Assembly: GCF_039691755.1 (NCBI RefSeq)
Contig: NZ_CP137552.1
Location: forward strand, 1,612,001-1,676,000
DNA from: Halomonas sp. Bachu 37
GTDB lineage: Bacteria > Pseudomonadota > Gammaproteobacteria > Pseudomonadales > Halomonadaceae
Direction of reading: 5' to 3'
DNA length: 64,000 nucleotides
The notes beneath the pieces are model-generated. The model ran no database searches, had not been told where the DNA came from, and worked only from the letters and a program-made list of their open reading frames with translations. Positions within the stretch are counted from its first letter, which is position 1. Every line of letters begins with the position of its first letter. Positions 1 through 64,000 of the stretch are shown one piece after another. A program made the translations under genes and the position numbers.

Positions 1-439
1 TCGGCGGGAAATAGGCATCACCGTCGACGTCAGCATCCACCTCGGTAACATAGAGTCGCTGTGCATGAGGTAGTGTATGTTGAAAGATCTCCCCCCCGCC
101 TATGACCATGATTTCTTCGGCGGCGTCGATGGTGGCCTGTTGATCGGCCAAGGCCATGGCCGCATCAAGGTCGTGGAACACCCGTGTACCGGGAGCTTGG
201 AAATCGGTGTCCGTGGTCACCACGATGTTGAGCCGTCCGGGAAGCGCCCTGCCAATGGAGACGAATGTTTTCCTTCCCATGATCATGGGCTTGCCCTGAG
301 TCATACGCTTGAAGAACTTGAGATCCTCGGGCAGATACCAAGGCAGCTTGCCATCCACGCCGATAACCCGGTTACGCGACATGGCGACGATCATGGCGAT
401 AGGCACCAAAGTATCGGCGCTGGAAGTTTTCTGGTTCAT
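1..439 (-). CDS. folA: Dihydrofolate reductase (3' end beyond the window)
   Basis: Reduces dihydrofolate to tetrahydrofolate with NADPH in the cytosol, regenerating the folate that thymidylate synthase oxidises. The minus-strand frame from the ATG at 439 stays open to base 1 (146 codons of an expected ~160-180). It shows the DHFR features in order: [14 protein letters not shown] near the N-terminus, [16 protein letters not shown] (substrate/NADPH region), [17 protein letters not shown] and VIGGGEIF. The ATG overlaps the thyA stop as ATGA, so the two are translationally coupled in the order thyA-folA. The C-terminus is cut by the window edge. Confidence 0.95.
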
Positions 440-1257
440 ACCGCCACCTTGGCCTTGATATGAGGATGGGGGTCGTAGTCGAGGATATTGATATCCTCGA
501 AACGAAAGTCGGTCACGTCTTCAGCGCTGCCGCAAAGCTCGAGGCGAGGCGGCGCCTTCGGAGTACGAGAGAGCTGCACTTGCGCCTGCTCCAGGTGATT
601 ATTGTAGAGGTGCGCATCGCCCAAGGTGTGAACGAACTCTCCCGGCTCGAGCCCGGTGACCTTCGCCACCATGCTCAGCAGCAGCGCATAGCTGGCGATA
701 TTGAAGGGAACCCCCAGGAAGATATCCGCGCTGCGCTGGTAGAGCTGGCAGGAGAGTTTGCCCTTCGCCACGTAGAACTGGAACAGGCAATGGCACGGCG
801 GCAGCTGCATATCGTCGACCTGGGCCGGGTTCCAGGCGGAAACGATCAAGCGGCGCGACTGGGGATTGTGGCGAATCTGCTCTATCACCTTGGCGATCTG
901 ATCGACGTGGCCGCCCTTGGGGTCCGGCCAGCTACGCCACTGATAACCGTAGACCGGCCCCAGTTCACCATTCGCATCGGCCCACTCGTCCCAGATACGC
1001 ACACCGTTTTCCTGCAGGTAGGCAATATTGGTATCGCCGCGCAGAAACCACAGTAGCTCATGGATGATGGAGCGTAAATGCAGCTTCTTGGTGGTCAGCA
1101 GCGGAAATCCCCGGCCCAGATCGAAGCGCATCTGGTAGCCAAAGATCGACCGCGTACCCACTCCCGTGCGGTCGCCACGTTCGACACCGTGCTCGAGCAC
1201 GGTACGCATCAAATCCAGGTAGGGTTGCTCCAGGGCAGGCGAGTTATCAGCGATCAC
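436..1257 (-). CDS. thyA: Thymidylate synthase
   Basis: Makes dTMP from dUMP using methylene-tetrahydrofolate. The product is 273 aa (E. coli 264 aa). It has the DRTGVGT phosphate-binding loop, [12 protein letters not shown], the active-site Cys in [13 protein letters not shown], the [23 protein letters not shown] block and the [12 protein letters not shown] end. The start is GTG at 1257. The conserved [12 protein letters not shown] segment begins about ten residues in, and no better ATG lies upstream. The gap to the lgt stop is 36 bp and folA overlaps downstream, so lgt-thyA-folA is probably one transcript. Confidence 0.97.
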
Positions 1258-1293
1258 GAGGCATCCACAAAAAATTGGTGGTCGGTATTGCGG

Positions 1294-2097
1294 CTAGTTT
1301 ACGCTGCCTGTCCCGGGACGGCCATCGACAGGCTGCTTTCGAGACCAGACTACTAAAGCCAAACCCAGGGCGATCATCGGCAGCGTCAGCAGCATGCCCA
1401 TCGTTAGCCAGCCGAAGGCGATGAAGCCGATATGGGCATCTGGCAGGCGCACGAACTCGACCATGAAGCGGAACAAGCCGTAGAGAAGGAGAAACAGCCC
1501 CGACACTAGACCACGTGCGCGCGGCTTGGCACTCACCCACCACAGGATAACGAACAGGACGAGCCCTTCCAGCAGCGCTTCGTAAAGGGCCGAAGGGTGA
1601 CGGGGCTGGGGTCCCATGCCCGGAAACGGCATCCCCCAGGGCAGATCGGTCACCCGCCCAGGAAGCTCCCTATTGATGAAGTTGCCGATCCGGCCCGCAC
1701 CCAAACCAATCGGCACCAGCGGCGCGATGAAATCGGTCAGGGTAAAGAAGGCCAGATGCTTCTTGCGGGCGAAATAAAACGTGGCCAGCAACACGCCAAG
1801 CAACCCGCCATGGAAGCTCATGCCACCATCCCAGATACGCACGATCCACAGCGGATCGGCGAGCCACTGCTCCAAGCCATAGAACAAGGCATAGCCCAGG
1901 CGGCCGCCGGCTACCACCCCGATGGCGGTATAGAACAGAAAGTCGCCGATGTCTTCACTGGTCAGGCCGATGCGCGGCGCACGCCGACAGCCAAGCCACC
2001 AGGCGGAAACGAAACCGACGACATACATCAATCCATACCAATGTACCTGCAACGGTCCCAGGGAGATGGCGATCGGGTCAATATCGGGATAATCCAA
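1294..2097 (-). CDS. lgt: Prolipoprotein diacylglyceryl transferase
   Basis: Inner-membrane enzyme that transfers diacylglycerol from phosphatidylglycerol to the lipobox cysteine of prolipoproteins, the first step of lipoprotein maturation. The 267-aa, multi-helix protein has [12 protein letters not shown] at the N-terminus, the H(G)GLLG segment and the Lgt signature [15 protein letters not shown]. The start is TTG at 2097: an in-frame TAA lies just upstream, and the N-terminus aligns in length with the E. coli protein. The window encodes several lipobox proteins that would be its substrates. Confidence 0.96.
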
Positions 2098-2205
2098 GGT
2101 CTCTTACTCACTTTTTCAGGTTATGGGCGCGCTTGGCAAAACGCTGCGATCGGAAGAATGACGCGGCCGGTGCAGGCGCCCATGAGCGTATTCAGATTCT
2201 GGTCA

Positions 2206-3003
2206 TCACGCCAGCAGGAAACGCACCCCCACCACGGCCAACAAGGTGGCGAAGGCCAACCGTAACAGGCGGGCGGGAAGCCGATGCGCCAGTTTCACTC
2301 CTAGACGCGCAAACGGCACACTGGTGACGACGATACCCAGCACCGCCGGCCACATGACGAACCCCGTGGTCCACCCGGGAAGCAGCGGATGCTGCCAGCC
2401 CACCACCATGAATGTCAGTGCGCCGAACAGCGCGATGGGAAAGCCACACGCCGCCGATGTTCCCACCGCCTGGGTCATGCTGGCGCCGCAACGCGATAGC
2501 CACGGCACCGCCAGCGTGCCACCGCCGATGCCGAACAGTGCGGAAATACCACCGATAACGGTGCCGGCAACGGCCATGCCCACCCTGCCCGGCGTCTTGG
2601 CGCCATGCTTGGGGGCAAGGCCCAACGCCATCTTCAGCGCCACCAGCAGCACAAACACCCCGAACAAGGCTCCCAGCAGCGTACCCGACAGCGAACCGGC
2701 AACGAACACGCCTGCGATAGCCCCCAGCATCAAGCCCGGCAGAAGCGCCAGGAACCAGGGCATGTACACGCTGCCACGCCGATAATGGCCCAGGGCGGAA
2801 GAAGCGCCCGTCACCACGATGGTAGCCAGGGAGGTACCGACCGCCACGTGCATGACGATCTCGTCGCGCACCCCTTGCAGGCCGAATGCCAGGACCAGGG
2901 CAGGAACGATGATCAACCCGCCGCCCACGCCGAACAAGCCCGCCATCGTCCCGGCGGCGGCCCCCAGGCCCAGATATCCGGCCAACGTCAATACATCGTT
3001 CAT
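2206..3003 (-). CDS. TauE/SafE-family anion permease
   Basis: A 265-aa membrane protein of the TauE/SafE (former DUF81) family, whose members export sulfite or sulfoacetate or act as anion permeases; the substrate here is unknown. Two inverted half-repeats are visible, each with a glycine-rich loop: GLFGVGGGLIIVPAL near residue 25 and ALFGIGGGTLAVPWL near residue 160. The ATG at 3003 is preferred over an upstream in-frame start because it forms an ATGA overlap with the receiver-protein gene upstream. Sulfite export would suit the sulfur island at 41-49 kb, but that link is speculation. Confidence 0.9.
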   Translation of the reverse strand: MNDVLTLAGYLGLGAAAGTMAGLFGVGGGLIIVPALVLAFGLQGVRDEIVMHVAVGTSLATIVVTGASSALGHYRRGSVYMPWFLALLPGLMLGAIAGVFVAGSLSGTLLGALFGVFVLLVALKMALGLAPKHGAKTPGRVGMAVAGTVIGGISALFGIGGGTLAVPWLSRCGASMTQAVGTSAACGFPIALFGALTFMVVGWQHPLLPGWTTGFVMWPAVLGIVVTSVPFARLGVKLAHRLPARLLRLAFATLLAVVGVRFLLA

Positions 3004-4199
3004 GCTTGGGGAGTCTCCTTGTCCTTTGCGGGGAACCACTTTTCGACCATCTGCAGCAATGCCTGAGGCTGGTAGGGCTTGGCCAGCAGGTCATCCAGCC
3101 CCGCCTCCCGGCACTGTTCACGTCCAGCCTGGTCGATATTGGCGGTAAGCGCGACCAGTATGCTGCTCCTGCGACCCGACGCTTGCTCCGCAGCGCGCCA
3201 CAGGCGGCTGGTTTGCATGCCATCCATGCTGGGCATGAAGATATCCATGAATACCAGGTCGAAATGGGTACTTTTTTGTCGTTCCAGCGCCTGATAGCCA
3301 CTGGTGACGCTATCCACTTCGAACCCCTGGCGCTCCAGCAACTGACGCGCCAACATGAGGTTCACCGGCCCATCGTCCACTACCAGCAACTTCAATCTAC
3401 CGCGGCCAGCCTGGGGAGCGATGATCGGCTCCTTGCTCGCGCGGGGCGCTGCCGCAGCCGACGGCGTTTCCATCGTCCCGGCATTGTCATCGCCCAGACT
3501 GGAAAGCAGCATGCTGATATCAGCAAGTTGAGCGCGCATATGCAACACCATCTGGCGGCACTCTTCAGCGAGATCCTGTTGCTCCCTCCCCTCCAAGTAC
3601 TCCATCAACTTGTCGATCTCGCCTTGCAGCACGGAAAGATACCCCGTTTTCAAGCGCGACTCCTCTCGCGCTCGCTCACGGCCGGCGAGGACCTGCTCCA
3701 ATTGGTGTTGGTGTTGCTGTATATCGCTGAGCAAAGCCTGTTCCTTGCCCTGCCCCGATTGAGCCGATGCCACTAAGGGGATAACTTCCATCAGCTCCCT
3801 CAGGCTCTTGCTGATATTTCTCAGGCGCTCGAGGGGCTCTGCAGCGGCAGGGGTGAACGAGGACTCCAGCACGTTTGGCGCATCTTGGCGTTGCCGCCTC
3901 AGCTCACTCATCATCTGCTCCAGCTCCAGGAGCTCATGATTAAACTGGTCCTCTTGTCGCTTGAGCCGTGCGCCCAGCAGGACGAGAAAAGCCCACATAT
4001 TGAGACCGGTACCCAACAACAACAACAGCATCATACCGCCGGCCGTAGACCAGGAAACGTATAGCGGCATCGTCCACCACATCACCATTCCTACCAGCAA
4101 GCACAACAGTACCAGAACGAATTGTGCCAGCAGCAACGGCCACAATACCGGCCATATAACCCGTTCCCAGATACGTTTCTTGCGGAGTTCATGAGGCAT
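3000..4199 (-). CDS. Membrane-anchored receiver protein with degenerate kinase core
   Basis: A 399-aa protein with two N-terminal membrane helices (about 16-40 and 48-76), a Gln-rich coiled coil (80-240), a linker and a C-terminal CheY-like receiver (268-395). The receiver has the acidic pair in VVDDGPVN, the phosphoacceptor Asp319 in FMDIFMPSMDG, and the KPY lysine. There is no ATP-binding kinase domain. Around residue 184 the segment KTGYLSVLQGEIDKL resembles the H-box helix of BarA/GacS-type kinases, but glycine replaces the phosphorylated histidine. It is either a receiver tethered to the membrane or a hybrid kinase that lost its catalytic parts. AGGA precedes the ATG. Confidence 0.85.
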   Translation of the reverse strand: MPHELRKKRIWERVIWPVLWPLLLAQFVLVLLCLLVGMVMWWTMPLYVSWSTAGGMMLLLLLGTGLNMWAFLVLLGARLKRQEDQFNHELLELEQMMSELRRQRQDAPNVLESSFTPAAAEPLERLRNISKSLRELMEVIPLVASAQSGQGKEQALLSDIQQHQHQLEQVLAGRERAREESRLKTGYLSVLQGEIDKLMEYLEGREQQDLAEECRQMVLHMRAQLADISMLLSSLGDDNAGTMETPSAAAAPRASKEPIIAPQAGRGRLKLLVVDDGPVNLMLARQLLERQGFEVDSVTSGYQALERQKSTHFDLVFMDIFMPSMDGMQTSRLWRAAEQASGRRSSILVALTANIDQAGREQCREAGLDDLLAKPYQPQALLQMVEKWFPAKDKETPQA

Positions 4200-4386
4200 G
4201 ACGAGCCTTCCTGTTGGCTTGACGAATGTGGTCAGCGCCTATATTCATGACACGACATTACCGCAAAAGAGCGGCATATTTCATACTTTATGGCTCAGGA
4301 GGACTTAGTGTAAAAGCACCTATGATTCGACTATCCGATATGCGTCCAGTCAAATGTATTTATCCAGCCTATATGAGAGAGCCGGT

Positions 4387-5157
4387 ATGTGCCTGATCGC
4401 CTTTTCCTGGCAGCCGGGGGACGCCACGCCCTTGCGCTTGATCGCCAACCGTGACGAACTGCATGCACGTCCCGCGGCCCCTCTGGCTACCTGGTCCGAC
4501 GCCCCTCACCTGGTGGGTGGCCGTGACCTGGAAGCGGGAGGCACCTGGCTCGCAGTAAACCGCAACGGACGTATCGCCGCCCTGACCAACGTTCGTGACC
4601 CAAGCCTGATCATGCCCGCCACCACGCCCAGCCGCGGCGCATTGGTCAGGGAGGCACTGGAGCACCCGCACCTGAAACAGTGGCTGCACGAGTTGGCCGA
4701 TGGAGCGGCCCTGCAGTACGCCGGGTTCAACCTGTTGGTACGAGAAGCCAACCAGCTGTGGCATTTATACCGTGGGCGCGAACGTACCCATCTAAGCCGT
4801 GTCACTCCCGGTATTCACGGACTTTCCAATGCCGATCTCGATACCGCCTGGCCCAAACTGATTCGGGCGCGCCAAGCCTTGTCCCGTGATAACGTCTCCG
4901 GCTGGCCATGTGCCTCGCTCGACGCCATGCACGATGTGCGTACCGCCTCCCCCCAGGCCCTGCCCGACACCGGGGTCGGCAAGGAGCTGGAGCTACGTCT
5001 GTCGGCGGCGTTCATCCTCGGCGAGGTCTACGGCACTCGCGCCACCACCTGGCTCAGCCTGACTGCCGACGGCAAGTTGTCCATCAGCGAACAGCGCTTC
5101 GCCGAGCAAGGTCGTGCCAATGGAGAAACCCATCTGGAACTGCAGGTCCCGGCATAG
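4387..5157 (+). CDS. NRDE (TANGO2-like) family protein
   Basis: A 256-aa member of the NRDE family, related to eukaryotic TANGO2; its biochemical role is unsettled. The start is the ATG at 4387 rather than the ATG at 4354, because it places Cys at position 2 (MCLIAFSW), the N-terminal nucleophile-like residue conserved in the family. The name motif follows (IANRDELHARP), then WLAVNRNGRIAALTN and GIHGLSNADLDTAWPK. GAGAG lies a few bases before the ATG. The gene is monocistronic, divergent from the receiver gene and convergent with ptsP. Confidence 0.9.
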   Translation: MCLIAFSWQPGDATPLRLIANRDELHARPAAPLATWSDAPHLVGGRDLEAGGTWLAVNRNGRIAALTNVRDPSLIMPATTPSRGALVREALEHPHLKQWLHELADGAALQYAGFNLLVREANQLWHLYRGRERTHLSRVTPGIHGLSNADLDTAWPKLIRARQALSRDNVSGWPCASLDAMHDVRTASPQALPDTGVGKELELRLSAAFILGEVYGTRATTWLSLTADGKLSISEQRFAEQGRANGETHLELQVPA

Positions 5158-5188
5158 CCATTGGCCTTTCGTCTTTTTGAGTGACAAT

Positions 5189-7468
5189 TCAATCTCGGGG
5201 CGGCATAAGATGCGAAAGCTGCCACTCGTCCATGCGTGCCTCGAGATGCTGGTGTACCTGGGTCGGTGTGGCCAAGCGCAGGACTTCATTCAACAACTGC
5301 TGTGCGTCGGCCAAGGTCACCCGCCGTATCGCGGCGCGGACCTTGGGTAGGCTGGGCGCATTCATCGACAAACTGGTAAATCCCATCGCCATCAGCAGCA
5401 GGGCGCCGCCGGGGTCACCTGCCAACTCACCGCATAATGAAATAGGACGGCCAAGCCGCCTGGCATCACGCGAGAGCTCGTCCAGGGCAGACAGAACCGC
5501 TGGATGCAGGGCATCGTAGAGACCCGAGACTCTCGGATTGTTACGATCCACCGCCAGCAGATACTGAGTCAGGTCGTTGCTGCCCACCGAGAAGAAATCC
5601 ACCCGTTCGGCGAGTGCATCCATCTGATAGATGGTCGCCGGGACTTCGACCATGACCCCCACCGGTGGCCGCTCGACCCGGACGCCCTCCTCGCCCAGCT
5701 CGATGATCGCCCTGTCCAGAAGTTTCAGCGCTTCATCCACCTCTTCCACATTAGTGATCATAGGCAGCAGCACGTAGAGGTTATCCAGTTCGCGAGAGGC
5801 CCTCAACATGGCGCGCAACTGCACCATCAATACCTCGGGATGATCCAGTGTGACCCGCATGCCCCGCCAACCCAGAAACGGATTGGCTTCATCGATGGGA
5901 AAATAGGGCAGATCCTTGTCACCGCCGATATCCAGGGTACGCATCACTACCGGCAAGGGCGAGAAGCTCTCCAGCTGCTCCCGATACAGCCGCGTCTGCT
6001 CCTTTTCGCCGGGGAAGCGCTCGGTGATCATGAAGGGAACTTCGGTGCGATACAGCCCGACACCACTGATGCGGTTCTTGAGCTGGGCCGTGGCCTCCAC
6101 CGCCAATCCGGTATTGACCATGAGCGGCATGGCGTGCTCATCTGGCGTTTCGCTGGGCAGGTCCTGTTCGTATTCGAGCAGCTCGCTCAAGGCCCGCTCT
6201 TCGGCGATCAAGCTTTCGTAGCGAGTCTTGAGTTCCGCCACTGGACGCACGAACAACCGCCCCCGATGACCATCCAGTACCACGGGCGCTCCCGAGAGAC
6301 GCGGCAAGGGCAAATCGACCATTCCCAGTACCGTGGGTATCCCCATGGCACGGGCCACGATCGCCACATGCGAGGTGCTCGACCCACGCACCGACACCAG
6401 GCCAACCAGCTTGTCGCGGGGCACTTCCCCCAGCATGGCCACACTGATCTCATCACCCACTAGAATGGTGTTGTCTGGATAGGCTTCGGGAGTCGTGGGT
6501 GTGTCTTCCTGCAAATGGGCCAGAACACGGCGTCCTAGGTCGCGGATATCCGCCGCCCGCTCACGCAGGTAATCATCGTCGACACGCTCGAGATACTGCA
6601 CATGCCGACGCACCACATCCGCCAGCGCCCCCGGCGCCCACTGGCCTTCGCGAATGCGTTTTTCTACCTCCTTCGACAAAGCGGCTTCGCCCAGCATCTG
6701 CTGGTAAACGTCGAAAAGCGCCAGTTCCTGGGTCGAGATGCGATTCACCAGACGTTCGGCGGCGGCACGGATTTCTTCCTGAGTGCGGCCAATCGCCTCC
6801 TTGAGCCTGGCGATCTCGAACTCGACGTCGCTGGGTACCAGGTCCGGTACGCTATTCAAGTCCGCCGGCGCGGCGATGACCACTGCCTCGCCAATCGCCA
6901 TACCCGGCGAAGCCGCCACCCCGGTGAACATGGCCTGCCCACCGGCCAGGGCCGGGCGCGTCAGATTACCGGTGGCCAGGGCATGGGCCAGCACCCCCGC
7001 CAGCTGGGCCGCCATAGTGACCAGGAACGCCTCGTCCTCATCATCGTAACGGCGCTTTTCGGCCTGCTGAACGACCAGAACGCCGAGCATCCGTCGCTGA
7101 TGAATGATCGGCACGCCGAGGAAACTGGAGTAACGCTCCTCCCCGGTGGCTTCGAAATAGCGAAAGTGCGGGTTGGCCTGGGCATCTTCCAGATTCAAGG
7201 GCTCGCTGCGCTGGGCCACACGGCCTACCAGACCCTCACCCACCGGCAATATCACATTGCCCACCGCCTGGGTGCGCAGGCCGATGGTCTCCATCAGTAC
7301 CAGGGATTCCAGTGTCTTGTCGTACAGGTAGAACGAACACACATCGGTGCGCATCGCCTTGCGAATACGGCGCACCATGGTGGATAGCGCAGCGTTCAGG
7401 TTGCGCGCCCCGTTGACCTCCTGGATCACGCGACGCAGCACCTCGAGCATCGATGTCTTCTTGTTCAT
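5189..7468 (-). CDS. ptsP: PEP-protein phosphotransferase of the nitrogen PTS (EI-Ntr)
   Basis: Takes phosphate from PEP and passes it to NPr, starting the regulatory nitrogen PTS. The 759-aa protein (E. coli 748) has an N-terminal GAF sensor (about 18-165), the EI N-terminal domain with the phosphorylated His367 in GSSTSHVAIVARAMGIP, and the PEP-binding barrel with YRTEVPFMI, GSNDLTQYLLAVDRNN and the active-site Cys in LCGELAG. The start is the ATG at 7468, matching the E. coli N-terminus. It lies 25 bp after the rppH stop, the usual rppH-ptsP operon of gammaproteobacteria. Confidence 0.97.
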   Translation of the reverse strand: MNKKTSMLEVLRRVIQEVNGARNLNAALSTMVRRIRKAMRTDVCSFYLYDKTLESLVLMETIGLRTQAVGNVILPVGEGLVGRVAQRSEPLNLEDAQANPHFRYFEATGEERYSSFLGVPIIHQRRMLGVLVVQQAEKRRYDDEDEAFLVTMAAQLAGVLAHALATGNLTRPALAGGQAMFTGVAASPGMAIGEAVVIAAPADLNSVPDLVPSDVEFEIARLKEAIGRTQEEIRAAAERLVNRISTQELALFDVYQQMLGEAALSKEVEKRIREGQWAPGALADVVRRHVQYLERVDDDYLRERAADIRDLGRRVLAHLQEDTPTTPEAYPDNTILVGDEISVAMLGEVPRDKLVGLVSVRGSSTSHVAIVARAMGIPTVLGMVDLPLPRLSGAPVVLDGHRGRLFVRPVAELKTRYESLIAEERALSELLEYEQDLPSETPDEHAMPLMVNTGLAVEATAQLKNRISGVGLYRTEVPFMITERFPGEKEQTRLYREQLESFSPLPVVMRTLDIGGDKDLPYFPIDEANPFLGWRGMRVTLDHPEVLMVQLRAMLRASRELDNLYVLLPMITNVEEVDEALKLLDRAIIELGEEGVRVERPPVGVMVEVPATIYQMDALAERVDFFSVGSNDLTQYLLAVDRNNPRVSGLYDALHPAVLSALDELSRDARRLGRPISLCGELAGDPGGALLLMAMGFTSLSMNAPSLPKVRAAIRRVTLADAQQLLNEVLRLATPTQVHQHLEARMDEWQLSHLMPPRD

Positions 7469-7493
7469 GTTGGTCAGCCTCGCTGCAGCGTCG

Positions 7494-7991
7494 TCATTCT
7501 TCCCCCTGAGCCAGTCGCTGTACGCGCGGCAGCAGTTCACGCAGCGCTCGCCGGTAGACCTCCCGCTTGAACGGCACGACCTGGCCCAACGGATACCAGT
7601 AGCTGACCCAGCGCCAGCCATCGAACTCCGGCTTGGGAGTCGCCGTCATGCAGATGCGGCTCTCCTGGCAGCGAATCCTGAGCAAGAACCACTTCTGCTT
7701 CTGACCGATACATACCGGCCGTGAATGTGTGCGAATCATGCGTCGTGGCAGGCGATAGCGTAACCATCCCCTAGTGCAGGCAATAATATCGACATCGTCG
7801 ACCGTCAAGCCGATTTCTTCGTAAAGCTCACGAAAAAGTGCTTCTTGCGGTGTCTCGCTTGCCTTGATGCCTCCCTGGGGAAACTGCCATGCATTCTGTC
7901 CCACCCGACGCGCCCAAAGCAGTTGCCCCTCGGGGTTGGCAATGATGATGCCAACATTGGGGCGAAAGCCGTCTGCGTCGATCACGGGCAT
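7494..7991 (-). CDS. rppH: RNA pyrophosphohydrolase
   Basis: Nudix hydrolase that removes pyrophosphate from the 5' triphosphate of mRNA, preparing it for RNase E decay. The 165-aa protein has [13 protein letters not shown] at the start, the WQFPQGGI segment, and a complete Nudix box starting [12 protein letters not shown] and ending REL-EEIG. The ATG at 7991 is preceded by AAGG at good spacing. It is the first gene of the rppH-ptsP unit and diverges from the HAD phosphatase gene. Confidence 0.96.
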
Positions 7992-8243
7992 ATCACCTTA
8001 TAAAATTTCAATTACCCCCATTTTTCCACAAGGCGATCAACCCCATCAATATAATCCGGCTCTGGAGCGCAAACGCGTTGGTTCGGGCGTCTCGCCAAGC
8101 GGTGGGAATAGCTCCGCGACTCTGCGATAATCCGCCCCGCTTTCGGCGCGACGCCTCACGTCGTCGTGCAACCGATTAACGATATTCATCCACGATATCC
8201 AACAACGACATCCACGATAACCAACAACGAAAAGGGGAACGCC

Positions 8244-8900
8244 GTGAGCCTGGCGATTTTCGATCTGGACAATACGCTACTCTCCATCGACAGCGATCAT
8301 GCCTGGGGCGAGTTTCTGCTGGAACAGGGCGCCGTGGACCCTGTGGCCTACCGCGAAGCCAACGAGCGCTTCATGGCCGACTATGCCGCCGGCACGCTGG
8401 ATATCGACGCCTTTCTCGCCGTGGCCCTGAAACCGCTGGCCGACAATACTCCCGAGCAGTTGGCCGCTTGGCACCAGCAGTTCATGGCCGGCAAGATCGA
8501 ACCCAACATCCTGCCCAAGGCCGAAGAGCTGCTGGCACGCCATCGCACGCGGGGCGACACGCTGTTGATCATCACCGCCACCAATCGTTTCATTACCGGT
8601 CCCATCGCCGAACGCCTGGGCGTGGATCACCTCATCGCCGTCGAGCCGCATATCGAAAACGGTCACTACAGCGGCAAGGTCAGCGGCATTCCCAGTTACC
8701 GGGAAGGCAAGGTCCAGCGCCTGGAACAGTGGCTGGAAGAACAGGACGAAGTCATGGATGGCGCCTGGTTCTACAGCGACTCGCACAATGACATCCCGCT
8801 GCTGGAAAAGGTGGAACACCCCGTCGCCGTCGACCCCGACGACACCCTGCGCAAGGTCGCCGAAGATCGTCACTGGCGCATCATGAGCCTACGTGGCTGA
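8244..8900 (+). CDS. HAD-IB family phosphatase
   Basis: A 218-aa cytosolic HAD hydrolase of the SerB/CicA-like subfamily IB. Motif I is FDLDNTLL with the nucleophile Asp near residue 7, motif II is IITATN, and motif IV is YSDSHNDIPLLE. I place the start at the GTG at 8244, with AAGGGG 6 bp upstream, because motif I then sits at the N-terminus as in the family. The longer frame from 8166 adds 26 low-complexity residues. The substrate is unknown; phosphoserine-like or histidinol-phosphate-like monoesters are typical. The gene ends in a strong hairpin shared with mdh. Confidence 0.88.
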   Translation: MSLAIFDLDNTLLSIDSDHAWGEFLLEQGAVDPVAYREANERFMADYAAGTLDIDAFLAVALKPLADNTPEQLAAWHQQFMAGKIEPNILPKAEELLARHRTRGDTLLIITATNRFITGPIAERLGVDHLIAVEPHIENGHYSGKVSGIPSYREGKVQRLEQWLEEQDEVMDGAWFYSDSHNDIPLLEKVEHPVAVDPDDTLRKVAEDRHWRIMSLRG

Positions 8901-8938
8901 GCCCGATCATCAGGTCGTTGAGCCGATAGCCAGACAAG

Positions 8939-8970
8939 AAAAACCCCACAAGCGATACTTGTGGGGTTTT
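8939..8970. terminator. Bidirectional terminator between HAD gene and mdh
   Basis: The arms ACCCCACAAG and CTTGTGGGGT close a 5-nt loop. A-runs on the left and T-runs on the right allow termination of both the plus-strand HAD gene and the minus-strand mdh. Confidence 0.9.
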
Positions 8971-8999
8971 GCGTTTACCCGGGGGAACCGGTGGCACGT

Positions 9000-9977
9000 T
9001 TAGCCGAGCAGGTGCTCGACCGCGGCACGCTCTTCACGCAGTTCCTTCTCGGTCGCTTTCATCTTCTCTTCGCTGAAGGCGTCAATTTCGAAGCCTTGGA
9101 CGATTTCGTACTTGCCGCCCTGGCAACGTACCGGGTAGGAGTAGATGATGCCTTCTTCGATGCCGTAGCTGCCGTCGGAAGGAATCGCCATGCTGACGAT
9201 GCCCTTGGAACCCAATGCCCAGTCGTGCATGTGGTCGATGGCGGAAGACGCCGCCGAGGCAGCGGAAGACGCGCCGCGCGCCTTGATGATCGCCGCGCCG
9301 CGCTGCTGCACGGTGGGGATGAAGTCGTTTTCGTACCAGTCACGCTCGACCAGGTCGAACGCTGCCTTGCCGTCGACCTTGCACTGGGCCAGATCCGGAT
9401 ACTGGGTAGCACTGTGGTTGCCCCAGATGATCATGTTTTCGACGTCGGTGACGTGCTTGCCGGTTTTCTGGGCCAGCTGGGTCAGGGCGCGGTTGTGGTC
9501 CAGGCGAGTCATCGCGGTGAACTGGCCCGCATCGAGATCCGGCGCGTTGCAGGAAGCGATCAGCGCGTTGGTGTTGGCCGGGTTGCCCACGACCAGCACT
9601 TTCACGTCACGGCTGGCGTGATCGTTCAGCGCCTTGCCCTGCACCGAGAAGATCGCCGCGTTGGCTTCCAGCAGATCCTTGCGCTCCATGCCCGGGCCAC
9701 GCGGACGCGCGCCTACCAGCAGGGCGAAGTCGGCATCCTTGAACGCGACATTGGGGTCGTCGGTGGCAACGATATCCTGCACCAGCGGGAAGGCGCAGTC
9801 GTTGACTTCCATCACCACGCCGTTCAGCGCGTCCATGGCCTGCGGGATTTCCAGCAACTGGAGAATGACGGGCTGATCCGGCCCCAGCATGTCGCCAGCG
9901 GCGATGCGGAAAATGAGAGAGTAGCTGATCTGGCCGGCACCGCCGGTAATCGCAATACGTACGGGATCTTTCATCAT
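9000..9977 (-). CDS. mdh: Malate dehydrogenase
   Basis: Interconverts malate and oxaloacetate with NAD in the TCA cycle. The 325-aa protein belongs to the cytosolic-type (LDH/MDH superfamily group 2) enzymes rather than the 312-aa E. coli type. It has the Rossmann motif [12 protein letters not shown], the mobile loop [14 protein letters not shown] with substrate arginines, [10 protein letters not shown], and [13 protein letters not shown] with the catalytic histidine. Two ATGs lie in tandem (9977 and 9974). AAGGAG is better spaced for the second. It is monocistronic and shares its terminator with the convergent HAD gene. Confidence 0.96.
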
Positions 9978-10200
9978 CGCTCCTTGGTGGTTCGCCTAGT
10001 GTAGGTTCTTGCCTGTGGGTGGGTCGACAGAACTCGAGACGCCAAGATGTTATGCCCAGTGGTACAAAAACTCAATCAGACATGAGGCTATTCCCGAGCT
10101 TCGCCGCGGCCCGCCGCTCGCTGAAAGAGTCGAGTTGCGCTATGGTGTGACCGGGCCGCAACCTCCTCCCCTGCTTGTGTTGATATGGACATGGACCCCC

Positions 10201-11322
10201 ATGCGAAGAATCCCCTTTTCTTATGCCCTGGCCAGTCTGCTGGTACTGGTTCTAGCGATATGGCTCGCCTTCGGTAATTTCCAGCGTTTCCAGTCCACAC
10301 CACCGGATGCCTCCCCCCGCAGCGAAGCGGGGCCGAGGGTCGAAGTCGTCGTGCAGCAGAGTACCCCATTCATTCCTCAGCAGGTCGTCCAGGGCCAGCT
10401 GACTGCCGAGCGCGAAACCACCCTGCGCGCCAATGTCGCCGGTTTCGTGGAACAAAAGCCGGTAGCGCAAGGCAGCCGTGTCGAGGCAGGCGATACGCTA
10501 CTGGTGCTGGATAACGATGCTCTCTCCGAGCGCCTGAAGCAGGCACGCGACGAATTGGCGGTGGCCGAGGCGGAATATAGCGGGGCACGCAGCCTGCGCC
10601 AGCGCGAACTCATTTCGCAGCCAGAACTTCTGCGTTTGCAGAGCGCACTGAGCGCCAGCGCCGCTTCGGTGGCTCAATTGGAGAATCAGCTGGAAGATAG
10701 CCGCCCCACGGCTCCTTTCGCGGGTGTACTGGACCGCGTCCAGGTGGAGCTGGGCGACCTGCTGCAACCCGGCGAGGAGTGGGGGCGGCTGGTGGACGAC
10801 CGGCGTCTGACGGGTGTGGCCTGGGTTTCCCAACAGCAGGTGGGTGAGTTGAGCGTCGGCCTGCCCGTGACCGCGCGGCTGCTCAACGGCGATCACATCG
10901 AGGGGGAGTTGACCCATATCAGCAGTCGTGCCGATGAATCCACACGCAGCTTTTATATCGAAGCGACGCTTGACAACCCCACCAACAAGCGCTTGGCGGG
11001 CGGCAGTGCCGAACTGACGATCACCCTGCCGCCCCGCCAGGTACACACGTTTTCACCGGCACTGCTCAGCCTGGATGGCGAAGGCCGGTTGACGGTCAAG
11101 CATCTGGATGACGACGACCAGGTGCGCCAGAGCGCCGTCGAGCTCATCAGTGCCGACACGCAACGCGCCTACGTGGCGGGGCTTCCCGATCCGCTGCGTT
11201 TGATTACGCTGGGGGCGGGCATGGTGGAAAGAGGGCAGACGGTATCCCCTGTCCCCGCTGAAGAGGCGACAATTTCCCAATCTCCGAACGGTCAGGATAG
11301 CGTGCATGCGCCAGTTGATTGA
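10201..11322 (+). CDS. RND efflux periplasmic adaptor (membrane fusion protein)
   Basis: A 373-aa adaptor that would link the inner-membrane pump encoded next to it to an outer-membrane channel. The N-terminus MRRIPFSYALASLLVLVLAIWLAF is a signal anchor without a lipobox. A lipoyl-like half follows (VVQGQLTAERETTLRANVAGFV, then GSRVEAGDTLLVLDN), then a short hairpin near residues 100-150 and beta-barrel domains. The longer frame from 10009 has a Pro/Arg-rich lead without family similarity, so I use the ATG at 10201; its SD is poor. It overlaps the permease gene by 17 bp. No TolC-like gene is nearby. Confidence 0.88.
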   Translation: MRRIPFSYALASLLVLVLAIWLAFGNFQRFQSTPPDASPRSEAGPRVEVVVQQSTPFIPQQVVQGQLTAERETTLRANVAGFVEQKPVAQGSRVEAGDTLLVLDNDALSERLKQARDELAVAEAEYSGARSLRQRELISQPELLRLQSALSASAASVAQLENQLEDSRPTAPFAGVLDRVQVELGDLLQPGEEWGRLVDDRRLTGVAWVSQQQVGELSVGLPVTARLLNGDHIEGELTHISSRADESTRSFYIEATLDNPTNKRLAGGSAELTITLPPRQVHTFSPALLSLDGEGRLTVKHLDDDDQVRQSAVELISADTQRAYVAGLPDPLRLITLGAGMVERGQTVSPVPAEEATISQSPNGQDSVHAPVD

Positions 11323-14300
11323 CGCGGCACTAGCCCACTCCCGTACGACGTTGCTGCTGTTGGTGAGCTTGCTGCTGGCGGGTACCGCCGCCTGGCAGAT
11401 GATTCCCAAGGAGGCCAACCCCGACGTCACCATTCCCATGATCTATGTCTCGCTGTCGCTGGAAGGGGTCAGCCCCGAAGATGGCGAGCGGCTGCTGATT
11501 CGTCCCATGGAACAGGAACTTCGCGGTATAGAAGGGCTGCGCAAGTTCACCGCACAGTCCAGCGAGGGCCATGGCTCCATTACTTTGGAATTCGATGCCG
11601 GTTTCGACCCCGACGCCGCGCTTACCGACGTGCGCGACCGCGTGGATATCGCCCGCAGTGAGTTGCCTTCCGAAGCCGACGAGCCGCGCGTGATGGAAGT
11701 CAATGTCTCGGAGTTTCCGGCACTGACCATCGGCCTTTCGGGGCAGCTGAATACCCGCGAGCGGATGTCCATCGCCCGGCAGCTGCAGGAGGAGATCGAA
11801 GGCATCGCCGATGTGCTGGAAGTCGATATCGCCGGCGAGCGGGAGGACATGCTGGAAATCGTCGTCGACCCGCTGGTACTCGAAAGTTACGGCATCGACT
11901 TCGATACGTTGTTCAACCAGGTCTCGCGCAACAATCGCCTGGTGGCGGCGGGCAGCCTGGATACCGGCGCCGGGCGTCTGGCGCTGAAAGTCCCCGGCAT
12001 CATCGAATCCCTTGAAGACGTCATGAACATGCCGATCAAGGTCGAGGGCGACCAGGTGGTGACCTTTGGCGATGTCGCCTGGATCAATCCCACCTACAAG
12101 GACCCCGAAGGCTTTGCCCGCATCGATGACCAACCCGCCGTGGTACTGGAAATATCCAAACGCGCCGGGGCCAATATCATCGCCACCATCGACGCCGTAC
12201 GCGAACGCCTGGCCCAGGCGGACGATATGCTGCCCGAAGAGTTGCAGATCACCACGATTCTGGATGAGTCGACGACCGTCGAAAACATGCTCTCTGAGCT
12301 TTTGAATAACGTGCTGACTGCCGTGGTGCTGGTACTGATCGTGGTAGTCGCGGTGATGGGCTGGCGCATGGCGCTGCTGGTGGGACTTACCATTCCCGGT
12401 GCTTTCCTCACCGGCATCCTGCTGATCTGGGCGTTTGGTTTCACGCTCAACATTGTGGTGCTGTTTGCGCTGATTCTGGTGGCGGGAATGCTGGTGGATG
12501 GCGCCATCGTGGTCAGCGAGCTTGCCGACCGCCACCTGCGCGACGGTGAGCCACCTCATCAGGCATGGCTTAACGCCGCCTCGCGCATGAGCTGGCCGGT
12601 CATCGCCTCTACCGCCACCACACTGGCGGTATTCGTGCCTTTGCTGTTCTGGCCCGGCGTGGTGGGCCAGTTCATGAAATACCTGCCGGCCACGGTGATC
12701 TTGTGTCTTCTGGCGTCATTGGCCATGGCGCTGGTGTTCCTGCCCGCCCTGGGTCGCTTGTTTACCCGCACGGCCACTGCGACTAACGGTGCCGATACAG
12801 GCGATACCGCCACGTCATTCGGGCGCGGCTACCGTCATTTATTGGCCAGATTGCTCAAGCATCCGGCCTGGGTGCTGCTGATCGCCGTGTTATTGATGGT
12901 GCTGCTGTACACCGGCTACGCCCGCTTCAATCACGGTATCGACTTCTTTCCCAATGTCGAGCCCGAAAGTGCCCAGGTACTCGTGCGCGCCCGCGGCGAT
13001 TTCTCTGCCGCGGAGACCGACGCCATCGTGCAGCGCGTGGAAGCCAAATTATCGGGCATGAGCGAAGTCAGGGCGTTGTATGCTCGCTCTTTTGCCGTGC
13101 CCAACGAACAGATGGGCAACGACGTGATCGGCATGCTGCAATTTCAGTTCATCGATTGGCATCAACGCCGCCCCGCCCGCGCCATCCTGGCCGACATGGC
13201 CGAGCGCGCCCGCGATATTCCCGGCATCACGCTGGAGTTCCAGGAACAGGAAATGGGCCCCGGCGGGGGCAAGCCTATCGTGCTCGAAGTCAGCGCCACC
13301 GATCCCGCCGTCGCCGATGCGGGAGTCAACCAACTGAACCAGTGGATGCGCGATCTGGGCGGTTTCGTCGATATCCAGGATAACCGCAGCCTGCCGGGCG
13401 TGGAGTGGCGAGTTAACGTGGATCGCGAAGCCGCGGCGCGCATGGGCACCGACGTAACGACCATCGGCAGCGCGGTACAACTGCTCACCACCGGCCTTCA
13501 GGTCGCAAGCTACCGCCCACCGCAAGTCAGTGACGAAGTGGATATTCGTGTGCGCTTGCCGCAGCACTGGCGCTCACTCGATCAACTGGAACGTCTCACC
13601 ATCAACACCCAGCGGGGCCAGGTGCCGATCTCGCACTTCGTGACTCTGACCCCGGCGCCGAAGGTGGGTACGCTCAACCGTATCGATGGTCGGCGCGCCA
13701 TTACCATCGAGGCCGATCTCGCCCCCGGTTTTCTCGCCGACGAGCGGTTGAGCGCACTATTCGAGGCCAGTGGCGACAGCTTGCCGGACGGCTTGATGGT
13801 CAATGTCGCCGGCGAGCAGGAAGACCAGCAGGAGTCGATGCAGTTCCTGGTGACCGCGTTCCTGGTCGCCATCGGCTTGATGGCGCTGATTCTGGTGACC
13901 CAGTTCAATAGCTTCTACCAGGCGGGCCTGGTGCTTTCGGCAATCGTATTTTCCACGGCCGGGGTACTGATGGGGTTGCTCATCACCGGTCAGGCTTTCG
14001 GGATCGTCATGGTGGGAATGGGGATAATTGCTCTGGCGGGGATCGTGGTAAACAACAATATCGTCTTGATCGATACCTTCAACGAGTTGCGTGGCGAGGG
14101 CATGGCGCCTGGCGACGCCGCGCTGGAGGCGGGTTGTCTGCGCCTGCGTCCCGTGCTGCTCACGGCGATTACCACAGTGCTCGGCTTGATGCCGATGGTG
14201 CTGGGCATCAATGTCGACCTGTTCACCCCCGCGCTGGGCTTCAGTGCCCCTTCCGCGCAGTGGTGGACGCAGATGTCCAGCGCCATAGCCGGCGGGCTTA

Positions 14301-14377
14301 CCTTTGCTACCGTCCTGACGCTGCTGCTCACCCCGTGCATGCTGGTACTGGGCAGCAAGGCAAAACGGCGCCCTTAG
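11306..14377 (+). CDS. RND-family efflux permease
   Basis: A 1023-aa proton-driven inner-membrane pump of the AcrB/MexB (HAE-1-like) superfamily. It has the typical plan of TM1, a large periplasmic loop, TM2-6, a linker, TM7, a second loop and TM8-12. Diagnostic segments are PKEANPDVTIP, VAGMLVDGAIVV in TM4 and GIVVNNNIVLIDTFNELR in TM10. In TM4 the usual Asp-Asp proton-relay pair is Asp-Gly, so one acidic residue is missing. The gene is co-translated with the adaptor (17-bp overlap). Its stop codon lies in the loop of a terminator-like hairpin. The substrate cannot be read from sequence. Confidence 0.93.
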   Translation: MRQLIDAALAHSRTTLLLLVSLLLAGTAAWQMIPKEANPDVTIPMIYVSLSLEGVSPEDGERLLIRPMEQELRGIEGLRKFTAQSSEGHGSITLEFDAGFDPDAALTDVRDRVDIARSELPSEADEPRVMEVNVSEFPALTIGLSGQLNTRERMSIARQLQEEIEGIADVLEVDIAGEREDMLEIVVDPLVLESYGIDFDTLFNQVSRNNRLVAAGSLDTGAGRLALKVPGIIESLEDVMNMPIKVEGDQVVTFGDVAWINPTYKDPEGFARIDDQPAVVLEISKRAGANIIATIDAVRERLAQADDMLPEELQITTILDESTTVENMLSELLNNVLTAVVLVLIVVVAVMGWRMALLVGLTIPGAFLTGILLIWAFGFTLNIVVLFALILVAGMLVDGAIVVSELADRHLRDGEPPHQAWLNAASRMSWPVIASTATTLAVFVPLLFWPGVVGQFMKYLPATVILCLLASLAMALVFLPALGRLFTRTATATNGADTGDTATSFGRGYRHLLARLLKHPAWVLLIAVLLMVLLYTGYARFNHGIDFFPNVEPESAQVLVRARGDFSAAETDAIVQRVEAKLSGMSEVRALYARSFAVPNEQMGNDVIGMLQFQFIDWHQRRPARAILADMAERARDIPGITLEFQEQEMGPGGGKPIVLEVSATDPAVADAGVNQLNQWMRDLGGFVDIQDNRSLPGVEWRVNVDREAAARMGTDVTTIGSAVQLLTTGLQVASYRPPQVSDEVDIRVRLPQHWRSLDQLERLTINTQRGQVPISHFVTLTPAPKVGTLNRIDGRRAITIEADLAPGFLADERLSALFEASGDSLPDGLMVNVAGEQEDQQESMQFLVTAFLVAIGLMALILVTQFNSFYQAGLVLSAIVFSTAGVLMGLLITGQAFGIVMVGMGIIALAGIVVNNNIVLIDTFNELRGEGMAPGDAALEAGCLRLRPVLLTAITTVLGLMPMVLGINVDLFTPALGFSAPSAQWWTQMSSAIAGGLTFATVLTLLLTPCMLVLGSKAKRRP

Positions 14378-14386
14378 GCGCCGTTA
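14362..14386. terminator. Terminator-like hairpin, copy 1
   Basis: Arms AACGGCGCC and GGCGCCGTT with loop CTTA. The RND permease TAG falls inside the loop. The T-tail (TTAATTT) is short. An identical hairpin sits 187 bp downstream. Confidence 0.6.
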
Positions 14387-14421
14387 ATTTGCTAGAACCA
14401 CAGCATCGTATCCAGCCCTCT

Positions 14422-14484
14422 GCGGGGGCGCTATGAACCCGTCCTTGGGCGCTAAATTCGCCATCCTTGGCGAATAACCCCCGC
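14422..14484. other. Structured, possibly repetitive non-coding element
   Basis: Outer arms GCGGGGG (14422-14428) and CCCCCGC (14478-14484) enclose a CCC-GGG hairpin (loop GTCCTT) and the perfect hairpin ATTCGCC/GGCGAAT (14456-14475, loop ATCCTT). The similar TCCTT loops suggest related REP-type units or a small structured RNA. No ORF fits. Confidence 0.45.
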
Positions 14485-14549
14485 TTCAGGCTGATTCCGA
14501 TCCTGTGTTGGGCAATGTTTCAATTTGCCGACTAGATTTTCCACTAACC

Positions 14550-14572
14550 AAACGGCGCCCTTAGGCGCCGTT
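14550..14572. terminator. Terminator-like hairpin, copy 2
   Basis: An exact copy of the copy-1 stem and loop (AACGGCGCC, CTTA, GGCGCCGTT), followed by T-rich sequence. It lies between the convergent permease and rsd genes. The 14378-14683 gap holds this hairpin and the structured element, and no gene. Confidence 0.6.
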
Positions 14573-14683
14573 CGTCTATTTGTATTTGTATAAAGCCAAT
14601 TCGAATACGGTTTGTTCGGGGGTAGCCTTCGCTGGGCTGGAAGACGTTTATTACTATTCTAAGGCTCGATGGGCGTCCAAGGC

Positions 14684-15184
14684 TCAGACCGAGGGACGGG
14701 CCGCTGCTGCCGGTGCGGGGGGAGTATGCGCTGCATGCAACCGAGCAATCAACTGATCCTCCAGAGCGAAACGCTCGGTCAATCCTTTCGCCAGGCGGTC
14801 CACCCAAGCGGGCAGACGGTGCATGTACTGCTCGCATTTCACCGTGGTGGCGTATTCGGTATCGAACTCCAGCACCATCTGCGTCGACAGCTCCAAACGC
14901 TCGAGCAGTTTTTCCGCTATCGTCAATGCCTGGTCATCATCGAAGGCACGCGCTTCTTCCGCCAACTGCGGATAGATTTCAAAGTGACCGGCACTGATGT
15001 AGTCCATCAATAACTGGCTAAAACCATCGATGCTCGGTTTTTCCACTTTTTCCAGCTCCGCATCGCAGGTTTCCTTGAGTTCAAGAAAACCCACCAGCAG
15101 CTCCCGGCGCTGCTCCAGCCAGCGGTCAATCAGCGTATGCACGCCCCCCCAGCGCTCCTGGGCGCTTTTACAATTCTCGAGCAT
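14684..15184 (-). CDS. rsd: Anti-sigma-70 factor Rsd/AlgQ
   Basis: A 166-aa cytosolic protein that binds sigma-70 region 4 and shifts RNA polymerase toward alternative sigma factors; the Pseudomonas homologue AlgQ affects alginate and siderophore genes. The N-terminus MLENCKSAQERWGGVHTLIDRWL is the family hallmark. An all-helical body follows (LLVGFLEL, FSQLLMDYISAGHFEIYPQL, LVLEFDTEY). The C-terminal Pro/Ala tail (about 150-166) is probably disordered. It is a single gene, unlinked in translation to dsbB. Confidence 0.94.
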   Translation of the reverse strand: MLENCKSAQERWGGVHTLIDRWLEQRRELLVGFLELKETCDAELEKVEKPSIDGFSQLLMDYISAGHFEIYPQLAEEARAFDDDQALTIAEKLLERLELSTQMVLEFDTEYATTVKCEQYMHRLPAWVDRLAKGLTERFALEDQLIARLHAAHTPPAPAAAARPSV

Positions 15185-15267
15185 GGGGTCTCTCCTTGCT
15201 GTTGCCAGACTAATTGATGGCGTAATTCGCCTTTTCGATTCCCGCCGTCACTCCCGACAACGGTCCA

Positions 15268-15783
15268 CTAACGACGGCTTACAGCCTGCCAGACAATTGC
15301 CAACGGGGCCAGAGCCAATAACAAAAAACCGATCAAGGTCCACGCAGGCAGCGTGATTCCCAGAAACAGGAAATCGATCTCGGCGCACTCCCCCGAGCCG
15401 GTAAGCACCATCGCCACGACTTCCTGGAACGGCAGGATATCCATCATGTAGTCCAGCCCCGGTCCGCAGCTCGGCACTTCATCGGCGGGCAGGGTCTGCA
15501 GCCAGACGTGGCGCCCGGCGACAAACGCGCCGCCGCCCACCGTCAACAGGCCCAGCACGCCGTAGATCGCTCGCCCGACGCGCCCGGCCGGGTTGTGTAT
15601 TGCCGCCACCAGCAGCACGACAGCGGTGGCGATCACCCCGACACGCTGAAAAATGCACAACGGACACGGCTCCAGCCCCGCGATATGCTCGAGGCCCAGC
15701 GCCACCGCCATCATCAACACACAAAAACCGAAGCCCGCCAGCGCCAAGGGGCGCAGCGCTACCGGACGAAGAGAGGACGTCAT
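15268..15783 (-). CDS. dsbB: Disulfide bond formation protein B
   Basis: Inner-membrane quinone reductase that reoxidises DsbA. The 171-aa protein has four membrane helices. The first redox pair is in LEPCPLCIFQRVG; the second pair is the Cys of VPSCGPGLDYMMD and the Cys of GSGECAEIDFLFLG, in the second periplasmic loop. The ATG overlaps the gshA stop as ATGA, coupling glutathione synthesis and periplasmic disulfide formation in one message. Confidence 0.95.
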   Translation of the reverse strand: MTSSLRPVALRPLALAGFGFCVLMMAVALGLEHIAGLEPCPLCIFQRVGVIATAVVLLVAAIHNPAGRVGRAIYGVLGLLTVGGGAFVAGRHVWLQTLPADEVPSCGPGLDYMMDILPFQEVVAMVLTGSGECAEIDFLFLGITLPAWTLIGFLLLALAPLAIVWQAVSRR

Positions 15784-17456
15784 GAATTCGCTCCGCTATC
15801 CAGAGCGCTCAACGATCGAGATTCCCGAGCCTGACTGAAGTAGACCTCGAGGAATTCAGCGAAGGATTGCGTATCCCCCTGCTCGATATCGCGTTGCTGC
15901 TGATGCGAGGTCTCGACCAATTGCGTCAGCAGGGCCTCCCGCGCCCGCGGTATGGGCTCGTTCGCCAGCGCTGCCGCCTGCTCCTTGGCCAGCGCCAGCA
16001 TGGCGTCACTCAGGGATTCGCCGTTTTCCTGCAAACGAGCCAGCAGACGTCCGGATGGCGTCAACCCCGGGTCTTCAAGCATCCCTTCGAGCTCGTTCAG
16101 CGCATCGGCGTGGGGCGAGCCCTCCTCCATGGCATCCAGCAAGCGGGCAACGTCGCGCATCTCGGTAAAGATCCTTCCCCCCCACTGGGCCAACTTGAGC
16201 GTGGTGCCGTTATCCACCAGCTCGAGTGCGGGGTCGCGTCCCCGTTCCACCACCAGGCGACGGTTATCGTCAAGGCGATCGCACTCTTCGTCGCTGATCC
16301 ACGGACTTTCGCTCAGCAGGCACCACATCAGGAAGGTATCGACGAAACGCATCTGGGTTTCGGTGACCCCCAGCGGATCGAAGGGGTTGAGGTCCAGACA
16401 ACGCACCTCGATATACTCCACTCCCCGCGCCTCGAGTGCCTGGCTCGGCGTTTCATTGTGTTTGGCCACGCGCTTGGGGCGGATATCGCTGTAGTACTCG
16501 TTCTCGATCTGCAGGATATTGGCGTTGAGCTGGCGCCAGTCCCCCTCTTCGTTCACTCCCAGCACCTGATAGTCCGGCCACGGACTCGAGATCGCATGAC
16601 GCAGGGTATTGACGTAGTTGGAGAGCGAGTTGAAGCAGATCTTCAGCTGCTCCTGGACCTTGTTCTGATAGCCCAGGTCCGACATGCGCAAGGTCGTGGC
16701 ATAGGGCGCGTAGTAGGTCTCGGCATCCAGTTCCTTGAGTTTTGCCGGCACCTTGCCCCCGGCCAGGAAACTCTTGTCGATTGCCGGAGACGCCCCGAAC
16801 AGGTAAAGCAGCAACCAGCTATGGCGGCGGAAATTGCGGATCAGACCGAAATAGCGCGACGAGCGATAGTCGTTGAAAGGCGTGTCGGTCACGCCGTCCA
16901 GCTCGCGCAGGGCCTGCCACATGTCATCGGCCAGCGACACATTGTAGTGAACCCCCGCAATCGCCTGCATGATCCGCCCGTAACGTATATCCAAGCCCTT
17001 GCGGTAGACGTGCTTCATCGTCCCCACGTTGGAAGTGCCGTAGTCGGCGATGGGAACGCTATCGTTGCCCGATAGCCGCGCCGGCATGCTGCCGGGCCAG
17101 ATCAACTCATTTCCCAGGTGGCGGTAGCTGAAGCGGTGCAGGTCGTTGAGAAACGCCAGCGCATCACTCGGCCGGGTATAGACCGGCGTAATGTACTCCA
17201 GCAATGCCTCGGAATAATCCGTGGTGATATGCGGATGGGTAAGCTTGGAACCCAACGCCCACGGGTGCGGCGTCTGTGACACGTGGCCTTGCGGGTCAAC
17301 GCGCAGCCCCTCCTTTTCCAGACCGCGACGCAAGCGGCTGATTCGCCCCTGGCGAGCGGGAACCATCAGCCGCTCGACCATGGCGGAAAGAGAGCTGGAG
17401 GCGGCTTGGCTTCCTTGCGCGGCTTGTGAACCTGAAGAGGAAATTGAATCAGGCAA
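15780..17456 (-). CDS. gshA: Glutamate-cysteine ligase
   Basis: ATP-dependent first step of glutathione synthesis. The 558-aa, proteobacterial-type enzyme has RLRRGLEKEGLRVDPQGHVS, PHPWALGSKLTHPHITTDYSEALLEYITPV, the YRKGLDIRYGRIMQAIAGVHYNVS block and YIEVRCLDLNPFDP. The start is TTG at 17456 with AAGGAG 8 bp upstream. This gives a Ser/Ala-rich extension of 25 residues. The internal ATG at residue 26 matches the E. coli length better but has no SD. It overlaps dsbB by 4 bp. Confidence 0.95.
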   Translation of the reverse strand: MPDSISSSGSQAAQGSQAASSSLSAMVERLMVPARQGRISRLRRGLEKEGLRVDPQGHVSQTPHPWALGSKLTHPHITTDYSEALLEYITPVYTRPSDALAFLNDLHRFSYRHLGNELIWPGSMPARLSGNDSVPIADYGTSNVGTMKHVYRKGLDIRYGRIMQAIAGVHYNVSLADDMWQALRELDGVTDTPFNDYRSSRYFGLIRNFRRHSWLLLYLFGASPAIDKSFLAGGKVPAKLKELDAETYYAPYATTLRMSDLGYQNKVQEQLKICFNSLSNYVNTLRHAISSPWPDYQVLGVNEEGDWRQLNANILQIENEYYSDIRPKRVAKHNETPSQALEARGVEYIEVRCLDLNPFDPLGVTETQMRFVDTFLMWCLLSESPWISDEECDRLDDNRRLVVERGRDPALELVDNGTTLKLAQWGGRIFTEMRDVARLLDAMEEGSPHADALNELEGMLEDPGLTPSGRLLARLQENGESLSDAMLALAKEQAAALANEPIPRAREALLTQLVETSHQQQRDIEQGDTQSFAEFLEVYFSQARESRSLSALDSGANS

Positions 17457-17570
17457 GGCGAACGCTCCTTGTCAGGGAGGCCCGTCTCGCGGGCCTGTAT
17501 GAAAACAGACGGCCATGCCGTAGAAACGCAGCATATGGCGACCTTGAGGAAAGTTTCAAGACAGCCATCC

Positions 17571-19931
<2,361 letters not shown>

Positions 19932-20045
19932 GCTGCAATAAAGATTCGCGACAAGGTATCACAATCGTCTGCCAACCGCTTCAAGTGGGCACCAAACACA
20001 GCGTCGTCCCTGCCCCGCCCGCCTCGACCCGGCGCCCAACGAAAA

Positions 20046-20074
20046 AACGGAGCCGCGCCAGGCGCTGCTCCGTT
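20046..20074 (-). terminator. Terminator of pckA
   Basis: The arms AACGGAGC and GCTCCGTT, extended by GCGCC/GGCGC, form a long stem. A run of six T follows on the minus strand, about 45 bp after the pckA stop. Confidence 0.92.
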
Positions 20075-20117
20075 CTTGTTGTTTTGCCACTGTGTAGTTC
20101 GTGTGGCTGGCTACCGA

Positions 20118-21674
20118 TCAGGTCAGCTGCGGGCCGGCCTTGACGATGGCGTCGCTGACACCTTCGAACTTCTTGAAGTTGTCGACGAACTTGGTCGCCA
20201 GCTCCTTGAGGTGACGATCGTAGGCGGCACGATCTTCCCAAGTATCGCGCGGATCGAGCAGACTGGAATCCACTCCCGGTACGGCGGTCGGCACGGACAG
20301 GTTCAAGCCCTCGACAAGACGGGTTTCCACGTCACGCAATACGCCGGACTGGATGGCGCTGATGATGGCGCGAGTAGTGGGAATCGAGAAGCGGGCACCG
20401 CCCTCGCCGTAGGCGCCACCGGTCCAGCCGGTGTTGACCAGATAGACCTGGGCGTCCTTGGCTTCCACGCGCTTGATCAAGAGATCGGCATATTCACGGG
20501 CCGGACGCGGGAAGAACGGTGCGCCGAAACAGGTGGAGAACGTCGCTTCCAGACCGGCGGACGAGCCCATTTCGGTGGAGCCCACCTTGGCGGTATAGCC
20601 GGACAGGAAGTGGTACGCGGCGGCTTCCTTGGACAGCACGGAAACCGGCGGCAGCACGCCCGACATGTCGCAGGTCAAAAAGACGATGGCGTTGGGCTCA
20701 CCGGCACGGTTTTCCGGCACACGCTTGTCGATGTGCTCGAGCGGGTAAGCGGCGCGGGAGTTCTGGGTCAGGCTGTCGTCGGCGTAATCCGGCTCGCGAC
20801 GGTCATCCAGCACAACGTTCTCGAGTACGGTGCCGAACTTGATGGCGTTCCAGATGACCGGCTCGTTCTTCTCGGACAAGTCGATGCACTTGGCGTAGCA
20901 GCCGCCTTCGATATTGAATACGGTGCCTTCGCCCCAGCCATGCTCATCGTCACCGATCAGATAGCGTGCCGGGTCTGCGGACAAGGTGGTCTTGCCGGTA
21001 CCCGAAAGGCCGAAGAACAGGCAGGTCTCGCCGTCTTCACCAACGTTGGCACTGCAGTGCATCGGCAGTACGTCGGCATCCGGCAGCAGGTAGTTCTGCA
21101 CCGAGAACATGGCCTTCTTCATTTCACCGGCGTAGCGCATGCCGGCGATCAGCACCTTCTTCTGAGCGAAGTTGATGATCACGCAGCCGTCGGAGTTGGT
21201 GCCGTCACGTTCGGGCTGGCACTCGAAGAACGGGGCATTGTGGATCTGCCACTCGTCCTTGGCGGCGGTGTTATAGGCGGTGGGACGCACGAACATGGTA
21301 CGGCCGAACAGGTTGTGCCACGCGGTTTCGGTGGTGACGCGTACCGGCAGGTAGTGCTCGGGGTCGCTACCGACATGCAGCTCGGAAACGAAACTCTCGT
21401 TGCTGGCGAGATAGTCATCGACACGGTCCCACAAGGCATCGAAATGGTCGGCCTTGAAAGGACGGTTGACGCTGCCCCAGTCGATACTGTCGCGAGTCGA
21501 CGGCTCGTCGACAATGAACCGGTCCTTGGGAGAGCGGCCGGTGCGCAACCCGGTATTCACTACCAGGGCACCATTGGCCGACAGGCGGCCTTCACCACGG
21601 GCCACGGCGCGCTCGATGAGTTCGGCGCTGCTAAGATTCACGTGGGCTTGGGGAGCGGCTTGAGTCGTGGTCAT
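20118..21674 (-). CDS. pckA: Phosphoenolpyruvate carboxykinase (ATP)
   Basis: Converts oxaloacetate to PEP with ATP, the entry to gluconeogenesis. The 518-aa protein has [14 protein letters not shown], the substrate region [15 protein letters not shown], the P-loop [11 protein letters not shown], the metal-binding GDDEHGW, and the adenine-binding [14 protein letters not shown]. The ATG at 21674 is preceded by GGAA at ordinary spacing. It is monocistronic with its own terminator. mdh, also in the window, supplies its substrate, but the genes are not co-transcribed. Confidence 0.97.
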
Positions 21675-21804
21675 GTCGATTCCTGGGCCTTGCGGCCGAT
21701 TCTCTCGTTTATCGGCGCCGGGGACGCCACCAAAAAATCATCCCAACCGTTTCTGACAGGCGCTCTGACGGGGTCGGGCTCGCTGAAAACGCGGGCATTA
21801 TGAC

Positions 21805-21835
21805 AAAAACAACGCCCCCGGGGAACGGGGGCGTT
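21805..21835 (-). terminator. Terminator downstream of hslO
   Basis: Arms AACGCCCCC and GGGGGCGTT with a short loop; GTTTTTG follows on the minus strand. It ends the yrfG-hslR-hslO transcript before pckA. Confidence 0.88.
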
Positions 21836-22009
21836 GGCAGAAGATATTGTAGTTAAACTACTACAAAGACACTAGATGGTGTGTTGCGGTGCAACATAAA
21901 AATAAAACGTTCGTTTGCTCTGCAAACTGACCTCCTTGAAACACCGGACACTTTTTGTATCGCTCGCTGCGCCGAGCCGTCACGACCCGACTACACGAAT
22001 GCATAAACT
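21836..22009. other. Intergenic AT-richer stretch with small dyads
   Basis: The hslO-pckA gap (21675-22009) contains the pckA promoter side, the terminator above and this stretch. I see only small dyads, for example TTGTAGT/ACTACAA at 21847-21866 and GTTGC/GCAAC near 21884. No gene is evident. Confidence 0.4.
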
Positions 22010-22885
22010 TCAATGAATCACCGGCGCCGGAGCGTCGGGATTATCCAGCAATGTTTCGATTTCCGCCGCCGTGTAGTGATAAAAGGTGTGACAAAAATGG
22101 CATTGGGTCTCTATCGAACCCTGCTCCTGTAGGATATCGCGCAGCTCCTGGTCACCGAGTGTCAGCAAGGCGTGGCTCATGCGTTCCCGGGAACAGGTAC
22201 AGCCAAAGCGCAGTGCCTTGGGTTCGAAGACCCGTACCGTCTCCTCGTGATAGAGCCGGTGCAGTACCTCGCGCTGCTCCAGTCCCAGAAGCTCCTCGGC
22301 CTTGATGGTGTCGGCCAGGTGCACGCTGCGCTCCCAGGCATCCACATCCTGGTTCTGCGCAGCGTCGGGCAGCCGCTGCAGCAGCAAACCACCGGCGCGA
22401 GTCCCGTCCGCTTCCAGCCACAAGCGGGTGGGCAGCTGTTCGGATTGGAAGAAGTAAGCTTCCAGGCAGCCCGCCAGACTGTCGTGGTCGAGCGCCACGA
22501 TACCCTGGTAGCGGTGCCCCTCTCGCGGGTCGAGGGTGATCATGATCTGGCCGTCACCCACCAGTTGGCGAAAGCCGGCCTCTTCCTGGGGCAGCACGGC
22601 GTCCTCGGCCAGACGCGCGATGGCTCGCAACTCGCCGCCGGGATTGGACTCGGCCATCAACAATGACAGCGCTCCTTGCCCGCGGACTTCGATACTCAGG
22701 GTGCCGTCGAGCTTGACCGTATCGGTCAGCAGCGCCACCGCCGCCAACAGTTCGCCCAGCAGGTTATTGACCGCTGCCGGGTAGGCGTGGCGGGACAGCA
22801 CTTCATGATAGGCATTCTCCAGTGTGACGATTTCACCGCGCACATTGGTCTGGTCAAACAGAAAGCGTTGAATCTGGTCGTTCAT
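22010..22885 (-). CDS. hslO: Redox-regulated chaperone Hsp33
   Basis: Holdase switched on by oxidation and unfolding. The 291-aa protein has [17 protein letters not shown] at the N-terminus and, at the C-terminus, the zinc-binding cysteines as CxC ([10 protein letters not shown]) and CxxC (TQCHFCHTF), the redox switch. The ATG at 22885 is chosen over the GTG at 22906: it aligns with E. coli Hsp33 and has AGGA at good distance. It lies 17 bp after hslR, the usual order yrfG-hslR-hslO. Confidence 0.96.
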
Positions 22886-22902
22886 GACAATCCTGTAGTT
22901 GG

Positions 22903-23295
22903 TCACTCATCGCCCTGCTGGCGTTGAAAACGTTGGATATCGCGGCGTTGTTTCTTGTCCGGGCGCTTGAGCGGGTGCTGCATGACTTCGTTGGTCAAGC
23001 GCCGGGCCTCGGCTTCGCGCTCACGGCGCTCGACGCTTTCGGCTGTCTCCTGATAGAGCTTGCGAGCTTCCGGCGCACCTCGGCGCTGGTCGGAAATCGC
23101 CATGACTTCGACTTCCAGGATGTCCCACCCCTGGGGCACGCGAATGACAGCGCCCGTTTCCACGGTCTTGCTGGTTTTCACCCGCGCCCCATCGTAGTGC
23201 ACCTTGCCCCCTTCGATGGCTTTCTTGGCCAGCGCACGGGTCTTGAAGAACCGTGCCGCCCACAGCCACTTGTCCAGACGTACACTGTCGCTCAT
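22903..23295 (-). CDS. hslR: Heat-shock protein 15, ribosome-associated
   Basis: A 130-aa S4-domain RNA-binding protein that recycles free 50S subunits carrying nascent chains. The S4 domain occupies about residues 5-65 ([19 protein letters not shown], then [17 protein letters not shown]). The C-terminal tail is highly basic ([17 protein letters not shown]). The ATG overlaps the yrfG stop as ATGA. Middle gene of the yrfG-hslR-hslO operon. Confidence 0.95.
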
Positions 23296-23984
23296 GGTAC
23301 CTCCTTGTGCGGTCGCATTACCGAATCGGGTAATTCATCGGGCATCAGATGAGCGAAGCGGTCCAGGGCGATGAACTCCTCCAGCTCCTTCTCCGGCCGT
23401 TGGCTATCCGGCTGCTTGATACCCAGCAGATGGCGTATACCGAACTCGCGGGCACTCTCCAGCACCATCGGGTTATCGTCGATGAACAGGGTTCGCTCGG
23501 GATCGAAAGGCTCGATCTCCTGCAGCGCGAACCAGAATGCCTGCTCCTCCTTGGCCGCTCCCAGGTCCTCCGAGGAGACGATGGCATCCAGATATTCCTC
23601 CAGGCCGGTCAACGGGAGTTTGAGCTCGAGGCCGGCACGGTCGGCATTGGTCGCCAGCACCACTCGCGGGTGGGCTTGCTTGAGCCACTTGAGAAAGTCC
23701 AGCGCATCGCCACGCAAGCCGATCAGGTGCTGGACTTCGCGCTTGAGCGCCACGACATCCACCCCCAGTTCACGACTCCAGTAGGCCAGGCTGTACCAGT
23801 TCAGGGTACCCTGCTCGCGGATGATGCGTGCGCGTATCGTTTCCTGGGTCGCTTCGTCCAGATGATGCAATTCCGCGTAGCGTCGCGGCAGGTGGTCGAG
23901 CCAGAAATGGCTGTCGAAATGCAGGTCCAGCAAGGTGCCGTCCATATCCAGCAGGACGGTATCAATGGCGCGCCAGTCGATCAT
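23292..23984 (-). CDS. yrfG: GMP/IMP nucleotidase of the HAD family
   Basis: A 230-aa HAD-IA hydrolase; E. coli YrfG dephosphorylates purine nucleotides. Motif I is VLLDMDGTLLDLHFD, the cap segment includes QGTLNWYSLAYWSRELG, motif II is LATNA, and motif IV is TLFIDDNPMVLESA. The ATG at 23984 is used, with GGAG 5 bp upstream, because it matches the E. coli N-terminus. The longer frame from 24065 would overlap the divergent nudE start. First gene of the Hsp15/Hsp33 operon. Confidence 0.92.
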   Translation of the reverse strand: MIDWRAIDTVLLDMDGTLLDLHFDSHFWLDHLPRRYAELHHLDEATQETIRARIIREQGTLNWYSLAYWSRELGVDVVALKREVQHLIGLRGDALDFLKWLKQAHPRVVLATNADRAGLELKLPLTGLEEYLDAIVSSEDLGAAKEEQAFWFALQEIEPFDPERTLFIDDNPMVLESAREFGIRHLLGIKQPDSQRPEKELEEFIALDRFAHLMPDELPDSVMRPHKEVP

Positions 23985-24057
23985 CACGGCTCCAGTCATT
24001 GCGTGGATAAGCATGCTATTGTAGCGCAACCACCCTATAGCAGCCACGGAGGCGAGC

Positions 24058-24654
24058 ATGGCCAACTCGGAGTCAGCGTCCGGTTACCTACAGAAACCCA
24101 GCATTCTCAAGCGCACCAGCGTGGCGAAAAGCCGCCTGTTCCATGTCGAGTCGCTTGACCTGCGTTTTTCCAATGGCGAGGAGCGCGTCTTCGAGCGCTT
24201 GACCGGGGCCGACCGCGGTGCCGTCATGATCGTGGCCATGCCGGACCCCGAGCATGTACTGCTGATTCGCGAGTATGCGGCGGGATTCGAGGATTACGTC
24301 CTGACCCTGCCCAAGGGGCTGGTGGACCCCGGAGAGGATGTCATTACCGCCGGCAACCGTGAGCTGATGGAGGAGTGCGGATTCGGCGCCCGCTGTATCG
24401 AGCCGTTGGTGGAGCTGTCGCTGGCCCCCAACTACATGCGTCACCGCATGCAGGTGGTGCTGGCCACCGACCTTTACCCCAAGCGCCTTCCCGGCGACGA
24501 GCCCGAACCACTCGTCGTCGAAACCCACGCCCTTGAGGAGCTCCCGGCGCTACTGCTGCGCGATGATTTCCACGAAGCGCGTGCCATCGCGGCTCTGTAT
24601 ATTGCCCGTGACAAGATGCGTGCCGAGCGCGACAGCCAGCCACCACTCTTGTAA
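24058..24654 (+). CDS. nudE: ADP-compounds hydrolase NudE
   Basis: Nudix enzyme hydrolysing ADP-ribose, NADH and similar ADP compounds. The 198-aa protein has FHVESLDLRFSNGEERVFERL and a Nudix box running from LPKGLVDPGED through RELMEECGF, then LAPNYMRHRM. GGAGG lies 6 bp before the ATG. It diverges from yrfG as in E. coli. Just after its stop the tandem repeat begins. Confidence 0.95.
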   Translation: MANSESASGYLQKPSILKRTSVAKSRLFHVESLDLRFSNGEERVFERLTGADRGAVMIVAMPDPEHVLLIREYAAGFEDYVLTLPKGLVDPGEDVITAGNRELMEECGFGARCIEPLVELSLAPNYMRHRMQVVLATDLYPKRLPGDEPEPLVVETHALEELPALLLRDDFHEARAIAALYIARDKMRAERDSQPPLL

Positions 24655-24655
24655 C

Positions 24656-24891
24656 CCCTCGCCCGGCACAGCCGGCCTCCTACCAGACATATGGTTTTCA
24701 GGCTTGATCCATGGTGGGAGGGCGCTTTAACGCGCGATGGTTTGTTGACCGGGCTTTGAACCCTCGCCCGGCACAGCCGGCCTCCTACCAGACATATGGT
24801 TTTCAGGCTTGATCCATGGTGGGAGGGCGCTTTAGCGCGCGATGGTTTGTTGACCGGGCTAAAACCCTCGCCCGGCACAGCCGGCCTCCTT
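24656..24891. repeat. Tandem copy of a dispersed repeat (2.3 units)
   Basis: Two units of 105 and 104 bp (starting at 24656 and 24761) and a 27-bp partial unit (24865) are nearly identical. Each starts CCCTCGCCCGGCACAGCC and contains GGTGGGAGGGCGCTTTA. The inverse strand has the same layout as the repeats at 54459-54533 and 55240-55307, so this is one dispersed family. Internal GC-rich dyads are present. The nudE-ilvD gap holds nothing else. Confidence 0.85.
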
Positions 24892-24912
24892 GGCTTCGGT
24901 TTCAGCAGCGGC

Positions 24913-26757
24913 TCAATCCAGCTTGCTCAGGTCGCGCACCGCGCCCTTGTCGGCGGAGGTGGCCAGCAGCGCGTACGCCTTGAGCGCCGGTGTCACCTTG
25001 CGCAAGCGCTGGATGGCGGGCTTCCAGGCCTGGCTGCCCCGCGCGTCCATCGCTTCGCGGCGGCGCGCCAGCTCGGCATCGGCGAGCTTGACGTTGATGG
25101 TCCGCCCGGGGATATCGATATGGATGATATCGCCCTGCTCGACCAGCCCGATGGCACCGCCCGCCCCGGCTTCGGGTGACACGTGGCCGATCGAAAGTCC
25201 CGAGGTGCCGCCTGAAAAACGACCATCGGTGAGCAGCGCGCACGCCTTGCCCAGTCCCTTGGATTTCAGATAGGAGGTCGGGTAGAGCATCTCCTGCATG
25301 CCCGGGCCGCCTTTGGGTCCTTCGTAGCGGATCACCACCACGTCCCCTTCCTTCACCTTGCCCGCCAGGATGTGCTCCACCGCCTGGTCCTGGGACTCCA
25401 CCACATGGGCCGGACCTTCGAATACCAGGATCGAGTCGTCGACGCCGGCGGTCTTCACCACGCAGCCATCCTCGGCGATATTGCCCTTGAGTACCGCCAG
25501 GCCGCCTTCCCGGGAGAACGCATGCTCGAGATCGCGGATGCAGCCGATGGCGCGGTCGCCGTCCAGGCTCGGCCAGCGGGCACTCTGGGAAAACGCCACC
25601 TGGGTGGGAACGCCGCCGGGGCCGGCACGGTAGAATTCCACCACCTCGGCGGAGGGGTTGCGCATGATATCCCACTCATCCAGTGCCGCCTCGAGGCTGT
25701 CGCCGTACACGGTGGGCACGCGGGTATCGAGCACACCGGCACGGTCCAGCTCGCCCAGGATCGCCATGATGCCGCCGGCACGATGAACGTCTTCGATATG
25801 GTATTTCTGGGTATTGGGCGCCACCTTGCACAGCTGCGGTACCTCCCGCGAGAGCCGGTCGATGTCATCCATGGTGAAATCGATTTCAGCTTCCTGGGCG
25901 GCGGCCAGCAGATGCAGGATGGTATTGGTGGAACCGCCCATGGCGATATCCAGGGTCATGGCGTTCTTGAACGCCGCCTTGGCGCCGATGGCGCGGGGCA
26001 ACAGGTGGGCTTCGTCGCCCTCGTAGTAGCGTTTGGCCAGCTCGACGATGCGGTGGCCTGCGGTCTCGAACAGCCGCCGACGGTCGCTGTGCGTGGCCAC
26101 CACCGTACCATTGCCCGGCAGCGCCAGGCCCAGGGCTTCCATCAGGCAGTTCATCGAGTTGGCGGTGAACATGCCGGAGCAGCTGCCGCAGGTAGGACAG
26201 GCGCTGCGCTCGACCTCGGCCAGGGTTTCATCGTCCACGCTGTCGTCGGCCGCCATGACCATGGCATCGACCAGGTCGAGGCCGTGATCGAGCAGCTTGG
26301 TCTTGCCCGCCTCCATCGGCCCGCCGGAGACGAAGATCACCGGAACATTGAGGCGCATCGCCGCCATCAGCATTCCGGGAGTGATCTTGTCGCAATTGGA
26401 GATACATACGATGGCGTCGGCACAGTGTGCGTTGACCATGTACTCGACGCTATCCGCGATCAGGTCGCGGCTCGGCAGCGAGTAGAGCATGCCGTCATGG
26501 CCCATGGCGATCCCGTCGTCCACGGCAATGGTGTTGAACTCCTTGGCCACGCCTCCGGCTTTCTCGATTTCACGCGCCACCAGCTGGCCCATGTCCTTGA
26601 GGTGGACGTGCCCGGGCACGAACTGGGTGAAGGAGTTGGCCACGGCGATGATCGGCTTGTGGAAATCTTCGTCCTTCATGCCGGTGGCGCGCCATAGAGC
26701 GCGGGCGCCGGCCATGTTGCGGCCGGCGGTGGTGGTACGGGAGCGATACTCTGGCAT
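24913..26757 (-). CDS. ilvD: Dihydroxy-acid dehydratase
   Basis: Iron-sulfur enzyme of valine, isoleucine and pantothenate synthesis. The 614-aa protein (E. coli 616) has [33 protein letters not shown], the Fe-S cysteine region [31 protein letters not shown], and [19 protein letters not shown]. The ATG at 26757 is preceded by GAGG. The longer frame from 26838 adds 27 residues over a GC-rich hairpin and is unlikely. It is a single gene, away from other ilv genes. Confidence 0.97.
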
Positions 26758-26827
26758 GGTGTCCTCTAATCGGTTATCTCCCCGCCGGCTTGTTCTTTTA
26801 TCCGGTGTCACGGCTACAGCGGCAACC

Positions 26828-26894
26828 GGCGCCTTCAAGGGCGCCGACGAGGTATGTGAATCCAGCGACCTGATTTTGGCATGAGCCAGGTCGC
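26828..26894. other. Two hairpins between the chemoreceptor gene and ilvD
   Basis: CGGCGCC/GGCGCCG (near 26828-26846) and GCGACCTG/CAGGTCGC (26865-26894). Neither has a T-run. They lie in the ilvD 5' region and could be a weak terminator for the chemoreceptor gene or a leader structure. Confidence 0.4.
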
Positions 26895-26952
26895 CAGACT
26901 AGAGGCTTGTCAGTTGCGGTGTATCGCTTGAGCCGTAATAGGCCTCGCGTGG

Positions 26953-29148
26953 CTAGAATTCATCCCACTCCGTTTCCAGCTCGGGATTTTCCAGTTCACG
27001 CTTTTCCGCTTCGCGCAGGGCTGACGCGCGCCGACCGGGACGCGAGCCGGCCTGCGCCAGGGCCGGAGCCGAGCCGCCCTCGCCACCCAGGGTCTCCGTC
27101 AGGCGTCGGCGCGAGGTGGTGGTGTCCTCCTCGGCCGTCCCTTCCAGGCGAAACGCGGCGATCACGTTGGCCAGCTTCATCGCCTCCCGTGTCAGGCCTT
27201 CGGCCGCGCTCGAAATCGACTGCACCCGCGAGGAGTTCTGCTGGGTGACATGATCCATTTCCGCCACCGCCGTATTGATCTGGGCGATGCCGCTGCTCTG
27301 CTCGTCCGAGGCGGAACTGATCTCCTCCATGATATCGCTGACCTTCAATACCTGGCTGACCACGTCGTCGATCGATTTTTCTGCCTGTTTCACCGCCTCG
27401 GCGCCGCCCTGGATCTCTTGGGTGGAGGCTTCGATCAAGCCGCGAATCTCGCGTGCCGCATCCGCCGAACGGCCGGCCAGTTGCCGAACCTCATTGGCCA
27501 CCACGGCGAACCCCCGCCCTTGCTCGCCGGCCCTGGCCGCCTCCACCGAGGCATTCAGCGCCAGGATATTGGTCTGGAACGCAATCGCATCGATGACGCC
27601 GATGATATGGGTCATCTTGTCGGCACTCTGCGCGATGCGCTCCATGCGCCCCACCAGGGCCTGCATCTGCTCCCCGGTACTACGCGTAGTGGTGGCGTTC
27701 TGCATCGCCAATTGGTTGGCCTGGCGGGCATTATCGGTGTTCTGCTGAACCGTGGCGGTCATTTGCTCCATGCTGGAGGCGGTCTGTTGCAGCGAGGACG
27801 CCTGCTCCTCGGTACGCGACGCGAGGTCCTCGTTCTCCCTGGCGATATGCCGCGATGCAGGCGTGACCACTTCCACCCGCGCACCGACTTCGGTGATCAG
27901 CCCCGCCAGGCTGGCCCGCATGATCTCGAGAGACCCCAGCAGCTCTCCCAGCTCATCGTCACGCTGACGCGTCACGCGTGTCGCCAGGTTGCCCGCCGCT
28001 ATCTGGAATGTGACCCGGCGCGCCTCGTTCAAGGAGTTGAGCAGCGACTTGAGCACCGCGACACTCAGGCCGATCATCAACACGATGCCGATAAGTACCA
28101 GGGCCAACTGGGCCATCAACATGTTGTTCTGATGGCTCGAGGCATTTTCCATGAGGGCTTGAGCCTGGCTTCTCTCCTGCTCGACCAGGGAGTTGATGCT
28201 CCCGCTGATGGCCTCGGCCGTGGGCTGGACAGCATCGTTGAAGGCTTCGAAGGCGGCGAATCCGCTGCCGTCGAGAATCGCCTGCAAGGTAGCTTCCGCC
28301 CCTGCAATATAGGCTCCGATCTGCTCGGTAAGGGCCGCCTGGACGTCGCCACCCAGTTCATGGCTCTGGTCAAACCGCTGCCAGGTGCTCTGCATCTCCT
28401 CGGCGTTATCGCTCACTTGCGCCGTGAGCATATCGAGATCCGCCCGGCGAGGATTGCTCACCACCGGCTCGAGCGCCTGGCTGGTCTGGTTCATCAGTTG
28501 CTCGATGCGCTGTAGATCCGCCACCCCTTCCAACCCGGTACGGTTCAGAGTTTCGAGACGCTCCGCCGAAGTCGTGAGGCCGAACACTCCCAGACCACCC
28601 GCCGCGATCAACAGCAGCAGGGAAGCCAGCACCATGCCCATGAGCTTGGCCTGCATGCTGGAGAAACTGAAACGCTGGACCCACCCCCTCAAGCCGGTAC
28701 GGCGTATGCCCCCCGCCGCAAGCTTGAAGCCACGTTTCTTGCCTTGGTTCATGGCGCCGTAGACTTTCTCGGCGAGCGCCACCGACTTGGCCGTGGCCTT
28801 GCGGCGTACCGAGGTGTAGCCCACCACCGTGTCGCCATCCAACAGCGGTGCCACGGTGGTCTGGATCCAGAAGTGGTCGCCATCCTTGCGCCGGTTCTTG
28901 ATCACCCCCTGCCAGGTCTTGCCCTGCTCCACGGTGGACCACAAGTCCTTGAATACCGCTGCGGGCATATCGGGATGGCGCAAGACGCTATGCGGCTCGC
29001 CGATCAGCTCGAATGCTTCGTACCCGCTGGCTGCGATGAACGCCTGATTGGCGTAAGTGATATGCCCCTGCCGGTCGGATCGCGAAATGAGTACATCGTC
29101 TTCATCCAAGACGTACTCTCTCTGGGTCACAGATTGGTAATCGCGCAT
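26953..29148 (-). CDS. PAS-containing methyl-accepting chemotaxis protein
   Basis: A 731-aa chemoreceptor. An N-terminal PAS domain of the Aer type (about 8-120) leads to a membrane helix near 165-190, an extracytoplasmic helical segment (about 195-345), a second membrane helix (345-370), a HAMP domain, and the signalling domain with the hairpin tip IAFQTNILALNASVEAARAGEQ. The last residues EWDEF resemble the CheR/CheB-tethering pentapeptide (NWETF type). Having both an Aer-like cytoplasmic PAS and an apparent periplasmic region suggests two inputs, perhaps redox plus ligand. Monocistronic. Confidence 0.93.
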   Translation of the reverse strand: MRDYQSVTQREYVLDEDDVLISRSDRQGHITYANQAFIAASGYEAFELIGEPHSVLRHPDMPAAVFKDLWSTVEQGKTWQGVIKNRRKDGDHFWIQTTVAPLLDGDTVVGYTSVRRKATAKSVALAEKVYGAMNQGKKRGFKLAAGGIRRTGLRGWVQRFSFSSMQAKLMGMVLASLLLLIAAGGLGVFGLTTSAERLETLNRTGLEGVADLQRIEQLMNQTSQALEPVVSNPRRADLDMLTAQVSDNAEEMQSTWQRFDQSHELGGDVQAALTEQIGAYIAGAEATLQAILDGSGFAAFEAFNDAVQPTAEAISGSINSLVEQERSQAQALMENASSHQNNMLMAQLALVLIGIVLMIGLSVAVLKSLLNSLNEARRVTFQIAAGNLATRVTRQRDDELGELLGSLEIMRASLAGLITEVGARVEVVTPASRHIARENEDLASRTEEQASSLQQTASSMEQMTATVQQNTDNARQANQLAMQNATTTRSTGEQMQALVGRMERIAQSADKMTHIIGVIDAIAFQTNILALNASVEAARAGEQGRGFAVVANEVRQLAGRSADAAREIRGLIEASTQEIQGGAEAVKQAEKSIDDVVSQVLKVSDIMEEISSASDEQSSGIAQINTAVAEMDHVTQQNSSRVQSISSAAEGLTREAMKLANVIAAFRLEGTAEEDTTTSRRRLTETLGGEGGSAPALAQAGSRPGRRASALREAEKRELENPELETEWDEF

Positions 29149-29181
29149 TAGCAGTCTCTGATTCTTAATTATGTGATAGCG

Positions 29182-29195
29182 ACGTCATATGACGT
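29182..29195. promoter_or_regulatory. Perfect 14-bp palindrome upstream of the chemoreceptor gene
   Basis: ACGTCATATGACGT lies 34 bp before the receptor ATG in an AT-rich gap (29149-29457), within plausible promoter reach. It may be an operator. The gap otherwise holds the lon terminator and no gene. Confidence 0.4.
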
Positions 29196-29374
29196 AATTC
29201 TCATGCAGCAATGATGCCAAAAATGTCATGTTTTATAAGTAGATGGTTTTTGATAACACTTAACCTGGATCTACAAAAAGTTGGAATAAGCGCACATTCA
29301 ATGTAATACCGATCAATGACGTAGCCATTGCGCCACCAGGCAGAGGGTTACGCTGCGTACACAGTAATCACACA

Positions 29375-29405
29375 TAAAAAAACCCCGCCCAGGTTGGACG
29401 GGGTG
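29375..29405 (-). terminator. Terminator of lon
   Basis: CCCCG/CGGGG stem extended by weaker pairs, followed by seven T on the minus strand, about 55 bp after the lon stop. Confidence 0.88.
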
Positions 29406-29457
29406 CCGTTCAGAATTGGCGGGTTTTTCATTGCAGGTGACGAAAGGGTACTTCCGC

Positions 29458-31914
29458 TCAGCCGAATACCACCTTGGCCACATCAGGGTAACGGTCGGCA
29501 AAATGCACCGTCATGTTCTCCTTGAGGTAGTCCGGCAATTCGTTATAGTCGCGCCGGTTGGCTTCCGGCAGGATCAGTTCGAATATTTCGCTGCGCCGCG
29601 CGGCAATCACCTTTTCGCGAATCCCGCCGACCGGGAGTACCTGACCGGTCAAGGTCAGCTCACCGGTCATCGCCAGGGGGCGGCCGACTGCCTGATGCTT
29701 GGCCAGGGATAGCAGCGCCGTGGTCATGGTCACGCCTGCCGAGGGACCGTCCTTGGGCGTGGCGCCTTCGGGCACATGTAGATGAACGAACGCCTTGTCG
29801 AAGAAGTCGACATCGGCGCCGAACTCCTCCAGGTGCCCGAGCGTGTAGCTGTAGGCGATATTGGCCGATTCCTGCATCACCTCGCCGAGCTTGCCGGTCA
29901 GCTTGAAGCCGCGATCCAGGGAATGAATCTTGCCCGCCTCGATAGGCAGCGTGGCACCGCCCATGGACGTCCATGCCAGGCCGGTCACCACGCCTTCGCC
30001 CTTGAGCACTTTCTCCTTGCGGAACAGCGGCGCGCCGAGAAACTCCTCGAGGTTCTTCACCGATATCTTGACGCTCTGCTGGCCGCTCTCCAGCAACTTG
30101 ACCGCCGCCTTGCGCACGATCCGGTGCAGCTGCTTCTCGAGTTGACGTACCCCGGCTTCACGCGCGTAGCCTTCGATTACCTGCTTCAGCGCCGCGTCGG
30201 TCAGGTTGATGCGCTTCTTGGGAATCTTGTCGCGCTCAAGCAGTTTCGGCCACAGGTGATGCTTGGCGATCGCCACCTTCTCCTCGGCGATATAACCCGA
30301 CAGGCGAATCTGCTCCATGCGATCGAGCAGCGGCCCGGGAATGGAGTCGAGGGTATTGGCGGTACACAGGAACAACACCTTGGACAGGTCCAGGCGCACA
30401 TCCAGGTAGTGGTCGAGGAAATCGACGTTCTGTTCCGGGTCGAGCACTTCGAGCAGAGCCGAAGCGGGATCGCCCTGGAAGGATTGGCCGAGCTTGTCGA
30501 TCTCGTCGAGCATGATGACCGGGTTCTCGACATTGACTTCCTTGAACGCCTGGACCAGCTTACCCGGCATCGCGCCGATATAAGTGCGCCGATGTCCCTT
30601 GATCTCCGCCTCGTCGCGCATGCCCCCCACGGAGAAGCGATAGAATTCGCGCCCCAGGGCTTCAGCGATGGAGCGGCCGATGGAGGTCTTGCCCACCCCC
30701 GGCGGGCCTACCAGCAACACGATGGAACCCCCAACATCGCCCTTGAAGGTTCCTTCGGCGAGAAATTCGACGATCCGCTCCTTCACGTCTCCCAGGCCGT
30801 CGTGATCACGGTCCAGCACCTGGCGGGCGTGCCCCAGGTCGAGGTGGTCGTCGCTGGTGATGCCCCACGGCATCGAAGTCAGCCAATCGAGATAGTTGCG
30901 CGTGGTGCCGTATTCCGGCGACCCGGTTTCCAGCACGCTGAGCTTGTCCAGCTCGTCGTCGATACGTTTTTGCACCCGCTCTGGCACCACCAGGTCCTTC
31001 AGCCGGCCGCGGAAGGTATCCACGTCATTTTCCCGGTCGCCCTTGGAGATGCCCAGTTCACGCTGGATGACCTTGAGCTGCTCGCGCAGGAAGAATTCGC
31101 GCTGACGCTCCTGCATCTGGGCGTTGACCTGCTCGCTGATTTCGCTCTGCAGCTGAGCGACATCGATCTCCTTGCGCAGCAAGGGCAGCACCTTCTGCAT
31201 GCGCTCGGCCACCGGCAGGGTGGCCAGCACGTCCTGCAGCTCACGTCCCTTGGCCGAGGTAATGGCGGCGGCAAAATCGGTCAACGGCCCGGGTTGGTGC
31301 GGGCTGAAGCGATTCAGGTAATGCTTGAGCTCCTCGCCATACAACGGATTGATCGGCAGCAGCTCCTTGATACCGTTGATGATCGCCATGGCGTAGGCGC
31401 GGGTTTCCTCGTCCTCGGCGTCGACCGGCTCGCGCGGATACGTGACTTCCACCAGATAGGGCGGCTCCTTGGAGAGCCAGCGTGTGATCTTGAAGCGCTG
31501 CAGCCCCTGGGCGATGAACTGGATTTGCTGGTCTTCGTTCTTGAGCTTGTGCACCTTGACCGCGGTGCCCATCTCGGGGAAACCCTCGTGATCCAGCGAC
31601 TCGACACCTTTCTCGCCCACGAATGCCACGCCGATGGTGTGATGGGGTGTATTGCCGACGCGCCGCATGGTCTCTTCCCAGCGCTCGCGATTGATTACCA
31701 GCGGCTGGACCTGTGCGGGAAAAAAGGGGCGATTGTGGATGGGTAGCAGGTAGATACGCTCGGGCAGCATATCGCTGGCGGGCACTACCGCATGGATGCG
31801 TTCGCCATCGGAGCGATAATCGCCCTTCTCGTTTTGCTCATTGCCCGGCGCTGAGTCGTCACCGTCGGATGCGTTGGGGTAGTCGTTATCGTGATCGTAA
31901 TCCTGGTCGTTCAT
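29458..31914 (-). CDS. lon: ATP-dependent protease Lon
   Basis: Cytosolic AAA+ protease that degrades misfolded and regulatory proteins, including many antitoxins. The 818-aa protein has the Lon N-domain (YLLPIHNRPFFPAQVQPL), a coiled coil, Walker A GPPGVGKTS, Walker B VIMLDEIDK, and the Ser-Lys dyad at Ser725 (KDGPSAG) and Lys768 (GIREKVIAA), spaced as in E. coli. The first ~40 residues are a strongly acidic, Asp/Asn-rich extension absent in E. coli Lon, fitting a halophile. GGAGG precedes the ATG. A sigma-32-type promoter lies upstream. Confidence 0.98.
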   Translation of the reverse strand: MNDQDYDHDNDYPNASDGDDSAPGNEQNEKGDYRSDGERIHAVVPASDMLPERIYLLPIHNRPFFPAQVQPLVINRERWEETMRRVGNTPHHTIGVAFVGEKGVESLDHEGFPEMGTAVKVHKLKNEDQQIQFIAQGLQRFKITRWLSKEPPYLVEVTYPREPVDAEDEETRAYAMAIINGIKELLPINPLYGEELKHYLNRFSPHQPGPLTDFAAAITSAKGRELQDVLATLPVAERMQKVLPLLRKEIDVAQLQSEISEQVNAQMQERQREFFLREQLKVIQRELGISKGDRENDVDTFRGRLKDLVVPERVQKRIDDELDKLSVLETGSPEYGTTRNYLDWLTSMPWGITSDDHLDLGHARQVLDRDHDGLGDVKERIVEFLAEGTFKGDVGGSIVLLVGPPGVGKTSIGRSIAEALGREFYRFSVGGMRDEAEIKGHRRTYIGAMPGKLVQAFKEVNVENPVIMLDEIDKLGQSFQGDPASALLEVLDPEQNVDFLDHYLDVRLDLSKVLFLCTANTLDSIPGPLLDRMEQIRLSGYIAEEKVAIAKHHLWPKLLERDKIPKKRINLTDAALKQVIEGYAREAGVRQLEKQLHRIVRKAAVKLLESGQQSVKISVKNLEEFLGAPLFRKEKVLKGEGVVTGLAWTSMGGATLPIEAGKIHSLDRGFKLTGKLGEVMQESANIAYSYTLGHLEEFGADVDFFDKAFVHLHVPEGATPKDGPSAGVTMTTALLSLAKHQAVGRPLAMTGELTLTGQVLPVGGIREKVIAARRSEIFELILPEANRRDYNELPDYLKENMTVHFADRYPDVAKVVFG

Positions 31915-31970
31915 GCGCCCTCCATTGAACAGCGCCGCCGGTCTCGGTTACCGCACGGCCTTTGCCTCAA

Positions 31971-32000
31971 AAATGCGGGCACGAAAGGCGAACTTCAAGG
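31971..32000 (-). promoter_or_regulatory. Sigma-32-type heat-shock promoter of lon
   Basis: On the minus strand the -35 element CCTTGAA (32000-31994) is followed by a 14-bp spacer and CCCGCATTT (31979-31971), close to the consensus CTTGAA / CCCCATNT. It overlaps the stop codon of the upstream gene and lies about 57 bp before the lon ATG. Confidence 0.7.
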
Positions 32001-33248
32001 CCAGAGGTCGGGCATGGGTCGGCCATTGATTCGCCATCGACCTTGAACGACATCGAATTCCAGCTCCTGGGTACTCAGGGGCAGGCCCAGCCACAGGGCC
32101 GCCATGGTGGGCGCGTCGTACCAGGTGAAATCCCCGTCGACGCGGCGCGTCCAGCGCTGTCGCTCGGCGGGATCATCGAGTTGCTGCAGGCTCAGCTCAT
32201 CGAGCTCGCGGGCATCGAAGAACAGCGCGCCATCGGCGGTAATGTTGAAACCCAGCAGCGGACTCTGCAAGGCGATGGTATCGACGTCCAGGCGGGGCGA
32301 GTCGTTCAATACCTGCAACAGTTCGGGCTCCAGGCGACTCATCAGCCCATCGGCGGTGGGCATGGAGGGGTCGCCCCAGGAAGCCTCCTGACGCAGATGG
32401 CGAATCACTCGGCGAATGGCGTCGGCATTCAGGCGCGACAGCTCCATCGATACCGTGCCAGCCAACAAGGGAGTCTCGGGTGCTTCCCGCGGCAACATCA
32501 CGCTGCCCAGCTCAAGCTCCCCGCGCAGGCGCAGCTCCCGCTCGTCGAGTTGCATATGGCTGCGCAGGTCCAGCGGCTCCACCCGTACGTGCAGGTCTGG
32601 GTGTTCCAGGGTCAGCGAATCGAGATGCAAGTGATCATGCTGATTGAAGTGGTAGGCGTCGTCGATATAGGTGTAACGGCTCTTTAGCTCCAGCGGCCCT
32701 AGGCTGAGGCGCGCATTGGCATCGGTCAGGGTGAGCCGCTCGAGCAACGCCCGCAGGCGCCAGTCGCCGAACGACCCTTCCAGGCGCAGCCGCGCGCCGC
32801 GCACATCGAGTTCGCGGCCGTTCTGCTGGATCACGAAAGGCGCCAGGGCCAGGCGCAATTCGCTGCGTCCACTCAGGGTATGGTAGCGGCCTTCCCAATG
32901 TGGCACGGAAGGCGCCGACACCTCGCCCACCGCCTGCTGCAATGCCGAATCCAGGCGTGGCAACAGCGTACCTTCCACATCGGTGCTGAGAATGCCGTGA
33001 CGGGCGTTATAGGTGAGCACCAGCCGCCAGGGACGGCCGAGCAAGGGAGAAAGGATTATCCGGCCGCTGGAACGCAGCCATCCTTGATGGCTTTCCGTGC
33101 GAGTGACTCGCCACTCGCCGCGGGCTTCCAGGTCTTCCAGTGCCTGGCGCAAGCCACGCTCGAAGAGCAGCGCCGAACATAGCTGAGCGACCATCCATAT
33201 CACCGCTATCGTCACCAAAACGGGGACGATCAAACGTTCCTTGCGCAT
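31995..33248 (-). CDS. DUF945/YdgA-like membrane-anchored protein
   Basis: A 417-aa protein of the YdgA/DUF945 type, function unknown. One N-terminal membrane helix (IVPVLVTIAVIWMVAQLC, about 6-23) anchors a long beta-rich periplasmic region that would resemble AsmA-like repeats. I see VTRTESHQGWLRSSGRI early, and repeated LDSLTLEHPDLHVRVEPLDL-like strands. The ATG at 33248 with GGGAGG upstream is preferred to the frame start at 33284. The lon promoter sits over its 3' end. Confidence 0.8.
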   Translation of the reverse strand: MRKERLIVPVLVTIAVIWMVAQLCSALLFERGLRQALEDLEARGEWRVTRTESHQGWLRSSGRIILSPLLGRPWRLVLTYNARHGILSTDVEGTLLPRLDSALQQAVGEVSAPSVPHWEGRYHTLSGRSELRLALAPFVIQQNGRELDVRGARLRLEGSFGDWRLRALLERLTLTDANARLSLGPLELKSRYTYIDDAYHFNQHDHLHLDSLTLEHPDLHVRVEPLDLRSHMQLDERELRLRGELELGSVMLPREAPETPLLAGTVSMELSRLNADAIRRVIRHLRQEASWGDPSMPTADGLMSRLEPELLQVLNDSPRLDVDTIALQSPLLGFNITADGALFFDARELDELSLQQLDDPAERQRWTRRVDGDFTWYDAPTMAALWLGLPLSTQELEFDVVQGRWRINGRPMPDLWP

Positions 33249-33320
33249 CCCACCTCCCTGCATGCCTCGATAGCGGCGGGCCAATGCTGCCGAACGTCTA
33301 CGGGCATGTATGGCTAAATT

Positions 33321-33794
33321 TCAATGCAGCCAGAACCACAGATGCATGGTACTCCAGGCATATATCCCGGCCATGACATCATCGATCATGATGCCGAATC
33401 CTCCCGCGACACGCCGGTCCGCCCAGCGAATCGGCCAGGGCTTGAAGACGTCGAAAATGCGAAAGACCACAAATCCCCAGAGCGCAGCCTCCCAGGAGAA
33501 CGGCACCGCCGCCATGGTAATCCAGTAGCCGACGAATTCATCCCACACGATACCCGAATGGTCGTGAACCCCCAGATCGTGCGAGGTCTTGTCACACAGC
33601 CAGACACCGATGACAAACGCGACAAAAGTCAGACTCAGATACCAGCCTAGTGGTAAATCCGTCATTACCCAATAAAAGGGTATCGCCGCCAGGGTACCGA
33701 AGGTTCCCGGCGCCCAGGGAACGGCGCCGCTACCCAGGCCGAAAGCGAAGAAATGCGTCGGACGCCGCCAAACGCTGGATGGAGCTCGGTTCAT
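33321..33794 (-). CDS. pgpA: Phosphatidylglycerophosphatase A
   Basis: Inner-membrane phosphatase producing phosphatidylglycerol from its phosphate, the lipid that Lgt uses. The 157-aa protein has FGLGSGAVPWAPGTFGTLAA, then WDEFVGYWITM and VVFRIFDVFKPWPI, with the conserved acidic and Lys-Pro-Trp-Pro features of the family, plus about four membrane segments. The ATG overlaps the thiL stop as ATGA. Last gene of the nrdR-rib-nusB-thiL-pgpA operon. Confidence 0.95.
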   Translation of the reverse strand: MNRAPSSVWRRPTHFFAFGLGSGAVPWAPGTFGTLAAIPFYWVMTDLPLGWYLSLTFVAFVIGVWLCDKTSHDLGVHDHSGIVWDEFVGYWITMAAVPFSWEAALWGFVVFRIFDVFKPWPIRWADRRVAGGFGIMIDDVMAGIYAWSTMHLWFWLH

Positions 33795-34753
33795 GGCGTC
33801 TCTCCGGAAAAATGCTGCCAGCCGTCCTGAAGATTATCAGGTACCCCGGCCACCCCCGGCGCTTCGCGGCAATAGCCGATCACGCTCAGCGATTGTCCCA
33901 GGGCGGCCAGGCGCTGGCGAGCCTGCTCCAGGTTGGCACGAGGTAGGGTGACCAACAGTTCGTAATCGTCGCCACCGCACAGCGCAGCCTGTTCGGCGCC
34001 ACGCAGCCCCAGCTCGGCTTCCAGGCCAGCGGCCAGCGGTATGGCATCGGGAGTCAACACCGCTCCTACCCCGGAAGCCTTGCGTATATGGCCCAGGTCG
34101 GCCAGCAGGCCATCGGAGATATCGATAGCGGAGGTCGCCAGCTCGCGCAGTGCCTCGCCCGCCTGCAAGCGGGGCTCGGGGAGCAGGTAACGCTTGAGCA
34201 GCGGGTGTGAAAGATCGCGCTCGCCACGCTGCCACAGAGCCAGCCCGCCGGCTCCTCCTCCCAGGCTACCCGTCACCGCGATCAGGTCATCAGCACCGGC
34301 GCCGTGGCGCGTCAAGGCCTGGCGCTCGGGCACCTCCCCCATGACGGTGACAGCGATGGTCAACGGCCCGGCAGTGATATCGCCGCCGGCAAGCACCGTG
34401 TCGGTCGTGGCGCACAACGCCAGAAAGCCTTCGGCGTATGCCGCCACCCAAGACTCGAAATCATCCTCGCTCCCGGCCATGGTCAAGGCCATGAAACACC
34501 AGCGCGACCTGGCCCCCATGGCGGCCAGGTCGCTGAGCGCCACCGCCAGGGCACGGTGACCAATGGCACGAGCCGGCGCCTGGGCGGGGAAATGGACGTT
34601 CTGCACCGAGGTATCCACACTGACCGCCAACTGGTGGCCGGGGGTTGGGACGAGCAAGGCGGCGTCATCGCCCACGCCCAGTCCCACGCCCGCTTGAACA
34701 ACGGGGGCGGCCGGGGTGAAAAAGCGACGGATCAGATCGAATTCAGCCAGCAC
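33791..34753 (-). CDS. thiL: Thiamine-monophosphate kinase
   Basis: Phosphorylates thiamine monophosphate to the active cofactor thiamine diphosphate. The 320-aa protein belongs to the PurM/AIR-synthase superfamily. It has GVGDDAALL near residue 27, VSVDTSVQNVHF, GHRALAVALSDLAAMGARSRW, GGDITAGPLTIAVTVMGE, SAIDISDGLLADLGHI, and CGGDDYELLVT. It follows nusB by 23 bp and overlaps pgpA by 4 bp. Confidence 0.96.
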   Translation of the reverse strand: MLAEFDLIRRFFTPAAPVVQAGVGLGVGDDAALLVPTPGHQLAVSVDTSVQNVHFPAQAPARAIGHRALAVALSDLAAMGARSRWCFMALTMAGSEDDFESWVAAYAEGFLALCATTDTVLAGGDITAGPLTIAVTVMGEVPERQALTRHGAGADDLIAVTGSLGGGAGGLALWQRGERDLSHPLLKRYLLPEPRLQAGEALRELATSAIDISDGLLADLGHIRKASGVGAVLTPDAIPLAAGLEAELGLRGAEQAALCGGDDYELLVTLPRANLEQARQRLAALGQSLSVIGYCREAPGVAGVPDNLQDGWQHFSGETP

Positions 34754-34776
34754 GGAGAAGCCCCAGGCAACGCCGC

Positions 34777-35280
34777 TTAACGCCGGCGAGCACTGACCTC
34801 GGCGCTGCGCAGGCGGCTGGCCAATTTGTCGAGGATGCCGTTGACATACTTGTGTCCATCCGTGGCGCCGAAAGACTTCGCCAGTTCGACCCCCTCATTG
34901 ATCACGGCGCGGTACGGTACTTCCATGCGCCGGGAAAGCTCGTAGGCACCCAGGCGCAGGATCGCCAGCTCCACTCCGTCCAGATCCATCAGGCGGCGGT
35001 CCAGCAGCGGCGCGATGGCGGCATCAAGCTCCGCCTTGTAGCGAACCGTATTGTGCAGAAGTTCATGAAACAACGCCTGGTCGGCGATCTCCATCACCTT
35101 GACCCAGTTCTCGTGCTCCTCCATGTCGTCGTCGGGCAGCTGGCTGCGGAACTCCGCCTCGACCGCCGTGATCGACTTGCCCGTCATCTGCCACTGGTAA
35201 AGCCCTTGTACCGCCAGCTCCCGTGAGGCGCGGCGCGCCTGCTGGGCGGCGGAGGGCTTGCGTTCGCGACGCTCGCTCAT
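34777..35280 (-). CDS. nusB: Transcription antitermination factor NusB
   Basis: Binds boxA RNA with NusE (S10) for rRNA antitermination. The 167-aa, all-helical protein has [40 protein letters not shown], and [34 protein letters not shown] as separate conserved stretches. The ATG at 35280 overlaps the ribH stop as ATGA. The longer frame reading through ribH is spurious. Confidence 0.96.
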
Positions 35281-35765
35281 TGCGCGTCTCCCGGGACGAT
35301 GGCGCGTAGCAGCGAGACCATTTCCATGGCCGCCATGGCCGCTTCGGTACCCTTGTTGCCGGCCTTGGTGCCGGAACGCTCGATCGCCTGCTCGATGGAC
35401 TCCACCGTCAGCACGCCGTTGGCGATAGGCGTCTCGAACTCGAGCTGAAGGTTGTTCATCGCCGCGTTGCATCCGCCGGCGACATATTCGAAATGCGGTG
35501 TACCGCCGCGAATCACCGCACCGAGTGCGATCACCGCGTCCGGCTGGATCACATTCAGCACACGCTTGACTGCCAGCGGGATTTCCCAGGCGCCGGGCAC
35601 ATGGACGATATCGATATGCTCGGAATCCACGCCATGGCGCACCAGGCTATCCACGGCGCCTTCCACCAGGCTATCGACCACATGATGGTTAAAGCGGCCG
35701 ACCACGATCACGTAGCGACCATCGACATCCACAAAACTGCCTTCGACTTGCGAGAGGGGTTGCAT
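35277..35765 (-). CDS. ribH: 6,7-dimethyl-8-ribityllumazine synthase
   Basis: Condenses the RibB product with the pyrimidine to give lumazine, the penultimate step of riboflavin synthesis; forms an icosahedral or decameric shell. The 162-aa protein has [54 protein letters not shown] and [21 protein letters not shown] with the conserved His in GGTPHF. The start is the ATG at 35765; the upstream frame is out of family. It is 14 bp after ribBA and overlaps nusB. Confidence 0.96.
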
Positions 35766-35779
35766 CAATAGATTCCTGC

Positions 35780-36937
35780 TTAAGATTTTGTGTCGAGAGC
35801 CGTATCGTTCGGCCCCAGACGCTCCACCACTTCCAGATCGAAGCCGGAAAGTGCCGAGAATTTCCACGGCGAACTCAACAGCCGCATCTTGCCTACCCCA
35901 AGGTAGCGCAGAATCTGCGACCCGGTGCCGATGGTCAAGTAGTTGCCGGCGCCATCGGAGTCGCTGGTGCGGGGTACCGGCACCCGGTCGAGGAACACGT
36001 CCAGCTGACTCTTGAGGTCCTGGTGCGGACGGCCATCGTCGAGCAGCACGAATACGCCGCTTTGCGCCTGGGCGATCTCCGCCAGGGCCTGGGCGGCATT
36101 CCAGCTGTGCTGACCGCTCTTGAGCAGGCCCAGCATATCGCGCAGGGCGTCGGCCAGGTGAACGCGCACCGTAGTCGGCTCGGCGGCTTGTGGGTTGCCT
36201 TTCACCAGCGCCAGGTGATGCGCGCCCTGAATACGATCGCGGAAGACGTGCAGGGTCAGCTCGCCATAGGCGGTAGCGACCGGCGTGGCTTCCAGGTGAT
36301 CGATGGTCTGCTCGTTGACGATGCGATAGTGAATCAGATCGGCGATGGTGCCCATCTTGATCCCGTGTTCTTCGGCGAAGGTCTCGAGCTCGGGCCGGCG
36401 GGCCATGCTGCCGTCGTCGTTCATGATCTCGCAGATCACACCGCTGGGATCGTACCCGGCCAGTGCCGACAGGTCGCACGCGGCCTCGGTGTGCCCGGCC
36501 CGACGCAATACACCGCCGGGCTCCGCCATCAACGGAAAGATATGCCCTGGCTGGACGATATCGCGGGGGCCGGCGCCGGGCGCCACTGCCGCCTGTACGG
36601 TACGCGCCCTGTCGGCTGCCGAAATGCCCGTGGTGACGCCTTGGGTGGCCTCGATGGAAAGCGTGAACTTGGTGCCGAAACCGGAGCCGTTGTCACGCAC
36701 CATCAGCGGCAGGTTCAACTGCTCGCAGCGCTCGCGGGTCATCGGCAGGCAGATCAACCCCCGGGCGAAGCGCGCCATGAAGTTGATGTGCTCGGCCTGG
36801 ACTTTCTCCGCGGCCATGATGAGGTCACCTTCATTCTCGCGATCCTCATCATCCATGAGAATCACCATTTTGCCCTGGCGGATGTCTTCGATCAGGTCAG
36901 CGATGGGGGCCAGGCCCCCGGAGGAGGATTGCACCAT
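35780..36937 (-). CDS. ribBA: DHBP synthase fused to degenerate GTP cyclohydrolase II domain
   Basis: The N-terminal half (about 1-205) is 3,4-dihydroxy-2-butanone-4-phosphate synthase with [34 protein letters not shown] and [17 protein letters not shown]. The C-terminal half (about 210-385) keeps the GCHII fold pattern but lacks the zinc-binding cysteines (the expected Cys-x-Cys region reads [15 protein letters not shown]). This is the RibBX type known in proteobacteria. GTP cyclohydrolase II activity must come from another locus. The ATG at 36937 with GGAG is chosen over the frame start at 36964. 385 aa. Confidence 0.92.
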
Positions 36938-36981
36938 GGAATCTCCAAAAAAAGTCGGTCGCATGCTTGCGATTTCGCGCG

Positions 36982-38163
36982 TCAGGGTACCTTGCTCGGG
37001 CTTGCGGCGCTAGTCGGCTCGGGTGTGGCGATGATGCGCCAGTCGCGGCCCACCGCACGCATGTCATGAATTGCCAGACGGCGCTGATCGGCCATGCGCG
37101 CCAGCCCCGGCAAGGCGAACAGGGGGCGGGCCTCGCCTCCCAGCAGGGTCGGCGCCACGAACAGCTGCATCTCGTCCACCAGCTCGGCATCCAGCATGGC
37201 CCCGGCCAGCGTGGCGCCGGTTTCCAGCAGCAATTCGTTGATCTCGGCGTTCTCCGCCAACCAGCGCAACAGCAGCGGCAGGCTGACGCGACCGTCCTCC
37301 CCCGCCGGCAGCGACAGTATCTCGGCTCCGGCCGCTTCCAGGCGACGGCGTCTTGCCGGGTCATGCTCGGGCACGGTGACTACCAGCGTGCGTCCCGGCT
37401 CGCTCAGGCAAGCCGCCGCCAGCGGCAGCCGCAGGCGGGTATCGACGATCACGCGCAGCGGCTGGTGCCGACAAATCTGCTCGGCGTTGTCCAGCTTGAG
37501 CTGATCCGCTCGCAGGGTCAGGCGCGAGTCGTCCATGATCACCGACTCCACCCCACTGAGAATGGCGTTGGAGCGTGCCCGTAGCCGCTGCACCTGGGTG
37601 CGCGCTTCGGGGCCGGTGATCCACTGGGACTCGCCGGAGAGCATGGCAGTGCGGCCATCCAGGCTCATGGCCATTTTCAAGCGCACGAAGGGTCGGCCAC
37701 GCCGCATGCGGGATATGAAACCGGGATTCAGGGCTTCCGCTTCGCTCTGCAGCAGCCCCACCTCGACCGCGATGCCCGCCTGTTCCAGCAGCGCGATACC
37801 GCGTCCCGCCACCTGAGGATTGGGGTCGACCATCGCCACCACCACTCTGGCGACCCCGGCGTCGATCAGGGCCGCAGCGCACGGTCCGGTACGCCCGTGG
37901 TGCGAACACGGCTCCAGGGTTACATAAGCGGTGGCGCCATGGGCTCTGCTGCCCGCGGCCTTGATGGCATGAACTTCCGCATGGGGCTCGCCGGCGCGTT
38001 CGTGGAAGCCTTCTCCCACCACCTCGTCTTCTTCGCCGGAGGCGCCCTCGCGCACCAGCACACAGCCCACGCGCGGGTTGGGGTGGGTGGTATAGAGCCC
38101 ACGACGCGCCAATTGCAGGGCGCGCGCCATGTGACGAGGATCGGCGGCCCGACGACTCGTCAT
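36982..38163 (-). CDS. ribD: Bifunctional pyrimidine deaminase/reductase RibD
   Basis: Second and third steps of riboflavin synthesis. The 393-aa protein has the deaminase half (about 1-150) with zinc ligands in PHAEVHAI and [14 protein letters not shown], and the reductase half (about 155-370) with [34 protein letters not shown] and [14 protein letters not shown]. The ATG overlaps the nrdR stop as ATGA. Between ribD and ribBA there are only 44 bp, so riboflavin synthase, usually found here, is absent. Confidence 0.96.
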
Positions 38164-38624
38164 TGCGGGTCCGGCTCCTGGGACAGCCGGTCGATTTCCG
38201 CACGGAATTCATCGATATCCTGGAACTTGCGGTACACCGAAGCGAAGCGGATATAGGCGACCTGGTCGAGCTGCTTGAGCGACTGCATCACTGCCTCGCC
38301 GATGTCGCGGGCGTTCACTTCGCGCTCGCCACGGGCACGCAGGGCTTGACGAATACGCTCCACGGCGGCTTCCATGGCTTCAGCGCTGACCGGTCGCTTT
38401 TCCAGCGCCCGCAACATGCCGGCGCGCAGCTTGGTTTCGTCGAAGGTTTCCCGCGAGCCGTCGGCCTTCACCACCCGCGGCATGACCAGTTCGGCGGTTT
38501 CGTAGGTAGTAAAGCGTTCGGCGCAGCTGGCGCACTGACGTCGCCGGCGCACCTGGTCACCATCCGCGACCAGGCGAGAGTCCGTCACTCGGGTGTCGTT
38601 GTCACCACAGAAAGGGCAATGCAT
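38160..38624 (-). CDS. nrdR: Transcriptional repressor NrdR
   Basis: Represses ribonucleotide reductase genes in response to ATP/dATP. The 154-aa protein has an N-terminal zinc ribbon with CPFC (residues 3-6) and CASC (31-34) pairs, RRRRQC and FTTYE between and after them, and an ATP-cone domain (about 49-139). The ATG at 38624 places the zinc ribbon at the N-terminus as in the family. SD is weak. First gene of the nrdR-ribD-ribBA-ribH-nusB-thiL-pgpA string. Confidence 0.96.
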
Positions 38625-38771
38625 GAGGATCGCAACCTGTTGGTCAATGGGCTCGAAGAACCCCGAATAGCGTTTCATGTCTTGTGTATCGATGAAACCA
38701 TTGTAACGATTTGGCACACAAGCTGCAGCGTCTGTCTACATTCCCTCCATGTCTTTACCAGGAAGGCTATC

Positions 38772-40604
38772 ATGAACGAGACCCAGCCACCGCCTCCCGA
38801 TACGGCAACCAGTACGGTTTCGCGCACCGCAACGTTCGATGCCTCGGCCCGCCCCTTGCTGCAACATCTCTATGGCCGGCGCAGCGAGGAAGTCTTGCGG
38901 CGGTTGCATCGACACATCGATCACTTTCTGGCGGTTACCGGGCGCGATAGCACCGCCTGCGTTCCCATTGCACCACTATGGAGCGAAAAGGACCAGTGGC
39001 TGATCAGTTATGGTGACAGCGTTCTGGACGAGGACAGGCCGCCCCTGGAAGTATTGCAGGACTTCCTCCAGCGCCAGCTGGGGAATCGTTTCAGCGGTGT
39101 ACACGTGCTGCCGTTCTTTCCCTGGAGCAGCGATGACGGTTTTTCGGTCATTCATTATCGCGAGGTCAACCCTGCACTGGGCGACTGGAGCCATATACGC
39201 CGCCTGGCGCAGGACTACGATGTCATGGTGGATCTGGTGCTCAATCATGTCTCTCGGGAATCGCTATGGTTCGTCGACTATCTCAGCGGCAGCCTGCCGG
39301 GACGCGACTATTTCATCGAAATCGACCCCGATACCGACGTCTCCCAAGTCGTGCGACCGCGCAGTAGCTCGCTGATGGCGCCGGTCTCGACCCGGCGTGG
39401 CACTCGCCACCTGTGGGCGACCTTTTCGGAAGACCAGATTGACCTCAATTTCGCCAACCCCGACGTGCTGCTCGAGTTCGTCGGCATTCTGCTCTTCTAC
39501 CTGGAGCAGGGCGCCAGCATCATCCGCCTGGACGCCATCGCCTTTCTGTGGAAGCGCCTGGGCACCTCCTGTATCCATCTTCCCGAGACCCATAGCGTGG
39601 TGCGCCTGCTGCGGGCGCTGGTCGACCATGTGGCGCCGGGTACGCTGCTGGTCACCGAGACCAACGTGCCTCACCGGGAAAACATGAGCTATTTCGGGCT
39701 CGACCGGCTCGGCAGCGACGACCTGCACCCAGTCACGGAACATCCCGACGAAGCCCACCTCATCTATCAGTTCACCTTGCCGCCACTGTTGCTGCATACC
39801 TTGACTCGCGGTGAAGCCGCCACGCTTCAGGGTTGGCTGCACAGCTTGCCCACCCTGCCGCCGACCTGTACCTATCTCAACTTCACCGCCAGCCACGACG
39901 GCATCGGCGTTCGTCCGCTGGAAGGTTTGCTACCCGACCACGAGCGCGACGCCCTGCTGGAACTGATGCACCGCTTCGGTGGTTTCGTCAGCATGCGCGC
40001 CAACGCCGACGGCAGCGACACCCCTTACGAGCTGAACATCACCTGGTTCGAGGCAATGAAGGGAACGCGGCGCGGCCCGGACCCCTGGCAAGTGGCGCGG
40101 TTTCTGTGTAGCCAGGCGATCATGCTCAGCCTGCAGGGCATCCCGGCGCTCTACCTGCATACCTTGACCGCCACGCTCAACGATCATGAAGGCGTGGAGC
40201 GCAGCGGCCGCCTGCGCTCGATCAACCGCCGCCGCTGGAACCTGGAGGAGCTTGAAACCCTGCTGGACAGCCCCGCCACTCCCACCCATGAAGTCTTCGC
40301 CACCCTGGGCAAGCTTCTCGAACGGCGCCGCGTGGAGCCCTGCTTCCATCCCGGTGCCGCGCAACGAATCATCGCCACGCCGCCCGAACTGCTGGCCCTG
40401 GAGCGTGGCCCTCTGGAGAGCGGTCGACGTTTGCTGGCGCTGTACAATGTCACCGACCAGCCGGTGCCGTTGAACGAGGGCGGTGAAACCCTGGGCAAGC
40501 TGTTGAACCAGTTCGAATGGCGCTCGCTGGCGCCTGAAGGGTTGAGCCCCGGTATCGAAACCCTGCCTCCCTACGCCGCGATCTGGTGGGTAGCGGAACA
40601 TTGA
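38772..40604 (+). CDS. GH13_18 sugar phosphorylase, possibly glucosylglycerate phosphorylase
   Basis: A 610-aa TIM-barrel enzyme of the sucrose-phosphorylase subfamily. It has the HVLPFFPWSSDDGFSV entry, DLVLNHVS, the nucleophile Asp254 in IIRLDAIAFLWK, the acid/base Glu296 in LLVTETN, and His-Asp in FTASHDGIG (375-376). Members phosphorolyse sucrose, sucrose 6'-phosphate, glucosylglycerol or glucosylglycerate. gpgS and gpgP lie 9 kb away, and E. coli YcjM-type glucosylglycerate phosphorylases belong here, so glucosylglycerate is my favoured substrate. AGGAAGG precedes the ATG. Divergent from nrdR. Confidence 0.88.
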   Translation: MNETQPPPPDTATSTVSRTATFDASARPLLQHLYGRRSEEVLRRLHRHIDHFLAVTGRDSTACVPIAPLWSEKDQWLISYGDSVLDEDRPPLEVLQDFLQRQLGNRFSGVHVLPFFPWSSDDGFSVIHYREVNPALGDWSHIRRLAQDYDVMVDLVLNHVSRESLWFVDYLSGSLPGRDYFIEIDPDTDVSQVVRPRSSSLMAPVSTRRGTRHLWATFSEDQIDLNFANPDVLLEFVGILLFYLEQGASIIRLDAIAFLWKRLGTSCIHLPETHSVVRLLRALVDHVAPGTLLVTETNVPHRENMSYFGLDRLGSDDLHPVTEHPDEAHLIYQFTLPPLLLHTLTRGEAATLQGWLHSLPTLPPTCTYLNFTASHDGIGVRPLEGLLPDHERDALLELMHRFGGFVSMRANADGSDTPYELNITWFEAMKGTRRGPDPWQVARFLCSQAIMLSLQGIPALYLHTLTATLNDHEGVERSGRLRSINRRRWNLEELETLLDSPATPTHEVFATLGKLLERRRVEPCFHPGAAQRIIATPPELLALERGPLESGRRLLALYNVTDQPVPLNEGGETLGKLLNQFEWRSLAPEGLSPGIETLPPYAAIWWVAEH

Positions 40605-40674
40605 GCCGGGCACATTAATGCGCCGCTAACCTGGCTATGCCAAGCTGGGCGATGTTTCCATGATGAGGTTCAGC

Positions 40675-41478
40675 ATGCCGATACGTATTTCCCGCCCCGC
40701 ACCGGGGCGCCGCTTTTATCTTGTCGGACTGGCTCTGGCGGGCGTCGTGACGAGCCATTCACTGTGGGCCGAAGAGGCGCTTCCGCCCCCGGTTCAGGCC
40801 ATCGCCAATCAGGGAGTGGAAATCCATGGCAGTTTCGCCGCACCCAGCGGGATGCGCGGTTTCGGTGCCAGCATCCAGGGCCGAGAAATGGCGATCTACC
40901 TGACCCCGGATGGCGAGCACGCCATTGTCGGCACCTTGATGGATAGCGAGGGCACCGACCTGACCGAACCGCAACTGGACCAGCACGTTCGCGCCCCGCT
41001 CGAGACCCAGACCTGGCAGGCCCTGGAGGAGAGCCACTGGATTCAGGACGGCGAGCCCGACGCGCCCCGCGTCATCTATACCTTTACCGATGCCAACTGC
41101 CCCTATTGCCAGCAGTTCTGGGATCAGAGCCGCCCTTGGGTCGAAGCAGGTGAAGTGCAGCTGCGCCATATCATGGTAGGGATTCTTCAGGCGGATAGCC
41201 CCGGCAAGGCCGCTGCCCTGCTGGGAGCCGACGATCCGTCTAGCGCCCTATACGCGCACAGCGAAGACGGCGAGAAGATCCAGGCCAGCGCACAGCCCCG
41301 CGAGATCGAGGAGCAGGCCTACACCAACAACCAGCTGTTCGAGGAACTCGGCCTCTACGCCACGCCGACCAGCGCCTTCCAGCGCGAAGACGAGAGCGGC
41401 ACCATACGCATCGACCGGGTACAGGGCGTGCCCGACCAGGAGCGCCTGGAAGAGATGATGGGCGGCGCTCTCAAGTAG
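40675..41478 (+). CDS. dsbG: Periplasmic thiol:disulfide interchange protein, DsbG/DsbC-like
   Basis: A 267-aa exported thioredoxin-fold protein. A signal peptide ends near LWAEEA (about residue 33). An N-terminal dimerisation region follows, then the thioredoxin domain with the redox motif CPYC (FTDANCPYCQQFWD) and the cis-proline region YATPTSAF. DsbG and DsbC act as disulfide isomerases or sulfenic-acid reductases kept reduced by DsbD. Three ATGs are in frame (40660, 40663, 40675); the last has GAGG at proper spacing. It follows the phosphorylase by 70 bp. Confidence 0.88.
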   Translation: MPIRISRPAPGRRFYLVGLALAGVVTSHSLWAEEALPPPVQAIANQGVEIHGSFAAPSGMRGFGASIQGREMAIYLTPDGEHAIVGTLMDSEGTDLTEPQLDQHVRAPLETQTWQALEESHWIQDGEPDAPRVIYTFTDANCPYCQQFWDQSRPWVEAGEVQLRHIMVGILQADSPGKAAALLGADDPSSALYAHSEDGEKIQASAQPREIEEQAYTNNQLFEELGLYATPTSAFQREDESGTIRIDRVQGVPDQERLEEMMGGALK

Positions 41479-41499
41479 TCACGTAAGGCCCGGCACCAT

Positions 41500-41560
41500 T
41501 ACCCGCTTCAGGGTGGAGGCCGGCCACCCTCCATCGCGCCCTCAAGCGCCGCTCACCAAC
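41500..41560. repeat. Degenerate copy of the dispersed repeat
   Basis: GGTGGAGGCCGGCCACCCTCC followed by GCGCCCTCAAGCGCC resembles parts of the repeats at 24.7, 54.5 and 55.25 kb. It also forms a GGGTGG/CCACCC hairpin that could end dsbG and tsdA transcripts. Confidence 0.5.
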
Positions 41561-41577
41561 GTCCAGCTGCCAAGAAC

Positions 41578-42624
41578 CTACTCGCTCAGCTCTTCAAAAC
41601 GCGACACGCCGACATTCCACGGCTTGAGGAAATCCTTTTCGCCGGTATTGGCGTGATCGGCAAGGCGATGATTGTCGTGCTCTCGCACCTCGCCATAGCG
41701 TGAATGGCGATGGAACGTGGGGCCGAACAATTCCAGCGTCTCGTCCACGTCTCCGGTATAACGCGGGTCCTGCGGGCGTTCCTGACTCACCATGTAGTAG
41801 GCGATATCCCAGGCCTGCTGGTCGGATAGCGAGTTGGGCTGCCCCAGCGGCATGTTGTTCTGGATGAACCCGGCTGCGGTATGGGTGCGTGCGATCCCCG
41901 CCCCCCAGTTATTGGAGCCGTCTCCCCACAATGCCGGGAATACATAGTCGCCATCTTCGTAGTGACCGGAACCATCTTCCCCGTGGCAGATCGCGCAGTT
42001 CTCCCGATAGGCCGCTTCACCCCGGGTGTAGTCGGGTTCGAGTTCCGGTTCGGGCGGCGCGGGGAAGCCACGTCCATAGATCGGCTGACCGGGGTACATC
42101 GGTACGCCGGTAGCCAGCCACTGATGGTAGGCGGAGAGCGCCAGCATGTCGTCGCTGCCATACTCCGGCGGCGTACCGTTCATGGAGTAGGCGAAGCAGC
42201 CGGCGATACGTTCTTCGAGGTTGTTGACGTGCTGGTTCTTGCCACGAAAGTCCGGCAGGGTCACCGCCGCCGGCCAGATCGGCGCACTGAAGGGCTGGCG
42301 ACCTTCGCCCAGGTGACAACTGGAGCAGTTCATGTCGTTGAAGACGTTTTTGCCGCGCAATTGCTGGGTATTGGTGAACAGGTCGTAACCGCGGCGGATC
42401 ACGCGCTTCAGTTGCGGATGGATATCCGCTTCTTCCAGGTCATCCATGGTCGGCGGAACGTGTACCAGCTCGCCTTCCTGGGGCGCGGGATAACCCAGTT
42501 CCACCAGCCCTTGATAAGGCATCTCTTGCGTTTCGCTGGTGGTCTCGGCGGCATAAGCGGCAACACCCAGGCCGGTGGCAAGGGAGGCGCCCAAGAGCGT
42601 CAGTGCAGTATGGTAGCGTTTCAT
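41578..42624 (-). CDS. tsdA: Thiosulfate dehydrogenase (tetrathionate-forming)
   Basis: Periplasmic dihaem cytochrome that joins two thiosulfates to tetrathionate (reversible in some species). The 348-aa protein has a signal peptide ending near AYAAET, haem site 1 CSSCH (100-104), haem site 2 CAICH (210-214), and Cys143 in IAGCFAYSMNG, matching the cysteine that ligates haem 1 in TsdA. The ATG at 42624 is used, as the longer frame (42663) adds residues before the signal peptide. It lies 10 bp after the cytochrome c4 gene, which would take its electrons. Confidence 0.9.
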   Translation of the reverse strand: MKRYHTALTLLGASLATGLGVAAYAAETTSETQEMPYQGLVELGYPAPQEGELVHVPPTMDDLEEADIHPQLKRVIRRGYDLFTNTQQLRGKNVFNDMNCSSCHLGEGRQPFSAPIWPAAVTLPDFRGKNQHVNNLEERIAGCFAYSMNGTPPEYGSDDMLALSAYHQWLATGVPMYPGQPIYGRGFPAPPEPELEPDYTRGEAAYRENCAICHGEDGSGHYEDGDYVFPALWGDGSNNWGAGIARTHTAAGFIQNNMPLGQPNSLSDQQAWDIAYYMVSQERPQDPRYTGDVDETLELFGPTFHRHSRYGEVREHDNHRLADHANTGEKDFLKPWNVGVSRFEELSE

Positions 42625-42634
42625 GGGGTCACCC

Positions 42635-43291
42635 TCACTTCTCGGCCGGGGTCTGGTTGGCAAGCCAGGCGGAAACCGCCTGGATATCCTCGTCGCTCAT
42701 GCGCGTGGCGATCGCGCCCATCAGGTTCTGTGGGTCGTTGTCGCGCTCGCCCTCTTTCCAGGCATTGAGCTGCGCGGCGATGTAACCGGCATGCTGTCCG
42801 GCGATACCGGGGAAGGTTTCGCCCACCCCAGTGCTACCGGGACCGTGGCAGCTCTTGCACGAGACGATATAGTCATCCCAGTCACCACGCTCGGCCAATT
42901 GCTCGCCACGTGCCAGAAGCGCGTCGTCGGCCTGCTCTCCGCCATGCCCGGCCGTGGGAGGCATGGCGCTGTAGTACGCGGCCACATCGTCAATCTGCTG
43001 GTCGTCGATCATGTTGGCGAACGGCTGCATGGTGGCGTTACGACGCTCGCCTGACTTGAAGTCGTGCAACTGCTTGGCTAGATAGACGGCATCCAGTCCC
43101 GCCAGGCGCGGCCACGATTCACCTTGAGGGTTGTTCATTCCGCTACCGTCGGCCTGATGGCACGCGGTACAGACGGCTGCCACCGCCTCACCCCGTTCGG
43201 CATCGCCCGGCTGGGCGGCCGATGCCGCCCCATGGACGAGCCCGGTGGCCAGAAGCAGGCCCAGGCCCACGGCGTTTCTGTTATTGTGCAT
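42635..43291 (-). CDS. tsdB: Dihaem cytochrome c4-type protein, TsdB-like
   Basis: A 218-aa periplasmic protein with a signal peptide (cut near AASAAQ) and two cytochrome c domains: haem motifs CTACH (41-45) and CKSCH (145-149), each followed by a Met-containing segment (MQPFANM, MGAIATRM). Cytochromes of this kind next to tsdA (TsdB) accept electrons from thiosulfate oxidation and pass them to oxidases. GGGAG precedes the ATG. Symbol given on context; a general c4 role is possible. Confidence 0.85.
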   Translation of the reverse strand: MHNNRNAVGLGLLLATGLVHGAASAAQPGDAERGEAVAAVCTACHQADGSGMNNPQGESWPRLAGLDAVYLAKQLHDFKSGERRNATMQPFANMIDDQQIDDVAAYYSAMPPTAGHGGEQADDALLARGEQLAERGDWDDYIVSCKSCHGPGSTGVGETFPGIAGQHAGYIAAQLNAWKEGERDNDPQNLMGAIATRMSDEDIQAVSAWLANQTPAEK

Positions 43292-43323
43292 CGCGCTCTC
43301 CCTTCACTCGTCAATTTCATTCG

Positions 43324-44694
43324 TTATAGGTTATTGCCGGGTCGCCCCGGTAGTGCTGCATCATCGTCTGTGCCGGGCGGAACAATGACCGCCGGCAAGA
43401 GCAACCGTGCCTGGAGCCCGCCTCCCGCGGGGCTGGAGAATTTCACAGTGGCGCCGAAGCGCTCGGCTATCGCCGCGACGATCGCCAGGCCGAGCCCGCT
43501 ACCCTGTTGCTTGCCCGAGCGCCAGAAGCGCTGTGTCAATTGCACCAGCGTGGCATCGTCCAGCTTCGGCCCCTGGTTTTGCACACGAAACTCGATGGCC
43601 TTGTTTTCCACCCAGCGCGCGTCGAGCGTTACCGGGCCGCCTGGAGCACCATGGCGCAAGGCATTGTCTAGCAGGTTACGCAGCGCCGTGACCGCCAGCG
43701 CCTGGGGCATGGCGAGCGTGGCCTGGGGCCACGCGGCAGGAAGCTGGATGCGCGCAGGATCGCGGCACTCAGCATCGGCGATGGCCAGTTCGGCTACTTC
43801 CTCGACGCCGCACGACGTACCGTCATCGAACTCCACCCGCCCCTCCACCCTCGCCAGGGTGAGCAGTTGCTCCAACGTCCGGGTCAGGCGTTCGACCCCC
43901 TCCTCGGCGTGAGCCAGCGCCTCGCGTGCCGGCTCCTCCCCCACCCGACGCGCGACTTGCAGATGGGTCTTGATCGCGGTCAAGGGTGTGCGCAGCTCAT
44001 GCGCGGCGTTATTAGTGAAGCGCTGCTCGCGCACGATCGCCTGCTGCACCCGAACGAGCAGCGCATTGAGCGTCTCGATCAAGGGGCGAATCTCTTGGGG
44101 TACGCCGTAGGTCGACACCGGGGCCAAGGCATCCGGATGGTGCCGGGCAAGCGACTCACGCAGCCGGGTCAGCGGCGCCAGGCCTCGCACCACGCCCAGC
44201 CACAACGCGGCCAGACTGCCAATCAACGCTACCACGAAGGGTACGACCGCCACCTTGATCACCTCCGCCAGCAGCATGTCGCGCTCATCCATGCGGTCCG
44301 CCGTGGTGATCGTCAAGCCACCCCGTTCGTAGGTGAACACCCGCCAGGTCATGTCGCCCTCGCGGCGATAGGCGTGGCCGCGCTCGCCCGGTGTCAGGAT
44401 GTTCTCCATATCAGTATGAGTACGCGCCATGATCTCGCCACGCGGTGAATGCACCTGGCACGCCAGCCCCTCGATGGGCGGAATCGATAGCGCCCGCTGG
44501 TCGGCGCTCTCCCACACCTCCGGCGGTAGCTGTAGCATCAGCCCCGCCACCATGCGGGCCGACTGCGCCAACCGCTGGTCCAGGGTCTCGACGAACTTCT
44601 CCTCCAGGTCGCGCATCAGCCAGGCAGCGGCCAGCCCCCACAGCAGGGCCAGGGTGATCCCGAGAGTCAGCAATAACCGCGTCCGCAAGCTCAT
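43324..44694 (-). CDS. Sensor histidine kinase, QseC/TctE-like
   Basis: A 456-aa inner-membrane kinase: TM1 (about 8-26), a periplasmic sensor region (about 28-143), TM2 (145-168), a HAMP-like linker, the H-box with His232 in NNAAHELRTPLTAIK, the N-box NLLDNALRHG, and the G-box GSGLGLAIVAAIAERFG. The ATG overlaps the response-regulator stop as ATGA. Placement inside the sulfur gene block suggests it controls those genes, but its ligand is unknown. Confidence 0.92.
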   Translation of the reverse strand: MSLRTRLLLTLGITLALLWGLAAAWLMRDLEEKFVETLDQRLAQSARMVAGLMLQLPPEVWESADQRALSIPPIEGLACQVHSPRGEIMARTHTDMENILTPGERGHAYRREGDMTWRVFTYERGGLTITTADRMDERDMLLAEVIKVAVVPFVVALIGSLAALWLGVVRGLAPLTRLRESLARHHPDALAPVSTYGVPQEIRPLIETLNALLVRVQQAIVREQRFTNNAAHELRTPLTAIKTHLQVARRVGEEPAREALAHAEEGVERLTRTLEQLLTLARVEGRVEFDDGTSCGVEEVAELAIADAECRDPARIQLPAAWPQATLAMPQALAVTALRNLLDNALRHGAPGGPVTLDARWVENKAIEFRVQNQGPKLDDATLVQLTQRFWRSGKQQGSGLGLAIVAAIAERFGATVKFSSPAGGGLQARLLLPAVIVPPGTDDDAALPGRPGNNL

Positions 44695-45389
44695 TGGCGC
44701 CCTCGCGGCGCGCCCGGCAACTGAACCGCTTCGGGCTGGCCCAACCGATAGCCCAGCCCACGCACGGTCTCGATCACGCCACTGCCCAGCTTGCGCCGCA
44801 GATGGTGGAGATGGACGTTCAAGGCATTGCTTTCGACCTCGTCGTTCATGCCGTACAGGCTGTCCTTGAGCTGGTCGCTGGTCAGCACGCTGCGGGGTGC
44901 CTGGAGAAAGGTTTCCAGCAGCACCAGCTCACGTCGCGACAGGGTCACCGGGCGACCACCCACCGTCACCTCCCGGCTGGCCGGGTCCAGGCGCAAGGCG
45001 CCATGCTCGATCACCGCTCGCGAACGACCGGCGGCACGCCGCAGCAGGGCATGCAGGCGCGCCACCAGTTCATCGAGATCGAACGGCTTGACCAGATAGT
45101 CGTCCGCCCCGCCGCGCAAGCCATCCACCCGGTCGTGTACCGCATCGCGGGCCGTCAGGATCAGTACCGGGGTGGCAATTCCCGCATCACGCCACTCCTC
45201 CAGCAGATCCAGCCCATCACCGTCTGGCAGTCCACGATCGAGTATCACCACGTCGCTGGCCACGCCCAGAATGGCCTGGCGGGCGGCGGCCTGAGTGGTA
45301 ACGTGATCCACGACGAAATCGTAGGTCTTCAGCCCGGCGCGAATCCCCGCTGCCACCAAGGCGTCGTCTTCGATCAGCAGTACATGCAT
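44691..45389 (-). CDS. OmpR-family response regulator
   Basis: A 232-aa transcription factor. The receiver domain has Asp8/Asp9, the phosphoacceptor Asp51 in VVILDRGLPDGDG and DYLVKPFD. The C-terminal winged helix (about 125-225) has TLSRRELVLLETFLQ and VESNALNVHLHHLRRKLG. The ATG at 45389 with AGGA upstream is chosen over a start 30 bp earlier. Operon with the kinase gene. Closest by feel to QseB/TctD regulators. Confidence 0.93.
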   Translation of the reverse strand: MHVLLIEDDALVAAGIRAGLKTYDFVVDHVTTQAAARQAILGVASDVVILDRGLPDGDGLDLLEEWRDAGIATPVLILTARDAVHDRVDGLRGGADDYLVKPFDLDELVARLHALLRRAAGRSRAVIEHGALRLDPASREVTVGGRPVTLSRRELVLLETFLQAPRSVLTSDQLKDSLYGMNDEVESNALNVHLHHLRRKLGSGVIETVRGLGYRLGQPEAVQLPGAPRGRQ

Positions 45390-45508
45390 GAAAGTGTCCT
45401 TGTTGATGGGTGAGAGCATGCCAAGGCAGCATTAACACAGCGTTAACCCGAGGGAGAGCAAGACGACCCGAGCCACGGCAAATGGTCGAACAGTGGCGCA
45501 ACGAGAAC

Positions 45509-45535
45509 ACCCTTGACGCCAAGCGCCAAGGGTGA
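45509..45535. other. Hairpin without T-tail upstream of the regulator operon
   Basis: CACCCTTG and CAAGGGTG pair across an 11-nt loop in the gap (45390-45594) between the YeeE gene and the response regulator. No T-run follows on either strand, so it may be a transcript-end stem or a binding site. Confidence 0.4.
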
Positions 45536-45594
45536 AAAACGGTAGTGAAATGCGAGAGCGGAAAGGCGCCGTCACACAGCTCCAGCGTCAGGCG

Positions 45595-46017
45595 CTACCC
45601 CGCGTAACGCCGGGCGACGAACCACCCCGCCACCATGGCAATCAGCATGGCCGCCAAGGGCGGTGTCATCCCTCCCACGGACGCGATGGCCGGGCCGGGA
45701 CAGTAGCCGGAAAGCCCCCACCCGATGCCGAACAGTGCCGCGCCTCCCAGCAACTTGGCGTCAAGGTCGCGGCGCGTGGGTAGCTGGAATGCTTCGTCAA
45801 ACAGCGGACGCGTTCGCCTGAATACAAGACGATAACCAATGAAGGTGGTGACCACCGCACCGCCCAGCACGAACATCAAGGTAGGGTCCCAGGCGCCGGC
45901 GATATCCAGAAACCCCACCACCCGTGCAGGATCGGTCATGCCGGCAAGCGCCAGGCCCAGGCCGAACAGCAACCCGGCGATATAGCCCATGACGGTTCGC
46001 ATTGCAGCGGCATTCAT
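45595..46017 (-). CDS. YeeE/YedE (DUF395) transporter, second half-size subunit
   Basis: A 140-aa membrane protein with four predicted helices, half the size of E. coli YeeE. It carries the family cysteine motif GYCPGPAIAS near residue 112. YeeE-type proteins pass thiosulfate or sulfane sulfur through the membrane via cysteines. Paired half-size forms (PmpA/PmpB) occur in other bacteria. The ATG at 46017 overlaps the stop of the partner gene as ATGA; the long frame reading further upstream is a shadow of the partner. Confidence 0.85.
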   Translation of the reverse strand: MNAAAMRTVMGYIAGLLFGLGLALAGMTDPARVVGFLDIAGAWDPTLMFVLGGAVVTTFIGYRLVFRRTRPLFDEAFQLPTRRDLDAKLLGGAALFGIGWGLSGYCPGPAIASVGGMTPPLAAMLIAMVAGWFVARRYAG

Positions 46018-46475
46018 ACTCCTATCTCCCATATGTGGCGCACAACGAAGACCGTGACAATTGCGCTCACCAGGAACACGCCGGTGGCCGCCATCGAGCG
46101 TTTCGACAGCCGCGCCAGGCCACAAACGCCATGGCCGCTGGTGCAGCCGCTTCCCAGCCCGGTGCCCAGGCCCACCAGCAAGCCCGCCACCAGCATCAGC
46201 GAGACACCCCCGAGCGGTTCGCCCACGACCGCTCCCGGTCGCCCCTCGACATTGCCCAAGCCGCCACCGAATGCCATCAGCAACAGCGGCCCGCTGATCA
46301 GGCCCAGCACGAAGGTGGCGCGCCAGGCGCTGTCCCCTGGGGGCCGACGGGTCACCAGGTTTCCCACGATGCCGCTGATACCGGCAATTCGCCCCATGGT
46401 TGCCATCAGCCAGACGGCGGACAGGCCGATGAAGATTCCGCCCACCAAGCCTTGCAGACTCGCACTCCAATCCAC
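46014..46475 (-). CDS. YeeE/YedE (DUF395) transporter, first half-size subunit
   Basis: A 153-aa membrane protein with four helices and the motif GSGCTSGHGVCGLARLS (about 109-125), whose cysteines are typical of the YeeE/YedE family. With its 4-bp-overlapping partner it would make a complete pseudo-symmetric channel for sulfane-sulfur compounds. The start is GTG at 46475 with GGGAG upstream. It sits between the DUF2892 gene and the second half. Confidence 0.87.
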   Translation of the reverse strand: MDWSASLQGLVGGIFIGLSAVWLMATMGRIAGISGIVGNLVTRRPPGDSAWRATFVLGLISGPLLLMAFGGGLGNVEGRPGAVVGEPLGGVSLMLVAGLLVGLGTGLGSGCTSGHGVCGLARLSKRSMAATGVFLVSAIVTVFVVRHIWEIGV

Positions 46476-46516
46476 GTAATGTTCTCCCGTTACCTGTTAA
46501 CTGCCGGCTCGCCCAC

Positions 46517-46711
46517 TTACGAATGACGGCGCTTGCAGGTATCGACCCCCAGCAGCGAGTAGAGCGGACAGGTGCCCAGCAGCCCCGTCGCCAGCGGCAC
46601 GATACCAATCCAGCCCCATATCCCGATGGTGCCGGTCAGTGCCAGCACGATAAGCGCCAGGCCGATCACGATACGGGCGATCTTGTCGATACTGCCTACA
46701 TTGTGTTTCAT
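46517..46711 (-). CDS. DUF2892 small inner-membrane protein
   Basis: A 64-aa protein with two hydrophobic stretches (IARIVIGLALIVLALTG and IWGWIGIVPLATGLLG) and a Cys in TCPLY and another in DTCKRR. DUF2892 modules occur alone or fused to rhodaneses (YgaP), which links the family to sulfur transfer. AAGGAG precedes the ATG. It lies 20 bp after the persulfide dioxygenase-like gene. Confidence 0.88.
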   Translation of the reverse strand: MKHNVGSIDKIARIVIGLALIVLALTGTIGIWGWIGIVPLATGLLGTCPLYSLLGVDTCKRRHS

Positions 46712-46731
46712 GGTTTTCTCCTTCGAGCGCT

Positions 46732-47598
46732 TCAGAAAAGATTGAGGGGGACCTTGAGATAGACCTGGCCGTTCTCTTCGGCCGGTGGCATATGCCCGGC
46801 TCGCATGTTGACCTGAACCGAGGGCAGGATCAGCTTCGGCATGCCCAGGGTGGCGTCGCGCTCGGTACGCATGCTGACGAACTCGTCCTCGCTCACGCCC
46901 TCCCGCACATGCACGTTATGGGATCGCTGTTCGCCCACCGTGGTCTCGTTCTGATACGTATCGCGCCCCGGTGCCTTGTAGTCATGGCAAAGGAACAGCC
47001 GCGTGGCATCGGGCAGGGCAAGAACTTTCTGAATCGAGCGAAACAGGGTGCGGGCATCGCCCCCGGGAAAGTCGCAGCGGGCGGTGCCGTAGTCGGGCAT
47101 GAACAGCGTATCGCCGACGAACGCGGCGTCGCCGATGACATAGGTCAGGCACGCCGGCGTGTGCCCCGGGGTATGCAGGACATAACCTTCAAGTCCACCG
47201 ATGGTGAAGGTATCGCCTTCCTCGAAAAGCCGATCGAACTGGCTGCCGTCCCGAGCGAATTCGCTCCCCGCGTTGAATGCCTTGCCGAAGATATCCTGCA
47301 CCTCCAGGATGCGAGCGCCTATCCCCGTCCTGCCGCCCAGGGCCTCGTGCAGGTAAGGTGCAGCGGAGAGGTGATCCGCATGCACGTGGGTCTCCAGTAT
47401 CCACTCCACCTCGAGCTCACGATCCTGAATGAACCGAATGATATCGTTGGCGGAACGTACGTCGGTACGCCCGGCGGCATAGTCGAAGTCCAGCACCGAA
47501 TCGAGAATCGCACACGCCCGGCCGGCGGGGTCCTGCACCACGTAGCTGAACGTATTGGTCGGTTCATCGAAGAAAGGGGTGACCAGCGGCGTTGCCAT
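46732..47598 (-). CDS. MBL-fold persulfide dioxygenase-like hydrolase (Blh type)
   Basis: A 288-aa metallo-beta-lactamase-fold protein with no signal peptide. Metal ligands are visible in THVHADHLSA, HTPGHTPACLTY and GDTLFMPDYGTARCDFPGG, with the late His in LCHDYKAPGRD. This pattern and the extended C-terminus match ETHE1/Blh enzymes that oxidise glutathione persulfide to sulfite. With the transporter pair and sulfurtransferases around it, a role in oxidising imported sulfane sulfur is likely. GGAGG precedes the ATG. Confidence 0.88.
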   Translation of the reverse strand: MATPLVTPFFDEPTNTFSYVVQDPAGRACAILDSVLDFDYAAGRTDVRSANDIIRFIQDRELEVEWILETHVHADHLSAAPYLHEALGGRTGIGARILEVQDIFGKAFNAGSEFARDGSQFDRLFEEGDTFTIGGLEGYVLHTPGHTPACLTYVIGDAAFVGDTLFMPDYGTARCDFPGGDARTLFRSIQKVLALPDATRLFLCHDYKAPGRDTYQNETTVGEQRSHNVHVREGVSEDEFVSMRTERDATLGMPKLILPSVQVNMRAGHMPPAEENGQVYLKVPLNLF

Positions 47599-47628
47599 AT
47601 AGCCTCCATTCGACAGAATGTGGGGTTA

Positions 47629-48105
47629 TCAGAAGGTATAGACCGGAATCTTCGGGTCGCGCATCATTTCCGCCATGGGCCCCGGCATGGCGACGCCGAC
47701 ACCTTCCCGCAGGTCGTCCTGTTCATATTCGGAGTTGGGCAGGTAAATGGCGCAGACATCCACCTTCGCGCCATCATTCATCATGGTTGCCAACAGCCCC
47801 TCGGGCTTGATGTCGCGAGGGGCGACCGTCCGTTCGCTGGCATAGCCCTCCACCGCCAGATCCCCCGCGCCATCACACAACAAGAGGTGCAGGTCGCTCC
47901 CCTGCTCCTGCATTGCACGGGAAAGAATCATCGCCATGCTCTGGGTTTCAAGGGAGTCACTGGTGACGATAACCAGGGCACGCTCTCGCGATGCCTCGCT
48001 GCCGTCATCGGCAAAAGCCACGGGTGCAATGCTCAAGGCTGCCGTGCACAGCACTCCCGCAAACACGGAATTGAAGCGGCAGGTATTATTGAATGGTAAG
48101 GACAT
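47629..48105 (-). CDS. Exported DsrE-family protein
   Basis: A 158-aa protein with a signal peptide (hydrophobic FAGVLCTAALSIAPVAFA, cut near residue 32) and a DsrE/TusD-like domain. Cysteines in LHLLLCDGAGD and KVDVCAIYLPNSE are candidates for persulfide carriage; the latter matches the usual DsrE cysteine position. Periplasmic DsrE proteins are less common than the cytosolic TusBCD. GGAG precedes the ATG. It lies 31 bp before the dioxygenase gene. Confidence 0.8.
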   Translation of the reverse strand: MSLPFNNTCRFNSVFAGVLCTAALSIAPVAFADDGSEASRERALVIVTSDSLETQSMAMILSRAMQEQGSDLHLLLCDGAGDLAVEGYASERTVAPRDIKPEGLLATMMNDGAKVDVCAIYLPNSEYEQDDLREGVGVAMPGPMAEMMRDPKIPVYTF

Positions 48106-48206
48106 GTGATCTCCAGTGGGCTAGAAAGCCTTCAGAAACAAGTTATCGGGAACCAGGGGTGTCGGAAGACATCCTCAACCAACCGAGGCTGAGTGAAGCT
48201 CGGATA

Positions 48207-48818
48207 TCAGGGTCGATCATTCCCTTGCCAGGCAACGTCTGGATCGATTTCATAGCTCCAGGGCAAGCCGGAGTTACGCCAGCCGTTCCTTGCCCTCACC
48301 CCGGCGGAATTTCCCTCTTCGAGCTTGCCCCCCTCGAATCCGTCGCTGACGGAATACACCTGGGTATACCCCATGTCCGCGATCACGTCCGCCGCCGGGG
48401 CACTGCGTGTGGCACCGGAGCGGCACATGACGATCAAGGGAGTCGCGTCGCTCGCGCCATGCATGTCGAGCTGCGCCTCGATCTGACGGGCAAAGTCTTC
48501 ATTAGCCGCCATCGCCCAGGTTCGCGCCTGTTCATCGAACTTGTCGCGGTCGGCAAGCATCCACGGCACATGGATATCGGTAGGTTCGGCAAAGCCTGTG
48601 AACTTGATCTCGATGGGATCGCGTACATCGATCAACAGGGCATCGTCCTGTTCTTGCAATAGGTCATAGGCTTCGCTGGCCGTCAGGTAAAGACCCAACT
48701 GGGTCTCGCGGTAAGCGGCGGTTTCGTCAGCCATGCCCGGCGAAGCCAACGCCGCCCACGCCATGCCCCCCAGCAAAAGAGGGGATAACGCACGGCGTGA
48801 AAAAAGGAGGTTTTTCAT
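48207..48818 (-). CDS. Periplasmic rhodanese-domain sulfurtransferase
   Basis: A 203-aa protein with a signal peptide (ending near GMADET) and a single rhodanese domain: ALLIDVRDPIEIKFTG and the active-site loop CRSGATRS with the persulfide-forming Cys. The C-terminus SGLPWSYEIDPDVAWQ is typical of the periplasmic PQQ-linked or sulfur-operon rhodaneses. The ATG at 48818 has GAGG at correct spacing; the ATG at 48824 is too close. First gene of the minus-strand sulfur block. Confidence 0.87.
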   Translation of the reverse strand: MKNLLFSRRALSPLLLGGMAWAALASPGMADETAAYRETQLGLYLTASEAYDLLQEQDDALLIDVRDPIEIKFTGFAEPTDIHVPWMLADRDKFDEQARTWAMAANEDFARQIEAQLDMHGASDATPLIVMCRSGATRSAPAADVIADMGYTQVYSVSDGFEGGKLEEGNSAGVRARNGWRNSGLPWSYEIDPDVAWQGNDRP

Positions 48819-48981
48819 AACCATTTCCTCTAAGCAAATAACCTATTTGATTTCTAGAGAGTAGTCCTTTTTACGTTCCGTTACCTGAGACAAGTTGTCG
48901 CAATACCAAGGTCGATCCCGAGCTACGGCTGGCTTCCCATGCCATATTTGATGACGGTACTGACTCTTACTTATCCCTATA

Positions 48982-49027
48982 AAAAAACTGACCACGCCAC
49001 CCATGACTATTGGGTGACGTGGCCGGT
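48982..49027 (-). terminator. Terminator of gpgP-gpgS
   Basis: A long stem, CCACG/CGTGG plus CACCCA/TGGGTG around a short loop, ends in seven T on the minus strand, about 50 bp after the gpgS stop. Confidence 0.92.
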
Positions 49028-49076
49028 TTATACGTTAGTTCAAGTAGTTGTTTTTCTAAACCTTTATAGCAGAGGG

Positions 49077-50297
49077 CTACACCTCTCCCCGGTTATCGAG
49101 TTCGACGGCCTCGTGCATGCGCGTGAGAATATCGGGAACGGCCGCCTGAACGCGGTCCCAGCTGGGAATGAAGGGCCGCTCGCGTGGGTTGTCGAGAAAC
49201 AGGTTGCCCGCTTCCAGCAGGTTGCCGGCGAACAGCTCCACCGCCTGCTCCTCACTGTGGCGATCGAGGCTCAGGCCGTTCATGGTGGCGTCGTGGTCGT
49301 AGGCTTCGATCAAGTCCAGCGCCAGGCGGTAGTAGGTCGCTTTCAGGGTGCGGAAATCCTCGCTGCTGAAGCTCACCCCCTGGGTGGCAAGCTTGCGATA
49401 GAGCGCCTTGGAAATATCCAGACTCATGCGGTTCAGGCCGCTGCCGGGGTCATCCTGGCTCACCGGTTGATGCTTGTGATCGTAGGTATCGGCGATATCC
49501 ACCTGGCATATCTGCCGGTGGGAATAGTTGCGCTGCAGCTCGGAAAGCACACCGATCTCCAGCCCCCAATCCGCCGGGATGCGAATCCCCTCCAGAACAT
49601 CGCTGCGCATGGCGAACTCGCCGGAAAGCGGATAGCGGAAGCTGTCGAGATAGTCCAGGTACGGCAGCGGCCCGCAGACGATTTTCAGCGCCCGCAGCAG
49701 CGGCGTGACCAGCAGGCGCGCCACCCTGCCGTTGAACTTGCCCTCGGCAATTCGCGGGTAGTAGCCCTTGCAGAAGCGGTAACTGAAGCGCGGATGGGCG
49801 ATCGGGTACAACAGGCGCGCCAGCATGCCCCGCTCGTAGGTCAGGATATCGCAGTCGTGCAGGCCCACCACCGACGTGCGCCCGGACGCCAGCACGTAGC
49901 CGGAGCAGTACCAGACGTTGCGTCCCTTGCCCGGTTCCAGCGCCCCCAGGCCGTGGCTATCCAGCTCTTCATCGAGCTCGCGCAGGCGCGGGCCGTCGTT
50001 CCACAGGATACGGGTATGCTGCGGCAAGCGGGAAAAGAACTCCCGTGCATGGAGAAACTGCTCCCGGTCGGCCCGGTCCAGGCCCACCACGATCTCGCTC
50101 AGGTAGGGCACCTTGGTCAGCTCATCGATGATCCCGGAAAGCGCCGGGCCTTCCAGTTCGGAAAACAGCGAAGGCAGAATCAAGCCCATGGGCCGTCGCC
50201 GGGAGAACTTGACCAGGTCCGCCTCGAGCGCTTCCACCGGACGCCGCGTCAAGTTATGAAAATCGGTAATGACACCGTTCTGATGAAAATCGCTCAT
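49077..50297 (-). CDS. gpgS: Glucosyl-3-phosphoglycerate synthase (GT81)
   Basis: Transfers glucose from a nucleotide sugar to 3-phosphoglycerate, the first step of glucosylglycerate synthesis. The 406-aa GT-A protein has LILPSLFSELEG, the metal-binding GLHDCDILTY (Asp148-x-Asp150), PLSGEFAMRSDVLEGIRIPADWGLEIGVL as separate conserved stretches, and DIADTYDHKHQP. The ATG overlaps the gpgP stop as ATGA. Glucosylglycerate is a compatible solute made under salt stress with nitrogen limitation in several halophiles. Confidence 0.9.
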   Translation of the reverse strand: MSDFHQNGVITDFHNLTRRPVEALEADLVKFSRRRPMGLILPSLFSELEGPALSGIIDELTKVPYLSEIVVGLDRADREQFLHAREFFSRLPQHTRILWNDGPRLRELDEELDSHGLGALEPGKGRNVWYCSGYVLASGRTSVVGLHDCDILTYERGMLARLLYPIAHPRFSYRFCKGYYPRIAEGKFNGRVARLLVTPLLRALKIVCGPLPYLDYLDSFRYPLSGEFAMRSDVLEGIRIPADWGLEIGVLSELQRNYSHRQICQVDIADTYDHKHQPVSQDDPGSGLNRMSLDISKALYRKLATQGVSFSSEDFRTLKATYYRLALDLIEAYDHDATMNGLSLDRHSEEQAVELFAGNLLEAGNLFLDNPRERPFIPSWDRVQAAVPDILTRMHEAVELDNRGEV

Positions 50298-51202
50298 GCC
50301 GTCTCCCTCGTTTCCGCCGTAAGCCGGCGGTCACTTTGCCCCCACCAGTAGGCCACTCCTTCAGCCCACCCTAACGGCCCGCGCTGGCGTGTGCGATACA
50401 GCCCCTGAGCGCTGGGCTCCACGTCCAACTGGTGGCAGCCCCGGATCACTACCGCCTGGTCGACCGCCTCCAGCATGGGAATATCGTTGGGACCGTCGCC
50501 GAGCCCGATGGAAAGCGGGTGCTTGCCGCGCAAGGCGCTGAAACGACCGATCAGCCACTCCGTGGCATTGCCCTTGTCGGTGGCGACACCGATGACGTGC
50601 CAGAACCGTCCACCTCGGGTCAGGCGCAGGCCGTCTCCTTCCAGGCTGTGCCGAAAACGTGCCAAAGCCTCGTCGCTGTCCTGCCAGATCAGCGGCTCGC
50701 TGCCTTCACGCAAGCAGGCCAGCCGCGCTCCCTCGTCGTCGAGCCCCGTCAATTCCTTGACCTCGTCCAGCGAAAGCTCATCCATGCGGGTAAACGCCAC
50801 GCCGAGGCGTTGGCGCCAGACATCGAGTCGGGCATGAATGAAACCGATATCCACCCCGGTATGCTTGATGACCATACCGTCGCGTCCCGACCCGGGGCGG
50901 TCCAGGCGAGCATGACACCACGACGGTGGCAGCCCGATCACCGCACCGTTTTCAGCGATGAAGGGAGTCGCGGTGAGACCCAGCGCCTCGCGTAGCGGCA
51001 GCATTTCCGCGCGGGTCTTGCTGGTCACCGGGATCACCGGCACCCCCCACTCCTTGAGCCTCGCCAGCCATGGCTTGGCCGGCGAGAAGTCATAGCTATC
51101 GTGATCGAGCAAGGAACCGTCCAGGTCGGTCAGTACCAACCGAGGGCGAAGCGCCAGATCAGCCGGAGGAGCCGGCGCGGTGTGTGAAGTTCTTTTGTGC
51201 AT
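50294..51202 (-). CDS. gpgP: Glucosyl/mannosyl-3-phosphoglycerate phosphatase
   Basis: A 302-aa HAD phosphatase of the MPGP (YedP-like) family: motif I LVLTDLDGSLLDHD (Asp26, Asp28), motif II PVTSKTRAE, motif III near TDKGNATEWL and motif IV IGLGDGPNDIPMLEAVD. It would remove phosphate from glucosyl-3-phosphoglycerate produced by GpgS to release glucosylglycerate. Its coupling to gpgS supports glucosyl rather than mannosyl substrates. Upstream lie the 20-bp direct repeats. Confidence 0.88.
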   Translation of the reverse strand: MHKRTSHTAPAPPADLALRPRLVLTDLDGSLLDHDSYDFSPAKPWLARLKEWGVPVIPVTSKTRAEMLPLREALGLTATPFIAENGAVIGLPPSWCHARLDRPGSGRDGMVIKHTGVDIGFIHARLDVWRQRLGVAFTRMDELSLDEVKELTGLDDEGARLACLREGSEPLIWQDSDEALARFRHSLEGDGLRLTRGGRFWHVIGVATDKGNATEWLIGRFSALRGKHPLSIGLGDGPNDIPMLEAVDQAVVIRGCHQLDVEPSAQGLYRTRQRGPLGWAEGVAYWWGQSDRRLTAETRETA

Positions 51203-51255
51203 GGCGTCACCTTAATGGCCGATTTCTCGATACACGTCCCGTTGCGTATTCATCT

Positions 51256-51330
51256 CTTGTTCTCGAATACTCTTACCTTGTTCTCGAATACTCTACCTTG
51301 CTCTCGAATATTCTTTCTTGTTCCCAGGAG
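51256..51330. repeat. 20-bp direct repeats in the gpgP upstream region
   Basis: Copies of CTTGTTCTCGAATACTCT begin at 51256, 51277, 51297 and (partial) 51317, a period of 20-21 bp or about two helical turns. They lie 54-128 bp upstream of the gpgP start in a 333-bp gap (51203-51535) that otherwise holds the MotB-like terminator. They could be an iterated operator for osmotic or nitrogen control. Confidence 0.65.
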
Positions 51331-51473
51331 CTACTGGTTACGCGCGCTTTGCTACAGTAGTGAACATGTAGCAGTTAACATGCCAGGTGGGAAGAAACCC
51401 GAATAGAAACATCGATCCTGGCGACATCACGTTTCGTAGGAAAAGACGACGGTCGATCCTGGTCAGGATGGAA

Positions 51474-51501
51474 TAAAAAAACGCACCGATATGGTGCGTC
51501 A
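51474..51501 (-). terminator. Terminator of the MotB-like gene
   Basis: GACGCACC/GGTGCGTT-type stem around ATAT, followed by a run of T on the minus strand, about 35 bp after the stop. Confidence 0.88.
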
Positions 51502-51535
51502 TTAAGGAGTGAGCAAGACGCTCGGCCTAACTTGC

Positions 51536-52720
51536 CTACTCCACTTCAATGACGACTTCTACGCGGCGGTTGCGCGCACGCCCTTCCGCCGTGTCGTTGT
51601 CCGCCAGGGGGCGGGTATCGGCCAGGCCCACTGCTCGCAGGCGCTCGCTGTCCACTCCCGCGTCTACCAGGGCATGGACGATAGCGATGGCCCGTGCGCT
51701 GGAGAGCGCCCAGTTGGAAGGAAATTCCTCGGTGTTGATCGAGCGGCTGTCGGAGTGGCCCTCGACCGCCACTTCTCCTTCGTAACGCTGGATGGTCTCC
51801 ACCAGGCTGGATACCAGCTCGCGACCGTCATCGGTCAGCTCACCTTGGGCCGAGGGAAACAGCAAGCGATCCTGCACGCGCAGCTTGATGCCCTCCTCCA
51901 CCCGCGAGACTTCCACTCCCTCGAGATCCGGCAGGTAAGGGGACTCTTCCACGCGTTGAGACAACACCGGTGCCAAGGCCAGGGCGCCCGCCACCGCTTC
52001 GGGGTCCACTTCCTCGACATTGAGCGGTGCGCGGTCGGTCAGAACCACCATGAAATCCGCCAGCGGCGATGCCAGGTCGGTGTTATCCTCCAGCATCATG
52101 CGGGGTAGCGGTCTCGGTGCGGATACTTCTTCGGCAAGTTCAGGGCGCTCCGGGGGCAGAGCCACGAGAATGGGCTCATCACTCTCGGGAGCGGTGGCTT
52201 GTCTCAGGAAGGCCAGCGACTCGGGAACCGCGACCAACTCGCCAAAGGCGACCGGATACGTCAGCAGCGGCGATTCTTCCGGGGCCTGGGGCGAAGGAGG
52301 CGGCGCCGCTTCGGCAGTGACAGGCAGCGATGCCGGTTGCGCCAACAAAGGTGGCACCCAGGTGCGGCGCGGTGGCAGACCCGCCACGCCCAGCGCGGCG
52401 CTTACCGCCAACGGCGCGATCTGCCGGGAACCGGCCGGCGGCAACTCGAATCCCAGCCGCCCTCGGCGTGCCTGGCCCAGGGACTCGGGCAACGGCACTT
52501 CCAGCACCGGCTCCGGAACAAAGACGAATTCAGGCTCCGGCTCACGATTGAAAAGCGAAACATTCGCCGGGCCCGCAGCGGTGATAATGATCACGAAAAG
52601 CGCCACCAGCAGCGTCATGATGTCGATATAACTGATCATCCAGGCGTTGCCGCTTTCCTCCTCGGGATAAGCCGACAGCAGTGAATCGTGACGAGATACC
52701 CCGCGATGGTCTTCAAGCAT
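51536..52720 (-). CDS. MotB-like OmpA-domain protein with proline-rich linker
   Basis: A 394-aa protein. One membrane helix near the N-terminus has the MotB-type plug and ion-site motif WMISYIDIMTLLVALFVIII, with Asp at the position of the proton-carrying residue. A long Pro/Glu-rich linker (about 60-265) follows. The OmpA/MotB peptidoglycan-binding domain (about 285-390) has VEGHSDSRSINTEEFPSNW, LSSARAIAIVHAL and RARNRRVEVVIE. No motA lies beside it. It could be a second stator, or a cell-wall anchor for another TolR/MotB-type machine. SD is unclear. Confidence 0.85.
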   Translation of the reverse strand: MLEDHRGVSRHDSLLSAYPEEESGNAWMISYIDIMTLLVALFVIIITAAGPANVSLFNREPEPEFVFVPEPVLEVPLPESLGQARRGRLGFELPPAGSRQIAPLAVSAALGVAGLPPRRTWVPPLLAQPASLPVTAEAAPPPSPQAPEESPLLTYPVAFGELVAVPESLAFLRQATAPESDEPILVALPPERPELAEEVSAPRPLPRMMLEDNTDLASPLADFMVVLTDRAPLNVEEVDPEAVAGALALAPVLSQRVEESPYLPDLEGVEVSRVEEGIKLRVQDRLLFPSAQGELTDDGRELVSSLVETIQRYEGEVAVEGHSDSRSINTEEFPSNWALSSARAIAIVHALVDAGVDSERLRAVGLADTRPLADNDTAEGRARNRRVEVVIEVE

Positions 52721-52882
52721 GCAAGAATTCGCTCAACAAAACTAACCTCGTAAAATCGTCCCGGCAGCGGAACGGTGCATCAGCGGAAAACCCATGGGGA
52801 GCGCCACGAAACCCCGCGCTATCTTACTGGCTCAGTGGCGCCATTGACCACCCGGACGCTGACACCAGCGTCAAAGGAATGT

Positions 52883-52909
52883 TCAAGTTTCCTCCGGCGT
52901 GGCCGATTG
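52883..52909 (+). promoter_or_regulatory. Sigma-28 (FliA) type promoter
   Basis: TCAAGTTT (52883-52890), an 11-bp spacer, then GCCGATTG (52902-52909). The consensus is TAAAGTTT-N11-GCCGATAA, so 7 of 8 and 6 of 8 match at the exact spacing. It points at the lipoprotein/FlgO-like pair, giving a leader of about 110 nt. The rest of the 52721-53027 gap shows no gene. Confidence 0.65.
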
Positions 52910-53027
52910 TTTCAGAGCATGGCAGACTACGCTGCAATCGTCTTTTACTGATACGCATGCACTTGTGTCTGCATTTACGACCTATACATCGGCACTTACG
53001 CCGTCCTGATGCGAGAAGGAATCCCCG

Positions 53028-53840
53028 GTGCCCAAGTTACGCGCTTCCCTTTATTCATCCGTCTGTTTCCGCCCGTTCTCCTTCTCGGGCCTCGCCAAGG
53101 CGTCGCGGACTACCAACTTTCGCCCACTGGTGCGCAGTCTGACGTTGGGGCTCGCCAGTCTGGTCCTGAGCGGCTGCTTCTACGCCAACACTTCTCAAGC
53201 GCCGATTGCCGTCACCTATCCCTATACCGAGCAGCAACGCATGCAGGCCGCCCATCACTGGGATGTACTGGCGCGCCACGAAGCCAACGGTATCCTGCGC
53301 AACGAGCGTGTACGGTTTCTCAACCTGTATTTCCCCGATGGCAGCGAAGAGATCAACGGTTATACCTACCGCGGTAGCGGCGGAGAGTTTAAGCGCGGGT
53401 TCCGTTCCCTGCTAACCAGCGAGCTGGTCTCACGCGGTGCCGTGCTGACCACCCAGCCCCGGGTCAACGGTGCGCAAATCCATGTCGATGTGGAAGTGGT
53501 GGAACACCGCGATCGTGGTTTCATTCGTCCGCCGGTGGGTGCCTTTACCGCCTTGGCCGGGGGTGTCGCCGTCGCCACGCTGCCCATCAACAACTGGACC
53601 GAACCCGCTCTCGGGCTGATCCCCGCCGCCATGGTGGCCGATGGCATCAGCGGCAGCTGGACCAATACCGGTAACGAGGAGATCATCGTCACCACCCAGA
53701 TCGTCGATGACGAGCGCATTCTCTACTCCTCCTCCAACATCTACTACACCAATAGCGGCGATCGTCGTCACTATGCGCCGGAGCGCGTCAATTCGCGGCC
53801 TGCCCCGACTCCCACCGTTTCCGTCACCGACTCCTGGTAA
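53028..53840 (+). CDS. Predicted lipoprotein, unknown function, upstream of FlgO-like gene
   Basis: A 270-aa protein starting at GTG 53028 with AAGGA 7 bp upstream. An unusually long basic n-region leads to a hydrophobic stretch and the lipobox LVLSGC with Cys50. The mature part has no family I recognise. It contains FDGSE-like turns, a hydrophobic patch GAFTALAGGVAVATLP and a polar C-terminus. The stop shares a base with the next ATG (TAATG), so the two lipoproteins are translated together. With the sigma-28-type promoter it is probably a flagellar or motility accessory. Confidence 0.78.
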   Translation: MPKLRASLYSSVCFRPFSFSGLAKASRTTNFRPLVRSLTLGLASLVLSGCFYANTSQAPIAVTYPYTEQQRMQAAHHWDVLARHEANGILRNERVRFLNLYFPDGSEEINGYTYRGSGGEFKRGFRSLLTSELVSRGAVLTTQPRVNGAQIHVDVEVVEHRDRGFIRPPVGAFTALAGGVAVATLPINNWTEPALGLIPAAMVADGISGSWTNTGNEEIIVTTQIVDDERILYSSSNIYYTNSGDRRHYAPERVNSRPAPTPTVSVTDSW

Positions 53841-54445
53841 TGTTCATGTTTCTAGGTCATCACGCTTGCTTTTCTCGGCGGTTCCCCGCATTTCGACGTG
53901 GGCTTCGCCTGCTTGCCGGCGCTCTGGTCGTGCTCAGCCTCACCGGCTGCGAGGCGATTGGCAACCGCAACAACAACGTCAACCAGGTAGAACCACAACC
54001 CGACCTGCCGGAACTGGTCCAGGCGGCCGCCGAACGCATGATCGCCAATAACCCGGATATCACTCGCCACAGCCCGATGATCGCCGCCACCTTCGTCAGC
54101 ATCGATAACCTGACCCGCTCCTCGACACTGGGGCGCATCAGCTCGGAACTCATGGCCTCGGCGCTCGCCAATCACGGCATGCAGGTACGGGAAGTGAAGA
54201 TGCGCGACAGCATGTTCATCGAGGAAGAGGTCGGCGAGCTTATTCTGTCCCGCCAGGTGCAGCGCTTGAGCGCCCAGCACGGCGCCCGTTCAATCCTCAT
54301 GGGCACCTACGCCGAAGGGCAGGATTACGTCTACATCAGCACCCGCGTGGTGCGCTCGGGGGACGCCATGGTCCTCGGCACCGCCGAGTTCAAGCTACCG
54401 CTGAACAACAACACCCGCAGCCTGCTCGGCGGCGGAGGCTGGTAG
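53840..54445 (+). CDS. FlgO-family outer-membrane lipoprotein
   Basis: A 201-aa lipoprotein: basic start, hydrophobic LLAGALVVLSLTGC lipobox (Cys37), then a FlgO-like domain (ATFVSIDNLTRSSTLGRIS, ELMASALANHGMQVREVKM, SILMGTYAEGQDYVYISTRVV). In Vibrio FlgO is an outer-membrane flagellar-rotor-associated lipoprotein needed for full motility. Coupled to the upstream lipoprotein by TAATG. The tail is Gly/Asn-rich. Confidence 0.82.
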   Translation: MFMFLGHHACFSRRFPAFRRGLRLLAGALVVLSLTGCEAIGNRNNNVNQVEPQPDLPELVQAAAERMIANNPDITRHSPMIAATFVSIDNLTRSSTLGRISSELMASALANHGMQVREVKMRDSMFIEEEVGELILSRQVQRLSAQHGARSILMGTYAEGQDYVYISTRVVRSGDAMVLGTAEFKLPLNNNTRSLLGGGGW

Positions 54446-54458
54446 CACCCATCGCCCG

Positions 54459-54533
54459 CTAAAGCGGCCTCCCACCCTGACTCGAGCCTGGAAGCCAAAT
54501 GCCGGGTGTGGAGGCCGGCTCCGCCTGGCAAGG
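54459..54533. repeat. Dispersed repeat copy, left of the toxin-antitoxin pair
   Basis: CGCCCGCTAAAGCGGCC then CCTCCCACCCTGACTCGAG and GTGTGGAGGCCGGCTCCGCC. It is in direct orientation with the copy at 55240-55307 (most positions identical between 54468-54526 and 55242-55298) and inverse to the tandem units at 24.7 kb. Confidence 0.8.
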
Positions 54534-54562
54534 GGTCATCGGTGGCCTATGGCTTGATATAT

Positions 54563-54606
54563 GTCAACCACAGTTGACACTCTAATTATTGCCAACTAGA
54601 GTCAAC
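54563..54606 (+). promoter_or_regulatory. Operator and promoter of the toxin-antitoxin operon
   Basis: The inverted repeat GTCAAC-CACA-GTTGAC (54563-54578) overlaps a -35 TTGACA (54574-54579). A 17-bp spacer leads to TAGAGT (54597-54602). More half-sites (CCAAC, GTCAAC) sit at 54593-54606. This suits autoregulation by the antitoxin complex. The predicted start of RNA is at or next to the toxin ATG (54609). Confidence 0.6.
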
Positions 54607-54608
54607 TG

Positions 54609-54905
54609 ATGGTCGAACTCATAAAAACAGATGCCTTTGATCGATGGCTACACGGCTTGCAGGATACTCGGGCTCGCGCCAAAATCCTTACCCGTATCAG
54701 ACGCCTGAGCCTGGGTAACCCTGGCGACGTGAAGCCAGTGGGAGAAGGTGTCTCCGAACTGCGCATTCCCTACGGCCCCGGCTATCGCATTTACTATATC
54801 ACCAGGGGGCCTATTGTAGTGGTACTGCTCTGTGGCGGTGACAAAGCCAGCCAAATTCGTGATATCCACCAAGCCAAAACCATTGCCGCACAATGGAAGG
54901 AGTGA
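54609..54905 (+). CDS. RelE/HigB-type toxin (addiction module killer)
   Basis: A 98-aa RelE-superfamily protein of the HI1419 (TIGR02683) type: LIKTDAFDRWLHGLQD, ARAKILTRIRRLSLGNPGD, VGEGVSELRIPYGPGYRIYY and LLCGGDKASQIRDIHQAK are the usual blocks, with basic residues for ribosome-dependent mRNA cleavage. The toxin gene comes first, antitoxin second, 3 bp apart, as in this family. The start is the ATG at 54609; no SD is visible, consistent with a leaderless message. Confidence 0.9.
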   Translation: MVELIKTDAFDRWLHGLQDTRARAKILTRIRRLSLGNPGDVKPVGEGVSELRIPYGPGYRIYYITRGPIVVVLLCGGDKASQIRDIHQAKTIAAQWKE

Positions 54906-54908
54906 CAC

Positions 54909-55226
54909 ATGGCGTCCCGGCACGCGACGTTCAGTCATTACGATACTGCTGATTATCTGCAGACAGAAAAGGACGTAGTCGCCTACCTAGAGGCAGTAAT
55001 GGAGGAGAATGACTCCGCTCTTCTCGCCACCGCGTTGGGTGATATTGCCCGCGCGCGAAACATGAGCCAGCTCGCCAAGGAGGTGGGAATGAGCCGTGAA
55101 GGGCTTTACAAGGCCCTGTCCGGGGAAGGCAATCCAGCCTTCTCCACAATCAGCAAGGTGGCCAACGCTCTAGGGCTACGCCTGACAGTTGAACCACTTT
55201 CTCAGTCCGAAATCACTGTTGAATAA
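54909..55226 (+). CDS. HigA-type antitoxin with helix-turn-helix
   Basis: A 105-aa partner of the toxin, HI1420 (TIGR02684) type: FSHYDTADYLQTEKDVVAYLEAVMEE, then an HTH (about 50-95: MSQLAKEVGMSREGLYKALSG and PAFSTISKVANALGLRL). It should bind the toxin and the GTCAAC operator. AAGGAG lies in the toxin's last codons, 6 bp before the ATG. Probably a Lon substrate, as other antitoxins are. Confidence 0.92.
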   Translation: MASRHATFSHYDTADYLQTEKDVVAYLEAVMEENDSALLATALGDIARARNMSQLAKEVGMSREGLYKALSGEGNPAFSTISKVANALGLRLTVEPLSQSEITVE

Positions 55227-55239
55227 CGAACCAGGACGC

Positions 55240-55307
55240 GCCCTCCCACCCTGACTCAAGTTTGGAGCCAAATGCCAGGTGGGAGGCCGACTCCGCCGGC
55301 GAGGAGG
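55240..55307. repeat. Dispersed repeat copy, right of the toxin-antitoxin pair
   Basis: GCCCTCCCACCCTGACTCAAG and GTGGGAGGCCGACTCCGCC, in direct orientation to the copy at 54459-54533. The two frame the toxin-antitoxin operon closely. Confidence 0.8.
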
Positions 55308-55330
55308 CTTTCGAAAACAAAAGGTCGAAA

Positions 55331-55358
55331 AACAAAAAGGCAGCACAAAGGCTGCCTT
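55331..55358 (-). terminator. Terminator of the outer-membrane protein gene
   Basis: AAGGCAGC/GCTGCCTT stem with a 5-nt loop and TTTTTGTTTTT on the minus strand, 25 bp after the stop. Confidence 0.9.
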
Positions 55359-55382
55359 GATCAAGCTGTAGTACCTGATAAC

Positions 55383-56054
55383 TTAAAACGTATAGCTGAT
55401 ACCAATCAGCGCCACCGGGAAAACCGGCAACTTATCGATGTCATCCTTCAGGCTTGCTTCCTCGGCACGCATGTCATCATTCAAGGATGGATCCAGGTTC
55501 TCGAAGCCGTTGGTCGTGCGAAGCGCGACATCGACATTCGTCGCCACGACGCCGAACTCGGAGAAAAAGCCGAAGCCTTCCGTGTGCGAACTGCGCCATC
55601 CCCATCCCACATAGGGCTGGGTACCATCGGCTACGGTGGCCTTGCCCACCACAGAACCGATCTCCGCCGCCGAGTAGTTCACGCCATTCAGCTCGAAGGA
55701 GCTGCCATTCCGCGGTGTACCCGTCACATTAGCGTCGATATTCGGCAACATTGCGCCCGCAGAAATAAAGAATCGACCGCCGAAGGGGAAGTAATCGACC
55801 TTGAAGCTGGATGCCTTGAGACCGAACTCGGCGTCATAGTCGACATCGTCTTCCTCGAAATCAGTATCGAAATCCAGCCCATCCGTGTAGCGAGCCGACA
55901 ACGCCAGATTTTCGTGGAAGCGCCAGGAGAGATCACCGCCGAAGCCTGTGGTGCCGGCAATCGCGCCGACAGACACACGCTTTTCAAACGCGTTAACCGA
56001 TGTGGCCGCTGTTGCCAGTGCCAAGGTACCTGCAATAAGAAGTGCTTTTTTCAT
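55383..56054 (-). CDS. Outer-membrane beta-barrel protein, unknown function
   Basis: A 223-aa exported protein with a standard signal peptide (MKKALLIAGTLALATAATSVNA, cut before FEKR). Alternating hydrophobic strands (VSVGAIAGTTGFGGDLSWRF, LALSARYTDGLDFD, FFISAGAMLPNIDANV, FGFFSEFGVVATNVDVAL) and a terminal Phe (IGISYTF) are barrel features. The acidic loop DFEEDDVDYDAEF fits a halophile surface protein. No specific family identified. Monocistronic with terminator. Confidence 0.8.
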   Translation of the reverse strand: MKKALLIAGTLALATAATSVNAFEKRVSVGAIAGTTGFGGDLSWRFHENLALSARYTDGLDFDTDFEEDDVDYDAEFGLKASSFKVDYFPFGGRFFISAGAMLPNIDANVTGTPRNGSSFELNGVNYSAAEIGSVVGKATVADGTQPYVGWGWRSSHTEGFGFFSEFGVVATNVDVALRTTNGFENLDPSLNDDMRAEEASLKDDIDKLPVFPVALIGISYTF

Positions 56055-56232
56055 GTTTCCAATCGTTCTCTTGATTCAATGGTAAGCCGTCGCCCCGGCT
56101 GTTCCAGGCACCTCTATCTTGGTACCGATTAGCCTGCGATAGTATATAACTATCGGCATGGCTCATGGTGGAATTACTCATGCTTATTGATAATTATTTT
56201 TAACTAGGCCAGAAAACCTAATCCAGGTGGAG

Positions 56233-57675
56233 CTACTGCCCGGAAACCGGCAACAACACCTTTATGGCATGGCCGCGTCTGGCCGCCATCTTCTCGATTT
56301 CTTTTTTCAGCACCCGCCTCGCTCCATCATCGCCATGGACCAGACGCACCTCGCGGGGCCATTGGCGCATACGCTTGAGGAAGTTGAGCAGGTCGCGCTG
56401 ATCGGCGTGGGCGGAGTAGCCGCTGATGGTGGTAATTCCCGCATGGATATCGATCCGCTCGCCATCCAGTTCCACCCAGCCGCCTTGCGGGCCGTAGCGC
56501 TGGATATCCCGCCCCGGCGTGCCCGCGCCCTGGTAGCCCACGAACAGTACCTGATGGCGCGGATCGCCCAGCATCGCCTTGAGATAATTGACCACTCGCC
56601 CGCCGGCGCACATCCCGCTGGCCGCGATCACCACCGCCGGACGGCCGGTTTCCGCAAGGTAGCGCACGGTACTCTCGTGGGTGTCGTGGTCATCCACCGT
56701 ATACAGATTGTCGAAATCCAGCGGATGACGCCCCGCTCGCAAGCGGCGCTGCGCCTCGGCATCCCAGTAGGGTTTCAGCTGGCGGTACACTCGGGTAAAA
56801 CGCGCCGCCAAGGGCGAATCGACGATCACCTCCAGATCGCGCCACAGGGTGTCCCCCGCTCGCTGCGCTTGATGAATCACCCCTTCCAGCTCGTACAACA
56901 GCTCCTGGGTGCGGCCGATGCTGAAGGCGGGAATGATCACCGTCCCGCCGTTTTCCAATGCCCGTACGATAGCGGCTTTCAGCGCCTTCACCCGGTCCAC
57001 GCGATGCTCGTGCAAGCGGTCGCCGTAGGTGGATTCCAGCACCAGCACATCGGCGGCATAAGGCGATTTTGGTGCCGGAAGCAAAGGTGAATAAGGCGCC
57101 CCCAGGTCACCGGAAAAGACCACACGCTGCTTGCCACCCCGCACCCTGTCGTGCAGCGACACCTCGACATAGCTCGACCCCAGGATATGCCCGGCGCGCT
57201 TGAGCTTGACCCGCAACAGCAGCGTCTCGTCATTCACCAGGGTATGCCACTGGCCGTAATCCAGCGGCACCAGTTGCTGCTGTACCCGCTGCTGGAACTG
57301 CTCGATCAACCGGGCATCGCGGGTGAAGCCGATCTTCAGCGCATCCTCGATCACCAGTGGCAACAACAGCGCCGAAGGTTGCGAACACAGGATCGGCCCC
57401 TCGTACCCCGCCGCCAGCAAGTAAGGCAGGCGCCCGATATGGTCGATATGCACATGGGTCACGATCAGCGCCCGCAGCGTACTGATATCGAACTCGACCT
57501 GTAGCTGATCAAAGCCATCCGGCGCCGCATCCTCACCCTGGAACAGGCCGCAGTCCACCAGTAGCGAGTGGCGCTCGTTGGCCAGCAACTGATGGCAACT
57601 GCCGGTCACGCCCCCGGCGCCACCGTGATGAAGGAACTGCGGAAAGGTTGAGTTACGGCTGTCGCGGCGGCTCAT
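56233..57675 (-). CDS. MBL/beta-CASP-fold nuclease (CPSF73/YSH1-like)
   Basis: A 480-aa metallo-beta-lactamase protein with the HVHIDHIGRLPYLL zinc motif, GHILGSSYVEV, SGDLGAPYSPLL, a beta-CASP insertion (about 200-390: LESTYGDRLHEHR, PAFSIGRTQELLYEL, ASGMCAGGRVVNYL) and the C-terminal SGYSAHADQRDLLNF and VHGDDGARRVLKK. Bacterial members of this RNA-processing family are probable RNases of unclear target. No neighbour gives a clue. Monocistronic. Confidence 0.9.
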   Translation of the reverse strand: MSRRDSRNSTFPQFLHHGGAGGVTGSCHQLLANERHSLLVDCGLFQGEDAAPDGFDQLQVEFDISTLRALIVTHVHIDHIGRLPYLLAAGYEGPILCSQPSALLLPLVIEDALKIGFTRDARLIEQFQQRVQQQLVPLDYGQWHTLVNDETLLLRVKLKRAGHILGSSYVEVSLHDRVRGGKQRVVFSGDLGAPYSPLLPAPKSPYAADVLVLESTYGDRLHEHRVDRVKALKAAIVRALENGGTVIIPAFSIGRTQELLYELEGVIHQAQRAGDTLWRDLEVIVDSPLAARFTRVYRQLKPYWDAEAQRRLRAGRHPLDFDNLYTVDDHDTHESTVRYLAETGRPAVVIAASGMCAGGRVVNYLKAMLGDPRHQVLFVGYQGAGTPGRDIQRYGPQGGWVELDGERIDIHAGITTISGYSAHADQRDLLNFLKRMRQWPREVRLVHGDDGARRVLKKEIEKMAARRGHAIKVLLPVSGQ

Positions 57676-57773
57676 CGGCTCGCTCCTTGAGAGGAATGAA
57701 GCCTAATTATGAGCCGCCGGAGAAAGAAAACCTTGAGCTGGGTTGGTTAAATATCCAGTCTTTTGGAAATCCC

Positions 57774-57875
57774 AGATCGCCTCGCTGCGCTCGCGATGAC
57801 ACAAAAGACACCGTGCCCACCCGTGTCATTGCGAGGAGCGAAGCGACGCGGCAATCTCAAGCTCGCGATGACACA
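57774..57875. repeat. Palindromic repeat copy A, downstream of rpn
   Basis: Left arm GATCGCCTCGCTGCGCTCGCGATGACAC and right arm starting GTGTCATTGCGAGGAGCGAA are diverged inverted repeats. Copy B (59110-59212) has the same layout and orientation; copy C (60369-60421) is a right half. Confidence 0.82.
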
Positions 57876-57931
57876 TTTTCCTCGCTCGCTTCCACCAAGG
57901 CTACAACGGCGGTGCATGCCATTGCACCCAC

Positions 57932-57953
57932 AAAAAAGCAGCCGGTTGGCTGC
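57932..57953 (-). terminator. Terminator downstream of rpn
   Basis: GCAGCC-GGTT-GGCTGC hairpin followed by TTTTTT on the minus strand, 90 bp beyond the rpn stop and inside the repeat-bounded segment. The 57676-58041 gap holds this and repeat A, and no gene. Confidence 0.85.
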
Positions 57954-58041
57954 CTTGGCGCTAGTGTCTACTCGGCGCGGCTGAACGGGCTTACGCTACA
58001 AGTCGTATCGGACGCTATCGAGAACCTTGTCCCACCGGGCA

Positions 58042-59040
58042 TCAGTGCTTGAACATGCCTTCCAGGCTATCGGCAAACAGCACGTCGCGCATCCAACTTT
58101 TCAACTGATCATGATCAGCTTGAACGAGCCTTGCCTCGACCCACCCAGGTATTTCGCCAAATTTGAAGTTGAGTTGAGTCCGCACAACATCGCGGGCCTC
58201 CTCAAGACGCCCTTCCTGACGCCCTTCCTGACGCCCTTCCTGACGCCCTTCCTGACGCTCTTTTTTTACCAGATTCTCTAAGTTCTCTGCCAACATGGCT
58301 TTATCCTCCACGAGGCTTTCGAGCTGATCCAGATTGATGTCAGCCTCAAGCCGCTGCAAATGTCGCTTAATCCAACGCGTGACGACCTTATCTATCCGTT
58401 CTTTATTAGGATCAGACTGGATGATCGCCACGATTCGATCCATGGCCTGTTGCAGGTTTTCCCAGCTCTCACCAGCGTTCTCTACACTGAACACCCCGCT
58501 CAGCGGCGTCTGCACCAAACCCAACTGTTCATCAGTATAGCGCCCTTCGTCGATCAGGTAATAGCGCAGGTGCGGTTGATAGACCTGCAGAAAACCCGGC
58601 GGTTCCGGTGTGATCATATCGTACATATCCAACGGTGCCGCCCAAGGCTTCGTACCGTTGTAAAGCACCACCGGAAACACCGGCGGCATCCCCTGGCTGG
58701 GGGTGGCGACATTTTGCTTAAGCAGTTCGCTATAGAAACAGGCGACGTAGTGCATCAGCCGAATCGGCATGGAGCGGTCTACTGCTGACTGAAACTCCAG
58801 CAGTATGTAGAGATACACCTCTTGCGTCACGCCTTCCCAAGTGATGTTCACCGACCACACCACATCTTCAATTTTCTCTTCGAACATCGGCGTGATGTAG
58901 TGACCGTTGTGTTGCTTTAGCGTGGCGAAGTTCATCAGCCCGGCAATGCCAGCAGGCACAAAGCCTTCAATCAACTGCTGAACGAACTCAGGGTAGCTGA
59001 ACAGTTCTTTATACCCAGTATCGTGGTGGTTGGTGGCCAT
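58042..59040 (-). CDS. Rpn-family recombination-promoting nuclease
   Basis: A 332-aa PD-(D/E)XK protein of the RpnA/YhgA type (formerly called putative transposase). The N-terminal HDTGYKELFSYPEFVQQLIEGFVP is the family signature. The nuclease core shows IEDVVWSV and YILLEFQSAVD (Glu-x-Gln in place of ExK). A C-terminal helical region includes four exact RQEG repeats. E. coli Rpn proteins raise RecA-independent recombination. The ATG at 59040 is used; the frame above it reads through the flanking repeat. Flanked by repeats A and B. Confidence 0.9.
   Translation of the reverse strand: MATNHHDTGYKELFSYPEFVQQLIEGFVPAGIAGLMNFATLKQHNGHYITPMFEEKIEDVVWSVNITWEGVTQEVYLYILLEFQSAVDRSMPIRLMHYVACFYSELLKQNVATPSQGMPPVFPVVLYNGTKPWAAPLDMYDMITPEPPGFLQVYQPHLRYYLIDEGRYTDEQLGLVQTPLSGVFSVENAGESWENLQQAMDRIVAIIQSDPNKERIDKVVTRWIKRHLQRLEADINLDQLESLVEDKAMLAENLENLVKKERQEGRQEGRQEGRQEGRLEEARDVVRTQLNFKFGEIPGWVEARLVQADHDQLKSWMRDVLFADSLEGMFKH
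58206..58253. repeat. 12-bp in-frame tandem repeat inside rpn
   Basis: Four exact GACGCCCTTCCT units. Each adds Arg-Gln-Glu-Gly on the minus strand, so copy-number change keeps the frame. Confidence 0.9.
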
Positions 59041-59109
59041 GGGCGCCCCTGTCCGATTGAAGACTGACAGGATACCACTCGCTCCCTCACCTCGGTCAGC
59101 CCAAGGCCT

Positions 59110-59212
59110 AGATCGCCGCGCTGCGCTCGCGATGACACACAAGGTGCCGTGATCGCCCGTGTCATTGCGAGGAGCGGAGCAACGCGGCAATCTCAGGCTC
59201 ACGATGGCAAGG
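59110..59212. repeat. Palindromic repeat copy B, upstream of rpn
   Basis: Same two-arm layout as copy A (right arm GTGTCATTGCGAGGAGCGGA). Its right end continues into the gene-tail fragment also found after copy C. Repeats A and B bracket rpn closely. Confidence 0.82.
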
Positions 59213-59217
59213 GTTCA

Positions 59218-59305
59218 GCGGTAGACTTCGGCGTCCGCCAGGATGGCCCCGGCCTGGTCCTTGTCGGAAAGCGCCAGCGGCACCGGCAGCTCCGGCCATT
59301 CGATG
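59218..59305 (-). pseudogene. Gene 3'-end fragment, copy 1 (RmlC-like)
   Basis: Read on the minus strand it encodes IEWPELPVPLALSDKDQ then AGAILADAEVYR and a stop. This resembles the C-terminus of dTDP-4-dehydrorhamnose 3,5-epimerases (weak, from memory of the family). No start or N-terminal part precedes it. It is about 85% identical to copy 2, in direct orientation. Confidence 0.5.
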
Positions 59306-59390
59306 AAAGGAGTATGGCGTACACAAGCCCTCTGCACAGGTATGATACACTTACCGTTAGCCGTCCTATTCACGGTGAGAGGTATAAATC

Positions 59391-59921
59391 ATGATAGCAA
59401 CTACTCATCCTCACCTTGTCCAGCACCTACTCGATGTTGCCTTTGACCTGGCCAACAATGCAGGCCGGCTCATTCAGCGAATCGCGGATACCCGTGAAAA
59501 TGCCCAGCTAGGTGGAGATACTTTCCAACGTCTTGTCCGCAACGCCCTGGCATCCTTCGATCAGCTGGTGGACGATGCCGATCAATACATTCTGACGGTA
59601 GAGGAGAGCGGCGAAGCTCCTATGGATTACCGCTCACTGGAAGGAATTGCCGAACGGTTGCGACGCATCGAGGGCGAGGTCAAGCGCTTGATGCATCATG
59701 CCGAGACACCCAGCGATATCACAGTACTCTTGGAGCAGTACGATTTTCGCCGTGCTATCGCCAAGACCCGTAGCCGCATGGCGCTGGCTGCCCAGGTTTC
59801 CAAACAGCGGCAGGTGATCGCCAAGACGTATGACACGACGATTTCCCCGTCCGCTTACGCTGCCGCAGCCCAGCTCATGACAGAAAAGCTGGGTGAAAAA
59901 GCAAGGAAAGCCAGTGATTGA
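59391..59921 (+). CDS. Unknown helical protein in antitoxin position before yafO-like gene
   Basis: A 176-aa protein, mostly helical, with no motif I recognise. It begins MIATTHPHLVQHLLDVAFDL and has a Gln/Arg-rich end. GAGAGG lies 8 bp before the ATG, and TATGAT (59341-59346) could be a -10 element. It overlaps the following yafO-like frame by 8 bp, so the two were probably co-translated and it may be the antitoxin. It is much longer than YafN (97 aa) and does not look like Phd/YefM. Confidence 0.7.
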   Translation: MIATTHPHLVQHLLDVAFDLANNAGRLIQRIADTRENAQLGGDTFQRLVRNALASFDQLVDDADQYILTVEESGEAPMDYRSLEGIAERLRRIEGEVKRLMHHAETPSDITVLLEQYDFRRAIAKTRSRMALAAQVSKQRQVIAKTYDTTISPSAYAAAAQLMTEKLGEKARKASD

Positions 59922-60352
59922 GGTAGTGTTCCATTCAGAGACGGAACACTACTTCGACAGCATTGACGCTACTTTTCCTGGATTCAAGCTTCTGGAGAGT
60001 TTCACAGACTATATCGCTTCCGGTAGAGATGTCGTACCTGACTGTTTTGGCAATGATGCGCCCTATACGCAACCTTATGGCGCGTTTCGCGCAGGGCTCA
60101 TGCATATTCACATTGCCGTCCCGCCAACGACCTTTCCCAAAAAGCGCCCCCAGGCTGACCGGAAGTGCCCCATGAACGCACCGGATCAAGATGCCGCTTT
60201 GGTGCGCTTTGGTGTATGTGCAAGGCGAGCTAGAAGAGTACCACTACTGCTTGCTTGCCATTCTCTACCCGGACGCCCATCAGCGAGCAAGCGATAACCA
60301 CACGATCTCCTACCTCGCCCGCCTGGCACAAGACTTCAAAGACCAACACTGA
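59914..60352 (+). pseudogene. YafO-family toxin gene, frameshifted by a 10-bp duplication
   Basis: From the GTG at 59914 (AAGGAAA upstream) the frame reads IEVVFHSETEHYFDSI, FPGFKLLESFTDYIASGRD, VVPDCFGNDAPYTQP, LMHIHIA. After a +1 shift near 60200 it reads VYVQGELEEYHYCLLAILYP, DAHQRASDNHTISYLARLAQ and ends at TGA 60350-60352. The combined protein matches YafO in order and length (~140 aa). At 60195-60214 CGCTTTGGTG is exactly duplicated; deleting one copy restores DAALVYVQG. The toxin is therefore probably inactive. Confidence 0.82.
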
Positions 60353-60368
60353 ACATCGGGAACAAATT

Positions 60369-60421
60369 GTGTCACTGCGAGGAGCGAAGCGACGCGGCAA
60401 CCTCAAGTTCGCGATAGCAAG
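60369..60421. repeat. Palindromic repeat copy C (right half)
   Basis: GTGTCACTGCGAGGAGCGAA and following bases match the right arms of copies A and B. Like copy B it runs into the gene-tail fragment. Confidence 0.75.
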
Positions 60422-60425
60422 GGTT

Positions 60426-60520
60426 CAGCGGTAGACCTCGGCGTCCGCCAGAGTCGCCCCGGCGTGGTCTTTTTCAGAAAGCGCCAGCGGCACCGGCAGC
60501 TCCGACCATTCGATGGCAAG
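60426..60520 (-). pseudogene. Gene 3'-end fragment, copy 2 (RmlC-like)
   Basis: Encodes LAIEWSELPVPLALSEKDH then AGATLADAEVYR and a stop on the minus strand; paralogous to 59218-59305. Together with repeat C it makes a direct repeat of about 145 bp that brackets the 176-aa/yafO pair (59161-59305 and 60369-60515). Confidence 0.5.
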
Positions 60521-60521
60521 C

Positions 60522-60596
60522 TCATATAATCGGCACGAACGGCACACAGCCGCCCAAGGCAAGCCCGAGGGCGACGATTAATATGCCACGCATCAT
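60522..60596 (-). CDS. 24-aa putative lipoprotein
   Basis: ATG at 60596 overlaps the upstream stop as TGATG. It encodes MMRGILIVALGLALGGC then VPFVPII and a stop: a basic start, hydrophobic core and lipobox LGGC, with a mature tail of only eight residues. Too short for usual gene callers. It could be a lysis- or entericidin-like lipopeptide, or a truncated lipoprotein cut by the following fragment. Confidence 0.5.
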   Translation of the reverse strand: MMRGILIVALGLALGGCVPFVPII

Positions 60597-60808
60597 CAGT
60601 GCTTAGCCTTGGGCAATTCCTCGGAAAGCGCCCGTGCATACGCGGTACGCGCTGTCTGGTAGATCGCCAACTGCTGCTTGAGCTTTTCGATCTCTGCATC
60701 GGTGACGCGCAGGTTGACCACCTGGCTCTGGGCGTTCTCGGAAAGGGCCGCCACGTTGTACTCGGTACCGTCGATAGTGATGGTCTGCCTTTCTTGGTTC
60801 TTAGCCAT
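60596..60808 (-). CDS. DUF6447-like small protein
   Basis: A 70-aa soluble protein: ITIDGTEYNVAALSENAQSQ, then a coiled region VTDAEIEKLKQQLAIYQTAR and a Lys/His tail. I recognise the pattern as DUF6447, function unknown. AAGGAG lies 9 bp before the ATG at 60808. Its start lies inside the last codons of the 62-aa frame upstream, and its stop overlaps the 24-aa lipoprotein. Confidence 0.75.
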   Translation of the reverse strand: MAKNQERQTITIDGTEYNVAALSENAQSQVVNLRVTDAEIEKLKQQLAIYQTARTAYARALSEELPKAKH

Positions 60809-60989
60809 GGGTTTCGGCTCCTTGGTCGAAATAAAACGCGAGGCCGCCATAATCCATACCATCCAGCACCCTGTCCAGGCTTGCGGATATTTTCTGGGGT
60901 GAAACTGCTTTCGGCGAGGCATGGACCACCCGACCATTCAAGCCAGCGCTTTCATCGCTTACGATTGCCGGGCGGCTTACGCGATCCAT
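60801..60989 (-). CDS. Unknown 62-aa protein between protease and DUF6447 genes
   Basis: The ATG at 60989 overlaps the protease end by 13 bp, and the stop (60801-60803) overlaps the DUF6447 start by 8 bp. The product ends SLDRVLDGMDYGGLAFYFDQ plus GAETHG, a composition like a real protein. It may be a small coupled gene or the tail of a decayed gene. No family recognised. Confidence 0.45.
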   Translation of the reverse strand: MDRVSRPAIVSDESAGLNGRVVHASPKAVSPQKISASLDRVLDGMDYGGLAFYFDQGAETHG

Positions 60990-62173
60990 CCATCATCATC
61001 GACAATGGTGCGAATACCGGTAAGTTTGGCAACGCCCGCACTAAAATCACCACCTATTGGGTTGGAAACATCAAGAAAGAAGGTCTCATCAGGTTCGGGC
61101 TCGTTGTCGCCAATCACCTCGACGGCGATCGCTGCCTGTGTCTCGCCGGGGTAGAGGATCAAGGTATCGGCCACCGCCAGGTAGTCTTCTCCCGCTGTAG
61201 CCGTGCCATCCCGCGTGGCGTAGTCGACGCTTAGCCATTGGTCTGGGGTATCGCGCTCACCGTGAAATTCAAGCAAGAAGTAGATCAGCTGAGTGCCGTC
61301 ATCACCCTCGCGAATGGAAGTTTCGACGTCTTCCGGGCGGCTTGGTGCATTAGAGTCAGCCATGCGCAGGCTTTGATCGATCCACTGCTGGTAGTGGCTC
61401 ACACGTTGAAAAGCGGCAATCTCGCCGAAGCTGCCATCCAGCTCGTCAGTGGCATCCGGTGATTGGCCATTGCGGCTCAAGCTTGTCGCATAGGTGGTGA
61501 CGCCCGCCACCTTATCGTCGATAAAGGCCGGGCCGCCGCTATCACCTGGGGCGATCAGCCCTTCGGCCTCGCCGATTCCGTTATCGTCGATCCCCATGAA
61601 CATGCCCAGGGCATCGTGGGCATCGCTGCCGTCATCAAAGTCGATGATCAACTGAGAGTCCCGCGCTGGTGACCAGGAGATACCACTGCCGAATGCCGCC
61701 TTGAGTGCATCGCCGGTGGTGTCAAACCGGTTGCCGACAGCGTGCTTTACTGGCCCCTCGCTGTTCTGGGGGCGGTGCCCATCAAGCCCCGCGCCGGTCA
61801 GTCCATAGCCGACTAACGTCACCTCCTGACCAAGCTCGTCATATTCACGATAGAGCCCACTTCTTTGAGCGAACACAGGAGCTGGCGCTGCAAGCCACAC
61901 CAGAGCCAAGTCATGATTGGCATTGTCGATATCATGATCAGGGTGTAGAGCATAGCGAGACACCGGCAAACCGAGGCGCCCTTCTGATGTATCCAACCGT
62001 ACCGACACCGAGTCGCTATCATCGATGACATGCGCCGAGGTCAACACGGCACGCCCGCCGTACAGTAGTGTACCGGAGCCATAGAAGCCCCCCGCTACGA
62101 CTTGAACGACACCTTCATGCCCTTCACCGGGCAATACGCGGTAGCGATCCGGATCGCGAGTCACCGTTACCAT
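60977..62173 (-). CDS. Trypsin-like serine protease with Calx-beta domain
   Basis: A 398-aa protein. The S1 protease domain (about 15-270) has the triad His48 (LTSAHVID), Asp88 (NHDLALVWL) and Ser212 (APGDSGGPAF). A Calx-beta domain follows (about 290-395: VDYATRDGTATAGEDYLAV, EPEPDETFFLDVSNP) with acidic calcium-binding residues. There is no signal peptide. Calx-beta proteins are often exported by type I systems, but no such genes are here. It heads a chain of overlapping small frames. Start ATG 62173, weak SD. Confidence 0.85.
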   Translation of the reverse strand: MVTVTRDPDRYRVLPGEGHEGVVQVVAGGFYGSGTLLYGGRAVLTSAHVIDDSDSVSVRLDTSEGRLGLPVSRYALHPDHDIDNANHDLALVWLAAPAPVFAQRSGLYREYDELGQEVTLVGYGLTGAGLDGHRPQNSEGPVKHAVGNRFDTTGDALKAAFGSGISWSPARDSQLIIDFDDGSDAHDALGMFMGIDDNGIGEAEGLIAPGDSGGPAFIDDKVAGVTTYATSLSRNGQSPDATDELDGSFGEIAAFQRVSHYQQWIDQSLRMADSNAPSRPEDVETSIREGDDGTQLIYFLLEFHGERDTPDQWLSVDYATRDGTATAGEDYLAVADTLILYPGETQAAIAVEVIGDNEPEPDETFFLDVSNPIGGDFSAGVAKLTGIRTIVDDDGWIA

Positions 62174-62502
62174 GAAAATCTACTTGTTTTACCCATAATT
62201 AGCCTCTTGCTCACTAAAGCACAAAAAAACACCATCATCATAGCAATGATGACCTGAAATAATTCAATTTCATGCATTAGAAAATGCGGCCATGAACGGA
62301 GCCAGCACCGCCAAGGTGAAAGCCAACCACCACTAGCCCGACTACGCACGCCGGGTTTCCGCTGCGGACAGCCGGTCGAGACTTTGAAGTTAAATCATCA
62401 TCAAAATCATCGCGCCCACATGCCCCTTTTTTTAAAAAAATGGTAAAGTACGTTTCACTAATACTAATTTTAATTGGTCTGGTCGCATAAGGGCATTTCG
62501 CG
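62174..62502. promoter_or_regulatory. AT-rich divergent promoter region of the protease and flgK
   Basis: It holds a perfect T7A7 palindrome (62427-62440) and a TAAAGTAC box just after it. No GCCGATAA-type -10 lies at sigma-28 distance and no GG-N10-GC site for sigma-54 stands out. No gene seen. GC content is lower than in the neighbours. Confidence 0.45.
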
Positions 62503-64000
62503 ATGAGCATGTTCACCACTGGGTTAAGCGGGTTAAACGCAGCGCAAAATGCCCTCAACACCACCAGCAACAATATCAGCAACGTTTACACGCCGGGCTT
62601 TAACCGCGAAGTCACCATGCTGGGGGAAGGCTCCACCGGTACCGGTGGCGTGCAGGTCAATGATATCGAGCGCCAGTTCAACCGTTACGTGGCCGACCAA
62701 CTCAACAGCACCCGCACGCAGTCCAGCGCCCTGGAAAAGTACGCCCAGCAAGTCGACCAGATCGACAACTTGCTTGCCGACCGCGAGGCGGGGTTAGCCC
62801 CGCTGATGCAGAATTTCTTCTCGGCACTGTAAGACCTCGCCAGCGCTCCCTCGGACCCAGCGGCTCGTCAAGGCGTGATCGGCAACGCTCAGACACTCAG
62901 CGCCCAGTTCCGCTCCTTTGATAGCTATCTGCAAGATATGCAGAACAACATCAATAGCGAGATCAAGGATGAAATCACTCAGGTCAACAACACCACGCAA
63001 CAGATCGCCGGACTCAACCGCGAAATCGCCCTAGCTCGCGCACGCACCGGCGAAGCCCCCAATAGCTTGCTGAACCAGCGTGACCAGATGATTGCCGAGT
63101 TAAGCGAGCGCATGGATTCACGCCTCAATATTCAGGATGACAAGACCTACAACGTCAGCCTGCCCAACGGTCAACCACTGGTCAGCGGTACCGATGCGTT
63201 CAAGCTAGTACCCGTACAGGACGAGACCGACCCGCAACGCACCCTGGTCGGCTATCGCGATGGCGGCGGAAACGTCGTAACGATGGAAGAGGATGTGATA
63301 ACCGGTGGCAGTTTGGGTGGGCTCTTGCGCTTTCGCCAGGAAACCCTGGACAAGACCCAGGATCAGATCGGCCAGCTCGCCGTCTCGCTCACCACCGCCT
63401 TCAATGAGCAACATAAGCAAGGCGTGGACCTTAACGGCGAACAGGGCGAGGATTTTTTCAGCATTCGTGTGCCACAAGCCTATAACGGGCCCGAAAACAG
63501 CGCCAAAGTCGCATCGATCGCCTTTGATCCAACCCGCGTTGATGAGGTGCGCGCTACCGACTATCAGGTTCGTTACGACGGCACTGAATTTACCGTCACC
63601 CGGCAGGACAGCGGCGAAGAAGTCAGTGCTGAATGGGATGGCACCATGCTCTCCTTCGGCGGTATCGACATGGCACTCAACGGCACACCCGCTGCGGGCG
63701 ATACGTTCAACGTGCAGCCCGTGCGCCGTGCGGCGGCAGGAATGGATGTCCGAGTCAACGACCTAGACAAGATCGCGGCGGCTCTTGGCCCGGTACGGCC
63801 GATGCCTTACTCCACGGTTGATTTTCAATCGCAGAGCATGACGCGTCTGGGGAACACAAAAAGTATTGAGAGTGAGCTATCGAATGGAGAGTGGGACAAA
63901 GGGAGGATTTCCACTATTGATCCCATTGCCTTTATCCCCAAAGGCGCAACAAACGTTACCATCGAGATGAATAACGACTTCTCCGAAGACGATGACATCC
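62503..64000 (+). pseudogene. flgK: Flagellar hook-associated protein 1 with in-frame stop (3' end beyond window)
   Basis: HAP1 joins hook and filament. From the ATG at 62503 the protein begins MSMFTTGLSGLNAAQNALNT, NISNVYTPGFNREV, the FlgK N-terminus. TAA at 62830-62832 interrupts it after LMQNFFSAL. The same frame then continues without another stop to base 64000 (DLASAPSDPAARQGV, LNREIALARARTGEAP, LLNQRDQMIAELS, FNEQHKQGVDLNGEQGEDFF), all FlgK-like. The family usually has Gln at this position, so CAA or CAG to TAA is the simplest change. No flgJ lies upstream. Confidence 0.88.

Follow-up and report, generated by a model that had tools for sequence, protein, structure and literature searches.

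Members of the genus Halomonas reportedly occur widely in the sea and can oxidise thiosulfate (PMC9237845). In Halomonas titanicae SOB56, a QseB-like regulator and a kinase are encoded upstream of tsdBA and DsbG downstream, the TsdA carries an Asn-Met pair at haem 2, and thiosulfate raises tsdBA 4.3- and 21.5-fold; thiosulfate dehydrogenase activity was published for cells of that organism, and the account proposes quorum sensing (PMC9237845). The proximity of tsdBA to a QseB-like regulator and its induction by thiosulfate are thus already in print. As far as that account of the locus extends, it makes no mention of the dioxygenase, YeeE halves, rhodanese-DsrE pair, kinase cysteine or upstream box that we describe below for a sulfur island of Halomonas sp. 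Bachu 37.

BigR operons hold half-size YeeE genes in addition to the Blh gene. They share a Blh-type dioxygenase with the island, and Serratia PmpA and PmpB, a proposed heterodimer, are half-size YeeE proteins like those found here (PMC5823870; PMC11582611). Unlike the described BigR/Blh system, the island dioxygenase lacks the N-terminal sulfurtransferase half, and its block is followed by a two-component system instead of containing a BigR-type repressor (PMC5823870). The yrkD-nreBC-sqr-pdo island of Bacillus licheniformis likewise has a two-component system of its own in a cluster with DsrE, TusA, rhodanese and dioxygenase genes, but NreB is reported as a sulfide sensor, a CstR-like repressor is present, and the carriers are presumed cytosolic, whereas those of the Halomonas island appear to be secreted (PMC9918477). 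The two-component system RsrS-RsrR of Acidithiobacillus caldus shares an operon with thiosulfate/tetrathionate enzymes, although the enzymes differ and tetH-doxDA is controlled through an inverted repeat (PMC5093147). Two further systems resemble the island in DsrE. Metallosphaera cuprina DsrE3A, which forms a Cys-S-thiosulfonate with tetrathionate, is archaeal and partners with TusA, whereas the Halomonas protein appears to be secreted and adjoins a rhodanese in an island without TusA (PMC4175335). The YTD cluster of cable bacteria pairs YeeE with a DsrE-like protein in organisms that express periplasmic rhodaneses, but it has a TusA-like YeeD and a DsrEFH-like complex, and its YeeE is not reported as two halves (PMC13047784). 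A preliminary description of the Bachu 37 island, which knew of no pathway with this gene set under a QseBC-like system, was therefore too strong, given that a 2022 account already places QseB and a kinase next to tsdBA (PMC9237845) and that the Bacillus island has a two-component system of its own (PMC9918477).

Gene content and layout of the island

The island comprises ten co-directional genes on the minus strand (41578-48824) of this Halomonadaceae genome; positions refer to the window, the whole 64,000-nucleotide stretch analysed. The preliminary description counted eight to nine genes, but all those it named are present in one direction at the coordinates it gave, and the gene content bears out the successive steps of sulfane-sulfur handling that it proposed. 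Judged by layout, the genes probably form two transcription units. The first encodes a secreted rhodanese, a secreted DsrE-fold protein, a persulfide dioxygenase, a YgaP-type membrane piece and two half-size YeeE/YedE proteins; the second encodes a response regulator, a histidine kinase, TsdB and TsdA. We rejected a single operon for the whole island because a 175-base gap (45419-45595) divides it, holding a direct-repeat box and a terminator-like 12-pair hairpin (45508..45534, minus strand), the latter a pattern match from a scan of 40600-49200 that did no better than shuffles (5 hairpins found, 5.5 expected). Because the gene order recurs in other genomes, we judge it to be more than chance.

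The rhodanese (48207..48824, minus strand; Pfam Rhodanese, 32.5 bits against a cut-off of 22.2) has both the domain and the active-site cysteine of its family; this single cysteine, Cys134, lies in an MCRSGATRS loop and is kept in 52/52 loci. Its neighbour (47629..48105, minus strand) is predicted by modelling to have the DsrE/YchN fold, which would place it in that superfamily, and its Cys77 and Cys118 are kept in 88/88 loci. Even with E relaxed to 10, no Pfam family matched the protein, PF02635 included, and a genome search for DsrE found three other DsrE proteins and missed this one. A search of PDB sequences with its profile returned nothing convincing, and comparison with the classical DsrE profile gave a probability of 0.5%, which is not significant and counts against the scheme proposed below. 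A protein without a Pfam match but with this modelled fold and two invariant cysteines is new here.

Sec-type leaders of both proteins are legible in the sequence and recur in homologues, in agreement with the secreted rhodanese and DsrE of the preliminary description. A home-made leader rule was passed by 42/51 rhodaneses and by 74/80 DsrE proteins. Among negative controls it was passed by 0/53 dioxygenases, 1/26 regulators, 0/8 MPGS and 0/13 NrdR; among proteins expected outside, 19/22 TsdB passed, but only 16/29 DsbG. The rule replaced a first one that failed its controls (40/53 dioxygenases and 20/27 regulators passed).

The putative persulfide dioxygenase (46732..47598, minus strand) lacks a leader and carries an HVHADH motif at 71, in keeping with the metal-binding HxHxDH pattern. 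This motif and close matches to solved dioxygenases (9g8t, 440 bits; 4ysk, 382.4 bits; human ETHE1, 4chl, 75.1 bits) argue for an ETHE1-like enzyme. Of the "Blh type" assigned earlier, the dioxygenase half stands: the Blh profile matches only over its positions 141-423 of 423 (396.8 bits against a cut-off of 625), and the N-terminal sulfurtransferase (TIGR01244/DUF442) that is fused to the dioxygenase in bifunctional Blh is absent.

The membrane proteins begin with a YgaP-like transmembrane piece (46517..46711, minus strand; DUF2892/PF11127, YgaP-like_TM, 85.1 bits), whose Cys48 is kept in 58/58 distinct sequences. The split YeeE pair noted earlier was found as two adjacent half-size YeeE/YedE genes, to be compared with PmpAB halves of about 130 amino acids, four transmembrane helices and one conserved cysteine each. 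The first, PmpA/PmpB-like (46014..46475, minus strand; Sulf_transp, 15.4 bits, below the cut-off of 27), has 153 amino acids and four transmembrane-like stretches by simple hydropathy, with Cys111 and Cys118 both present in the distinct sequences that cover them (60/61). The second (45595..46017, minus strand; DUF6691, Pfam PF20398, 139.8 bits) has 140 amino acids, three such stretches by the same measure, and Cys106, kept in 62/62. PDB sequence searches with both halves returned nothing convincing.

TsdB (42635..43291, minus strand) is a c4-type dihaem electron acceptor with CXXCH at 41 and 145 that aligns with the TsdB half of 5lo9 and adjoins tsdA. TsdA (41578..42663, minus strand; likely ATG start near 42624) is a predicted dihaem thiosulfate dehydrogenase/tetrathionate reductase, with CXXCH at 113 and 223, Cys156 as the presumed ligand of haem 1, and Asn-Met, not Lys-Met, at haem 2. 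The convergent neighbour DsbG (40660..41478, plus strand; NCBIfam, 294.5 bits against a cut-off of 124) is often kept beside tsdA or the kinase.

On balance, we favour reading the island as a composite of conserved Halomonadaceae modules that act on either side of the inner membrane to handle thiosulfate and sulfane sulfur, by a relay with its own sensing. Outside, TsdA would convert thiosulfate to tetrathionate and pass electrons to TsdB. The secreted rhodanese would load sulfane sulfur onto Cys134, either from thiosulfate or from sulfur freed during thiosulfate/tetrathionate turnover, and would pass it to the secreted DsrE, which may hold it on Cys118 and/or Cys77; we infer this carrier function, its direction and the hand-over to the transporter. 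The PmpAB-like half-transporters and the YgaP-type piece would carry sulfane sulfur inward, where the dioxygenase would convert it to sulfite. The kinase may sense periplasmic reactive sulfur through its single periplasmic cysteine, Cys79, and the regulator may activate its own operon, hence tsdBA, by binding the upstream box.

Conservation as modules

We searched 151 genomes for co-occurrence, counting proximity among genomes that hold both genes; for TsdA, 35 of 47 genomes were kept once weak rows, with E greater than about 1e-40, and additional partial rows had been dropped. Hypergeometric values, which ignore relatedness, were set aside. The genes co-occur and are not scattered, as the preliminary description had anticipated: within 3 kb of each other lie the regulator and a YeeE half in 34/43 genomes, TsdA and the regulator in 20/23, and DsrE and the rhodanese in 14/18. 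The modules are what is conserved; the complete set is not fixed. Island-type DsrE is missing from 75/97 genomes with a YeeE half, so the transporter can occur without DsrE, a count that weighs against the scheme.

The rhodanese-DsrE pair also occurs away from the rest, sometimes adjoining tetrathionate reductase genes. It adjoins TtrBCA in four loci (L075, L082, L090 and L102), in which no YeeE half was found and three of which have a second-type dioxygenase nearby. Among the DsrE loci (the best 80 of 339 that encode a relative, and so leaning towards close relatives), 17/80 lack every one of TsdA, TtrA, octaheme reductase, dioxygenase, SQR and YeeE half at the thresholds used, though some of the 17 are short and clustering assigns an SQR-family frame to one of them, L135. 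Of the DsrE loci from other families in the class, 6/8 lack a convincing sulfur neighbour. Both counts tell against the scheme. Since the cluster is modular and the pair occurs apart, the earlier claim that DsrE feeds the transporter is unproved.

It is possible, if doubtful, that the modules are independent neighbours. The dioxygenase and PmpAB would then form a detoxification operon and tsdBA a thiosulfate-respiration operon, while rhodanese-DsrE, with DsbG, would repair or clear persulfides or S-thiosulfonates on periplasmic proteins without feeding the transporter. The two-unit layout, the many genomes in which the pair and the YeeE half are apart, the position of the pair beside TtrBCA and the frequency of DsbG, which is a neighbour in 15/20 loci without TsdA, are consistent with this alternative; against it, in 13/22 genomes that have both, no more than 10 kb separates DsrE from the YeeE half, and the order is the same.

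The two-component system and its upstream box

The regulator (44691..45419, minus strand; likely start 45389) belongs to the OmpR family, and the kinase (43324..44694, minus strand) has a single cysteine, Cys79, in a periplasmic sensor presumed from sequence-based topology. QseB and QseC are their best NCBIfam models, but neither protein reaches the curated equivalog cut-off (regulator, 233.6 of 345 bits; kinase, 203.6 of 475 bits), so the label "QseBC-like" does not hold by that measure. Cys79 occurs in 58/58 loci of the clade versus 0/22 paralogues, for which 30 of 40 matches were fetched and examined. A kinase that scores below the QseC cut-off and whose presumed periplasmic sensor carries an invariant cysteine is new here. 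In 20 loci without TsdA, the system comes after a YeeE half or a dioxygenase in 17/20.

A TTAA-N7-TTAA direct-repeat box (45432..45446, minus strand) lies 57 bases before the likely regulator start, and 32/39 distinct loci have it 55-59 bases upstream of the regulator. We take its direct-repeat form to be of the kind used by PmrA/QseB. With a looser pattern in the 260 bases upstream, the box precedes 27/38 regulators, 4/44 rhodaneses, 7/84 DsrE, 3/55 dioxygenases, 0/32 TsdB, 0/29 TsdA, 0/50 YeeE halves and 0/34 kinases. Because the presumed box precedes so few rhodaneses, control of the whole island by the two-component system is unsupported and was rejected; the box does precede the regulator, whose unit includes tsdBA. 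It is missing from the 150 bases before the regulator in 20/20 loci without TsdA, which counts against the scheme.

The box also stands 126-178 bases before ttrB in 10/20 genomes with TtrA, where the background is about 0.03 per 460-base stretch, both strands counted and a box at -345 in one genome (G042) left out. It was found in 8/13 of these genomes with the regulator and 2/7 without it, so covariation is not convincing, and we rejected a single regulon for tsdBA and ttrBCA. The same genomes encode a PmrA/QseB-type paralogue for which a similar box may serve, a further point against the scheme. Conservation of the box ahead of the regulator and of ttrB is new here.

We consider it unlikely that the system is an ordinary QseBC/PmrAB-type sensor of a metal, envelope or quorum signal whose control of the operon is unrelated to sulfur sensing. 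The best-scoring models, the resemblance of the box to one near a paralogous system, and the quorum sensing suggested for H. titanicae (PMC9237845) agree with such a sensor; the unmet cut-offs, the separation of the clade from 22/22 paralogues by Cys79, the position of the system in 17/20 loci without TsdA, and the thiosulfate induction of tsdBA in H. titanicae (PMC9237845), a sulfur response of the sort the preliminary description expected, speak against it.

Tetrathionate, sensing and implications

It is improbable that TsdA serves as a tetrathionate reductase and not as a thiosulfate dehydrogenase, in an island for tetrathionate respiration or clearance: Asn-Met does replace Lys-Met at haem 2, whose surroundings affect reaction direction in Campylobacter TsdA (PMC5146829), and DsrE is linked with TtrBCA and octaheme reductase, but a TsdB partner is present and H. 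titanicae, with the same Asn-Met, builds up tetrathionate from thiosulfate (PMC9237845).

Beyond the composite of modules that we favour, we tentatively raise a bolder reading. The kinase and regulator could represent an undescribed two-component family that detects external sulfane sulfur or thiosulfonate through modification of the invariant periplasmic cysteine and is genetically coupled to a PmpAB-like importer, with the secreted rhodanese-DsrE pair as a periplasmic sulfur carrier common to TsdBA and TtrBCA/octaheme enzymes.

How regulators sense external sulfur has been called poorly understood in work on YeeE/SoxT (PMC11582611). A candidate that can be tested directly is a kinase clade whose presumed periplasmic sensor holds one invariant cysteine and whose genes adjoin those of a likely sulfur importer. 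If the relay is correct, the reach of DsrE-type sulfur transfer would widen to include the periplasm, where a secreted DsrE would work with a secreted rhodanese.

Organization and composition of the sulfur island

The 3.49-Mb genome carries the island as ten genes in a single direction (41578-48824, - strand). In order of transcription, these encode a secreted rhodanese, a secreted DsrE-fold protein, a persulfide dioxygenase, a 64-residue YgaP-like membrane piece, two half-size YeeE/YedE proteins (YeeE halves), a response regulator, a histidine kinase, TsdB, and TsdA; the gene next after TsdA, encoding DsbG (40660-41478, + strand), lies on the opposite strand. We place the genome in the Halomonadaceae on the names of its homologues (Halomonas, Vreelandella, and Billgrantia). 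The layout suggests two transcription units split between YedE and the regulator, because spacing is tight within each half (gaps of 101, 30, 20, and 41 bases and then a 4-base overlap in 48824-45595; a 4-base overlap, 32 bases, and then adjoining or overlapping genes in 45419-41578) and the interval between them spans at least 175 bases and contains a terminator-like hairpin and a TTAA-N7-TTAA box (45432..45446, - strand). A second hairpin (49024-48990) lies between the rhodanese gene and its upstream gene; in a scan of the island region, hairpins were no more numerous than in shuffles. The genes 5' of the block (49077-51202, - strand), which we take to be for mannosylglycerate synthesis, also lie 5' of it in several relatives.

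Along its full length, the dioxygenase matches persulfide dioxygenases of solved structure; of the Blh model, it matches only the dioxygenase half. Both TsdB and TsdA can be aligned with 5lo9, the former with its TsdB half; TsdB also aligns with cytochrome c4, and TsdA with 4wq7-type TsdA. TsdA retains two CXXCH sites, with Cys156 as the cysteine ligand and an Asn-Met pair at haem 2, a combination that PMC9237845 reports for every Halomonas TsdA in its study. The YeeE halves, with four and three transmembrane-like stretches, keep their cysteines in every distinct sequence that covers them (60 and 62, respectively); PMC11582611 describes PmpA and PmpB as half-size YeeE proteins of this kind. 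QseB and QseC are the closest models of the regulator and kinase, both scoring under the curated cut-offs. Elsewhere, the genome encodes an SQR-like protein (38% identity) and a locus that by eye appears to be a second sulfane-sulfur locus (L002, G000:C1 near 3375914), comprising an ArsR-like protein with a C-terminal rhodanese-like domain, a classical DsrE (PF02635), and another rhodanese-like frame.

Conservation of the island as modules

Co-occurrence and neighbor-order counts indicate that the island is genuine and that its conservation is modular: the YeeE halves go with the two-component system, tsdBA lies behind that system, and rhodanese-DsrE, frequently with the YgaP piece, forms the movable part. 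In one set of 151 Halomonadaceae genomes, we found island-type DsrE in 25, rhodanese in 23 and a YeeE half in 97 (both E 1e-10), the regulator in 50 (E 1e-80), TtrA in 20 (E 1e-100; none above the curated cut-off), octaheme tetrathionate reductase in 10, and TsdA in 47 (E 0.001; 35 kept). Among genomes having both partners, the regulator lay within 3 kb of a YeeE half in 34 of 43 and of TsdA in 20 of 23, and DsrE lay within 3 kb of rhodanese in 14 of 18 and of the octaheme reductase in 4 of 5. Within 10 kb, DsrE was accompanied by a YeeE half in 13 of 22 genomes, by TsdA in 4 of 13, and by TtrA in 2 of 13.

Neighbor order was counted in the 65 named Halomonadaceae loci among the best 80 of 339 loci around DsrE relatives. 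Rhodanese is the immediate upstream neighbor of DsrE in 41 of these and the YgaP piece the immediate downstream neighbor in 45; dioxygenase, YeeE half, regulator, and kinase genes lie 3' of DsrE in 21, and 10 combine upstream rhodanese with downstream dioxygenase, YeeE half, regulator, kinase, TsdB, and TsdA. In many relatives, a SulP permease gene is inserted between those for the dioxygenase and the YeeE half, and some relatives also have a second dioxygenase and a free-standing DUF442 sulfurtransferase; the window copy has none of these. The second dioxygenase (L061, L068, L076, and others) is ~53% identical to that of the window, and the stand-alone DUF442 family occurs in 12 of the best 80 of 339 loci, resembling a Blh divided between two genes. 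Some TsdA frames (genomes G146, G069, G122, and G051) and a TtrA frame (G125) are split or bear internal stops, hinting at local loss of these genes in relatives.

The link of DsrE to thiosulfate/tetrathionate chemistry is recurrent, not universal. In four loci (L075, L082, L090, and L102), rhodanese-DsrE adjoins three tetrathionate-reductase-like genes (TtrBCA), for whose representatives the best NCBIfam models are those of tetrathionate reductase (TtrA, 1304.7 bits, and TtrB, 399.7 bits, from L075; TtrC, 179.9 bits, from L102), each under the equivalog cut-off. Fifteen of the best 80 of 339 loci belong to other or unclassified taxa (Marinobacter, Denitrificimonas, Marinobacterium, Neptunomonas, and others); nine encode the octaheme reductase (representative from L065, 622.9 bits versus a cut-off of 375) and ten a rhodanese, which is immediately upstream of DsrE in none of the 15. 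TsdA, TtrA, octaheme reductase, dioxygenase, SQR, and YeeE half are all absent at the thresholds used from 17 of the best 80 of 339 loci. Class-wide, DsrE was found in 9 of 369 genomes, including our own, and six of the eight foreign loci have no convincing sulfur neighbor among the queries used.

The kinase cysteine and the TTAA-N7-TTAA box

Cys79, the lone cysteine of the presumed sensor, is predicted to be periplasmic because its stretch sits between two hydrophobic segments. All 35 distinct kinases from these loci have it, even those at 45-48% identity, and no other sensor column shows cysteine in more than three of the 35. Eight genomes yielded 40 QseC-model matches, 30 of which were fetched and aligned: the eight of the island kinase clade all have Cys79, and none of the 22 paralogues does. 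It is also present in three further clade members and in 20 loci taken from the 27 genomes that have the regulator but no kept TsdA match, bringing the total to 58 of 58 clade loci examined. In those 20 loci, YedE is immediately upstream of the regulator in 14 and a dioxygenase in 3 more, and DsbG is beside the kinase in 15. DsbG is often convergent with tsdA or the kinase, even in loci lacking tsdBA and the YeeE halves (15/20 loci; L183). In one genome (L182, G130:C27), the kinase-regulator system lies immediately behind TtrBCA; both loci inspected upstream of ttrB (L226 and L232) have no two-component genes there.

The box is a direct repeat of a type typical of PmrA/QseB-type regulators. 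Of 39 distinct loci, 32 carry it 55-59 bases 5' of the regulator; it is absent from the 150 bases 5' of the regulator in all 20 loci from genomes without kept TsdA. It also occurs 126-178 bases 5' of ttrB in 10 of 20 genomes. Because a paralogous two-component system in the same genomes has a similar box nearby, the ttrB box may belong to either regulator.

Relation to described systems and a proposed pathway

Parts of the island are already in print: PMC9237845 reports tsdBA with QseB and a kinase in Halomonas, PMC8014003 describes pdo, sqr, and tsdA as widespread among Halomonas, and PMC11582611 covers the PmpAB halves. Sulfur islands with a two-component system are described in Bacillus (PMC9918477) and Acidithiobacillus (PMC5093147). 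Full-text searches of an open-licence library turned up no paper that treats the pairing of secreted DsrE with secreted rhodanese, the cysteine of the kinase, or the full gene set.

Two published observations support the pathway proposed below: H. titanicae SOB56 forms tetrathionate from thiosulfate, which induces tsdA 4.3-fold and tsdB 21.5-fold (PMC9237845), and a Metallosphaera DsrE reacts with tetrathionate to a thiosulfonate (PMC4175335). In the pathway we consider most likely, TsdA-TsdB would oxidize thiosulfate, and rhodanese would pick up periplasmic sulfane sulfur for DsrE, a putative carrier. The YeeE halves, as putative importers, would bring this sulfur inward for oxidation by the dioxygenase. 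Since the genome encodes an SQR-like protein, sulfide may be a second sulfur source. The kinase, a putative sensor, would detect reactive sulfur via Cys79 and, through the candidate box, switch on its own operon, including tsdBA.
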